Source of the DNA: Crambe crambe
Lineage: Eukaryota > Porifera > Demospongiae > Poecilosclerida > Crambeidae
Reading direction: 5' to 3'
Length of the DNA: 64,000 nt
NCBI GenBank assembly: GCA_963924555.1
Contig: OZ004593.1
Coordinates: 3,654,480 to 3,718,479 of the forward strand
Position numbers and translations under genes: made by a program. Numbering within the stretch: the first letter of the stretch is position 1; every line of letters starts with the position of its first letter. The notes beneath the pieces were generated by a model. The model had not been told where the DNA came from. It saw nothing but the letters and a program-made list of their open reading frames with translations, and made no database searches. Below are positions 1 to 64,000 of the stretch, one piece after another.

Positions 1-529
1 ATCTAGAAACCCAAGAGCCCCAAGAATATATAGTAAAGTCTCTACCAAGGGCCTGAAGGTTTCCAGATACCATATGATAGATCCTGCTAGTTGAAGAATC
101 TATTTATAGTCATAGCAACTACTTAGTTACCTATCTCTGAAGCTAGCTGTAATTGATTCCTTTGAGTAAGCACTCCCCAATGCCTATCACCAAAAGTTTG
201 ACAGGATGTAAGATAGTCTCCTTGAAATTATAGCAAGCAGTGCAGCAATCATCAGGACCAAGGAAGACAGAAAACAACATGCACACAGTGCTAACTAGCA
301 AGTTCTGTAACACAGCAACTATTATTACTGACCAATCAGGAAAAGGATCCGTAAGCTACGTAGCACATGACAGTTGCAGTTAAGACTGATGACTAATCTA
401 TTCAGACTAGCTATATTTATTTTATAGTCTAAATGATAATGACTAGCAACAAAATTATGAGGTAATTCACAGAGAATGGAATATGTATGCACTGAGAAGA
501 GAGGGTGTTGGTTCTGTTTCTGTACTCAC
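1..529. other. Left-edge stretch, intron of ANAPC2
   Basis: This stretch follows the last recognisable ANAPC2 exon, whose donor lies at 524-529 on the minus strand. I looked on both strands for the winged-helix C-terminal exons expected next and found no convincing one. An open minus-strand stretch near 1-110 is too short to assign. The remaining ANAPC2 exons probably lie left of the window. Confidence 0.4.
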
Positions 530-3500
530 TCTGGTCTTGAAAACAGTATATAATGGCAGCTTTGATTGGAGACACAGTAAAACTCAGTTCTCTGTCAGCT
601 AGCTGTAACTCCACCTAACATAATAACAGTTTCAAATACACTTCATAGCCCTCCTAATAATACCAAAAAAAAAAATGCAGGGAGGCCACAGGGCTCTAAG
701 GGTCAGGGTCCCCCAGCTAACATAGTATCTTTATACCTCAAATTCCCCTCAGATTTTCTGGTTGAGGTCCAAAATATTTTCCTGGGTGGGTATGCCCCAG
801 ACACCCCTGACCACGATTTTCACAGATACTCCTAAACAAATCTGTATCCTAATGTGTACACTAATAGGCTAGAATCCATTAAAATGCAAGTAGAAAAGAA
901 CCCTTGAACAGAGTGATTTTGTGTGTCATTTCAGCTTTCATAAATATAGTTGTACATGGTAGTGGTGTAGGAAGGATTTTGAATGCATTGTCAAAGTATA
1001 TGGGATTATGACCACACAGTGTGCCATCTAAGCTACTGGACTTGTAACTGAAATGTGTATCTTGTAATTTTTACACTAATTTTAATTAATTGGTGCTTAC
1101 AACATTAACTTTATTTTTGTTGTCACAGCTTACTCAGCTCTTACACTATTTTGAACTGGGTAATTAATTTTCATGTCATTTTGTAACAACAAATTTACAG
1201 TACCTAGGAAAAATCTGCTCAGTCAACATGTGTAACTATAATTATTATCAAGTCACTTACTTCTACTGATCCAAGATGAGGCCTCCATTCCAAAGTCCGT
1301 AGGCCCTTCAAGCTCTTGTAACACTCTGTGTACCTTTCAAGCTCTCTAAAACATAACGTATTTGAAGTTGGCACAATAATTATTAGCTATACCTTTCAAT
1401 AAATTCTGGCAACTTCAGTTTTTCTTCCCTAAAAGTTGGCCAGAAGAAATGGGACAGAATAAATGCAATGATTTGAGGCCCCTTTTCTGATTCCTGTGTG
1501 ATTATAAGTATAATAATCAACTATAACTATATATCACACATGACATACAGCAAGTCTTCCCTCAGTTTTCTTGAGTTGTGATATTATATGCGAGTTGATT
1601 CGTTTAGAATCAGCAATATCTTTCATCATCACTTCACAGTCATGAAGATTACTCTCTCCAAATCGGAGCTTAAGGAGCTCTAAATTTCTTACCTATACAG
1701 GGAGACAAAAGCTACTTACGTAGGTGTGATTACCACTGTGAAGGTTCTTCCCTAATATTGAAAACTATCATAGTTTGAGTACTATCTGCACTAATGGTTT
1801 AAAGTGCTTTGGTTGCCAACCTACGTATATGATCAACGAGCATATCCTAGTGGCTTAAGTTGAGTGTATTGATAAACAAAACTGATGGTAGTATGTATAT
1901 GCATAAAAATTATTTGAAAGTGAATTTTGGTTAAATGTTATTGATCATGAAATCCACTGCAGTAAGATAAACCATAAGTACCATGCCAAGCCTCTGAGTC
2001 TTCACAGAAATTGGTTATGCCATGCAGGCACAAAAGAATGAACTAAATATTACTTAATGCAGGCAGCAAGCACTCATGTCAGAAATAGATAGATAGATAG
2101 ATAGCTCATGCTTTTAAAGCAAGAATTGTATCATAATTCGCTAGCTACTGTTCATAGAGATGCAACTTACTCTCAGTTAGAGTTTAGCTACTGGTTCCTG
2201 TTAACTTGGAAACTGGTATCTTGTAAGAAAAATGAGTGATTGAACTTTGACCTCAGTTCCAAACTGTATTGTGCATGCCCATGTATGTACATACAGTGAC
2301 ATGCATCAATGCAAGTGACATTATAGCACTCTTTTAAAGATCAGTGTGTGGGCTGGGTAATTTTAAATTTTCTCAAAATATCCTGCTGATCACTAAACCG
2401 CTTGGGAAAGATTTTTATTGTCATGTGAACTGCAAGTAAACCATTAAACCATGGTCATGTTGTGTAAACTGCATATTTTACCGGAGGGTACCCCCCAACT
2501 TTTCATTTCCTAGCTGATACTGCTACATCACATAGTAACACTACATTCATTGCTAGTGCTTTGCAAAATAAAACAGGTCTGATACCCACATCACAGGTAC
2601 AGATGAGCTGGCTCTTGAAGTAGAGAGAGCCATAAAAGAAAAAGTTATTACTTTTAATATAGCATTGATGAAGTTGAATGTGTATACTTCGATCTTATTG
2701 ACAATGCAAGGTAGTCATGTGCACAGGGTATTGGCTATATCCATAATGATAGTGAAAGAAATTTGAGGTAGAGAAAAAGTTATCATAACACGAAATCTTT
2801 CAAATAAGCAACAGGACACTTGTGTATATAATAACTCAAAACTTCACCAGAACTTCAGTTTTGGCAAGTAAGTGGAGTACTGTCTACAACTAAAGAATGA
2901 GTCAAGTGGTCTTACTCATATTATGCAGCTTCTTAGCAGGAGTATGTACTACATCTGTAGTTTTCTATGTTATATCAGAGAATTCTAATCCAGTAGAGTC
3001 ATGCCCTGGCTCTTCCTGTGCAACACTGAACAACTATGCTAATAATGTGAGTCAATATTCAACTAATAATGCCAAATTTATATTCTTATCCGGCACACAT
3101 TTTTTGAATGCTGGTATTCCAATTAAGAATGTACAAAATGTGACATTTACTGGGATTAGTGGTGTTCCTACTACCCTACATTGCAGAGGTTCAGGAGGAT
3201 TCACATTTCAAAATGTTTCTAATGTTACATTGGCACACTTGTTAGTAGTGTCTTGTGGCCAGCCAATTCCTCCAAAAATGCACAGGGTCAATAAAATAGC
3301 ACACGCAGCATTGGCTTTCGCAGAAGTCTCTAACTTAATCATCAATGCCATATCAGTTGAACAAAGCAGAGGTTTTGGTTTGTCAGCTCATTGTATCTAT
3401 GGGGACTTCAAAGTCATAGGGTCTTCATTTCGATTTAACACTGGGAATAGAGATTATTTGGGAGGAAATGCTATTATCGAAAATACTAATTGTTCTGCCT

Positions 3501-6500
3501 GCAAATTATCTCATTTTTCCATAACTTCAAGCACTTTTTCTCATGGATATTATTGGGGATATGCTTACGATTACTATTCAGGTACTTTAGCAACAGGACT
3601 AACAGTACTTCTCTCACAAACATCAATAAATCTAAACATCATAAATGTAGTCATGGAAAACAACACTAACAGCATTAAAAAAGGCTTAGGAGGGAACATG
3701 TTCATCCATGTCTACAACACTACAAATTATATATCAAATAAAATACTCATTATGAACAGCAAATTCATTGGTGGGTTAGCCTGGGTGGGAGGGGGGCTTG
3801 GAGTGAGTTTTTATACCAGCTCAAAGACACATACCTCAAAGAGACAAGGTTCAAAAAAATGTCTAAGTGTGCTTAAGCTAAAAAAATACCACCATTTCAG
3901 ACAATGAAGGCATTATAGGCAGTGGGCTCTACATAATATTCCAAATGATGACTCCTCATCACTATTGTCCCAAGAGCCATGTGGAGGTGTTGGAGTGTAC
4001 CTTTCAAAACAACAAGTTTGTCGTACCACAGAGTGATAAGCACATGTTCATAGGTCAGGGAGTGGCAACACATATTCTGACTAAGTATCACAACCATTTG
4101 CTAGCCCAAGACATTTCCAACCACTTAAAGGCACATTTTGAGAACACTACTTTCATATTCAACCGAATCATTATTAGAGAAAGAGCACTTGATAACTTGT
4201 CTAAGCTGAAGATAGATGCCATGACGTTCAGTGCCGTGAGCATCAAAGATAGCATAACAATAAAGAATTATAATTTCACCAGCAATGAAATCACAGGTAT
4301 AGGAGTATTCAAATCAATGGTTAGATTCCAAGGAGAAATCATCATAAGAAATAATACAGGAATTAATGGTGGAGGGATAACCTTATGTCAGTCGTCTTTC
4401 ATCATTTTGACTGCTAATACTAGTATTGATCTTATAGGCAATCATGCTATAGAATCTGGGGGAGGCATATTTGCTGAAGATCAATGCTTCAGTTCAAAAA
4501 CATTTTGCTTTTATCAAATTGATTGTCAAGGCTGGAAATGCACAAATGCCGCTGAAGAAGGAATTTTCATACGGATGGTGGATAACACTGGAGAATATGC
4601 AGGAAATCATATCTATGGTGGTGCTCTTGATAACTGCATAATAAATAAATGTCAAAGCACTGAAGTGTTTCATAGCTTGTTCAGATTTGATTCACATCAG
4701 TTTCATTCTGACGTTTCTCTTATCTCTTCAAATCCTTGACATATATGTTTCTGTAAAAATGAAAAACCTGACTGTGGCAAGGAGAACTATAACTACTTCA
4801 AATCAGTTTATCCCGGAGAGAATATTTCAATTCATACAGTAGTTGTGGGCCAGTTCAATGGGACTGTACCAGGGACGATAAAGGCTTCTTCCGATTTTTC
4901 TAAAAATGAAGCACAAGAAATACGGACTAACAAGAGCTGTACTCCATTAATCATTCCAGTGAAAACTGGCAACAGCAGTTGTAAAAAAATTAAAATAAAA
5001 CTAGAACTCCTATCAGATATAAACCAAGCAATACATAATGTAACATATCTCACTGCCAGCAACCCAGGATATGTAAATATCCGTATCAAACAATGTCCTT
5101 TAGGATTCAATCACAGTGAAGGAGTCTGCAAGTGTGCTCAGATACTACTAGATAATGATATAAACAGTTGTTTCATTGCTAATCAAAGCATTCTCAGAAT
5201 GCCACCTATTTGGCTGAGTTTTGACACCAACTCGAAGATGATCATATATCATGAAGTATGTCCCTACGATTATTGTCATCCTACACCAGTGTTCATCACT
5301 TCAAATAGCAGCCACTTTAACGATGCTGTTCAGTGTGCATCAAATCGCACTGGAATTTTATGTGGTAAGTGTGCAAATGGATACTCTGTAAGCATGTTCT
5401 CTTCTGCATGCATGCAATGCAAGAATAAAGCTTTTGTATTACCTGCTATAGTATTGGGACATTTAATACTAGGTGTTGTGCTGGTCATTATTCTTATAAC
5501 ATTCAATATAACATATACAGATGGAAAATTCAGTGGTGTAATATTCTATTCAAGTATCGTAAGCATAAATGACTTCATTTTTTATCTACCACAAGATAAG
5601 CATAATATTCTACACAACCTAATGTCATCATTAAGCTTAAGTATGCAAATCAACTTGTGCTTTTATGATGGGATGGATTCATACACTAAAATATGGTTAA
5701 GAATTGGGTTCTGTATCATTATTGGAATCATCACATTCCTGAGCAATAAGTACGTCAAAATAGCAAAGCTATGTGGTGCAAACATCATCAAAGTATTCGT
5801 AACTCTTTTCCAGATTTCTTATACCAAATTGATACACACTATAGTGTATATTCTATCATTTACAGTCATTGAGTACCCATCAGAAGATCCAGCAGTATTC
5901 CATCAAAAGTATGTTTGGCTTTATGATCCCAACATCGAATATTTCCATGGAAGACACATCCCTCTGGCTTTGGTTGGAATTGGCTTTGGTGTTTTGATAC
6001 TTGCTTATACACTAACACTTCTCTTTATCCAACCACTCCAAAGATATTCACACTTGCATTGCTTCTCATGGATTGCAAGACTCAAGCCTTTAGTAGATGC
6101 ATACACTGCCCCCCACATCATCAAAGATAACTGCCGATATTGGGAGGGGCTGCTTCTCTCATTTCGCTTTATTCTAGCAATCATATTTGCCACTAACATC
6201 AAGAGTAAAGTGGATACCAATATAACTGCCATAAGTTCATTTTGTGTAATCCTCTTGACTATTTCATGGTGCATGGGAGGCATATACAAGAAGGCACATC
6301 TCAATATTCTTAATTCATCAAGTATTCTCAACTTAGCCCTCTTATCAATTGCAATAAGCCATACTAACAAATACAAATATAAATACAGAAACACACGACC
6401 AGCAGAACATGGAACATATCAGTCCATAATAGTCATATCTTTCTCAGTGGTACTAGTACCATATATGGAGTCCTGGTACATCATATTTATGTTTGCATAA

Positions 6501-9500
6501 AGTCTTGGTGTCTCAAATGTAAACGGTTCAATTATCAAGCTCTCTCTCCTGAACTTCCAGATAATGGATTACCTCAATTAGACCAACTTATATGTTCAAG
6601 GTGATTTATTTTACACTCCATTTTATTATTAGCAAAAATATGATCTGTGAAAGAAGCTACTTATGTTATTCTGTACGAAGCATGATTTTTTTCCCACTAT
6701 TCCTTTATTCACTGATACTACATAACTATTTGGTGATTTTATATAATCTCAATCTAACTAATACTGGATAGAAATATGTTATCACATACCTCTCTTGAAA
6801 TATCATAACCCGTTGACTGGATGAGTCGATCTGCCAGAAGATTTTTGTACTCACCCACAAATTTCTCACAACTTCCATAAATGTTCACTAGCAGACTAAC
6901 ACAGGTTGACCAGGTTAATATAATATATAAATCTAACCAACCTTATAATATCAGATGTTAGTCTGCTCTTTGATGTCCTGGCTGTTGAACAATAAAATTC
7001 ATAGTTACAGTGAAACCTCAATTAGACACTGTTTGGGGCCAAGGAATTCACTGTGGGGGGGTTCCACTATGAGGGGTTCCATTATATAATTAAGGGTTCC
7101 AGTATAACTATTGAGGGATTCTACTGATTCAATAAATAGCATGATAGTGTTTGATTTGAATTTATAGGGAGGGTAATTGTGGCTAGTTCATTGCAGCAAT
7201 ACATTTTGGCCAATACTACTAGGCTAATACATTGTGGCCAGTGCAACAGGGAAAATCATTTATAGTATACTGTATCTCAAGATATTAAACTTACTTGGAT
7301 CAGCATCAACAGGATCAGGGACCCATGCATCAAAATCTTCCTCCTCGTTATCACTCTCCTCATTCAAATCCACTAATCCTGGTTCTCCAGCAGCCAGTTC
7401 CTTCCATATAACAATGCATCATAAATCATTCACAGACCAGTGTGATGCTTAATGTAGGCAAAAGAATGACTATGGTTTATGCATGTTCCAGTAGAACACT
7501 TGAGAAATACAAATCCAATGACTCTATTCAATGGATGAAATTATGCAAGGATGAAGTCAAACATGGGCATGTCACTAAGTGATAGTACCACACTGGATGA
7601 AAATCTTCACTTCACACAAATCACTTACTTCAGCCAATTCATTGCTACCATCATCAGTAAGACTGGCCACTATGCATCGCACAGTATCATCTCTGGTCAG
7701 CAAGTATCTTCGCACTGGAGAACACACCTGTTCCAAAATTACACCACTGGGGTCCAAGAGACGCAAAGCCTTAATAAAAACAAGTAATCAGTGTTATTAT
7801 AAATTTATAACAGCTCAGTTGAACCTTAATAGAGGATATATACTGTGTTATGATATCAGCTGTGTTAGCACCAGGATGGAGTAATCTCAATTCAAACCTA
7901 TACAGGCAGATTCATCACATTATGTTCTATTAAGTCTAATTAAAAACTTACTCAGATTTGAGACTCAAAATCAGGAATGATCGTAAGTTGACTTTAACCA
8001 AGCATTGCTTAAGATCACACAAGGCTTCTTCAGAGTCAGGATACTCCACAAGTATGTCAAAGAGTTCACTTATTCTAATCATTATTGCAGAGTTGCACTA
8101 TAATGAAAGGTTGTTGTTATTTTTACCTTAATTTTGCAAACTCTTTGAATCCTAAATACTCAATCTGACATAGCCATTGTTCAGTGCCATTGCCATTATT
8201 TGAACTTCCTGTAATCAAGTGATTAATTATGAACTATCAAATGTTATACTTCAGGAAGTTCACAGAGGGAGGAAAAATAGGTCTGGTGCAAAGTTGAATG
8301 TGAATAGTGAGAGCAAATGTTTTTGTGATTAAGAAAGCTGGCATAATATTCCACCAGATATTGTACACTTCAGGGCCCTCCTGGCTTGTTAAACTAACCC
8401 AGCACAGCCTTTATCCACCCTATGATCTTATCCTTCAGATAAGCGATGACTTTGTCCAACAAAAAAGTGTCAAATTCAAGAGAGCAGGTCTGATGGACAT
8501 ATTCTTTTACCTTAATTAAAAGAAGAACTTATTCAGAATAATTATTGCAGCACTAACTACAAGGACTTCCTACATGAAAGAAAGAGGTAGGCAGAATGAA
8601 TCCACCTCCCCACTTCTGTAATGAAGCCCTAGTACTTTTTCACTCTTACTTTCATTTGAACAATTTCTGCTACTGCATGATCAGCGAAAAAATGTAATAG
8701 ATTGAGAGACTTGAGCTGAGACACCAGCAATGAAAATTTTTCCAAAAAGCTTCTTGAATTGCTACTATCCAAAAAATCCATAGATAATTCCTTCCTGCTC
8801 ACATTTGTTTTTTCCTCCATCTTTTCTAGAGTAGTATCCATGTCATCTATTCGATCAAATTTAGTAATTATTATGCATGCAGCTGCCAAATCTTGTCTTA
8901 CTGTCATCTTCATTCCATATGTCTATGGAATGCTTCAAGATTTTTAAAATAACACTGTAAACATGTTCTGGCAGAGAAATAGATAACATAGTTTCAAGTA
9001 TTTGTTGAGTAGAATCAAATGCACACCTGAAATAAAAATTCGTTATAGTATCAGAAACCAATCGCAAGGCTGACTGTGAATATGAAATTATCAATCAAAA
9101 AAAAAAATTCATGGTTACATATTACAGCAGCTAAAGCAATCCTCTGAAATCAATATTCTCTACTGGTTCATACGTGGTTATAAAACTGTATCTGAAATTG
9201 AGACTGAGTCTACACTAAACACAACTGGAAAAAAAAAGGCGGATTGATCAATCTCCGTTTCCAAGGAAATGTTTAGCTCATGTACCTACGTATGTACCAT
9301 GCACATAAATACTTTTCTCCACTTCATTTGCCCAATACTAAGCTAGTGTTTCAATGGTAAAGCATTGATCAAGAACTGTGGCTTCCTTCTTGTTTGTAAA
9401 CTGCATATGTGCAGTGTGCATGCTGGATTAAGATGATGATGATGATGGAACCCAGAAATGAGAATACAAAGAAAATAAGGAAAACTTGCTTGTCTTTCTT

Positions 9501-10318
9501 TCCACTAGGTAAAGAGTCAACTATAGCTGAAGTGCATGATATGGCATCCAAATTTTGCCTCAATTCTTCCAGGGCAGTATGCAAATTGCTTAGAGATTCT
9601 TCAGCATCCTGTATAATAGTAGGATGAAATTTTGCCATCATTATGATAGTACTAACAATTTTGTGGGTTTTAGACATCATCCTGTGCATGTCTACATTGT
9701 GCTCACATGCTTCCCTCCTCACATTTTCTCCCCCAATCAAGAGTATGCTATTTTTACATCAGAGTCAAATTTATAGATATGAAAGAAAACACTGGCTGGC
9801 TGGCTACCTAAGTGTTCTCATGGTCCTGTTAATCCTGATGGCGTGTATAATCTGCTGTAAAAATTGTACATGTAACAGCCACATACACTTTCTTTTAGTT
9901 GAGAAAAAAAAAAAAAAAAAAAAACTAGAGGGAAAAATATTCCTAATGACATTTTTTTCCTAATGAAGTTAACCATCCCTACAGAATTGTGAGAGAAAAA
10001 GGAGTTCAAAATGGAGTTACTGGCAGCTCTTACGTCCCTTCCTTTAATATCATGCAGTTGTCATTACTGTTCTGCTTACCAAATCAGGGAGAATTTTTCT
10101 CCAGAAATTTGGAACAAGACTTGAAGAGCATCGCTTTCTGAAGTGCTCTAATTAATAATAAAGAGACCTTGATTAAATGTTAGCTAATATCTTGCACACT
10201 TGGCCGACCCTCTAAACTTAAATTCACCGTTGAGAACTTCTCTAAGAAGAGGTTCTAGTATTGGTTGATATCCTGCAGCGTTGATGAATGGCTCTGTAGC
10301 AGCAGCAGTGGACTCCAT
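530..10318 (-). CDS. ANAPC2: ANAPC2, anaphase-promoting complex cullin-like subunit (3' end missing)
   Basis: ANAPC2 is the cullin-type scaffold of the APC/C ubiquitin ligase that drives mitotic exit. Seventeen exons chain with consistent phases: 10228-10318, 10080-10147, about 9486-9608, 8902-9073, 8650-8846, 8399-8510, 8127-8208, 7952-8074, 7825-7897, 7629-7769, 7295-7400, 6942-6981, 6790-6895, 1549-1692, 1393-1493, 1261-1345 and 530-614. Together they give about 616 codons; animal orthologues are near 820 aa. Recognisable family segments include RLLHPGANTADIIT, VRRYLLTRDDTVRCIVASLT, WVPDPVDADP, the cullin-homology EYKNLLADRL and KLRFGESNLHDCEVMMKDIA, and VELQLADRELSFTV. The start at 10318 is the first ATG followed by an open exon with a good donor. 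The third exon's donor is weak (GTTTTC) and its edge is approximate. No frameshift was seen. The intron at 1693-6789 contains another gene on the opposite strand. The winged-helix C-terminus is outside the window. Confidence 0.93.
2897..6604 (+). pseudogene. Beta-helix / Cys-rich / multi-TM surface protein gene, three lesions, nested in ANAPC2 intron
   Basis: A single-exon gene begins at ATG 2897 with a hydrophobic signal peptide (about residues 1-22). It continues with Asn-rich repeats typical of a right-handed beta-helix (NVTFTGIS, NVSNVTLAH, GGNAIIEN). A Cys-rich knot (GILCGKCANGYSVSMFSSAC) precedes about seven or more hydrophobic segments starting near 5420. Three defects break it. An extra base lies in the seven-A run at 3880-3886. 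An in-frame TGA sits at 4737-4739 in the ICFC-containing region. A one-base loss lies near 6445-6465, after which the original frame resumes and gives a Cys-rich cytoplasmic tail ending at TGA 6602-6604. The two indels cancel. The Cys-knot and TM part resembles the intact protein at 24169-25866. The family's function is unknown to me; a surface receptor or adhesion role is inference. It lies wholly inside an ANAPC2 intron on the opposite strand. Confidence 0.8.
7010..7125. repeat. Short dispersed repeat fragment
   Basis: This intronic stretch contains a CAGTGAAACCTCAATTAG-like end followed by GGTTCCA-type repeats. Such sequence is typical of degraded Tc1/mariner-type MITE ends. No partner terminus was found nearby, so it is a fragment at best. 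Confidence 0.3.
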
Positions 10319-10557
10319 GATCGATCATGTCACGATATATTTGGGCGACCCTTTACCCAGCTAGTCGTAGTAGTCTCAGTTTAACACAATCTCACAGATT
10401 CAGATCTCTCATCTCTGTATTTTGGCGCCATGAGGTCAAAATGAATATTTCTTGTGATGGCTTCTTCACCATCAAATTCTTGAATGTTGCAGATGATCTT
10501 ACTGTGTGGAAAGATCCCCACATAACTTGGTTATCTTTCACGCTTGCCTGAGTATTT

Positions 10558-10598
10558 AGCAAACTATGGCAAACTTGCTATTTTTGCCATAGTTTGCT
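10558..10598. repeat. 15-bp perfect hairpin followed by GGCAAACT repeats
   Basis: AGCAAACTATGGCAA pairs perfectly with TTGCCATAGTTTGCT across an 11-base spacer. Degenerate GGCAAACT/TGGCAAAC units continue to about 10672. It lies between the ANAPC2 start and the protease gene, and I see no coding sequence in it. Confidence 0.6.
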
Positions 10599-11051
10599 AG
10601 AGTTTTCCAGAGTTTGATCAAGCAAGCTTGGCAAACTCTGGTAAACTTTGGCAAACTTTAGGCAAACTAGCACACCAAGCTCACAGAAGAACTAAGTCAA
10701 AGAACTTCCATTGAAAGTGTGGTAGAATATTCCTGCAATCTACTTCTACTCATGCAAAGACAACTTAAGAGCCAAGCCTATGGGGGCACAATTGCATTTC
10801 TCTCACCATAGCCATAACAAATAAAATCCATCCCACTTTGTTCCTCTAGTTTATCGTTATAAGCATGCTCACCCAATTATAACTAATATCATGATTTAGC
10901 TACAAAACATAGCTAGCAATTCTAGAGCAAGGAATTGACAATAGCTACACATTCTCCATAACTAAAAGTCACTAGCTAATTACATGAGTCCACACAAGTC
11001 TTTCTCTTGTATATTAAAGTTTAAAATTCCACTGTTCCAAAATTAGAGGGT

Positions 11052-12182
11052 TCAGTAGTACTGTATCCACCTCTTGATTTGGTAGTACCTCGACTTAGTG
11101 ATACGAGTACACTTGTTATATTCTTTATAAAAAGTTGACCCATAAGCATGAATGCAATACACTACCACCTTTTATGAAACTGCTTCCAATATGTATATAT
11201 TCCACTTCCGCTCATTCCATTGTAGCTAAGTGTCGCATTTGTATCCAAGCTGGTTGGTGAAGAGGTACTTTATTTTACAGTGAGTTCGCATCATGCACCT
11301 ACCACATACATCGCTGGGATAGCCAGCAATGTTGACAATCCAGTCTCGTTTCATTCCAATATAGCCTATATCCATCATCACAGGAGAAGGCCTATTTACA
11401 ACTATCAAGGCATAATCATAAGATGGCCACCCATATTTGACCCATCCTTTCACAGAAATGGCAAATATCCATTTGTAATAATAACCTTTATCGGGATCAC
11501 AGTTTTTTCCTCTCCAAAAATTCAAGTTTTTTAGCCATTTTTTGGTTGCATAACTGTACACACAATGGCCTGCAGTAAGAATATGTCGAGGACCAACAAA
11601 GGTCCCAGTACAACCAGACTCAATGATTCCCTTGGCTGACCAGGGAAATATTTTGGTGTTGCTAACTTTCATACGAGTGTCTGGTGGGAAAATGCTTCTA
11701 GTTAGTCGAGTCTCAGATGCTTCTCCATCTCCATCATATGTTGGTTGTTTATTCATGCTGTTGGTGTTTATTATCTCTGCAGAAGTGGAAGTTGACCGAA
11801 TGATGGAGAAGATGGAATCTAGTTCTGTGGATGAGCCTTCATATTCAAAGCCTGAAGGTGTCACTACATACCAATGACTGTAATCTTCATCATTTTTGGA
11901 TCCCTCTGGAAAATTTATGCCCTCATCTGTGTCATTGAACTTGATACTTTCTGGAAGGATATCTGCATTGGTATTGTAGTCGAAAGTTATTTTCTTTGGA
12001 GGACTGGCATCTAGTGAGAGGGGAAGAATCGGAGATTCGATTTGTGGATTAGAATTGTAGTCAGTTTGTCTCTTTTTGACATCAATACCTTCTTGACTAA
12101 GTTCTGCTTCCACAAAAACAATGCTTCCAAGGGTGCTGAAACTCATAAGTGCCAAACTGAAGGAAACTCCTTTCCAGTTCAT
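11052..12182 (-). pseudogene. Secreted trypsin-like serine protease (PRSS23/V8-like), frameshifted twice
   Basis: ATG at 12182 opens a signal peptide (about residues 1-26), a long acidic/Ser-Thr pro-region and an S1 protease domain. The catalytic His is in LTAGHCVY and the Asp is in YDYALIVV. The open frame stops at TAG 11226-11228, just before the Ser region. One extra base near 11228-11232 shifts into the frame that reads NGMSGSGIY, which contains the catalytic Ser. One missing base near 11165-11172 restores a frame reading through TRITKSRYYQIKRW to TGA 11052-11054. The GMSGSG form and the C-terminal pattern match the PRSS23/V8-like branch rather than digestive trypsin. A TATA box lies about 55 bp upstream. 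As read, the product loses its nucleophile, so it is either a pseudogene or carries two close sequencing indels. Confidence 0.82.
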
Positions 12183-12235
12183 TTTGTATGAAAGTGTCCT
12201 GTTGGAACTCTAGAATTGATGTGGCCCACATGCCT

Positions 12236-12244
12236 CTTTTTATA
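12236..12244 (-). promoter_or_regulatory. TATA box of the protease gene
   Basis: TATAAAAAG on the minus strand lies about 54-62 bp upstream of the protease ATG at 12182. This spacing suits a transcription start near 12206-12212 and a short 5' leader. The match is by sequence and spacing only. Confidence 0.6.
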
Positions 12245-12414
12245 GCTAGCAGAGAGTTAGTTTTCTATAAATATGCATTGAATTTCATTTGGAGTAAAGA
12301 CTGAGCTAAAATTATGTGGATGCAACTTGTCACCAACTAACAACTTGGATATACCGAACCAGAGCCATAAAATAGAATTACCGTAAAATTGACTTTTGTC
12401 ATAACAATATGAAC

Positions 12415-12711
12415 CAAGCTAATTGCCTTTTACTTTCTGCACTTACATTATGGTACATTGAATCAAGGGGTGTAGCTAATTGCCTTTTACTTTCTGCACT
12501 TACATTATGGTACATTGAATCAAGGGGTGTAGCTAATTGCCTTTTACTTTCTGCACTTACATTATGGTACATTGAATCAAGGGGTGTAGCTAATTGCCTT
12601 TTACTTTCTGCACTTACATTATGGTATATTGAATCAAGGGGTGTAGCTAATTGCCTTTTACTTTCTGCACTGACATTTGCTGTATTAGGCGCAGCTAATT
12701 GCCTTTATTAA
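12415..12711. repeat. 57-bp tandem repeat, about five copies
   Basis: A 57-bp unit containing GCTAATTGCCTTTTACTTTC and ending GAATCAAGGGGTGTA is repeated head-to-tail. The first four copies are nearly identical and the last is diverged, with decayed remnants to about 12790. The period is a multiple of three and one frame has no stop, so the array looks like a 100-residue open frame. I treat it as a minisatellite, not a gene. Confidence 0.93.
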
Positions 12712-12913
12712 ATAATGCATCAAATGGTGTAGCTAATTACTTGTTATTATGGAAATCAAGGGTGTAGCTAATTTACTCGTCTGTTGTAACTAATTGTTGA
12801 CAGATGAATTTCATGTAGGTAGCTTGGTAATTTGGCAGCTTCTCTCAATAATAATCCTTCTTTTAGGAAACTGATTATCGGTAATCAATGTAGCCAGGTG
12901 GATCTCATAACTA

Positions 12914-12967
12914 ACTTCATATTTGTCAATCACACAGCAAACTTCATATTTGTCAATCACACAGCAA
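12914..12967. repeat. 27-bp exact tandem duplication
   Basis: The unit ACTTCATATTTG...CACACAGCAA occurs twice back-to-back with no mismatch, at 12914-12940 and 12941-12967. Confidence 0.9.
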
Positions 12968-14664
12968 AAGGCTAGTCAAACCCCTAATAGAGAGCCAACC
13001 AAATCTACTGTCTGAATTGATGCTAGCTAGCTATAATTAGCTATACTTATGTATGACTTGAATTTTCTATGTATAACCATGGTCACCTTGCTTGCAAATC
13101 GTGGTACTTACTTTTACCATCATAGTATTCTCAGAGGTTTTTCACGCTTAGTGTGCAAGTTTATTATTTTTCAACAATGAACGGGGGGAAATGTTATTAA
13201 TAATTTGGCTAAAATATTCATGTTTATTGTAGCTATCAGTCCAGTTCCTAATTTAATTATTCTTAAAGTACTGATTTTATTTTCTATAATGGACTGGTAC
13301 TTTGAGGTCACAGCACTAATGTTTGACTACACAATGAATGATGGTGGCAATAAGAAGTATAGAAATTATTATAGTACATGGGTGTAGGCAAAGGCAAGGG
13401 GGAATGGCTTGTGGGGTTTAAACCATCCTATAGTAAAGCATTATTCTTAATGATTTTATACTAGTATCCTATGCCCTCTCAGTGGCAGCCCTAGACAGCT
13501 ATGTCTCGACTAGCTAATTTCCATTTCAGATTACAGCATAAATGCAAGCAAAATGGTTTATTTGGTTGTCAGTCACCAATTTTTCCTTGTGGAACCATAC
13601 ATAAGTACAAACAAGTGACTCAGTATTTTAAGAGAGTGCAAAGTGGGATGGCACAGACCCCCTTGATTCTTGGACCTTGACCTGTGACCTCGTGTCTGAT
13701 TGGCAAACTAAATCTATGGGCATCTCTACTATGTGGTGTTACAAGTGAACTTTCTCTCTGGTCTCTTGATCGTTGTGAGTGCCTAGGCACTTGTTTACTC
13801 GATACTCAAAGCCTTGTTGGCAACACTACACAACACCAAGGGTTTTAAATCACTGTCAGTAACCTGATGTGAGCTCCATCAGCATTCATTCCTTCCATTT
13901 GTATACAGCAACAGCAACATCTTTCATTTAAGAGCTGTAGTTAACCTTGATGCACTAGCTATTGTACTACATTAAGACCATTTGAACACTAGACTACTCT
14001 GTGGCAATTAGTCTAAGTTGCCTATATAGCTACATATATAAGGTTCAAACTAATTGGTGTTTCTGACTCTATATTCTCATCCTGAATGGATCATCTGATG
14101 CATGTCTATTCTCGTGCTGGCTACATGCATGCACCATATTATTATTTGCATCTGCATTACATCATGCGTAAGAAATGAAAGCACTAAAGTGCAAACCCTC
14201 TGCACTGCAGTAAGTGCTACATGTTGTAACCTTCGATTGCTGGGGCGAGGGACCACATATCCACTTTAGCCTCAAACCCAGCCTCTCTTTTCCTTTTTGG
14301 GGGGAGCGGGGGAAAAGAGAGCCTGGTATCCACTGTTTGTGCACGTGCCCAGAAATCTGGAAATCACTCAGATATTTCTGCTACACAATTGTCATAATTA
14401 ATGGGCGCAGTTTCACAACCAGTGCCGGCTATAGTTCCTCATTTCTCCTTTCTGCTGCTCTTTGTTTCTCCTTGGAGAAACTTGGCATTCCTGAAGAAGG
14501 AACAACACACAGCTGTTAAGGCAGTCTACGATGGGAAGGATGGTGTTGCATAGGTGTAGGAAGATGATTTAGAGCATGGGGGCACCAATCACATGGGTTT
14601 TATCACCTTGGGGGGGGGGGGGGGGGGGAGCCCACTGATCATGTGGCCATAGGCCACAGCTATG

Positions 14665-14855
14665 GGGAGGGTGTGGGAGGGGATGTGCCCCCTCCCACAA
14701 AGCGTGAAGCCAAAAATGCTTACTACTCTGAAGTATCCCAAATTTGTCCTTAATTACTCTGGGAGGGTGTGGGAGGGGACGTGCCCCCTCCCGCAAAGCG
14801 TGAAGCCAAAAATACTACTCTGAAGTATCCTAAATTGGTCCTTAATTACTCCCTT
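14665..14855. repeat. 96-bp direct tandem duplication
   Basis: A unit starting GGGAGGGTGTGGGAGGGG and running through CCCTCCC, GCAAAGCGTGAAGCC and AAATTNGTCCTTAATTACTC occurs twice with a 96-bp period. It lies next to a G-homopolymer. The unit resembles part of the repeat near 50400-50500 (GTCCCGCGCGGAGCGCGAAAG). Confidence 0.75.
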
Positions 14856-15549
14856 TGGTGACTACATGTAACAACTTGTGGTCACCAAAGGGAGTAGCCA
14901 TTATATTAATAGTTTATACCTTGGAGGGGAACATTAACCTGCAGTCAGAGTGAGCATAGTTGGTAGCTTGGGACCAGCCCCCAATGAATGAGGGCCACAG
15001 CCGCCCATGGCTCTCATGCTTCCTACACCTATGTTTTGTTTGTCAGACTCTCCCCTTCATAGTCTCCACTAGTTACTAGTCTCACTAGGCCAGACTAGTG
15101 AGACTAACTAGTTGCTATGATGATCGACTAATGATGCTGTGGCCAGTACTACCTTGCTACATCTGCCAGTCTTAGGATCAGACAGCCTTCTTTTCTGTGC
15201 CCTTATCAATGTTACTTGATGCCATGCATTCTCAGAATAGTACGTCATGCTCATTGCATATGCGTTTATTAAGTGCAGGCCCCCCAAAAAGGAAAAAAAG
15301 AGACTGGGTTTGAGGCTAGGCGAGCTACTATGGGTGTGCATTATTTGGAATCACAGCATAGGTAGAAGCTGGCTGTTTAGCTCAAATGCAACTATAGAAA
15401 CGTTAGATTGTCACCTACTTGTGCTAGTGTCCATCTTAAGGGTTGAAAACTCGCTATCTTGGAGATCAGGTGCACGACCTTACCCCTCCTAAATAACCAC
15501 ATCCATACCAGCTACTTCACTCCCCAGAAGGCCAAGCAATATAGTCTTA

Positions 15550-15835
15550 TAGTCTGGCGTCACCAGCCCAGCTTTTCTTCTATTTTGGGGGAGGGGGGAA
15601 GAAAAGTGGTCTGGGAGTAACTCTCAGTGCCTTCTCCATAGCTCTAGACTGCTTTGCCGACATGGAATGAATTGTGGCTGTCTCACCTATACATGATTGA
15701 ATAGAGCAATCTGATTCCCACGCAGCTATAGCTGCGCACATGGGCATCACAAGTAGTTGATGCTAGAGCTCCCAGACCACTTTTCTTTCCCCTCCCCCCA
15801 AAAAGAAGAAAGGTTGGGCTGGTAACATCAGACTA
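15550..15835. mobile_element. MITE with about 70-bp terminal inverted repeats
   Basis: The left end TAGTCTGGCGTCACCAGCCC and right end GGGCTGGTAACATCAGACTA are imperfect inverted repeats. The pairing continues inward through the AGAAAAGTGGTCTGGGAG / CTCCCAGACCACTTTTCT blocks. It is about 286 bp with no coding capacity. The target duplication is not resolved. Confidence 0.8.
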
Positions 15836-16000
15836 ATATTCTTATTGTTATAGGCGCAGTCACAGAACACTCAAAGGGGTATAAGTAATATCGGTTACCG
15901 AACTTTGCCCAGTTTTTGTGCGCCATGCATGTGCGCATGTGCGCTATAAGCAACGACCATTTCCAACTGAGGGAGGATCTCTGTAGTTTGCAGAACTAGA

Positions 16001-16917
16001 ATGGACGCAAGGTATGCTATAAGCATTAATTGCTGGCTAGTGTGCATGTATGTACAAGTTTGTGCTAATGCTGTAAATCAAAGGCCCCTACAGCTACTCC
16101 TCATAGCTACCTGATTTGCTCATAGATAGATTTGCTACATGGAGGCCATAGCCCCCACAGATCTTTGGCATCATTGCCCCCACAATATTCCCACAACAAC
16201 ACTAACACAGAATATGTAGGTACACTGAGCGAACACCATTTTTTATGTGTAACTCACCATGGGTATTTAATAGCACCAAAGCTAACTATGGATTAGTATA
16301 ACTGACATGACTGACTCTGACTTCTGTATTCCTAATGGCCAGGTGTATTGTAGCTACCCCATGAAATTTCAAAAGTACCCTATGATGAAAAGTGTCCAGA
16401 TCAACATTACTGTATGTCCCTTGAACTGAGAGTTAGTACTGTAGTAGTAAAGTTTATCAAAACAGGTAGTTCTTAGTCAGAGTATTCATAGCTATAACCA
16501 TATTGGGAGAAATTCTGATGACAGCTAGAATAATCATCATTCTCTATGTTTGTGATTTAACTGCTCTGCTCCTGATTAGGTCTGATTATGATACCCTCAA
16601 GAATAAGGAAGTAGAGGTTTGAAATTTAATCATAGCTATAATCATGACTATTTTCATTAATCATTATTAGTAGATGAAACATGAAATTCAATCTGAATAT
16701 AATAAGCACATAGATGTGGCTGAAGATGAAATAGGGGGACTGAGTGAAAATATAGGTATTCATAATTGTAATAATTATGTTACATGTTTGGTATGTTGAA
16801 TATTTATGATAGCATTGATAGCTAAAGCACCTGATGATTTCCAGAAGATATCACATTCAAGAAGGGTGAGATATAATATTCTAGATAGCAGCACTCACTT
16901 CAAGCTCTCTCTTCCCC

Positions 16918-16968
<51 letters not shown>

Positions 16969-17391
16969 ACACACACAGAAACAGAAAAAAAGATTTAGAC
17001 TTAAAAGATGTTCATGCTGTTCTGTGATGTGATTTTTAAAGTGACTGTTCGCTTTGTAATAATTATTTCTCATGAATTTTAGTAACAAGTGGGCATGAAT
17101 TATGTGGTCATGGGGTAGTCTCGCGGAGCCCCACCCCTCGTTTGCAGGATGCACTTTGACCTTGTGACTAGTGACATGGACTATTCCAGCTGCAGCTTCA
17201 GTGGCTCTGAGCTCGCTACCCTGAAAAATGAGGAAAAAGAGGTAAGAGACTCGGAGAACATGGCTACTTGGCGTGACTATAAATCGATTTCATGAAAATT
17301 ATACCTTAGATAAGAACAAAGATTTTTAATCATTGTGTCACAGTCAACACAAAAGATAGAAAGAAACACAGGGGACTTGATGAAAAAACGG
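16001..17391 (+). CDS. Putative small coiled-coil protein gene, unidentified
   Basis: A phase-consistent chain of short exons can be drawn: 16001-16011, 16580-16616, 16674-16755, 16822-16865 and 17344-17391. It reads MDARSDYDTLKNKEVE, then a charged helical segment with HIDVAEDEIGGLSENI, then STQKIERNTGDLMKKR. An alternative first exon at 17176-17241 (MDYSSCSF...LKNEEKE) joins the last one in the same phase. The 3' end is unresolved; one possible last exon at about 17524-17557 adds a short hydrophobic tail. A GC-rich TGCGCATGTGCGC motif precedes the first ATG. I do not recognise the family, and the chain could be fortuitous. Confidence 0.33.
16913..16977. repeat. Poly-C plus (CA)n microsatellite
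   Basis: A run of about 20 C residues is followed by a (CA)n tract with one TA interruption. The Pro/Thr-His open frame through it is an artefact of the repeat. Confidence 0.95.
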
Positions 17392-18324
17392 GTGAGTTAT
17401 GAGATTTTCACCATTCCTAAGTCTAAACAACGCTTTTTGACTTGGAAATGCTGTCCCATGCTAAGTAGTCTAATACTAGCATTATCTTTCACCTTCTTGC
17501 AATTGATGAATTCTATGGCTGTAGCTAGTAACAATTGTGGTACTTGTTTCTCTATAGCCCTGATAACAGAAGTCACTTCAAGTTACATTACTGCAAGACG
17601 ACGCAGACAAAGAGTGAGCAGAACTTGTGTACACAGGGAGCATGATATATAAAGTACAAATTATGATTTCATACAGAGAAACGTGTGTTGTGCACTGATG
17701 TGATGTGTTTCATATAAGGCTTTCTGTAGTAGTAACTGCAAACTTGAAAGTTCTGAAGCAAGTGAGATGAGTGGACAATAGACTCAAGATTCACTTCATG
17801 GACACCATCAGTAGGAGCCTTTTCTATTCCAGTGGTAGAGACAATTACTTTGGACAAATTAATATTAGCTAATTATTGTGAGTGTAAACTTAATTCAATG
17901 AAACAAATTTAAAGTGGATAGCTATTATTAACACTATGGCTTAGGGGTGGGAGATGAAATTGTCAGGTCACAACACTGCATCGTGTTGACATGACCATAG
18001 CATTAATTACTTGGGCTGAATATGTTGAAGCAACTAGCCAAGCATATGGTAATCAAAACAACACAGGTGGCAGTTACAAGAGATCCATGGACACACTATG
18101 TACTCTAACCACTGTCACTAATAAAACCTTAAAAGTCCATACACAAGAACACTTTTTTCTTAAAAATAATTATAAGGCACACAGGCACAAGTGAAATATT
18201 AATCGAATACAAAAAACAACAAAAGGAACCTTTTTGCAAGCCATACACGTACATAAAATATAACGTATGGTTAGAAAGATGTGTGGTTTCATGTTCAACC
18301 AGCTTCAATAAACTACCTGGTAAG

Positions 18325-18513
18325 TTAGCTGTTGGCTCTCCTGCGGGCAATCCACCCCAGTAAAGCACACACACACACTATGCCAATTACAACAAACAAA
18401 ACTATTGCCAGTCCATCACCAACTCCAAACTGATAGGCAGCACTCGCTGGAGGTGTCAGCATCGCGAAAACGGCCAAAATCAGGGAAAATACACATAAGG
18501 ACTTCATCTTCAC
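18325..18513 (-). CDS. SMIM30-like single-pass membrane microprotein
   Basis: A 62-residue single-exon frame has an N-terminal signal-like segment with an Ala-rich cleavage area (PPASAA). This is followed by GDGLAIVLFVVIGIVCVCAL, one membrane span, and a short basic tail (RRRAN). Size, order and the Gly-Asp before the span, with Cys inside it and a basic terminus, resemble vertebrate SMIM30, an ER-membrane microprotein. This is recalled pattern similarity, not a database match. A second in-frame Met lies two codons in. The gene diverges from DNAAF5, with 334 bp between the two start codons. The initiator and clean signal-peptide layout argue that it is real despite its length. Confidence 0.6.
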   Translation of the reverse strand: MKMKSLCVFSLILAVFAMLTPPASAAYQFGVGDGLAIVLFVVIGIVCVCALLGWIARRRANS

Positions 18514-18847
18514 CTTTCCAAAACGTATACACAGAGTCTCGCTGATCTTGTTGAATTAACCTGGAAACGGAAATCTTAGAAGAGTCTGGCGCAATATTTA
18601 GGCGTAAATCACTTGATCCCGATCTCTATATCTCTTTGAAGTTTGATGCTAGGCCTATCTCAACATTCAAAAGCGATCTAGCTTTCTCCGGAATGGTCAT
18701 GTGCTTTATCACGTGATAAGGGGAAACTCCTCCAAATTTGATTCGGCGCGGGAAATTTCAAATGTTTTCCCAGGAAAATCTCTCATTACGTATACCAGAG
18801 ATAGCTCTGATCTTACACACCACAACATCATCGAGTAACATAGTGAC
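18514..18847. promoter_or_regulatory. Bidirectional promoter between SMIM30-like gene and DNAAF5
   Basis: The 334-bp gap separates divergent start codons. It contains a palindromic E-box within TTATCACGTGATAA (about 18709-18722) and an E2F-like GGCGCGGGAAA (about 18745-18755). No TATA box is evident. Function is inferred from position and motifs. Confidence 0.5.
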
Positions 18848-21800
18848 ATGGAGGATCAAGAGAGAATCCAGGAATTCGTGCAGGTAATCTTCGAATGGCA
18901 ATGTCCATGGATCCAGTGGGTATATTTTCCAATTAATGAGCACCTACATTGATTTTAGAAACTACAGCATGATGTAAACTGTCTTTCTGATGAGAGTAGA
19001 GGTACTCGAAAACGTGCACTAGGAAAGATTTATGACCAGGTTCTAGTTCAACAGAGAAAGGAAAGTTTTTCTCCGGCAGTCCTTCATGGCATGCTTGATT
19101 TCTTACTCAAACCTGTATTGAAGATGTTTTCTGACCCAGCTGAAAAATGCAAAGAAATTGCTATTAGATTTATTGCTGAGTGAGTTTATTTTCCAGTTGG
19201 AATTGATTTAGTGTAGCTGTAGTGTTACTGTAAGATTGGCAATATGAAATTGTTCAGGGGGAGGTCACTCCCATTCACTTTGTACATACGTTCACGACTG
19301 GGGTCAAGGTTTTTGACCACCCAAAAATCTATGTTGACCTCTTGACTGTGCACAGAAATTTTCTTTGACTGTACCTAATACCTTTTCTTGACCGGTACCT
19401 TACGTATTATGCATGCACAATTATTGGGAATAAGATTTTATTCCATCATTCAAGTGAGTAGCACCATAATTCAACAGGATATCATCAGTCATGAATCTTA
19501 TGTAAGACTACCAAGATGTAGCTAGCTACACAAGCAGCAGTGAAATTTTCCGCACAGAACTTCTACAAGCATGTGCTCGCAGAGCAGAACTTATTATGAT
19601 TACATCATATAATGACGTCATAATATGATTGATCGATCAACAGTTTGATTATTGCTAAGCTATTATAATAAGCTATTAGTATTATAGAGACGACTAAATG
19701 TAAGCAAATGTATCTGTTTGGTAACAGCATTGGGAAAACTTCAGTCCTGAATCATATCTTGACCCTTGACCGAAACTCTGAAGAGCCGTTGACCGTCTGA
19801 CCGGAACAGAAAATCAATCTTGACCCCTTGACCTCACTTTGACCCCGGTCGCGAACGTATGTACAGAGTGAATGGGAGTGACCTCCCTCTGATTGTTGTT
19901 GCCCCCCATCCAAAATCATCTTCCTAGGTATATGAAATATAACCTATTGGAATAGCCCACTCTGAATAGAGTGGCATTATGCTTGAAAAGAGTGTTCTAT
20001 ATTATGCCACTCCTGAATATTATTTCTATACGTGTATACAATGTACTGCATGTGTGAACCATCTCAAGAAAGAATAAGTATTGCATTAAAATGGGCGTAT
20101 CCCATCTGTATTCAGTGGAGCTCATGATTATCTACATTATGCATTACAGATATTTACCTTTGATGGATGACATTACTGGTCATCTTCCTTACATCATACC
20201 AGTCATTGTGGCAAGATTAGGTAAGATGTAAAATTCAGCACCCAACTCTTACGGTGTTGACAGGCAATATGTCTATAATTATAGCAGCATGCCCCCATGA
20301 AATTGGGTTGTAAGTACTGAGAAGTAATCTTGTAGGGTAACTGTGTGTACCAGAATGTAGCCTATGATATATAAGAAGGAGGAACCCTCTCTTTATGTCA
20401 GTTTATCGTGAGGTGCCAGATAAGTGATAATTTACTGTACAAAACATTTATTAGGTACACAGGTAATAACTGAGTCCTCAGAAGAAGTCCGTTTGAACCT
20501 GGTGACCTTGCTGACCCTGATCATATCGATCTCTGTTATGGGCATTGCTCCTTATCTCGATGACTTAATCACTATTTTGCAGAAAACCATTATAGATCCC
20601 TATCCAGAAATCAAGAAGGTCAGTTAATAGATTAAAATGCTGGGAACTATATTATAGGGAGTGGTATCTTGTATTCATTCTTTAGGAGAGTTGCACATGT
20701 GCCATGAAGTTAGCTGTAGCCATTCCAGCTACTTTCTACCACCAGTCAGAATCACTGGCAAAGCCACTCTTTATATCTATGACACACCAGCACTCCAAAG
20801 TCAGGGTGGCTTGCATCAAGGTTAGTACATTATATGTTAGTGTAGATGTAATCCTGTGGCTTAGAAATGAAGTGTTTATTGTGAAACCTATAGCCATTGG
20901 ATTTTTAGCTAGTCAATTAACAAATAAACAGTGGATATTTGTTATGAATAGCTGTGTAGATTTATTTTACTATGTTGATTATTATGAAGAAATGGGAGGA
21001 AAACATTGAAAATGAAGTCATTAGTGTCACACACATAATAAATTAAAGTAGTGTATATAATGAAACGGGTGTTATGCAAAAACTAGTGTAGCAATTGACA
21101 GTTGGAAATTGTCATACTACAGCATGAATGAGTCATCAAGTGATAGTCTTCAGTACTCTTGCTTTGATGGTGGATTAAGTCAAAACTCTGTCATGCCAGA
21201 GTATTGGGATATTCCAAGTGAGAAGAAGTCTGCAGCAACAACTAATGCAGTTGTCATCCTTCTATTCACTCTTGTGGGTTTACCAAGTAATCTGTTGGTT
21301 ATTATAGCTATCTTGTGGCAAAAACTAACTAGAGAACCAACGCTCATCCTATTGCTCAGCTTGACTCTAACTGACTTTTTGGTGTGTATGCTGATTATGC
21401 CATTCACTGTTCTATCTGGATTCATTGGTAGTTTCGTATTTGGTTCTAGTGATAGCATAAGGTGCAAGATGTGCCAAGCCGGACTTGTTTTTGTGACTTT
21501 AACCATTTTCTCTCTCCATATTCTCTCCTTGATATCACTGGACAGGTTTATATATATCAAGTTTCCATTGAAATACCACAAAGTAGTGACTGTAAAAAGA
21601 ACAATTGTAAGTATTGTAGTGTTGTGGGCACTGTGTGTAATACTTTCAGCATTTCCATTATTTGGATTTGGTGATGTGATGTTTGCTTATTCTGTGTCCA
21701 CTTGCATCGTAAAATTTGAGCATGAGACGAGAGTGACAAAGAACATCTATTACTTGATCTTCCTGGTTGTTGAAGTAGTTGTTTTGCCATTGTTGGTTCT

Positions 21801-24800
21801 CTTTGTGACTAATATTTGGGTGGTATGCATAGTACAAAGACAGATCAGAAAAATATACAGCACCAAGAAAACTATGAGTAGTCAAGATGACTTTGTTTTA
21901 AGTATCAGTAGAAAGCTCAAAAGGGAAAAGAATCATAAACAACTTCAACTGATAAAAGTATTTGGTGGTATTTTGTTGGCAAATGTGCTAACTTGGCTGC
22001 CCATCATTGGATCCATCTTTGCAGCTATTGTTGTCAAGTTTTCAAGTTGGACTGCTGTTGTTCTTAGTATCAGCGTATTTTCTCATGCTATTGTTCATCC
22101 ACTGATTCAAGCCTATCTGGTTCCTGAGATAAAGAATTATCTTAAGTACTGTGCTGCTAGAGTGATCAAGCTACTGCCTTGCAGGTCATACCAAACTAGA
22201 ACTGTGAGAGATAATAATGCTTCAGATCCAGTGGGTGATAGTTTTGTTTCTTCAGATCCACTAACTGGTGCTGTTACTTCTACAGAAGAAGTCAATATGG
22301 AGTCTTCTGCTAAATGTGTGTGTTTTGATGTATTGAGTGTCACGCTTCTCCCTGACACTGTTGATAAACCTCATTGTGATATGTAATTCCACTTGCTATT
22401 TTTAGTATTCATGTTATTCTTGGCTGCTACAAACCTCAGAAGTGGTTTGTGAGTATCAGTGTTTTTTATTAGTGAACAAATATTTGCTTGATTAGACACC
22501 ATGGCTAGTAATTGCTCCATTCTGCAGAGGAGGATCAAGATGGTGTATATTATATTGTGTTCTGAAGATAAGATCTATGGTCCAGCACTAGCTGATTATA
22601 TTTATACAAAAAGTAGCTGGAGAGTGAAGCAGCTGTAAAATGTAGACCTCCGCACATGCAGTTATTGGTAACTACATATTAATTTTTAGAGTACATGCCA
22701 AATGCTCTTGCCCCACAATTTATATGCATGCAGACATATGCAAATTATGTACTTTTCCTCTTCAGTTCAGCTCAGGCTTACCTTGTACACATTCTGCCTG
22801 AGTTTTATTTTCATGAATGAATTCAATGTGGAGTCTTGTAGTTCACAAGCAACTCTTAGGAAGGAAGGTGCAATTGAGCCTGTGCACTGCAAATAATATA
22901 TTGTAATCTTAAGAGATGGTATGATGAAGCAAGCTATTATCTTCTACTATTCAGCGCAGCAGACATTTTGCACATGTGTGTTGATGACCCTTTACCCAAC
23001 TAAGGGTAAGTGGCACTCTCCACCCTGTGCTACAATTTTTTTCTTAGTATGTAATTTTTCTTCTAATTGGTATGTGTTTGTAGAAAGATGTAAATACTGC
23101 TACGAGGCACAATACCACAACTGTTTCTCAATCACCATACTGATTTTTAAGGCTCTAAGAACATCTTGCTGTGTGCAGTGTGTGGGCATTGTTATTAGTA
23201 CTCACAGTATATAATTTGTAAAGAAAATTTCCTTATCAAAAGTAATAGGTGGAAAGTAAACCTAATGACGAAATCCTAACAATTATTGCCAGCTGCATAA
23301 TTTAATTTCCTCTATGATTTCATGATTGACAGCTTTGGGGGTAGCGATTTTGTGCATTTAGGGTCACAGAAATCGCAATAATGTGAGTGTAAGTTATGTA
23401 TATATATACTGAGGTATCAATCACAGAGACACAAGTGCTGTGGTTGATAACCTACTAGGCTATGTTCATGTAACATTCAATTGGCGAGTGAAGCGAGGTT
23501 GTTTGCTAGCTACTCCAATGACTTCCATATCAGTGTGCGAAAAAAGAAAGTCTTTTCTTCTATTTCTGTTACCAATTTTGTCTCTATAGCAAATAATACG
23601 TGCATGCATATATTGGAGATGATGTATGTGTCATTATAATTATCTTGAATCTGATTGGGGTGGGGGTGGCTCGTTTCACTCACCAGTTAATTTTTTTGTC
23701 ATGCATATTATTACTGTTGCTATGGGGGAAAGTAGGTGATTAAGTTTTGTGGAACTGCTTTTTTTAGAGGTACATAATATTTGAATATCCCATAAAAGCG
23801 AGTGAGGAAACTGGTAGTGAGAGAAAATCAGCAAAAAGGCAAACCATAGAATAATATGCTTAGACAGATTTTGCACTTTTCAATTACTGTACTGGGGCAG
23901 TACAGAAACAATATCTTTAATACAGGAAACTTTGCTTTTGGGATTGATTTAGTAGATGGACTGAATAGTTTTGTAGGACTCTTAGTAGCTACAGCCCAAG
24001 TGTCATTTTTTTGTTATAAGAGAGAGATATTCACTATAATTATTATGTACTCAAGTTGTTATAAATCATGCAGGGTTGGGGATTAAACACTCCATACCAG
24101 TCTAAGTCTATCTTGAACACAAACTGTACAGTGTACATACAAATGGCCAGTCAAAGTCAAACAATACATCATATTTCTTGGTATGTGCTGAGTAGAGGAG
24201 TACTTTCTCTTTTTTTCGTCTCAATTGCTTGCAAGTTTTTGAGAATTGGCTTTAGAAGTTTGAAATTGATTCTAGTGGTAAGCTGATGTGATGCCCATAC
24301 AACCACTGCAAGTGTAGGCACTAGAGGAATGCTGGATTTCAGAAAGAAGTATGTACTCTTATAAGAAGGATGAACTAGTTCCTTTGCTGCATTCATCACA
24401 AAAAATATTACAGCTATTACCAGATATGCAAGTCCTTCCATGTTATTTTGTGCAACTGATGTGTATGGGCGTACTATCAATATTAGGAATGATAGTGCTG
24501 CAGTTATTATAGCCATCAGTGTAAAGTAGGACTGATTGAGGGTGGAGTAGAAAACTATAAAATTGACTAGCCGTGTAATGAGGTGTAATGCTGAAAATCT
24601 CCTGCAGTCGTATGGTGTTATCTTGTAGCATCCTTGGAAAGCATCCATGAATATGCGGAGAGAGGGACTGTTGAGTGAACAGGAGTTGAGGCACCTTTGG
24701 AACCAGCGAAAAGGATAGAGGCAGAAGAGAAGGATTGGGAGTATATTAAACACAAGGATAAAAATCATACCCAATATGAAATAAGGAATATGTTCTTTCC

Positions 24801-27800
24801 CTAGATACTCCATGGAGCCATTGAGGTATGTGTATTTGAGTGGTAGGGGTCTATTATGCATGTCTACAAGGATGACTGGTGTAGAGATAAGAGCGAAGGA
24901 TACACTCAAGACCTTTACATTGGAGAGGAGAAGAAACATAGCAAACAGGTCAAGGAGTGAAGCTTTGATATTCCACTCTTTGCGAATGTATTTGGTGCAA
25001 AAGTAAAATGGTTTCCAGATAATAACAGCAAGTTTGTAATTGTCATGGAGTTTGACATAAGAATAGGTGATGAGTATGAGGAGGAGAGGGTAAAGTGCTA
25101 TGAGGTAGTCCAGTGCCACTGCCTGGTGAATAGTGAGGTTGGGGTGAAGACAAAAAGACTTGTAAAGGGAACGTCCAAAATCCAAATTCCAGACACCGTA
25201 TAGTGTAATCAATCCATGCAAGTAAGCTGAATTGTTATTTCTAACTTCATAGAGTATTGTTACAATAGGAGACGTGAAAATCTGGCTGAATAAAATGTAG
25301 CCATTGAAGATGCAGTTCCTATTTAGAATTAGCATGGCAGCATAAAACAAAGTCAAGGGGACTAATGCTACTGCAATGTATTTGATCCAATTATTTCTGT
25401 ACTCTGAACAGTTAGTACAGATATGATCATATGAGTATGCAACTATTCCATACCCTTCTCTGCACCTGCTGCACATTTGTCCCTCACGATTGTATTGTCC
25501 ACATATTTCATTATCGAGGCTTTCAATATCTTTGGTCACTCTGTAGTATTCTTTGAGACTCGAGTCTACGGCACAGTTGAATATACAGCTTCCAACGACT
25601 GTAGTATTCATCGCTATATCAGAGTGTGTCATGCAATAGCACTTGAGTAATTTCACTTCCTTGGTGGCCTGATTGCAATCCACTATGCCATGGAGGTATG
25701 ATCCGCACCTGCAATTGCTTTGATTTTGGTAGGTCCATGATGGACATTGTATATGCGACTCTTGTTCACTCTGAAAGAAATCATAGTTCAAAGACTTGAT
25801 GCCTTTAATTTTGCTAAGTATGACTGAAATCTCTACCAGCAAATATATTCTGACCATCAAGTGCATGATTTTATGCTGACTCTAGATTCTCTTTTAGTAG
25901 CTGCAGTGTGAAATGATACCTGGCACAATTAGGAAGTGACTCTCTTATATAATAATCCGATTTCTGTTGTTAATCATTGTTTTGTTTATTCAGAATGCTC
26001 TGTAGTTACAGGTGCTGTGTTGTTTGTCAATTTCAAGTTTTCTTTAATTTGTGGATTCATTTGTGATCAGACAATCAGGATTTGGGAAGTATGGGGTTAT
26101 ACTAGCGTCTCTGTTTATCTCCTGCACAATTCAGTCTCTGTACATAGTATAATTCATTGGAAATGATACGTCATAAGAGCATTGTGCAGAGATAACCCCA
26201 TACTTCTCCATGAAGATAAACAGAGACATCATTATAACCCTATACTTCCCAACTGTGCAGGAGATAAACAGGGCCTAGGGCTAGGGACTGGTATAACCAC
26301 ATAATTCCCAACTGTGCAGGGTTTCTCCCTTCCAAACTAGTCATCTTCAATCATCAGATTTTTGTTTCTGGTATTCTTTATGGTGGCTTCCATGTACTAA
26401 ATTTAGCCTGACAGTAATCACTAGTAACATTATCCCCCAAGATGTACTACAAGATGGCTAAAATTTAGGTCCTAGGTTCATGAGATTAACTTTAATCAAC
26501 TCTGTCACAATGCTAGATATTAGAGAAGGAGAGGGACCTGGAACCATTGTATCTGGTAGCATTGCTTCTCTTTCTTAGTTAGCCCCTATGAAACTTTTGG
26601 AAAACTCTTTCTTCCACCAGAAAGCAGCTAAAATTACTGCTCTAGCTATAAAACAGGCAAACTCATTCTGTTACTGTGCAGAATTTCCATTCCCATTTTT
26701 ATGCCTCATCCTATAAAAAAAATGTAGTGTTGATCCATTTTTTCTTCTTTTTTTCTTTTTTCTTTTTTGTACAGGCTCTAGGGACTACAATCCAGTACGG
26801 CTCTCCTAAACCTTTAGATGATGGTCTATCTACACTTGCTCAGCGAGCTTGTGACTCCTCTCCATCCGTGAGGGCATGTCTGGCTGATGTGGTGGGAAAC
26901 TGGTTATTAGATTTACCTGATCGGTAGGGAGTAGTGACATAAAATCAGCTCCTAAGTTATGTCATCTCTATGCTCTCTGTTTCGACAGACTTGTGAGTAT
27001 ACATAGCTGACCTTGGACACAGCACACAGTGGTTCATATCATGTTCTCATAGCATGCCAGCTAGCTTGTAATATTTTATACTAACATGTCATGGAGTGAT
27101 AAGTGTAATGAAAAGCTATTCATAATGGAGACCTAACAAACTATAGATTACCGGTATGTATAACTACCACATACTTAAGGTGGGCCATGATCTGCTCCAT
27201 TTGAATTGACAACTTTCAATGGAAGGGTCCATAATCTCTCTCCCCCCCCCCCCCCCCCCCCCCCCCCCTCTCAAAAGAGAGCAGTATGTGTGCTTAGTTG
27301 TTATCTAGCTGCCACTAAGCGATCATGGGTGGACTGGTGGCATGGTGTTAGATGGATATTCACAGCAAATTAATGAAAAGGATGGATAAACACCATATAT
27401 CACTGGTGGGACTTCACACACACATACTTTGAACCTTGAGTAAAAAATACCATGATAGCAAGTGCCCTATCCATGCAAGATCTCTATATGCTGGTCGTAC
27501 AATAATGACTTTGTCCACTTTGCCATCGAAACTCCTCCCACAAAACACACACAACACAATGTGACCACTCTATGACATATAGTTCGAACTGACAACTTTG
27601 CAATAATATAATGAATACGTCTGTCTTCATATTTGTAAATCTATCTGAAGTTGTATAGCTAACTAGAATGATATCTAGCTAGAATCTTGAACTTTTTTTT
27701 TTTTTTCTTTTTTTTTTTTCAGTTCTCCTCAAAGTACGTATGGTTTTTAAGGGAGTCAACATGCATATTGGCTGCTTTTTTTGCAATCCTGGTCTTGAAT

Positions 27801-30800
27801 ATTCACTCACTAACCAGTGTGCTTGAGGCTTGGAGGCACTAAACCTCCCAAAGTATCCATATGAAGTGTGTGCTAGCTATGTGTACGTAAACTACAACCA
27901 AGTAGATTATATTTTAAAATTAGAATGTATTCAAGTTAATTATCACTATTATCAGTAGGAAGATTGCCATAGCCTGGAAAGACAGTATTAGCATTTCTTG
28001 AGACTGCATCATAGCTGGGATTGTTCTCTATTTTGAATGGTCTCTCACAGTCTTCATGTGCTGCTGCATTGTAGCTAGGATTATTTTCTACCTTCAATGG
28101 CCTCTCACTGGTCAAGTCTTGATGTGCTGAATTGTTTTCATATTCAACCATGGTGGATTGTGATTTTTGATATGGAATTTCTGGTTTAGACCGAGACGAT
28201 TTCTTGAACCTTGTGAAAATAACTATAATGCAGGTCAGGTTTAGTAAGATGATGCTCAATAAGAGACCAGCACTGATTCCCACTATTATCCATGGTATGT
28301 ACACTTCTGTAGACATGCTGGCAGTCTGTATGTCTGTGGTGGACCCTGCGTGGATCATAAGATATTCAAATTAGAATTGTATGGAGTCAAAAATCACACA
28401 GAATATAGGGATGAGTGGTTCCTTAACAGAATGGAGAATACATCCCACATTTCATGAAAAAGAGTTGCAGACCACTTTTCTGGTGACAATTCAAGTGTGA
28501 TAATCACACTGTACTATCTATAAAATTAATCCACACAATATTGTTATTCCATGTACACATTGTGATAATATCACAAGATGACAAACATGCAAATACATCC
28601 ATTACTTATGTACATGCCCAAGTTATTTATCAACATACTTGATTCAGAACTGCATTGCACTCCTACACTCCTACAGGGAACAGCATGATTTTGGGTCTTT
28701 ATTTGGTTATTAACTTGGCAGTCGGTTAGTTTAGTCTCAATCCCTGTACAGTTGACATTCTTAAACATTATGCTGCCTGAAAGTCCACTGCTTCTCTTAT
28801 AAGGTCCCAGGGTTGTTGTGTCTATGGAAACAAGTGAATATTAGGGTTTTTTTCATGCCTTGTTAATAAGAAATTCTGATCCAGAACTACTTATAGTAAT
28901 TTAGTGTACTGAAGTGAGCATTCAACAAAATATACATAATGTGTACCAATTGTTTTATATCCAGTATAACCAAGTTGCTTGCAGACTACACTGGCATCTT
29001 TTTCTGTCCACCATTCATCACACACATTGTTCCACCTTTGATCTAAGCAAATTTCTACACGTCCTTGCTGGGAAGCTACTCCATATGAATTGACCAACTG
29101 TACATCTCCATTTCTGCACTCGGCTACATGAACAATCACAGGAAATGCCTAAGCTATTAGTACATTTTATTGAATGATTTTTGACTATTATTATTATGAA
29201 GCAGAGATTTGTGTGAATAAAATAATAATGGAAGGATACTAATGCAATCCCAACTGTATACATATATTCTGACTCACTCTTGCATATAACACCAGCATCT
29301 TCTCCATGTGAGCACATGTGTTGACTTGAGTGCCAACATGCCATTAATACATTCTCAGTTCCAGAACACTGAACATTGCTGAAATGAATGGGGTCTATTT
29401 TTGCTCGTCCAAATGATCCAAAAGAAATGGGAATTGCTCCTGTGTGCATACATTAAAATTGTATTTACTTGGTGCATCATATTGGCTCCTATAAGAATTG
29501 ATTGGACTGCTTAACATCTAAGACTTTCAACTTATGACTTGTACTTACATGACATCCATATTATAGCTATGCTTTAAAATTACAAACCTTTACTAGAGTA
29601 ATTTAACTGTTTGCACACCACTGCTGCCTCAGAACTGCCCCAGTAGTCATCACACACTGTTCCCCACTGCTCCTGGACACATATTTCCACCCGTCCACTT
29701 AATCCTGATTTATGCCCATCCTTGAGCCGCAAATCACCAGTTTTACAATTTGCTACGGTAGTACATGAAGTGTCAGTATTTAAAATGTTGTGAATGAGTA
29801 CCATAACCATTATTAGTAATGTTCTTTATGGAGTTGCACCCAACCACTGCCATTTTTATCTCATAATGGTGGTAACTTTGAGCCTACTCATAATCAATGC
29901 GAGTTGTAGTAGTAATGGTTTACTTAAAAAAGGCAGTTAAGCTATACAAACCTCCTCTGCATCTCACAGCTGCGTTATCATCTTGCTGACACAGTCTTGT
30001 ATTATTTCTGCAGTCCAATAATCTCTTTTCTCCTCCAAGGCAGTGGTAGTCTCCTCCATGTATTATTCCATTGCCTCTTGGAAAATTTCCATCACCCAGT
30101 GCCTGAGCTCCTACATGCAGATGCAGTCCAGGTTCATAAATACTATATGGGCACTAGCTCCTATAACACTCCTTATGCTATGGTCCATATAAAGCAATCT
30201 TTAGTATGGTTATTTTTAAAAATAGAATGAGCCAGCATTATTGTATCACTCAATCTCACCTCTGTCTGAGAATCCTAATTGTCTGCATACTACTGTAGCA
30301 TCAGCTGTCTCCCAGTCATGTTCACAAACGGTTCCCCACTCATTATTGAGGCATATTTCCACTCTCCCTTCTCTTGATGATTCTCCTTCTCTGAGCCTTA
30401 TCATGCCAATATCCATGCAGGAGTCTTGTAGTGATATTGAATCTTTTAGCAGTGATATGATCCATCAGTGAAGAATGACTAGCTATCTAATGATATGGTT
30501 AATTAACCTACCACATAACTGAGCAATTTTAAGTAACAAGGAGAAACAGACAACAATCCAGTAGAAGAACTTCATTTTGAAAAAGAAGTACAAATAGCTT
30601 GCTCCTTTGCCTACAGATAGCTTCTCAGTATATTTATCCCTAGGTGTGTCTTTTATTTTGACTCTGTCCTGCCAAAAGAGCTCATTGATTATGTCACATT
30701 ATATGATTCATGGCTTATTTGTATTTGTGGTTGAACAAGGTAATGTATTATGGGAACTTATTAAAATTTGCACTTGATCTTTTCATGTGCAGTAAGGTTG

Positions 30801-33139
30801 TGCCTGTTCACAAAAAGGCGGCAAGGCTGTCTGCCAATTCATGTGTAATAATGAGTCAGGAATGAATTTACACACTACTTATGACCAGAAGTCCATTGAC
30901 CTCCACAAAATAATGTATGCTCTCTAGACTCTGAATGAACTTATTATGTGAGCCTTCTAATAGAGCATGCTGCATCAAACCTTTAAAGGACCTCTCTACA
31001 ATGTATGGCAAGATGATATATAATGTAATCTCCCACACAGGTACTCCTACCATCATAAATTGATACCCTTACTATTTACATGCATGAGTGATGATGTGAG
31101 GGAGATAAAGACTCAATCTCATGACCTGTGGGAAAAAGTAAGTCCTGCAGCTTGCACTGACTAATAATTTGCAAAACTGCATTATGATGACATGATTCAT
31201 GATTTTTAGATTGGTGCAAAGTATCAATTTGAGAATGAAGATGACCTCAAGGATAAGATTGATTTCATGCAACCATTGATTCCTGCACCATTCTTAGGTA
31301 AGTATGCCTTTATGATACTCAAGCTGCTTCCGTGAGCCCTTTTATACATAAGTACAATCATTCCATGGATTTCTTACCACCAGAAACAAACTCAGAAGCC
31401 ATTTAGCCTTTTTTCTTCTTTTCTTCTGGTTCGTCTTAGATACCATCTATATTTTTCACAGTTCATAAATCATTACTAATTTCTGCCTCCATAAATGAGA
31501 AAAGTTTCAGCCCAGTCTCATGCTAAACAGTAGCTAGATATCTCTCAAGCTCCCCCTTAAGGCTATAAAAATAGTTTTATTACTCCAAATTTTACATTTT
31601 ATTCCCAGAGCTGTGTTATTTGCATAGAGCAGTTCATACACTTTATCCTTTTATCATAGAATTTCCACGGCCAAGTTTAGGATGTAGGATTCTTATCTAT
31701 AGATGTTTTTCAAAAATACTGCCGGCTATTCTGAGAGATCTGATGGACTGGACTACTCATAGTAGAATCAAGGTGATGTCTTTATTCATGAAGTGATAGG
31801 CTGAAATATGCACTAGCTACTCTCATTAGCATGATGTAACTTGCCTTGACAATATCAATATCATTGCAGTCATCCCAACTTCTATACACTTTGCTATATC
31901 ATCTGGAAGACCGTTCCACCCATCATGCTCAAGCTATAGTTGATGGTCTCTATAAAGCATGCCAAGATGAAGAATCTGCTGTCATCGATCAGGTATAGGA
32001 GATCATGGAATGACTCTACAGTAGACAAACCTTACTGATTCTTGATTTATAGGCAAATATGTGCTGTCAAGTGTTAGGGTATTATGTCTCTCCAGAAGTG
32101 TGGTGTAAACTGGTACTCCCAGCCATTCGAACCAGTGCTGGATGCAAGGTGTCTGGCACTACTCAAGCCAGCACAGTGGCAGTTGGTCCAGTTCAGTGTA
32201 CTAGCTGTCTCAAAGTGCTGGTTGGACTACTCACTGGCTCCACTAGCACCAAAGTGGATTCATATTTGGAGGTACAGGCTATTATAGGCTAATAATTATG
32301 CTTAAGTATTGTGAGCAAATCCTTTGATCCACAAGAACTACAAACCTGCATGATTGGAGAGCATTTATTCCCTCCCTCATAGCTAGTGAGGTTCATTCAA
32401 AGTTAAACTTTTCAAGAATAAATATCATCATTTCTTAGTCATATCCAATATTACAGCTATACTGTTTAATAGTCTCATGGGCCATGGGTGGGAAAAAAAT
32501 AGGCCTGGTGAATCACAACAACAGAGCAAATAGGATTGTTGATTTATCATACACAACATAAATTATTATGTCTGTTTTTATTTTTTGTTTTTTGTTGTTT
32601 TTTTGTGCATGCTAAAGTGTATATATCAGTTGGTAAAAGATGTATGATTCAGAAGAGACCAATTGTTTCATAAAATAGTTTGGCTATGAGCAAATTTAAT
32701 TTCAATGCTGCGATCAAAATTTAAAACTTGAACTCATGAGCTCCATTTCTTCATGAGTTATGGTTGCATAAGATGATAATTTTTCCATAGGGTTAATTGT
32801 ACATGATTATAGTGGTCACCCAAGAAATGGCTGTCAGGGTTTCATACAGGAATTTGGATAGAGGGGGGACTATGCATGTGGGCGTGCTTGTGTGAGGAGA
32901 AAAATGTGCTATATCAGAGAGTAGTACTCTCTAAGTAGGGATGGCACGGATGCTCCATTGGAGTAGTACTTAATATTTTCTTTCATAACTCCAGAATACT
33001 TACCTCTTGCAGTCAGCAACTCCTAACCTGAAGACAGAACACCTTCAACATGCTAGGACTCAAATATGAAGAGCAGTGAACAAAGCAGTATCATTTTACA
33101 GCGACTTCAAAAATCGCCGTTTTCATCTGGTCGTTCATT

Positions 33140-33172
<33 letters not shown>

Positions 33173-36100
33173 CAACATATTTCAGAAATGGTTCATTCAA
33201 ATGCTATAATTCTTATACCAATCTACTCAGAATTGACTGCAATCCTTTACCTTTAAATCGACATGTTCAAAAATAGCACGTCATTTTCCAACTTGTTAGC
33301 TTTCAACCTACAACGAGGCAGACATTTTTATGCCCCGCCCCGTAACACGTGATTCTTGGACTTCGACCTCGCAACTGACTAGTGAATCTGTCATTAGCTT
33401 TCTCCGAGGCTTTCTCTCTTGATGTTGGTCTCTCGATGCTCAGAGCGTAAACCCTAGGCACTAGTCTGGTTATGAATCAACCCTTGATGCAACAGTATAT
33501 CAGTAAAAGCCTTAAAAATTATGTACAAAATTATGTCAATGGCAATCTTATTATAAATTGTATAGATCTTCCAGATCAGTCGGCTCATACAATATTATGA
33601 TGAAATCTGCAATAAACTACATAGTTACAATACATGAACTTTAAGCATCCAGTTGCCTATAATAAGAATATTACATCAAAAAAGATGATAAACAAGTAAA
33701 GGAAAAAATATTTATTCTAAATAAAAAAGAGAAGTAGGGATGGCTGTGTGCGATTCAAAAAAGTTCAGCAACAAGAGAGTGAACTTCAGTCAAGTAACCC
33801 CTTACCCATCACCAACTACGAGGTAACTATTCCTACTTCACTCCCTTTTTATCTCATCATGGGAGTGAAGTAGGAATAGTTGGCTTGTAGTTGGTGATGG
33901 GTAAGGGGTTACTTGACTGAAGTTCACTCTCTTGTTACTGAACTTTTTTGAATCACACACAGCCATCCCTACTTCTCTTTTTTATTTAGAATATAGAGAT
34001 TTTAAAAGACACATTTAGTAATTTGTTCGGGGGATTTCAATCAGAGGGGCCTTTCCCCCTCCACCGTATGAAACCCTGGCTGTCACAACGAAGTGGCAGG
34101 TAAAAGCCCTCTTGGGACTTGGACCCCTGACTGTGATAACCAGGTTCCACTGTATTATGTGTGTGTATGAAAATTTCGTACATTGATGTTTACAGTGGTA
34201 TGATCTTGTAGGCTATTGTTGATTGTCTTTTCGAAACTGAAGTCAGCCAGTCTGAGCACCTCCCTCTTCTCAGAGAGCTCCTCAATGCAGTTATAGTTGC
34301 AACCCAGCGATCAGGAAATACATGTCATAAATACAGTCTGAAACTATTCACCATTATCTTGCGAGTCTCTGCTACTAATCACTCTCAATTCTTGAATGAA
34401 AAGGTGGTTACTATTTAGCATGAGTGCATAAATAGAAAGGTTAAGTAGGAATAAATGTACTGCAGCCTCATATGAAATCAATCCCTACATTTACATCTAC
34501 TGCCTATAGCTAGCTAATGGCAGTTGTAAATGTAGGGATTGTTTTCATATGAGGCTGCAGTATATTTATACACCCCAACTAGATTTTAGGCCATCACTAA
34601 TATAGCTAAATATAATTATTTCATTCCAGATCAGTGAGGTACTGAGTTGCCTAGCAAGTGTACAGAACTTAGAAGGCACCTCTGACCTGTACTACAATCA
34701 TAGCAAGGATATTGTAGAATCTTTCAAGGTATCATAGAATGAATTATACATAGCATCTCCTCTTTTCCATTTTTTTGAAGGACCTCTGATTTATTAGTAG
34801 CCATCTGATATTTGCTCCTCTCTAATGTATTTATTTTGTTACCAAATTGTGCTACTTAAAAAGATTAGAGTACATTCAATTGTCTAGGCTCATTATAAGG
34901 ACTGGAATATCCACTCGTCAGATTGCTACCTCTTTGGCAGTCTCTTATCGGGAGCAGGCTCCATCTTAGGCCAGCTACTGGATGATATCATACCTATCTT
35001 AACATTTTGTTTAAACAGTGAAGAACCAGAATTAAGACTGCAGTAAGTAGAAGATTGTGTGTGTGTGCGTGCGTGCGTGTGCATGCCCTGCATTTATATT
35101 TATAAGAAGCCAGAACCATTCTGGAATGATGTATACATTAAACTAGTACACTTATTATGCCTACATCACAGCTTCATTACTCTACTGATTCGTTTGCTGC
35201 TGAATGCGTCTTCTACTTTTGATTCTCAGCATGATTTTTCAAAATTTGCCAGCACTGTAGTTACAGATATCATTATCCCTAATCTTGTTTGGAAGGCTGG
35301 AAGGTGAGAGGATATTTCATGAGTAATATCCAAAATAATTACAGTATTATTTCTGTAGGACTGCAGCTGCTATTAGAACAGCTGCAATGACCTGTTTGCA
35401 GGCACTATTGCAAGCTGAAGTAACTTCAGTGGAAAGTATTGATGAGTTAATTCCAAACTTACTGCCCAAGGTGTTTATGAACTATTATACTTTGTCCTTT
35501 TACCTTTGTATTTCATAATACTTAGGTGCTGTCCTGTCTTGATGATGATAATCAATCAACCAGACTTGTTTCCTGTAAAGTGCTGGAAGTACTACTACTG
35601 TATAAGCCAAAATCTTTGAATGGTACTGTTGTATTAATAAATTGTTATCTGTATTTTTATTTTATTGTTGTTGTAGCTGACAAACTTCATGAAATGTGCC
35701 CTGATTTGTTGAAAAGAATGGATGATAACAGTGATGATATCAGAATACTTACAACAGAAACCCTCAAAGCATATATCAAGTGAGAACATAATTTTAATGG
35801 AGATAGCAATACAGGATTGGCAAGCACAAAGCCTCATAGCTATATGTGGGTAGAAGGATCAGAAATTGAGATTTTAAACTACGTAAACCATTGAGCCAAA
35901 TGCTGATTTAAGGTAAGGGTGCCATCACTTTGTTGTAATTATACACGTATTGGGTAAGCTGAGTTCTATTTTTTTTTAGTAACATGGGCAAAATGTATGG
36001 TGCTGGAAGAAGATAACATAATGCATAGCTATACTTGGTAGATCATGATTGATAAAAATGTTCTTATAATAGAGCATTTCCAGACAACTATGACAAAGAT

Positions 36101-36619
36101 TTGTGCAAAGCTCACTCTGAAGCTCTGTTCAAGGGTCTATTGCTACATCTAGATGATCCATCATCACAGATACAGGTAAATTACATGCTGTTGCTATAGC
36201 ATAATTATTGCAAGTTAACCACTGACGGAGGAATATGTGGTACTGGATGCTGGCATGTAAACAGCTGCTGGTTATTTAACATTGTTTGGTGGAAAACAGT
36301 ACTGATCAACTAGCTATTGATAGCTGAATAATATAGCTCTACAGTAATCATGGAATTGCTTCAACTTGGTTGCAGTAGATTGATAGCTTATGCTCTGACT
36401 ATGATAATAACACTCGTACATTGTTTAGGAAACTGTTTTAGGTGTCTTAAAAATGGGCATCAGGTTGAATAGCACTCTGTTAAAAGAACAGGTGGAATTG
36501 GTTAAGCATAAACACAGAGATTCAAGGTATCAATTCAGCTGTATGACAACATTGTGAGCTAACTCGATCATTCTTTTTTCAGATGGTGCAAGGAACTCCT
36601 ACAATCTATAGAACAATAG
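18848..36619 (+). CDS. DNAAF5: DNAAF5 (HEATR2), axonemal dynein assembly factor
   Basis: DNAAF5 is a cytoplasmic HEAT-repeat protein needed to preassemble dynein arms for motile cilia. I traced 21 exons with consistent phases: 18848-18883, 18959-19179, 20150-20220, 20455-20618, 20686-20820, 26775-26923, 31041-31137, 31210-31297, 31660-31772, 31870-31992, 32053-32271, 34212-34403, 34630-34728, 34888-35042, 35172-35303, 35359-35470, 35526-35622, 35677-35779, 36073-36175, 36429-36526 and 36583-36619. They sum to 2544 nt, 847 aa plus stop; the human protein is about 855 aa. Matching segments include [57 protein letters not shown] and the terminal [16 protein letters not shown]. No lesion was found. 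Intron 5 (5954 bp) carries two other genes, intron 6 (4117 bp) one, and intron 11 (1940 bp) a transposon. Choanocyte flagella are the expected site of need. Confidence 0.96.
19255..19891. mobile_element. 637-bp MITE in DNAAF5 intron 2
   Basis: The ends are about 56-bp imperfect inverted repeats: CAGGGGGAGGTCACTCCCAT and the complement of ATGGGAGTGACCTCCCTCTG. A direct repeat ATTGTT flanks it at 19249-19254 and 19892-19897, consistent with a target-site duplication. The interior has no open frame and repeats TTGACC-type motifs. Confidence 0.88.
21109..22386 (+). CDS. Class A (rhodopsin-like) GPCR, nested in DNAAF5 intron 5
   Basis: An intronless 425-residue protein has seven hydrophobic segments. 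Family landmarks in order are GLPSNLLV in TM1, LTLTDF in TM2, Cys in CKMCQAG before TM3 with a partner Cys in the second extracellular loop (STCIVKF), and DRF in place of DRY after TM3. TM6 has LTWLP in place of CWxP, and TM7 ends HPLIQAYL in place of NPxxY. The N-terminus has a glycosylation sequon (NESS), and the tail is about 80 residues with CC and acidic/Ser motifs. The ligand cannot be told. It is on the same strand as the host gene and starts 289 bp after DNAAF5 exon 5. The frame is intact. Confidence 0.93.
   Translation: MSYYSMNESSSDSLQYSCFDGGLSQNSVMPEYWDIPSEKKSAATTNAVVILLFTLVGLPSNLLVIIAILWQKLTREPTLILLLSLTLTDFLVCMLIMPFTVLSGFIGSFVFGSSDSIRCKMCQAGLVFVTLTIFSLHILSLISLDRFIYIKFPLKYHKVVTVKRTIVSIVVLWALCVILSAFPLFGFGDVMFAYSVSTCIVKFEHETRVTKNIYYLIFLVVEVVVLPLLVLFVTNIWVVCIVQRQIRKIYSTKKTMSSQDDFVLSISRKLKREKNHKQLQLIKVFGGILLANVLTWLPIIGSIFAAIVVKFSSWTAVVLSISVFSHAIVHPLIQAYLVPEIKNYLKYCAARVIKLLPCRSYQTRTVRDNNASDPVGDSFVSSDPLTGAVTSTEEVNMESSAKCVCFDVLSVTLLPDTVDKPHCDM
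22387..24168. other. Intronic spacer between nested genes
   Basis: This part of DNAAF5 intron 5 lies between the GPCR and the multi-TM gene. I see only AT-rich sequence with short unrelated open frames, and no splice-consistent exon or clear repeat. Confidence 0.5.
24169..25866 (-). CDS. Cys-rich, multi-TM protein, nested in DNAAF5 intron 5
   Basis: A single-exon 565-residue protein starts with a signal-like segment and a Cys-rich extracellular part ([23 protein letters not shown]). The knot [20 protein letters not shown], about nine hydrophobic segments and a basic tail ending LLSTYQEI follow. The knot and the motif [16 protein letters not shown] correspond to GKCANGYSVSMFSSACMQC and DAYTAPHIIKDNCRYW of the nested gene at 2897-6604, so the two are paralogues. 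This member lacks the N-terminal beta-helix and is uninterrupted. I know this architecture as an unnamed family in early-branching animals; the molecular role is unknown. It lies opposite to its host gene. Confidence 0.88.
   Translation of the reverse strand: MHLMVRIYLLVEISVILSKIKGIKSLNYDFFQSEQESHIQCPSWTYQNQSNCRCGSYLHGIVDCNQATKEVKLLKCYCMTHSDIAMNTTVVGSCIFNCAVDSSLKEYYRVTKDIESLDNEICGQYNREGQMCSRCREGYGIVAYSYDHICTNCSEYRNNWIKYIAVALVPLTLFYAAMLILNRNCIFNGYILFSQIFTSPIVTILYEVRNNNSAYLHGLITLYGVWNLDFGRSLYKSFCLHPNLTIHQAVALDYLIALYPLLLILITYSYVKLHDNYKLAVIIWKPFYFCTKYIRKEWNIKASLLDLFAMFLLLSNVKVLSVSFALISTPVILVDMHNRPLPLKYTYLNGSMEYLGKEHIPYFILGMIFILVFNILPILLFCLYPFRWFQRCLNSCSLNSPSLRIFMDAFQGCYKITPYDCRRFSALHLITRLVNFIVFYSTLNQSYFTLMAIITAALSFLILIVRPYTSVAQNNMEGLAYLVIAVIFFVMNAAKELVHPSYKSTYFFLKSSIPLVPTLAVVVWASHQLTTRINFKLLKPILKNLQAIETKKRESTPLLSTYQEI
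25930..26340. repeat. Cluster of inverted 40-bp modules
   Basis: GGGAAGTATGGGGTTATACT...GTTTATCTCCTGCACA (about 26086-26132) recurs inverted at about 26170-26225 and 26230-26270, and partly near 26290-26320. The modules form a foldback-like cluster downstream of the intronic multi-TM gene's start. No coding sequence is seen. Confidence 0.7.
27241..27269. repeat. Poly-C tract
   Basis: A run of about 26 C residues within DNAAF5 intron 6, bounded by TCTC. A T-rich tract lies at 27696-27720. Confidence 0.95.
27936..30575 (-). CDS. Three-SRCR-domain transmembrane receptor, nested in DNAAF5 intron 6
   Basis: Eight exons give 494 aa: 30512-30575, 30260-30424, 29952-30110, 29588-29752, 29278-29439, 28947-29123, 28639-28821 and 27936-28345. 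All seven introns are phase 1. Exon 1 encodes a signal peptide ([15 protein letters not shown]). Each SRCR domain is split over two exons, the first half carrying [15 protein letters not shown]-type sequence and the second half the C-terminal cysteines. The last exon encodes one membrane span (near [20 protein letters not shown]) and a cytoplasmic tail of about 100 residues with two near-identical ENNPSY motifs. SRCR receptors bind pathogen or self ligands in other animals; the ligand here is unknown. The whole gene lies within one DNAAF5 intron on the opposite strand. Confidence 0.94.
32835..34078. mobile_element. Non-autonomous element in DNAAF5 intron 11
   Basis: CAGGGTTTCATAC at 32835-32847 has its complement GTATGAAACCCTG at 34066-34078, and GC-rich subterminal sequence lies inside both ends. 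The interior is non-coding with a (TCA)n tract at about 33138-33168. It contains the nested foldback at 33713. Related CAGGGTTTCAT sequence occurs near 50393. Confidence 0.6.
33713..33994. mobile_element. Foldback element, about 130-bp arms
   Basis: The left arm (ATTCTAAATAAAAAAGAGAA, then GTAGGGATGGCTGTGTG, then AGAGTGAACTTCAGTCAAGT) is repeated in inverted orientation on the right with few mismatches, around a short centre near 33850. A shorter relative lies at 48563-48742. Confidence 0.9.
34458..34562. mobile_element. Small foldback element
   Basis: TACTGCAGCCTCATATGAAA at the left is matched by TTTCATATGAGGCTGCAGTA at the right, and the arms also share TCCCTACATTTAC. It is about 105 bp, within DNAAF5 intron 12. 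Partial relatives occur near 45245-45320 and 56360-56410. Confidence 0.85.
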
Positions 36620-36766
36620 TGACTGCAAAGCATGCAGATTCAGCATGTTTTAATTCGATATGTACAAAGGACAAATTATGCATCCACTTTTACAATGCAG
36701 TTGCTATATCATTTATTTATAGCTATCATTTTTGAGAACAGAGATGGAGATGGTTTGTTAAATTTA

Positions 36767-39700
36767 TTAGTGTCCATGTCTGTGTTTGCTCATCTTCATG
36801 AATGAAGCAATAGTTTCATCTTTACTCTTCAACTGAAAAACAAGGGGGGAAGGTACAATAGTCAAGTGGGTTGGCTATACTCAATGTGTTGGACACAATT
36901 TTTGGCCTAGAAAGCACCTGTGTTTAATGCCAACTAGTATAGAACTTAGTTCCACACAGTTCCCATTGTTTTACATGCAATTCACCTGTTCTTCCATGAG
37001 TCTCCTTGTCTCCATAGCATCTTTCTCACGTTGATCTCTCATAGTAGTCACTTCTTCCGTGACACGTCTTAAATTATCTATTTCATACTGTAGCCTGGTG
37101 GCTTCGGATCTGTGATGTTCACAGTTTTCTTCCAGTAATTTAGTAGTCTGCATAATTATTATCATAAACCTAAAACCAAGATTTCAAAATTACATTATAA
37201 TTACCGTTCTAGCATATTCTGATTTCCTCTTCAGTACCGCAATTGTGTGCTCAAGAGATTTGATCTTAACACTGCACACATTACATCCTGCGTATTCCAA
37301 CATCCTTGGTTTTGTTAGGGACATGCCTAGTTCAACCTGTGTGCGGGAATAGAACCTACGTATGCTTTAGCATATTGCTTCAGTGCTAGCTACTGGGATA
37401 TGCTGACCTTAGCGGTCAAACTCAGGTGGAGGTCCACAATGACATTGGACAATTAGCCAGTGGTACTCTTAACAGAAACATGCCAGGGTTTATTCTATAG
37501 GTCCAAAACTCAGGGGTTTTGCATGTGGCATTTGTGCAAACAGTAAATACCATGCTCTTTTCCTGCCCCCACGTAATTAAGAACCTGGATACAAGGCTAG
37601 CCTCCAGACCTGTGCTGTACACACTACATAGCTATGGATTTTATGTTCCTGCTACCCCAAAATATTTCCCCCTTTACTCAATAGTACCCCCCACCCATCC
37701 CAAGTACAATTCAGGTGTATATTAATTAATTTTGTAGCTACCTGTGAAGCAGCATTGGATTTCATCATCCTCAATTCTCGTTCCCTTTCTTCAGAAGCAA
37801 ACAGCCTTTCCTTTAACTCTTTCACCTGGTATGCGATTGAAACACTCACTTCTTTCTTCCACTCCTCAGTAACGATAAACAAGTCCTTGCATTCTTTTAA
37901 TTTTTGTTGCAGTTCTTTAGGAACAAGTTGTCCCTCTAATTGCAAAATTTGAACATTATTCGATTTTTCAAGCTGCCCTTCAGATTTATCCACTTTTCCT
38001 TCTGATTCTTTGGCATTTTGGAGTCTTCTATCCATCATGCACAGTATATTTTCCATTTCACTACATCTAGTATGAAGAATATTAACTTCGTTGCCACGGT
38101 CATCAGCTAAACTCTGTGCAGATTTGAGTGCATGTTCCAACATGACTATTCTACTCTCAAGGAATCGGACATGAGAATTTTCCCTTTCTGCGGCTTCCCT
38201 ATAAAAATCATCAAACATTGAAAGTAAATATTAAAAGTAAGTAGCTAACTGACTTACATCAGTTCTCTCTCCTTTCTTCTGATAAGATCTATCATTTTAT
38301 TTAGTTCCAATTGGAGATCAGTAGCCTGACAACAGAATCATGGCAGTCTAAGATATGATTTATATTGGGAGAAAATCTACCTTTTGATGGATATCTTCTC
38401 TTTGTTGCACCTCTTGTTCCAGGGATAATTTTAGCTGACAATTATTTTGCTCAAGTTCTTTTTTTTCCTTGGCCCAGTGTGCTTTCGCAGTTTGAATATC
38501 CTTATCATAATTCTCTGTGGTTTTCATCACTTCTAACAATTCATCATTGATGATTTCAATTCTGCTGCTCAGTTTTGCCACTACACTGTCATCTGGTGTG
38601 TCGAAAGTCATTGTAGTGTTTATTATGTTATTATTATTATTACAACACTTACATTCCTGATTCTTTGTTTCAAGACTCTTCTCCAAATACTCAACCTTAT
38701 GGAGTTGCTCTTCTTTAGCACTGTTTGCATCAGCCAAATCCAAGAGCAGCTCCTGGTTAACTTTATCAGTATCTTGTAACTTTAAGAGAAGTTCTTCTCC
38801 AGCCTTTTCTGCACTTTTTACATACTCTTTTTTAGATCTGTTAGCCTCTTCTAATTGTTGAAGCAATGCCATTTTGGCTTCATCAGCTTCCTTTAGTTGC
38901 TGGAGCAATTTGTCATTATTTAAAGTGATAGTCTTTAAAGTTTGTTGTTGTTCATGCTTTATTTTGCTGATTTCCACTAACTCCTGTTGCAGTTCTTCCT
39001 TAACCTCAGTAACTTCATCCAATCTTGACAGAAGTTTTTCATTCCTTACAGCAATATCATGAAATTGGTATTTATTCTCTTCTTGGATTTTGGTGTATTT
39101 TTCCTGTAACTCCATCATCAATTCTTCCTAATTTGAATGGATTACCCAGCATCAATAAGTGCTGTAGTATATACACGAGATTTCAACGAACCTGCTTCAT
39201 TTCCTGAATCATCATCATCTCTTTCTCTCTCTCATGTTGCTTTATTAAATCTTCCATTTTTCTCTCAAATAAGACATGGGACATTTGGGCTGAAGTATAG
39301 TTTCATTACTCAACAATTTTATATCATCATGATTACCTAAACTTACATTCTTGATCTTTGAGTTCTAGACTCTTTTTTAAATTGTCCAAAGCATGACGCT
39401 GCTCTTCATTGACATTACAGGCATCTTCTAATTTCATTTTTAGATCCTGGTTAGCCTTATTTGCATCTAGTAGTTTTTGATTTAATTCTTCACCAGCTTT
39501 TTTTGTACTTTCTAACAGTTCACACTGTTCTTGTTTACATTTAGAGATATCATTTAATTGTTGTACTAAATCTTGCTTAGCCTCTTCAACATCTTTAAGT
39601 TGCTTGGCTATTCTTTCCTTGCTTAATGTAATACTATTCAATAGCTGCTCCTGTTCTAGTTTTTCTTTAATAGTATTCACCAATTGCTGTTCAATCTCTT

Positions 39701-42700
39701 CGTTAACTTCAGTAGTTTCATAGAATTTTGAAGCTGTTTTCCTTGCCACAGTGGCATCTTCTAGTTCAAGAAGCAAAAACCTTCTTTCTTCTTCACATAG
39801 TGAAAGTTTTTCCTGTAATACTTTCAATCCTTCTTCCTATAAATTTAATATAGGCATATTGAGTGGATTCAATGTACAACTCCAAGATAATTATATTTTG
39901 GGTGATCTTTTCTTGGCCACTGAAGTATTTCCACTAACCTGCTTCTTTTGTTCATTTATTCCCCTTTCTCTTTCTCTCTCAAGTTCTTTCTTCAAAGCAT
40001 CAATATCTTTCAATAAACTGTCATCCTTTTGTGCTGAAATGAATGCAGAAGAATTAGGATACAATTAATACTGTTAGCTGTAACTCACGTCCTTCATTTT
40101 TTTCTCCAAGATTCTTTTCCAGATGATCATCCACAGTACAGAGCTGCCTTTCTTTAGCAGTATTGGTTTCCTTCAATTTTTGGAGGAGCTCTTGATTCAC
40201 CTTATTGGCATCATGTAATTCTTGAAGTATTTCTTCTTTTTCCAAGGCTGCCTTTTCCAATTGCTCAGACTGTTCTTTCTTGCACTTCATAACATCATTT
40301 AACTGTCTGAGTAAAGTTTGCTTAGATTCATTAGCATCTATTTTCAGTTGCTGCACTTCTTTCAGCATCTCTTCCTGCTCATGCTTTGTTTTGAAAATAC
40401 TTGCCAACTGCTGTTGCAATTCCTCTTCTGCTTCATGTGATTTTTCTTTTGTCACTATGGCACTATCTAATTCAATAAGCAATAATCTATTCTCTTCACT
40501 ACTTTTAGAAACCTTATCCTGAAGTTCCATTAATAATTCTTCCTAGAAAGAATATTCAAAGTCCATGTAATTCATGCACACTCATCATTATTGGCTCTCT
40601 GGGTATCTTGCCCATAAAGTGTTCTACAATCCAACGTGAATGTATATAAAATTTCAGTATACTTTCAAGTAGTACAAGTGGATTTAATACATGTATTGGC
40701 CATAATCTGCTTGAACCAGTGATAGGCCATTAGTGTTGGTGTTTTTCAGCTAGCTCTCAGTATTTCAGCCCTTTGCACAGACATTTCTCTAAATATTCAG
40801 AGACTGCAAGGTCATGCATGCATAAGGTGACTGACGATATTATTACCAAAATTTATGGTATGTAGCCCCATCTACCATGAGGATTTATACTGTCCAATAG
40901 TGCTTGCATTTTTTGCTAACAGTAGTCCCCTTAGTAACCTGTTGTGCTTTCTGTACTGTCCATGTTTCTCTTTCTTTCTCAATCTTCTCTTCCAACTCAG
41001 TGATTTTTTTTTCATATGAGGCACAAACCTTTTGAACTACGAAACATTAACTGGTTAGCAAGGACTAGTATGGTTATACACTAACTTTCCTGATTCTTTT
41101 CTTCAAGACTTCTTTCCAAATAGTCAAGTCTATGGAGCAGCTTTTCCTTCACCTGTTTGCATTCCTTTACATCATGAAACTCTTGATCTTGATGTAATTT
41201 CTCTCTGACCTTTGGTGATTCTTCTGTAGTATAATCATCAGTAACCTACATAACCATTATTATGTAGGGTTGATAAAATAAGCAATCCCTTGCCTGTTTT
41301 TTTTTTTTTTTTGTTTTGTTTTGTCTTTTTTTTTGTTTTGTTTAGTTTTTGATTATTACTCTCTCTCTCTTTTCCAAACCTTTTGGGATTCTGGTTCCAG
41401 CTCAAGTGTCTGTATATTCTGGTGTTCCACTTCAATCAAAGACACATCTTTGACTTCTTGCTGGCATACTTCATTCACATTTTTTAGCTGTTCTGAGTCT
41501 GGTTTATGCAGTTTCCTTTTTGCAAATTAATAGTTAGCCTTCAGTATCTAAATAGTACGATTTTATACCTCTTTTTCGTATCAGAAGAATCATTTTTTGC
41601 AGTTGAACTCTTTTCTTTAAGGGTCTCCTCTTCTTGAGTCACTTTGATGCCATCAGAACAAAAATTTTGTTCTACAGAACTGCCTGAAAAGGACTGGAAT
41701 GAAGTGACGGAAGATCTCTTGAATGTAGAAATAGCTGCGGAATTCATCCTGTAAGATCCAAAAAAAGTGATCAAGATCCACAAATAAAACATGCAACTGA
41801 CCATAAACTATTCTTGTCAATTTCCATAACACCGGAGCCAGACTGGGAGCAGAACACATCTAATGATGTCCTAGAAATTGACTGTATGACAAGAGATTTA
41901 GTTCCAACTCACTAGCTAATATGCATTGAGCACTCACATTTTTGAAGAGTTCCTGTTGACTGGAGTCGGAGGGCATGCTATTGGGATATTTTACTTCATC
42001 GATAAATGTATTACTGATATTTAGTGGAAAGCGTCCATCTATGTCACAGCTAGCTCTAAATGATCTAATGTTAGTATTATTTGCTTGGTTATGACTGGTG
42101 ATCTGATTAAGACCCCTGGGAGAATTTTTTTCTGTAGTAGCTTGGAGACTGGCCATGTCATAAGTGTTACAAAAGTTGTCCTTTTTGGTGCAGCTGAAAG
42201 ATTGTATGGTATCTTCCCTGCTCTTAATCTGTGGTACAGGATTTTTGCCTTCTCTTGGTACAAAGTTTGCATCCCTATTCTTTGTGGTAACACATTCATC
42301 AGAGAATACAAACCAAACACATGTAGCTTCATCCTTGAAAAGTTCACTCAGATACTTAGAAGAATTCCTCTCAAGGATTCTATTCTTTTCACTCCGTCTC
42401 CCATGTTCCATGTCACTTGAAGTGTCACTAATTTCATCATCAGATCTCTTTTCTTCTCCTTTAGATGGTACCAAAAGATCTGTATTTTCCTTCGAATTTA
42501 AACCTGGAATAACATTTTTAACATTTGGACAGATATACTCCTTTTCAGTCGGCAGTGTATTATCAGGATCTTGTTCAGCACTCAAATCACGAATAAATTG
42601 ATTTGTATGTCTTCCTGATAGCATTAAGGGTGTCCTAAAGGGAATATCATAAACCAGATTTTTATTTTTTTATTTTGTTTACCTTCCAAAATTATCCTTT

Positions 42701-44287
42701 ATTCTAACATCAGCACCATGCATGATTAAGGCAGTTATCATTGCTTCATTATCATTGATAGCAGCAAGGTGAAGAGGAGTCCTTCCAGTCTGGTAGGAAA
42801 GTATTGCATGCAATAATCATAGTATCTACTCCTAAGCTGTCTAAACTTACCTTATCTTTAGCATTCACTGGAGTTCCCTTGAAGAGAAGAAATAGGGCAG
42901 CTTCTACATTACAACATTGTGATGCAACGTGAAGAGGAGTACGACCAACATTATTTTCCAAGGAAATATCAGCATCACAGTCCAATAAGAATTGCAGTGA
43001 GTTACCACAGCTACCACTTTCAATAACCTTCAATACAAATATCTGATCATGAGGGCTGTAAACTAGATTTTCTAGCACTCAGGCTCTGACCTCCAAATAT
43101 CGAGTCTCAAGTGCAGAAGCACAAGCCTAAAAATTCTACCTGAACTTTTGTATTAGCAGGCTAACCACTGGTTGTAATAACTATGATCTAGATATCTCTA
43201 CTGGTGAAATCCTCTAATTACCTTATGTATAGGTGTATTTCCTTTGCAGTCTTTTAAGTTCACATTTATTATAGATTTTGAAGATGTACAGAGATAATGG
43301 ATGATTTGATGTGCACCCTTATCACAAGCTATATGAAGAGCAGTCCTGCAACAGAAGGCCATCATGATGGAGGAAAGAGCTAGCTATAGCATTACAAGCA
43401 CTCACCTTTGTTTTTCATCCCGAGCATTGATAACTGCTTTGCGTATTCCATTGCAAATAGATTGAATTTTATTCATTTCACCTCTCCATACTGCTCGATG
43501 CAATTTTGGCATATTTCTCAGTTTTTTCACTACATAAGTGCATGGCTTTGAACAGATACCTAAACACATGCACACACATGTATACACCACACACACGCAC
43601 ACACACACAAATTGAAATTGTTGAATATTATTATTATGGTAGCTATACCAGAAATCGTTGAATCACTTGCTGGGGATGTGATATTGCCTTTAACATTATC
43701 AATGGGAAGAGATGTCTTCTTCTTTGCCTCATCACAGAGATGAGAGGCACTTATAGGTGGATTTTCTTCTACATTCTGGGGTGTTAAAGGGTCTTCTTTA
43801 TGCTTCCAGCAGAATTGTGGTGAAGCAGTAAGGCCAACTGCAGATTCACTGCTGATATCACTGCTTGAAGTTCCATATTCTAACTGAATCTTGATATTGG
43901 CAGTGTTGCTATATTCATCATACAAGATGGCCACATTAGGCTTGGTCTCTAAGGCAGCAAAACGTTCCTTTACTAGTGATGTAACCGATGAGTTAGAGTT
44001 AAGTCCATTCTCAAATTCACAGCTATACAAATATATAATGTACCATAAATTAATGATTATGTTCTTATCCTACTTGAAAAGGGATCTCAATGGACGCAGC
44101 TACTAATTAAATTATATTATACTGCAAAATCCTGACAACCACTATAATATTGTTAGCATGGACATTAACTGACCGATGTCCCTTCAAGTTATCACGATGC
44201 ATAGAAGATATCAGGGAATTGCTAGGGATCTCCTCGTTAGTACGTCCAACTAATTCAATTTTCCTACCGCAATTCTTGTACTCCATG
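36767..44287 (-). CDS. ANKRD26-like ankyrin-repeat / long coiled-coil protein
   Basis: ATG at 44287 begins MEYKNCGRKIELVG. After an acidic spacer exon come ankyrin repeats (KLHRAVWRGEMNKIQ, RTALHIACDKGAHQIIHYL, RTPLHVASQCCNVEAALFL, a TPLHLAAINDNE repeat and RTPLMLSG), spread over about six exons from 43560 to 42600. A low-complexity charged region (about 42620-41550) is followed by a long coiled coil to 36767. The last coding exons are 37742-38198, 37205-37336, 36986-37147 and about 36767-36830, ending SFMKMSKHRHGH. Ankyrins first and then a very long coiled coil match the ANKRD26/POTE/CCDC144 family, which acts at membranes and basal bodies in vertebrates. The middle coiled-coil exons are tandem duplicates. 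AATAAA overlaps the stop codon. Exact borders of several middle exons were not fixed. Confidence 0.82.
38653..40540 (-). repeat. Tandemly duplicated coiled-coil exons within the ANKRD26-like gene
   Basis: Three long exons (about 40089-40540, 39345-39840 and 38653-39127) encode homologous segments. Each runs from MELQ or EKLSLCEE-like starts through QLNDVMKCKKEQ / QLNDISKCKQEQ / QLEEANRSKKEY and KANQDLKMKLEDA-type heptads to a final K..EC/NE. Each is preceded by a short exon with ERERE-type sequence (about 39950-40035, 40970-41035 and one near 39193-39262). The pattern indicates duplication of an exon pair. Confidence 0.75.
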
Positions 44288-44542
44288 ATCCATAATGCTC
44301 ATGGGCTACAGTCATAATCATACGCAAAAAAAAAAAAGTACGCGAGCTGCCCAGGAAACGTGTTTTGCGCATGCGTTATAAGTCATGACATGATCGCCGC
44401 AGCAGTCACGTGGCCTCTTTGATGACACGTGGTCGTTTTCTCAAATTGAAGTTACTTTTTGTTCACCCAGTAAACCAATCTTGTAAGTTATAACTATAAT
44501 GACTATCCTAATTTAATGACTCTCCTTATATTTAGCTACGCC
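44288..44542. promoter_or_regulatory. Bidirectional promoter with NRF1-like site
   Basis: This 255-bp gap separates the divergent ANKRD26-like and GRPEL1-like start codons. TGCGCATGCGTT at 44366-44377 matches the NRF1 consensus at all but the last positions. Two ACGTGG E-box-like motifs follow near 44406-44432. NRF1 control would suit a mitochondrial gene; the link is inferred. Confidence 0.5.
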
Positions 44543-47500
44543 ATGTCCATGCTTCGTGCTGCCACCCTCCACCGACCTGTCACTAAGTTGCTATCTCAGT
44601 CCACAAAATGCCTGACCCAGGCCAGAAGATGGCGAGGAAATGGACCTGTTGAGGTAGGGTAAGCGTGGGTACTACGGAAAAACATGCGTAACTGAACATA
44701 TATGTCAAGGTCTATACAATTACTGTCACCAGCAACTGTTACTAAGAGAAAAAAAAATCTAAATGTGGGGGTTACAGAGGCACATCACTAATGATCAGAG
44801 AGTGCATTTGCACTCTGTGTAGTGATGGCAGATCATCTCTCTTCTACCCTTACTCTGCAGGTTCTCAAAAGGCTACAATTACCATATCTACACAGAAGAG
44901 GGAAGAATGTTCAAATAACACAAGAAAAAAAGATTTCTTGTTCTTTATAATTAAAAAGATCGATGTACTGACTCATGGTTGTCACGATTCTGTTATGGCC
45001 ATCTGTTGGGCAGTAGAACTATGTTAATCAGCACTATTGATACTATGCAGAATGTTAGCAAGTCTTTCTCTGCTATTCTTTAAGCTAGCATGTGTGCATG
45101 CTGGGTGGGGCCACAGGAGCACCAAGCTGGCTAGAATTTTAATCCTATTTATTCTGATCAGATGGAATGGAAACAAGTAAATGCAAAAAATTTCTTCTAA
45201 ATGAAAATGTTAGTATGTAGGGATGCCCCTAAAATCTATATAATGTACTGCAGCTTCATTATGAACTGCCATTAGCTATAGGCAGTTTATGTAAATGTAT
45301 GGATTGTTTTCATAAGTAGCCTTAGTAGTGAGGTAGCTTAGGGATTTTTTGTTTACACGGCGGACAAAAGCGTCAAAATTTTTTTGGGAGTTTATATGTG
45401 CACGTAGACCACTTTTTATAGCAAAAACGCAAAATATTCTATTTACATCTGTAAGTGTTATACTGTATTGTTGACTAGGATTCTTCAAAAGTTATAGCTA
45501 CCAGTATGTTGTTTACTAATTAGATTTCACATGTGCAAGTACAAAGATCAGTACATGACAACCCACCTTGATGCATTTGCAACTGGTACAGCCTCGATTA
45601 GATTTGCATCCACGAGTTCACTGGAAGCTCTTGCCTTCACTGTAAGCTCTTGCCGCTTCAGGGATGGTCATCCAGACAGGCACCCAGCCATGATCCTTGT
45701 CTTTTGTCCACCCCCATCCTTCTGGTGAAGGAACATTCTTAAAATATTGATGGTTGGTGGTCCAAATACTGCTCTGGAAAACTGCTCGCTTCACATGTTG
45801 AAGTAGGGCATCCTAAAAGAGAAAGAAGAGTGAATGCATGTGGTGTTAGTATTCTAAACTTTTGTTCTTTTTACAAAATAGTTTTAGCCGTGCTTCATTA
45901 ACAGATTCAAGGACACTAGTTTTGTCATAAAGTAGAACAGTGAATCTCTCCAGCAGAAGGAAAAATGGTGATGTAATATCCACTTGAGCATAACTATTCT
46001 CAAGCATGAAGATAAAAGCTTCGTTGACCTCTGGATAAGCATTCCATATATGCTGTTTTCTTGGATGTGGTATCGCATCCTGTGAATGCATGAAAGGGTG
46101 GGAGACAACGGGATCGTTCTCTCCCTAAATGAGCACAAATAGTGTTGATGCTGTAGTAGCAGAAATGTTTCCCTGTTCCAAAGGCTACCCATAGGGTAGT
46201 CATCAACCATATTGTGAAACTCTCCAATCAGAATAACCACTACATCAGTATCCACTGTACACATCATGATTTTCCTGGAACCACTCGCCAATGAGTCATA
46301 CACATGAAGCATGATGCGGGTATCTGCTTCCTCATGGTCCGAATTAGTCATCTGCCACTCACTACCGATGCAGACCACTTGATCATCTATAGCATCAATG
46401 AATGCATGCATGCATACATATCTGATGTGATGTAAACTGTTTTGTGTACAGGGATATTAACACTGGCCACCCTTTCTGTGAGGAATGAAAATAGTTCAGT
46501 CTTATTCCGAGAGTCACGCAGAAAGTCATCCCATTTCTTAAGGGATCTTGGTTTGTGAAGATACCTTAGTTCTCACCCCACTCCCTCTGTGCTCCCTAGT
46601 CGTACCTTTGATGCTGTTTGCAAAGTATCGATCCCAAACTAAGTCAATTCTACATGCATCTGCCAACTGTTGCTTGAGAAAGGGTACGAAAACTTGGTCA
46701 GCATAGTCTGCAAAGGTATTGGTAGTGTTTGAGGACAAAAAGTGTACCACGGCAGCACCATCAAATATCTTGCAATCAAAAAGAGGATGGGAAGGTTGAT
46801 CACTGGAGTCTAAACATGTTAGAAGAACTGACTTTTGTCCAAGCTGTATCTTACCATACATACATACATACATACATACATACATACATACATACATTAC
46901 ATGCAGAAAATGAAAATCATCTTGCTGCTGCTGAGCGGTCACGTGCACCTGGTCAAGCCAGGATACCTGTGCACTAAGCAGGCACTACGAGCCAGTGCTG
47001 GCAACCTCCTAGAGCTTGGGCTAGGAACTGGAAGGATAATCTCTTCTCAGCAAGTTTCAAGCAGCAAACACAAAGCCTTATTGATACACTCAATGACTTT
47101 GGTAAGGATGACTGTCCTGAGCTTCTTGTATTGAACACCCGTGTATGTGCTGATGACTCCGTTGTTGAAACTGTGCGGTCCCTTAAAGCTCTAGGAATCA
47201 CGAAGTATCAGGAATATAAAAAGGAAGTGATCACAGATAGAACGAAGTCCATTCATGATGCAGTAAAGAAAAACTCTCTGGCATTGTTTAGTTCACCTAA
47301 ACGGAAAGTGAAAGTGAAGTCTTTTTGGTAGGCTGTACATTGCCAATCAACAGCGTGAAGGAGACCCTGTGCAATTTTTCTTGCATGAAAATCAAACCAC
47401 CCCTCCCTCAGCAATGACTCGGCATCTGTTTAAGTGCTAACCAGGCTGAACCAGCTAGTTAATACACTCCAAAAGGAAGCATAAAGTCTCTATGATATTT

Positions 47501-50500
47501 TCGTGTTTATTTCGTGTTTTTGCATAAAAAAAGTGGTGTAGGCACACACCTGTTAGTCAAATTTTTGCAGCCGGTCTTTTTTCTGTTATATATGATCATA
47601 TAAACTTCCCCCCCCCCCCCCCCAAAAAAAAAAAAAAAATTGGTGCTTTTATCCGCCGTGTAAACATAATACAATAATTTACCCCTAAGCCACCCCACTA
47701 TAGGGCAGTCTCTACATAATCTTTTATTTGAAAATTTTTTAGAAGGTCAAGAATTACGTTTGTAGATGCAATAAGGAATATGTTCTCTAGTACTCTGACC
47801 TTCATTTCTCGTCTTCGCCTCTCTTCATTCTCTATCTTTTAACTTTTGTTTTTCTTCTCTTCTTCCATTCTTTCTTTTTCTTTTCCTTTTTTCCATTTCT
47901 CACTCCGATTGATGCTCTAGCTTTAGTTTTTCCTCTTCTACTTTTGCCTGCTCCTTTGCTTTCAGGTCCTCTAAAAATGAATCCTCAGTAGCATTTTGAC
48001 CCTAATTTCTCTTGGTCCCGGTTTAGACAGCACTGCAGCTTCACTCAACGTGTCAAGGTAACACCAGTCTGGTGAAGCTAGTGACCCTTGCTTCTCTGAG
48101 GACGTGTCAAAGTAGGAACCACTTACATTCACTTCTGAATGGTTAATTTATAGCCACGCAATATACTCTGGATCTGTGACTATATTATACCGTTTTTGAT
48201 AAAGTTCTTTCTGGTGAAGCAGCAGACTACCTTTTGGCTCATCTAGACTACTAGCACTTGCTGGCTCTGAAATCTTGTGACTGAACATGCAGAGCTTTAT
48301 CAGTCTATAATTTCACTAGGCCACACTCCAGAATATTCGTGTAGTCACCACAGATGCCCTGGCATCATTGATCACTGAAGCATATCTGTGATGACCAGGA
48401 CACTCACTCATGTATTTATTACTATAAACTTTATTGATGCTTTTGAAAACCCCTACGTCTAGTGATTGAAGTAAATGTGACATTGAAGTAAATATGACGT
48501 GTTGGTAAGCACAATAGATATGTGGGAACTATGTCCATCCTGAATAAGAAGAACATAGAGAGAATGAAATAGAAAAGTAGGATGGCTGTGTGTGGTTCAA
48601 AAAGGAGTGAAGTAGGAATAGTTAGCTCGTGGTTTGGTAATATTGGAGATGGGTAAGGGGTTGAAGTTCACTCTCTAGTTGCTGAACTTTTTTTGAACCA
48701 CACACAGCCATCCTACTTTTCTTTTTTATTTAGAATAAATATTACTTGTTCAAGGGCCAACTGCATACCAAGTAGCAGTTAGCTAGAATATTTGGTAAAG
48801 GTTGTCACATGAATGAGCTATTCAAGGGGTGGGATTTCCATCTATCCAGCTCAGCTAGCTGCTAGTTCATGCTGTGAAGAATGCCAACCAAAGCTTAGGG
48901 AAGAGCAACGCGGTAGCTCAGAGCTGGAAAAGCCCACCTTAGTTGTTGGTGATTTTTCCACACGACTCTCTGCTATTGGATTCCATGCACGAAGCTTTCA
49001 TGGCTGACTAGCTAGCTTTAGTGTTGTATTTATAAGCTTGAACTATCTCGCATGCATGAATTGGGAAAGGGTCACCAATATAACACATTAGTATGTGATG
49101 TCTAATTACGTAGCTAGGGGGAAAATTGGTGTTCCGTTCCACTGGACTACCAGCATTTGCTGAGCAATGGCTGAGAAAGAGAAGATGTTATGTAATTTCC
49201 AGCTCTTTTATGACAGTAGTAAGTTCTGAGATGGGAAGAAGTTCTAGAGTGCATGTAAGAACAGAAATATTTTATTATTGGTGTGTTTTTGTCTGTTATT
49301 TTATTATAGGCAACTGGATGCTGTGATTCTGCCATCCAAGTTAATTGTACCTACGTATGTTTCGAGATTTCATCATAAAATTGTATGAACTGAAATGACT
49401 CTGATCTGGAAGGGCTAATACTGATGGAGTTTGTATCTATTTGTTTTTTAAATCACTCTGATTTTAGGTAAAGATTTAGTTTCACATTAATGAGAGGATC
49501 AGGAACAGAATGGAACTCTCCTCCTGGTAATTGATCTATCAGCATTCGCTGCATACAAACAGATGATTTGCAACAGAAGTTGTAACGGTTCTTGTCTGTG
49601 AATCTGTGATGGCTTATTCAATTTCATCAGTGTCGCTGGTAAATATGATGCAATGATCTCTGTAGGTCTCGGTCACCTTGTTCAGACATTAGCCTCGCAA
49701 CTTTTTCTACTGTAGATCCTGAACTTTGAAGCTACTTGTATCCTTGTCAAACACCTTCTTTGCCCTATATGAGAACTTGTTCTCCAGTTAATCTACACCC
49801 ACGACCTCTTTTCTAGGCTACTGTACTTAGGGAATGGGTGAGGACTTCTATCACCGAATGCAAGGACATAAACTGTTGCAAGGTCAACTGGCAGATGCAC
49901 AGTAGAGACAGCTCTCTCCTCTAGCTATGCCCCTTTTCAGCTAAACTTAGGTTACATCATCAAAAAAGTTTTCAGGAAACTCGTTCACAAGCTAAGCCAG
50001 CGAGTCAAAGTGGCTCATGAAAAAATATTAATTAAGCCATGATACGGTATTATGCAGCTATCAATTGTATGCCCCACTTCCCCCAGTACGGGAAGGGGTT
50101 GGGGATTAGGCAGTGTGGACAATGCAATTATCCCATCCTTGGGGCTGCTCTATATTTCAATCTCCCTATGAATCCCCATATTAAATATAAGGGGATTATA
50201 GGGAGTTGAATTTCTTCTCATTCTTGCAGGTGCTACAATGGGGATGACAATGATGCATTATTATTGTAGCTAGCTATATATATCTGGATCAAAATTAATA
50301 TTGCACCAGGAAGTTTGACTAGTTGCATTTGTTGCAATAAAACTGTTCTGGCTCTTCAAAAACACATACACATTCCCAGTGATACCACTGCCAGGGTTTC
50401 ATCTAGGAATTTCACTTTGGGGGGGGGGAGCTTACTTATCACGTGGCTGTAGGCCTTGGCAAAGGGGTCCCGCGCGGAGCGCGAAAGAAAATTTACTTAT

Positions 50501-53500
50501 TTTTGGAGGACTCATTGTTGGCTAACTCTCCACAAATTCCAATACTCTATTAGGGAGGGGATTACATTTCTTTCAATAAGTATAGCTATATAATTTATAA
50601 ACCTTATGAAGCTTCCTCCCCAGTAGTCAAACTTCCTGGTGCAATATTATTCTTTTTATTAATTTTGATCCAGATATATATAGCTAGCTACAATAATAAT
50701 GCATCATTGTCAACCCCATTGTAGCACCTGTATCCATTGTTCTATCTCTTCTTCCCATAGTGCACCACAAACATCACACAATATAGTATCACTCTCTTCT
50801 TCCTGCTGCTTCTGTCTCTTCTTTTGCTTTCGTATTTCAGCTGCCTTAATGGTTCCTCCTTTTCTGTTCCTGGAAACTTCTTCAAGATGCTCCAACCAAA
50901 TCTTGACTTCACTAACAGGAAGCAACACTTTCTTGGCTAAGGTTTGCAGTTCAATCCCAGACATATTACTACCATGTGCGCTGAGGGAGGCTTGACAGCT
51001 AAATTCGTGACTTGTTGCATGTTATGCAGGTGTTCATCAGGCTTCAAATAATGGCCACTACAGACTCCACTACATTGTGTACAACTGACATCACCAAAAG
51101 GGTGACTACTATCAGGAACAGGCAGTGGGGAAAATGTTAATGGTGGTCCTCCAACATACCATTTGGATAAAGAGGATGATTGCACTCCTTCGATAAGCAG
51201 CACCGAAGGAAGAATATAATACTGACTAGGTAACCCTGGCACCATGTGTCGAGTACGTATATCCCAAATTGAACTAAAATATTCGTAGAGTGCAGGATGT
51301 TTATCCTTCAACTCTTGCTTCTTCTTTTTGGTTCCCTTCAGAAATGTGATCAATTTTTCTCTTCTTTCGTAATCAGCTTGGATACCCTTGAATAGATGAA
51401 TGACAGTCTTGCTGCATGAACACCCATTGCATCTTTCAATATAAATATCTATCAAATTTTGGTGAAGAATACTTTACCATTTTCCTTGACACATGAGCCA
51501 TTAAGAGTTGATGGGATAAAGAGACCACTATGAGCTTGAGTCAAGCATCCATTTTGTAATTCAACACGATTCATATAACTACTACCACTGCTTCGAGTTG
51601 TAACTAATGTTGCCACCTTTCTATGACTCGCATGTCATTCCGTCCGGTAGAACTGGACTTCTTCATGTCCAGGGCCTTCATCCCCTGCTCCATCAACACG
51701 GATACAGTCAATAGTTTTTTCAATTCCAGATGCTGGATTAAAAAATACTGATTTGAGTTCTTCTTTTTCATATAGTAACTGAATGTCTGCAGCATGCTGT
51801 GCTGGGCATTTTGTAAAGAGTGACTGTGCTTTTGTGACACCAACACAATATTCCTACGTGTCATTTGTTGCTGAGAAGTTGTAAGAAGTAGTTTGTAAAA
51901 CTGACAGATATCGATTGACGTAATCAGTGTGGGTAGTAAGCACATCTTGACCTTTTACGACAGGTGTGGAGTATTGATGGTGTGTTGTCAAAGTATCCAG
52001 ATGAAATCCAGCCTGGTCATCCCTATTGATATTCAAAATATTTGTACCACTCTTGTATTGCAAAGCATTCAAGTTCCTATATAGAGCAGCACTCCAATGA
52101 CAATCAGGATTGTAGTGAAGTTGGAAACCTTTTCTTGCTCGGCGGCTTGTTACTTCAGCAAGACCATGATAACGCTTAGCTGAAAGCCTGCATTTGGTTC
52201 TAGCAACACACAGCTGCACAACTGTTCCATACAATATATGTTGCTTGTAGACATCCTTTAAATGATCTTGAATTCTGCGATAAGTGCACTTTTTGTTGAT
52301 TTTCTGGTTCCCATCAAAAGTAAGGATGCCAGTCCTCCAAGCATCTGCTCCTACATTGCAACTGGCTACATACCTTTCAATTTCAGATCCTATGTCAGGA
52401 AATTTGTCGGCAATGCTGTGTAGAGCTTTGGATCTTTTCTTTCCTAGAAAATGCTGGCTAGCAATAAATTTAGCCCTATGTCTTCGAACCTGTCGTCTGA
52501 TAACATTCACTTTCTTTGAAATAATGCTCAATGCATTTAGTCTGAAGTGCCCTTCGATATGCACTTGGGTCATCTGACTCAGAATCTGTTGTAATATCTC
52601 CATTGCACAACTGTTGAGATCGTCTCTTTCTATGCTCATTAATATTTTCATCTGCCCAGAAAGCTTAGAATGACACATCTATACACTTGCGCTCTTCTTC
52701 TGTGAAACTTTTTGAATCAATTTTACTGTGATATGCATTGAGAATTTTATCAATTTGATTGTCAGGTATTTCAAGTATTGCAATAGCATTCATGCGGAAT
52801 TCAAACCAGTTATACAGGCTTTGCTAAAGGATGATATCAAGTTTACCTGCAATCTCTTGATCATAACATCGCAACTCAACATTTGAAGCTATACCTTCGT
52901 CCTCACTGCTATCACTTGATGATGCTGCCTGTGCACACTGCACTCTAGCTTCAATGATTTTTTCAAAAGCCTTTCGAATATCAATAATATCTTGTATTGC
53001 TTTCTCAACTTTTGTTGCATATTCACGCATGTCACTAAATCCTAGTTCCCTGCGAGCTGCAGTTGGAGTCAGCCCAGAAACTTTGAAAATTGCATATTTT
53101 AATATCTCTCTCTCGGTCAGTTGAAGTCAGCAAAAGAAGTTCATGTACTTCCTTCTTGTTTATTGTAAGTGAAGGAGTAGGAGATTTGTTAGATTGAAGA
53201 ATGCGACGAAGGTTTGAGTAATCAATTCCTTGAAAAAATTCCATTATGTATACTGTTGAATTTCCATCAGAAGGTGATCCTACTCGAATAGTTGCTAATG
53301 GCATTTGTAGGAGTCTTCTTTTTGCTTGATGTGAATGATAAGTAGTGTCTGGGAAAAAAGTCTTAAATACATTTGAAAGTGTACAAATAGAATCCTTTAA
53401 TATCATTTCTGCAGCAGCTAACATAGGAGGACATTTCATACAATCAGAGTTCCTTTCGAACTTTGACATACTCGTATAAGGTTATTTGATTTACTTTACT

Positions 53501-56500
53501 AACATAAACAGATTCACTAATCACGTTGTACATGCTTAAATCACTTTATAAATAAATAGGTAGTAGTTTTTCGACTGGCCTCCCTATCATAGAATAGGGA
53601 GGCCTTACTGAAAAATTTCATTTGGATCTGGTTCGTTGCTTCCGGCATCAGAAAGACTATCTTGGTATACAGGTGAAGGAATGGGTGTACATAAATTATC
53701 CTGAGAAGTATGGGACGGAGCCTCTGTAAGGTCAATGGGTGCGCATGACTGTGTTTCTGATGATGGTTCTGTGAGGTCAATAGATGACTGGAAATCTAGC
53801 AATGGCTGTGTGGGCCCCAAAGAAGACTCACCAACACCTTCACTGGGACTGGGACTACTGCTGAATGATTGTTCCAAGAATTCAGTAGAATCACCTGAAT
53901 CACTAGACATTAACCTGGGACGAACAGGAGACAAATATCAGACTCTGATGAACTAGTAGAGCGCTTCTTTTTGTAAGATAACGACTTCTTCTCTTTGTCA
54001 TGGTAATTCTTCAACTCTAGTTCCAGTCTTCTGGCTTCCCGTTCACTTTCACGAATTAGATCAGTCAGTTCTTCACAAAGTTTATAGTTCTTGGCATTTT
54101 TGGCAACTGAACGTCTTTTCATTTTATATTGCATGCCTTCTTTAATCCTCTGCATATCAAGTTCAATTTCCTCCATTCTCTCTTTGCGAATTTGTTTACT
54201 GATATTTAGCAGCAGGCTCAGCAGTCTTATCTAGGAACAATTTTGACCTATAAACCAAAAGTTTAATTCAAAAAAGGGTAATCTACTATGCATAGCACAA
54301 AATACTTGCCTAGATTTTCCTTTCTTGAACTGAAATCCAGAGTCATACACTCGGGCTAGCACCAACAGGTCTCCTTTCTTGGCCAGCATAGAAGGATCAC
54401 TCACACAAATGTCACCAGCTGGTTTATTGACAGCCAGTTGAAAAGATGTTAAAGGTCGTTTGTTCTGCTTTGTGTATACTTTTGCTTTTTCTCTTCATCC
54501 ACTGCACATTTTGTGGAAATGCCTCCTATCACCTGAATGTAGATTTTGTGATTAATAATGTAACAATGAGCATGCATTTATAGAGACACTAAAATGCTCA
54601 GTAAACTTGCCTTGGGCAAGGTCATATGAACAACCCCAGATGAAGACCTTTGAAGTCGCAATTGCTTGGCAGCAGGTTGGGAGGTAACGAGGATAGGCTC
54701 CACCTCAGATACTGAGGATTCAGAGGATTGAGCAGAACATGCCAGAATAGGTTGGGAGGACTCTTTGCTATGTATCGGCTAGGAGGGAAAAATGAGCTGA
54801 GTACCTAGCTAGCTACTACATTAAAAATATACCTGTTCAACAACATGAACTTCAATGACTGATTTGTCAGGGAGAGAAGCATCTTCCTGGAGGCCTTTGT
54901 TTCTTCAAGTCATGACCAGAGGAAGGTCTGAGGCCCAGTTCTGGTCAAAATGTATTGGTCAATTATTCTTCACTGGGTCCACATATTCTACAACCAGATG
55001 AGTTATTCTCCATGCAAGTTCTCACCTGGGCGGACAGGGGGAGGAGTCACACTAGGGAAGGGTGGGGGCTCAGGAGTGTGGTATGGGAAGTCAGAAAGGC
55101 TGTTGATGGCATTGCAGCCGTTATGATTGCAGCAACAGACGATTCCTCCCAAATTGTCAATAGTTGGTTCGCATCGAGCTTTCTGTAGGGCGTGGGGAGG
55201 GGAGGGCAAGATCTAGTAATAATAATACTGCATCACAAAGTCAACTTATACAGATCAGACCAGATTACCCTGTTCTAGTATGTAGTTACAACAATGCATC
55301 ATAAACAAGCAATAACAGGGACAAAATTCTTACACTGATCACTTAAACAAACACATAGAAGTCCCATACTAATGGCTTTCTTGGCAGCTGTAAGCAGCTA
55401 TTTGTTTGAACAACCCTGCATTCTATCATCTTTAATTTTCAACAAAATGGTATTGTTAGCATTCGATGGCAGCACATTAGAAAAAGTGGACAAAATATCA
55501 TCTTAAGGCTGCTAGTGCTAATAATCTTCACAACCCTGCTGTAGATGCCATACAGCATAAGGATACCCTTCATTTTTGCGTGAGGCAACAGCTTATAGAT
55601 TTGCTGAATCGGCTATCATGTGAACTTTGAACTTTCAAACATTAATTTCAATAAAGTTCAAAGTCCCCTATAGCGGGGCATAAACTTCCTACAAAGTCGA
55701 GCATGTTCTCCCACAATTGCTCCACCCCTTCCCGTACTGGGGGAGGTGGGGCATACAATTGATAACCGAAGTCCATTCGAGCAGCATTTTTTTGGTTCCA
55801 GCAAAAATTTTGCCTCAGTACCCAAGTGTATCGTATTTCCTCATAAATAATAAATACTATATGGTGCATTGGTAGAAGTGGCAACCATGATACACCAGGC
55901 ATTACTGGTTTGTATAGCTCATCTGAGAAAAGTTAGCCAACTTTTTGGGTTCTATATGATTCACACAAATCTACATAATATCTTGCATAAAAGTATCTAT
56001 GTAGACTTTAAGCTAGAAAGCATACTAAAACAGTTTGGCCCACGTTAGTTCAAAATAAATTCACATGTACTATGTCTTTACTATAGAATGTGGATTCTCT
56101 TCTTGAAGCCAGGTTGAAGGAAGCTACCATTAAAAACTCGGCACTACTTAATGAGAATGCATCCTTGAGAAAACAGGTGTCTCTCTTGGAACAAGAGGTA
56201 CAGTGTTTGTAAGGTGGTCTTCTGTGGAGAGATAACCTACAGGCTTTGATTTATGTGTACAGGACAATGGTAACTCATGTCCATACCTCAGTTTGGATAA
56301 GCCATTAAAGTATCACCACTAATAATACGTGTGAGCACAAAAAAGCTTGTAGGAATGGCCCCATATGTAATGCAGCCTCTTATCATACATTTACATCCAT
56401 TTCCTATAGGGCTTGGTTCCAGATTTTGGTGCCGTCCTTTTCATTTGGAAGAAATTTGTGTTCACTTTCCAACCTTTTTCTTTTGTAATCATAGATAGGT

Positions 56501-59500
56501 AGCCTACCACAAATGCAGAAGCCGATATTGACTATGTTTTCAAGGATGTTAGCCATTCAAGTGTAGGCTGAACATTGCCCACTGTGTTATCTAAGCATTC
56601 TGCTACCCCTGCTTTCCCAGGAAAAACCCGTAAAAGTTGCTAAACAATAATATATGTGACCGGCTCTGGGAAACCCTCCGTCCAGCGAAAATTAATTTTT
56701 TTTGTTATGGTAAAATTTGTTATCTATGGCCCTTTGGCTCTTTATTGCGCAAATTTCAAAGCTATAGGTTTTATGACGCCTGAGGAACAGCTCTTAGAAA
56801 GATCGAGGTAGCGTCCATTAGCGTTATTGTTTTTTCGAGAAAAGCTGACTAAGCAACGTGAACATTATTTCTGGACATGCCTGTACACTATTAAAATTGA
56901 CGGTGGGTGGGGTTTCGAAGTAAGAAGCTAGTTTCTTGCCTTTTGGCTCGAGAAAGGTCCAACCAAAGCTCCGAGAAGAGAAGCAAGGTACCGAAGGTAG
57001 CGCAGATAGCTTAGTAAGTTCATATTTCCCAGCGCATAAGCTGGAAAGCCTACCTAAAGTTCAATGAATTTCAGCCTGACTAGAATCTCCGTGCACGAAG
57101 CTTCAATGGCTGACTAGCTAACTTTAGCACTTCATTTGAAGCCTTTGTACTTGTAGTCTGAGCTCCAAACTTCATCTGTGCTTTGTTCAAGGATCATAGT
57201 TGTCATTTATGCTTAAAAAAATTTTGGCACTGCCAACTAAACGTGCTCGTATCTGATAATTGATTTTCGCACCGGACGGAGGGTTTTTAGTCAGGTGGCT
57301 TAGTGAAATTATGGGGACACACTGGACAAAAGTACCAAACTTTGTACAGCTAGTCTTACTGATCCATGGAATGATTTGAAGATAGGATCCACCATAGAAT
57401 TCTTTCCTATCTCAAAATGGAGCAAGAAATTGTATAGTTGCTATATGCGCGAATTTTTTTATTTTCGTGGTACATAGAGATTATACAGAAAAAAATTTAA
57501 CAGCCAAAATATTTTGGAAAACAGGTTCTATTGCATTTGCAAAATTCAGTGCAGGTCCAATTTGCTTTCTTGCAGCCACACCTGGTACCACAGCCATTGC
57601 TGCTCTTGCAATTATAGCTACATTTTACAAGTTCTAGACAAGCTTGCTGTGCACTCATCCCCCATGATGCTGGACTTGGTCTGTTCTGCTGAGGTAGTTT
57701 CTCCATATTATGCTGGCTTAGTCCTCAATAAATGTTGAATAAGAGCAGGTGGAAGATTTCGTTTCTATGACAAAATAGCTCCATTCTGGTTTCGTTCACA
57801 CTTTCAAGGTTACTGCTTTTGTTGTATGTATATAATCACTACAAATCTTTCCAGGAGAGAGAAAATGGGAAGAATAGCTAAGGAAGCTTGGAAGTCCTTT
57901 CCTGATTCAACTAGAGCATTTATAATGCACCCCTGAATGATGACTTGTTTCCCCTTTCTGATGTGGTATCACAGCCTGTGAAGCTGTGGAAGACCAGTAA
58001 TGCTGAAGATTTCTCTTCACCCAAAAGAGTGCAGACAGAATTGATGTGCTATAAGGAGAAATTTTTTCCCCTTCCAAAGGCCACCCAAATATTAATGTTG
58101 GGGTTCAAGGAAAGTAATTGAAAAACTTGCCTGTCAGGATGACAATAATGTCAGTATCCACAGTGTGGATCAAACTACTTTGAACTTTTTGTAATGCATC
58201 TGCTATGTGAACCAAAAGTCTAGTGTCTGACTCTTCATGGTCACATGCTTGCATTTGCTGATCAGTACCTTTTGAAAGTACTTCACTACCAGAGGTTATA
58301 TATATCCTCCTAATTACTTTTCTAGAGAGGAAATCAAAAAGCTCTTTCTTATTGGTTCCATCTCTCAGAAAATCATTCCAATTCCATGGACCCTGTTTTT
58401 ACCAGCTACCTTTTGTCTGATGCCTTTCCCCTTCTTTTCTCTTGTGATACTATCAGTGATATGTAGGTATCCCAAACAACATCTACATGAGTGGATCTTT
58501 CCAGCTGCTTGAGGACAACATTATCAGCATACCGTACTGGTTAAATGTAATGATGTTAACAGTGGAAAGAAGGTGAATAAGAGCACCACCATCAAATACA
58601 ATAATATCGAAAGAATCTGGAGGATTGCCAGTCAGATTTTTTTGAAGATCGTAATTTGCCATACTCAGATATAGGAGTCCAAGAAAAATCTGTAGCTCTT
58701 TTCAAATGAAAAGCTAAAACTAAACAGGTTAAGGCAGTTGTAATGCTCAAAAATGATGTTGCAAAATAATTGTGGCAAGAAGCAGAGAATGTGACATACC
58801 ATCCTTCTTTAAGCATGCCTTTCCAAATTGTATCATGAATAGAAAAATGCAAGAATACAAGCATAATGATGTCACCTTTCAAAGGTTTTATTTTTACGTT
58901 TTTTAATTTCGCAATACATTCTCTATGTGGTGCGAAAATTTAAATTTTCGTGCTTATCCCATTTTAGTTTTTTTAAATAGAAAGTCACAAAACATGCGGA
59001 TTTTGAAATTCTGTGATTGGATCCTATCATAAAATTAAAGTTAAATGTATAAGGATTTCATGGGGGAAAAATGGCACTTTTGTCCGCTCTGTCCCCATTT
59101 CATGAAATTTTGTTGCTAAGCCACCTGACTATTTCCCAGAGCCAGTCACATATTTCTGGCTAGACTATTTGGTAAAGCTCGTCACGTGAATAAGCTGTTC
59201 AAGGGGTGGGGTTTCCATCTATCCAGCTCGGCTAGTTCATGCTATGAAGAATGCCAGCCAAAGCCTAGGGAAGAGCAACAAGGTAGCACAAGAACTGGAA
59301 AAGCCCACCTTAGTTGGTGATTTTTCCACACAACTATCCGCTGTTGGATTTCCGTGCACAAAGCTTTCATGGCTGACTAGCTAGCTTTAGTGCTTTATTT
59401 GTAAGCTCCATAACTATCTCGCATGCATGAGGGTCACTGATATAACACGTGCTAGTACGTGACATCGAAATACGTAGCTAGGGGGAAAATAGCATTCTGT

Positions 59501-62500
59501 TCGCAGGCCTCACTGAACTACCAACGTTTGCTGAGCAAGGCTGAAAAAGAGAAGATTCCGGCTCTTTTATTACAGTAGTAAGATGGGAAGAATAAGCTCT
59601 AGAGTGCATGTAAGAGCAGAAACATTACATTAATTATTTATTTATAATGGGTGGTTCCTTGGGCTCGGGGTTGTCCACATAGTTTTATTTCTACTTGGTA
59701 TGTAATTACAAGCATAACCAACATACCAAGTAAAGCACATGTTATTTGTGCTTATTATATCATTATTCATTACAATAATAAGTTGTAAGGTAGGGATGAA
59801 AGTATCTTTGGTCTTGTGGTGCTAGTGGAGAGGGTGATGACAGGGAAGAAACGCGCTTTGATTATTTACATTACGTATTTCTATATATTTTTTTCTACTT
59901 GGTATGTTATTATTATTATTATTATTATTAGGCCAAAGATGAAAAGGTAAAAGTAGAAGAAAAAGTAAAAGAATTAAAAGAGTTACAGGTATGGAATATA
60001 CATACAAAGGGAACCAATCAACTTTAGATGTACGTAGTTGGTAAGCACCTTAATAGTCAGGTTGCTTAGTGAAATAATCGTTACCGGGCGGACAAAAGTG
60101 CCATTTTTTGCACAAGAGTTCATTTTGTGATACTAAACAATATTAGCCTAGGAGCCCCCGACAAATTCTTAGCGTACTCGCAGAATAATAAAATGGCCGC
60201 CATATTCAGCAATTATCCAATATATTTTGTGATAAATGACTGAAAATTGCATTATTATTCACAATAGCAGTTACAAAGTGGAAAATATTCCTAGCGCACT
60301 CGCAGAATAACAAAATGGCCGCCATATTCGGCAATTATAAGATAAATCACTGCAAATTGCATACAAAGTGAAGATTACAGCAGTCACTTTTACATGAAGA
60401 TCCCTTACTAGGCTAGGAGCTAACTTCAACAATAATTTAGCACTTATGGTTAAGAACAAATGGCTGCACGAGAAAAAATAACTGATGCAAAATTAGTTTA
60501 GTGTAAACAGAGTCATTACATTTGCATTGGCAAAGTGATGAGCATTGAAGATTAGCTTTAGCACATTTGCATCTGGTATAATCTCCTTTGCATGAACATT
60601 TTACGAGTTCGCTGCATGCTCTGGAAACTTCTGTGATTGTAATCCACACTGGGATCCAAGGCCCTGATGTTGACTCCTTGGTCTACGAGAATTCATGTGG
60701 TGAAGAAATAACTGGCTGTGTTTGCATGCAGGTGGTCCAGATTCCAGCTTGGACAGTGCATGCTGAGTACGAATGTGCTGAAGTAGTGCATCTTGTGTGG
60801 GTGGTATTCTGTCAATTGATCTACTCTCTCGACAGAAAAGTTCTTCTCTCGCTTGATTGACTGAGCTCAAAGGACTGCATATATAATGACAGTTAGCCTA
60901 TCAATTCTCTGAAAATGAAGACATTCTACACTCAGATGCTCAAAAGCATGACTGGCAAGGTGTACGAATGTGTCTGTGACAGCTTCATAGATCTGCCAAG
61001 CTTGCCAAGCAGTCTTCTTGCCCTTTCCCTTAAAGGCTGAAGCAGTGTCACAGTCAGTCAAATGCATGAAACACTGGTAGACTTCGGGATCTTGGCTCTC
61101 CTAGGGTGGAACAGACGATGTTTATGGAATAGAAGCAGTAGTTCTTCCCCATCCCAAAGGCAACCCATGCAGATGTCTGCTTGAGGTTGAATTGCAGTAA
61201 GGTCATAGAATGCGCCAATAAGGATTGTTACCACATCAGTGTCTACTGTGCACAATGACCCTGGTATCAGCTTCTTCATGGTTGCAATCTAGCATTGGAT
61301 TGCTTGAGCCTATGCACACAACAGACTTCCCCGATGTGATATACACAAACTTGCTTGGTGGAAAAGCGTATTCAGCAACCTTGACTGTAAGAAAGGTAAA
61401 CAGCTCCTCTTTATTTTTCGAGTCATGAAGGAATCCTTCCAGTTACCAGGGAGCGTAGTTGAGCCAGACACTTTTCTTCACACACCCTTCCCCTCTTGTT
61501 CCTGGTGGACTCCTTTAAACTGTCTACAATGTATGTATCCCCAATCATGTAGTATTCCTTAGCTGCTTCATTAAGTAAGGCATGAACACCTTATCTGCAT
61601 ACTCATCAGAGAGTGTGGTAGCACTCTCTATGTAGGGTTAGTAAGGAATGGGCATGAACAATACAAACTGGACTCTCTGTATCTCTTCTATTCTTGCTAC
61701 AGGCTCAACTAAACTTCTTACATCTAGAAAACAATGCAGCTATGTCCGCTCAAACTCCTCCAGAACAGCGTCAACAATCAGCACCAGCTGCCGTCTAAAT
61801 CTAAAATTTTTATGATTCGTTCATCATCATCATCAGATTTTCTTTGATGGCTGTAACTCCATGATCCTTTCACATACGACAATCAAATTCATATCAACTT
61901 GTGCAGTTATAATCACACAATGTGCTTTTACCATCGTTATTCACACAGTTTTCCTCTAAAATAATCAGTCATATCGAACGACTTTTCATTACAAATGATA
62001 CTATGTCAGCCATTTTGAAATTAATGACGTCATTTATGACACACGAGCGTCTGTCATGATCACATGCATGTATGCGTGTGCCAACCAGTACCTAGCTAGC
62101 TAGCCACTCTAAATAAAAATGAATTGAGAAAAGGTCATATAGCTAAAAAGTAAACAAACAATTGAAAGGGAAAATATTTAAAAAGGCCATGTAGGGTTAG
62201 TCTGTACTTTTACCTATAGCAGTTTCTGTGAACAAACATCAAATTATGCTGCCTTCAATAATAATCCCTACATCACTGCCTAAACCAAGTAGAACTTTAC
62301 ACTGACATGAACAATAAAGCAGCTTGGTGGGAGGCAGTGATGTAGAAGGCAGCATAATTTTGATGTTTGTTCACAGAAACTGCTAGCTATAGGTAAAAGT
62401 ACAGGCTAACCCTACATGGCCTTTTTATTTAGCATAAATTTTTTCCTTTCACTTATTGAAAGTAGTAACCCCAGAGGTTGGCAAGCTGTGGACGATAACA

Positions 62501-64000
62501 GGACCATCAAGCACCATGCAGTCAAACATAGCAGGTGGCTCATTCTCTACAGATTGCTCAATACATTGCAGTAATTCAGACTTAGCACTTGGCAAATTGA
62601 GCTTACCCAGCTCCTAGAGAGATGGTGGGAACGATTGGATCTCATGAGCGAAAAATTCACTTTCAAAAAGCCACAATCCACAAGAAGAAAAACTTCTATT
62701 TACTGAGCACATGGGATTTAGAATTCTATTCAGTGCATACCTTATTAAAGAAATTGTTTTGAGCAAGGTAGACCTCTGTTTGTTCGATCAGGCAAGGAAT
62801 CCGCATACTCATCAAATCCACATGCATGTACTTGATGCAGAAAAAGTACAATTACAGCACTATCCGAGACCTTGCATTCAAAAGCTGAAGAGGTAGTTCT
62901 ATTAGCTAATGATTAACAAATGAATGCTAATATCACTTGTGCACTCATGCAGCAGCGAAAAAAAGAACACACACATTAATAAGCCACAAAATAGTAATTT
63001 TGAAGGATAAATAGCGGCCATTTTGTTGTGCGGCGAAAAATTTTGAACATCCAAGAATAATTATAATGCTAATGCACCACTTTTACCTCATGTGTAGAAA
63101 AATAGGTATTTATATACTATTTGATGATAATAAGCCCACAAAAATAGTATTGCGTCAATTAAATGGCGGCCATTTTGTTCTGGGGCGTGAATTCATGAGG
63201 GCTCCTAGGCTAATATTGATTAGTATGATGAAAGCAAGCTGCTGACAAATTTTGGCGCTTTTGTCCGCTTCGTAACAATTTCATGAAAATTTGCCTCTAA
63301 GCAACCTGACTATAAATGGAGAAGTTTCCATAGTTCCTACTTGGCAAGCTATAATTCAGTCTTAATCGCCAGCATGCATCCAGTTGTATCTCCAGAATAT
63401 AATTTCATTTACATGCTCATCACACAGAAATATACTGACACCGGGATACTACGAAATTTTTATGACCTTGTGTCTCTCAACATCGATCAACAAGACTTGG
63501 GTGGCAGTTTTAGGCCTGCTTGTGTGAATTTGGTACATGTAGCTATTACCACTAGAGAGTTATCAAGCCAAGTTTCAATTTCAAGTGTAGGGCCATTTGT
63601 GTAAACAAGTTGTTTCATTTTAGTACCAGGTACATTCTATACTGCATGCAAAACCCAATGATCATTTCTATTCAAGCATAATAACACTATAAATTGACAC
63701 ACTACAGTCTTGACAGGTATATGTTACGAAAGAAAATTTTTGTGCTCCTCCAATGGGACATCCATGCCATCCCTACTCAGAGAGTACTCTCTTATCATCA
63801 CCCTAGTTGCTGCATTAATATTAATTCTAGTGCATTATTTAAACTTGTGAATATATTTTATTGAAGCCTATAGTTTTTTTTCTTAATCATAGGATAAATA
63901 CTTGAGAGCACTGGCAGAGACTGAAAATGTCCGTCAGACAACAAGAAAAAGAGTGGAAGAAGCCAAACTATATGGTGGTCAAGAATTTGCAGAACAAATT
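44543..64000 (+). CDS. GRPEL1: GRPEL1-like mitochondrial GrpE, nucleotide exchange factor (3' end missing)
   Basis: GrpE proteins release ADP from mitochondrial Hsp70 during protein import. Two exons are diagnostic: 59932-59988 (AKDEKVKVEEKVKELKELQ) and 63893 to the window edge (DKYLRALAETENVRQTTRKR, then EEAKLYGGQEFAEQI). They join in phase 0 and match the coiled coil and start of the GrpE core. The proposed first exon, 44543-44653, encodes an Arg-rich, acid-free presequence (MSMLRAATLHRPVTKLLSQS) suitable for mitochondrial import and also ends in phase 0. A zipper-like exon at 56087-56197 is on the same strand, also phase 0/0, and may be a middle exon. The span between is filled with transposons, which makes exon membership uncertain; the C-terminal core is right of the window. 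Confidence 0.72.
44654..45325. other. Intronic spacer before transposon copy A
   Basis: No convincing exon is seen. A fragment related to the small foldback at 34458 lies at about 45245-45320 (TGTACTGCAGCTTCAT and TGGATTGTTTTCATAA). Confidence 0.45.
45540..46945 (-). pseudogene. Family X protein remnant (HEEADTR / DTDVVV / FHAFTGCDT type)
   Basis: Frameshifted segments read, N- to C-terminal: FDCKIFDGAAVVHFL, YADQVFVPFLKQQL, HEEADTRIMLHVYDSLASGS, TVDTDVVVILIGEFHNM, FHAFTGCDTTS, and a region related to ALLQHVKRAVFQSS. Acidic residues spaced in this way are typical of a PIN/XPG-like nuclease fold, which I infer rather than prove. Similar uncharacterised proteins are common in cnidarian and sponge genomes, as I recall. 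Multiple stops and shifts make it non-functional. Confidence 0.75.
46851..46897. repeat. (CATA)n microsatellite inside copy A
   Basis: Eleven or so CATA units interrupt the transposon's minus-strand coding sequence, adjacent to an inverted segment. Confidence 0.95.
46990..47331 (+). pseudogene. Inverted N-terminal fragment of the family X protein
   Basis: The plus strand reads PRAWARNWKDNLFS, LLVLNTRVCADDSVVETVRS, LKALGITKYQEYKKEVITDR and KKNSLALFSSPKRK. This is the N-terminal part of the family's protein as I recall it, yet it points opposite to the rest of copy A. It ends at a TAG near 47331. Confidence 0.65.
47701..48562. other. Intronic stretch with a pyrimidine-rich decayed frame
   Basis: From 47790 to 48000 the plus strand is rich in TTC/TCT. 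Its complement reads Lys/Glu/Arg-rich sequence broken by stops (EKRKRKRKNGRREE-like). It looks like a decayed coiled-coil fragment or simple repeat. No gene can be supported. Confidence 0.35.
48563..48742. mobile_element. Deleted relative of the 33713 foldback element
   Basis: GTAGGATGGCTGTGTGTGGT at the left is matched by ACCACACACAGCCATCCTAC at the right. The interior retains GGAGTGAAGTAGGAATAGTT and GGTAAGGGGTTGAAGTTCAC found in the longer copy, but one arm is shortened. Confidence 0.85.
48783..49330. repeat. Dispersed repeat R1, copy 1
   Basis: About 540 bp are collinear with 59157-59640. Shared blocks include TTCAAGGGGTGGG, TTTCCATCTATCCAGCTC, GGAAAAGCCCACCTTAGTTG, TTTCATGGCTGACTAGCTAG, CGTAGCTAGGGGGAAAAT and TTTGCTGAGCAA. 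A more diverged version lies inside element D (about 56960-57130). It has no coding content. Confidence 0.85.
50228..50732. mobile_element. Foldback insertion or inverted duplication in element E
   Basis: The arms begin CAGGTGCTACAATGGGG and run through TGACAATGATGCATTATTAT, GTAGCTAGCTATATATATCT and CACCAGGAAGTTTGACT. The right arm is the complement, with a small insertion. The outermost bases on the right overlap the end of E's coding frame (QVLQWG), so the left arm may be an inverted copy of transposon sequence. The centre holds a GGGTCCCGCGCGGAGCGCGAA repeat. Confidence 0.8.
50710..53469 (-). pseudogene. Element E transposase-like protein, frameshifted
   Basis: The exons/frames in order are as follows. 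First is 53035-53469 (MSKFERNSDCMKCPPMLAAA), continuing after a shift into ARRELGFSDMREYATKVEKA. Next is a segment around 52680-52790, then the long frame 51854-52678 (CHWSAALYRNLNALQYKSGT, NINRDDQAGFHLDTLTTHH). In another frame near 51640-51720 is DCIRVDGAGDEGPGHEEVQF, which may hold catalytic acidic residues. Last are 50937-51455 (CNGCSCSKTVIHLFKG, HMVPGLPSQY) and 50710-50964, with a homeodomain-like helix and a CDVC zinc-binding end. I recall this protein type from cnidarian and sponge genomes as unnamed; the superfamily is not assigned. At least two frameshifts disable it. Confidence 0.72.
53577..53604. terminator. Perfect 11-bp hairpin between two frames of element E
   Basis: GGCCTCCCTAT and ATAGGGAGGCC pair perfectly around a six-base loop. 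It lies between the stop of the frame ending at 53605 and the start of the next protein at 53469, both on the minus strand. A role in 3' end formation is possible but unproven. Confidence 0.4.
53605..55209 (-). pseudogene. Second protein of element E, acidic/Ser-rich
   Basis: Exons between 55209 and 53605 encode a Pro-rich start with CCCNHNGCNAI, a linker (SVIEVHVV), a conserved-looking block QLAVNKPAGDICVSDPSMLA followed by KKGDLLVLARVYDSGFQF, and then a basic coiled coil (MEEIELDMQRIKEGMQYKMK). The C-terminal tail is rich in Ser/Pro/Asp with two IDLTE motifs, ending PNEIFQ. A one-base shift is needed near 54480. I do not recognise the family; it lies within the same terminal repeats as the transposase, so it probably belongs to the element. 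Confidence 0.5.
56087..56197 (+). other. Leucine-zipper-like exon of uncertain ownership
   Basis: A 37-codon exon with a good acceptor (CTATAG) and donor (GTACAG), phase 0 at both ends, reads LLEARLKEATIKNSALLNEN then ASLRKQVSLLEQE. Leucines fall at heptad spacing with an Asn inside the core, as in bZIP zippers; LEARLK resembles ATF6. It could equally be a middle exon of the GRPEL1-like N-terminal coiled coil, whose flanking exons have the same phase. No basic region was found nearby. Confidence 0.6.
56652..59153. mobile_element. MITE-like element D, split by copy B
   Basis: The left end ATATGTGACCGGCTCTGGGA, then AACCCTCCGTCC, is matched on the right by GGACGGAGGG (57274-57283) and, after the inserted copy B, CCCAGAGCCAGTCACATAT (59135-59153). 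Without the insertion the element would be about 650 bp. Its interior shares blocks with repeat R1. Confidence 0.78.
57288..59131. mobile_element. DNA transposon, family X copy B (1.8 kb), inside element D
   Basis: The ends are TAGTCAGGTGGCTTAG and CTAAGCCACCTGACTA, a perfect 16-bp inverted repeat, with GGACAAAAGTA / TGGCACTTTTGTCC subterminal. TTT flanks both sides. Minus-strand remnants include a Cys-rich C-terminus at 57497-57706 (ELVKCSYNCKSSNGCGTRCG, CKKANWTCTEFCKC) and decayed pieces up to 58880. Confidence 0.9.
59157..59640. repeat. Dispersed repeat R1, copy 2
   Basis: This is collinear with 48783-49330, with small deletions. It starts directly after the right end of element D. Confidence 0.85.
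61703..61798 (+). other. Terminal-exon-like frame inside copy C insertion
   Basis: After a good acceptor (TTCTTGCTACAG) the phase-0 frame reads AQLNFLHLENNAAMSAQTPP then EQRQQSAPAAV and a TAA. It could follow the zipper exon at 56087 in phase, extending the heptads. It may be a captured host exon, an alternative last exon, or chance. Confidence 0.4.
62181..62425. mobile_element. Foldback element nested in copy C
   Basis: The arms of about 95 bp run AAAAGGCCATGTAGGGTTAG, then GTACTTTTACCTATAGC and AGTTTCTGTGAACAAACATC. They are complemented on the right with few differences. A short loop with TAAACCAAGTAGAAC lies between. Confidence 0.9.
63725..63800. repeat. Short repeat shared with 32900-33010
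   Basis: TGCCATCCCTACTCAGAGAGTACTCTCT is the approximate complement of AGAGAGTAGTACTCTCTAAGTAGGGATGGCA near 32918-32946, and both lie beside a CTCCAATGG / CCATTGGAG block. It is a fragment of a small dispersed element upstream of the last GRPEL1 exon. Confidence 0.6.

Follow-up and report, generated by a model that had tools for sequence, protein, structure and literature searches.

What kind of mobile element gave rise to three related copies that share matching inverted ends and 3-bp target-site duplications (TSDs), and what part does their protein play? The copies lie in a stretch of 64,000 nucleotides of Crambe crambe DNA (the window). A preliminary description of this DNA had proposed a PIN-like protein, acting either as a transposase with a nuclease fold or as a passenger, and had considered that either would be new.

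The three copies with matching ends were confirmed by pattern search, and the TSDs claimed for them are all exact (Table 1). The ends of copy 1 are diverged, with two mismatches in each, and both are identical to those of a full-length element elsewhere in the genome (C5:6642402-6647769). The preliminary description also gave the copies a common subterminal motif. Its core is indeed present in all three, but the exact form GGCGGACAAAAG is found at only one end each of copies 1 and 3; copy 2 has the variants ACTGGACAAAAG on the left and AGCGGACAAAAG on the right.

Table 1. Features of the three transposon copies in the window. Profile numbers refer to positions in the protein profile.
Feature	Position	Strand	Basis
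Copy 1, left TSD TAG	45323..45325	.	sequence
Copy 1, 2,375 bp, rearranged internal-deletion derivative	45326..47700	-	ends and profile searches
Copy 1, left TIR, TAGTGAGGTAGCTTAG	45326..45341	+	pattern search
Copy 1, subterminal motif GGCGGACAAAAG	45359..45370	+	sequence
Copy 1, FEN/XPG-like nuclease domain remnant (profile 5-440), several frames	45636..46963	-	profile search
Copy 1, inverted internal piece: transposase tail (profile 961-1055) and nuclease start (5-35)	47044..47410	+	profile search
Copy 1, right TIR, TAGTGGGGTGGCTTAG	47685..47700	-	pattern search
Copy 1, right TSD TAG	47701..47703	.	
Copy 2, left TSD TTT	57285..57287	.	
Copy 2, 1,844 bp, G-type subfamily, internal-deletion derivative	57288..59131	-	
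Copy 2, ends TAGTCAGGTGGCTTAG, perfect 16-bp	57288-57303 and 59116-59131		
Copy 2, nuclease domain and Cys-rich end remnant (profile 54-476), broken frames	57518..58647	-	profile search
Copy 2, right TSD TTT	59132..59134	.	
Copy 3, left TSD TAA	60051..60053	.	
Copy 3, 3,259 bp, T-type subfamily	60054..63312	-	
Copy 3, ends TAGTCAGGTTGCTTAG, perfect 16-bp	60054-60069 and 63297-63312		
Copy 3, subterminal motif GGCGGACAAAAG	60087..60098	+	sequence
Copy 3, Cys-rich C-terminal remnant (profile 417-476)	60515..60679	-	profile search
Copy 3, nuclease remnant (profile 38-392), many frames, interrupted 61619 to 62452	60757..62900	-	profile search
Copy 3, right TSD TAA	63313..63315	.	

How general are these ends? 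The genome (143 Mb in 119 contigs) was searched with the 16-bp end pattern, using the backward (reversed) pattern as control. With at most one mismatch the pattern occurs at 83 places (43 forward and 40 reverse), compared with two for the backward pattern (0 and 2). Within the window, allowing up to three mismatches, it occurs at 10 places, six of which are the ends of the three copies; dinucleotide shuffles of the window gave a mean of 1.22 matches and a maximum of 3. Genome-wide there are 23 convergent pairs of ends (at most one mismatch, within 6 kb). Of these, 20 were fetched and two belong to the window; the remaining pair, C10:2356587-2357484, was left out. The TSDs were analyzed in 24 copies with distinct flanks: 19 of the 20 fetched pairs (L028 being omitted, as its flanks are those of L027), the three window copies, the C5 element and L050. 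An exact 3-bp TSD is present in 23 of the 24, and a 4-bp TSD in none. When the pairing of left and right flanks was shuffled, the mean number of matching TSDs was 1.9 and the maximum 9. The sole exception is L011, with flanks CTA and CCA. The duplicated words are diverse (CTA four times, TAA three times, plus 13 others), with no restriction to TWA. The copies are a family of DNA transposons with terminal inverted repeats (TIRs) and 3-bp TSDs.

Do the ends always bracket the same protein? This was examined for 24 bracketed copies, comprising the 20 fetched pairs, the three window copies and the C5 element. A profile of the nuclease and Cys-rich end grown from genome copies matched all 24, and none of their reversed sequences. 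Because this profile included fragments of the copies being tested, the test was rerun with profiles built solely from loci outside the set. The nuclease part (L040 and L089) was then matched in 22 of the 24, and the remaining two, L022 and L024, matched the N-terminal and core profile (L067 and L089); the reversed-sequence controls gave no matches. All 24 bracketed copies carry parts of the same protein, and an unrelated standard transposase was found between the same ends in none of them. Of the single ends, those with fetched loci were examined, and two of them, L001 and L003, lack a recognisable protein in the 1.5 kb next to them. Over 71 bp L001 matches G-type ends with 100% identity; L003 matches copy 3 with 83% identity over 154 bp.

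The subfamilies differ at base 10 of the end, which is G, T or A. The G and T copies (1.7–4.8 kb) retain parts of the nuclease half, with the transposase part undetected in profile searches, except that L014 keeps a small part of the N-terminal region. The A copies (1.45–2.1 kb) retain N-terminal and C-terminal pieces. These two patterns of retention mark the copies as probable internal-deletion derivatives. In most T copies the profile pieces are broken in nearly the same way, suggesting that multiplication followed the loss of function. Nine T copies, L027 and L028 with their shared flanks among them, were compared over an open stretch of the nuclease; 11 sites vary, distributed 2/5/4 over codon positions 1/2/3; for these few sites there is no third-position excess and no sign of constraint. 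Copies L050, L051 and L058 (C9:7.24–7.50 Mb) form another subfamily, which has TAGTCAGGTCCCTTAG ends and CTC duplications. All three have the same flanking bases, so segmental duplication has probably multiplied their locus; the flanks of L027 and L028, both on C20, are likewise shared.

The protein motifs noted earlier, HEEADTR, DTDVVV and (F)TGCDT, were recovered exactly or nearly so on the minus strand, in broken frames. Copy 1 has HEEADTR, DTDVVV and TGCDT, copy 2 HEESDTR and DTDIIV, and copy 3 HEEADTR, DTDVVT and TDCDT. The window copies are decayed, non-autonomous internal-deletion derivatives. To judge from its relatives, the protein in the window is mostly the C-terminal half of one of ~1,400–1,600 aa. 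The layout of the large protein is an N-terminal Cys/His region, a conserved D…D…E set, a FEN/XPG-like nuclease and a C-terminal Cys-rich module. Searches of the genome gave at least 50 matches to the nuclease part and at least 47 to the N-terminal part, some of which are pieces of one copy. The C5 element is 5,368 bp long and has exact copy 1 ends and the TSD TAC/TAC; the N-terminal region, D…D…E region, nuclease and Cys-rich end all lie on one strand in this order, with their frames broken. A second relative (C8:4926963-4931884, read from two loci with 13 bases between them left out) has related but diverged ends, TAGTGGGG…, and the TSD TCA. It has a single frame of 1,052 aa running from the first conserved D through the Cys-rich end. 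Its own relative on C14 is 97–99% identical in aligned blocks, with non-matching flanks (TAA/ATA, read by eye). The distant homologue L089 has every part in a single open frame of 1,600 aa; the ends of its element were not found. On C13 a 664-aa frame carrying the N-terminal part has a G-type end with one mismatch upstream of it, and this ties the subfamily of copy 2 to the same protein; a second end was not found in the stretch examined. With the patterns used, no relatives were found in viral contigs, prokaryote contigs or phages, which fits a eukaryotic element.

The preliminary description was right in a broad sense to call the protein PIN-like, because its predicted structure matches enzymes of the FEN1/XPG/Rad2/Xrn1 and T5-D15 kind. 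An AlphaFold model of the L040 nuclease, made with 30 aligned rows, has pLDDT 74.9 and pTM 0.77; the core is best and the Cys-rich end poor. In a Foldseek search of the PDB, the best 15 of 597 matches (E up to 10) are all of FEN/XPG/Xrn type, and include the T5 D15 flap endonuclease, Xrn1, Rad2, Rat1, Plastid Localized Exonuclease 1 and GEN1 (best E 6.6e-4, probability 0.90–1.00, query TM-scores 0.27–0.38). A single match has E below 0.001. Unrelated proteins of low probability appear from rank 16, with XPG and FEN1 at ranks 17 and 22. Against viral models there are 16 matches with E up to 0.001, and 10 of the 14 that are named are FEN-1, XRN or 5′–3′ exonucleases; the top match is the herpesvirus protein Allo54 (E 5.4e-8). 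The acidic positions of FEN type are conserved in 9/10, 12/12, 14/14 (twice, adjacent Glu), 14/15, 18/18, 15/18 and 16/17 rows, and we take them to correspond to the metal ligands of FEN1. Among the exceptions, three Q and one H come from misaligned or frame-shifted rows, and two N are apparently genuine substitutions in copies that have decayed. The domain is therefore predicted to share both the fold and the conserved acidic residues of the FEN1/XPG/Rad2/GEN1/Xrn1 5′-nuclease superfamily. Unlike those enzymes it has no match in the PDB at the level of sequence, where searches gave chance-level matches only (best E 1.9 and 0.59), and it is joined in one protein with a transposase-like region and a Cys-rich end.

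The region upstream of the nuclease was aligned in 21 rows, many of them fragments. Residues D472, D709 and E954 (L089 numbering) are invariant wherever they are covered (10/10, 7/7 and 8/8), in motifs that are roughly DN…, DQPL.A.AK and D(Q/H)..EQ. By this conservation the region is likely to be a DDE transposase core, for which we infer an RNase H fold. The AlphaFold model of this stretch is poor (pLDDT 48, pTM 0.32).

Where does the family belong? AcademX elements have an XPG-like nuclease fused to the transposase, together with a Cys8 zinc finger. Kolobok elements target TTAA, and PIF/Harbinger elements combine a Harbinger-type transposase with a TWA-like 3-bp TSD. In the present family the C8 relative and L089 each have the nuclease and the D…D…E region in one ORF, and the full-length relatives have a Cys-rich end, where the structural model is poor. 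The available text of PMC10045372 describes AcademX as having a nuclease and a TSD of 3 or 4 bp, and AcademH as having a helicase and TSDs of 9–10 bp. According to the portion of PMC10294476 at hand, the mean length of the Academ consensus elements from a curated library of bivalve repeats is 5,565 bp, and the full-length element here is about 5 kb. Since the 3-bp TSD, the nuclease and the length of about 5 kb agree with these published descriptions, we file the family under the AcademX kind of Academ, an assignment that is likely to be correct; in this comparison by description, no difference from AcademX was found in the text available. In the part of PMC3627910 available, RecQ helicase is the sole extra Academ protein named. 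AcademH was rejected, the TSD here being 3 bp and no Pfam helicase match being found among four proteins; it shares the Academ superfamily with the present elements by name only. KolobokD, E and P also have a transposase accompanied by a nuclease, but in the accessible text of PMC9587614 the accessory nucleases are DEDDh, PD-D/ExK or His-Me, against FEN/XPG here, and the targets here are variable 3-bp words. Harbinger was likewise rejected; its TSD has the same length, but the targets here vary and none of the Pfam transposase models matched. Literature searches on these protein motifs, on Academ with XPG and on PIN/XPG transposases found nothing relevant. The combination of transposase and nuclease is probably not new, as it seems to be that already known from nuclease-encoding AcademX in the accessible text of PMC10045372. 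The elements look like a new family of this known type.

Might the family instead be a new superfamily near Academ but separate from it, having the same 3-bp TSD and nuclease with an unrelated DDE core? The parts that were scanned have no Pfam family, and Academ was compared by description rather than by sequence, both of which leave room for such a reading. We nonetheless regard it as improbable, for the nuclease is predicted to be of the XPG type and the Cys-rich end may correspond to the Cys8 finger of AcademX, and TSD length, nuclease and element size agree with AcademX and Academ as described in the available texts.

Assignment to AcademX places the chemistry in the putative DDE core. A different division of labor, which we think very unlikely, is that the FEN/XPG-like nuclease is itself the transposase, with the upstream D…D…E region serving only a structural or DNA-binding function. 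The FEN-type acidic residues are conserved, it is the nuclease half that the short G and T copies keep, and the model of the DDE region is poor. Yet the nuclease is fused in a single protein to a region whose D…D…E is invariant in the aligned rows, and its remnant in the T copies is without sign of constraint, few as the 11 sites (2/5/4) are. Moreover, a TSD with a fixed length of 3 bp is characteristic of staggered DDE joining, and for FEN enzymes strand joining is not known. In the same vein, we give very little credence to cleavage for release or insertion being performed by the FEN/XPG-like domain instead of an RNase H-fold core, the D…D…E set then not being the catalytic core; if true, this would be a transposase with a flap-endonuclease active site. 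A stand-alone transposase of nuclease fold, as first suggested, is most likely wrong, as the larger protein also has the Cys/His region and the D…D…E set. That the nuclease is a passenger gene captured by some unrelated transposon with a 3-bp TSD, Harbinger for example, is extremely improbable: only the nuclease half is detectable in the short G and T copies (L014 apart), but elsewhere in the genome it forms the C-terminal part of a larger protein with the D…D…E set, no Harbinger Pfam model matched, and both passenger and stand-alone nuclease were rejected because the better-preserved copies (C8 and L089) have it downstream of, and in frame with, the transposase-like region in one ORF.

Returning to an AcademX-like cut-and-paste transposon with a DDE core, we propose the following model. 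The full-length element of ~5 kb has short inverted ends (16 bp in the family of the window), a subterminal GGAYAAAAG-like motif and 3-bp TSDs, and encodes one protein of ~1,400–1,600 aa with a Cys/His region, a D…D…E region that we take as the DDE core, a FEN1/XPG-like 5′-nuclease and a Cys-rich module. The Cys-rich modules may bind the ends and the subterminal motif, and the DDE core would cut and join strands with a 3-bp stagger. The FEN/XPG-like domain could act on a flap or branched intermediate, trimming or cutting it as the element is excised or integrated. The copies in the window, which retain little or none of the DDE core and in which the nuclease has decayed, would be mobilised in trans.

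The family adds several subfamilies of a little-characterised type of transposon within one compact eukaryote genome, and it combines clean ends with full-length relatives and with a structural model linking the nuclease to FEN1/XPG. Pfam scans of the proteins and their parts gave no family reaching the cut-off, and such elements might therefore easily be annotated as unknown genes. The presence of a flap-endonuclease domain on a cut-and-paste transposase poses a testable mechanistic question.

The window holds other repeats. Inside copy 3, at 62179-62427, a pair of 42-nt inverted repeats that are 98% complementary may be a MITE-like element nested within what is left of the nuclease. Between the transposon copies there is another dispersed repeat (48782-49288, 57087-57144 and 59159-59643), of which the two long copies are 80–91% identical in blocks and the 58-nt piece 76%. 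At 50227-50730 a 74-nt inverted repeat, 99% complementary with 356 nt between its arms, is possibly a recent foldback element. Lastly, a 274-aa frame on the minus strand (51854-52678) had no match reaching the cut-off in a Pfam scan; it has seven matches in the genome including itself, the others at 44–62% identity, and one of these lies in a 666-aa ORF on C1.
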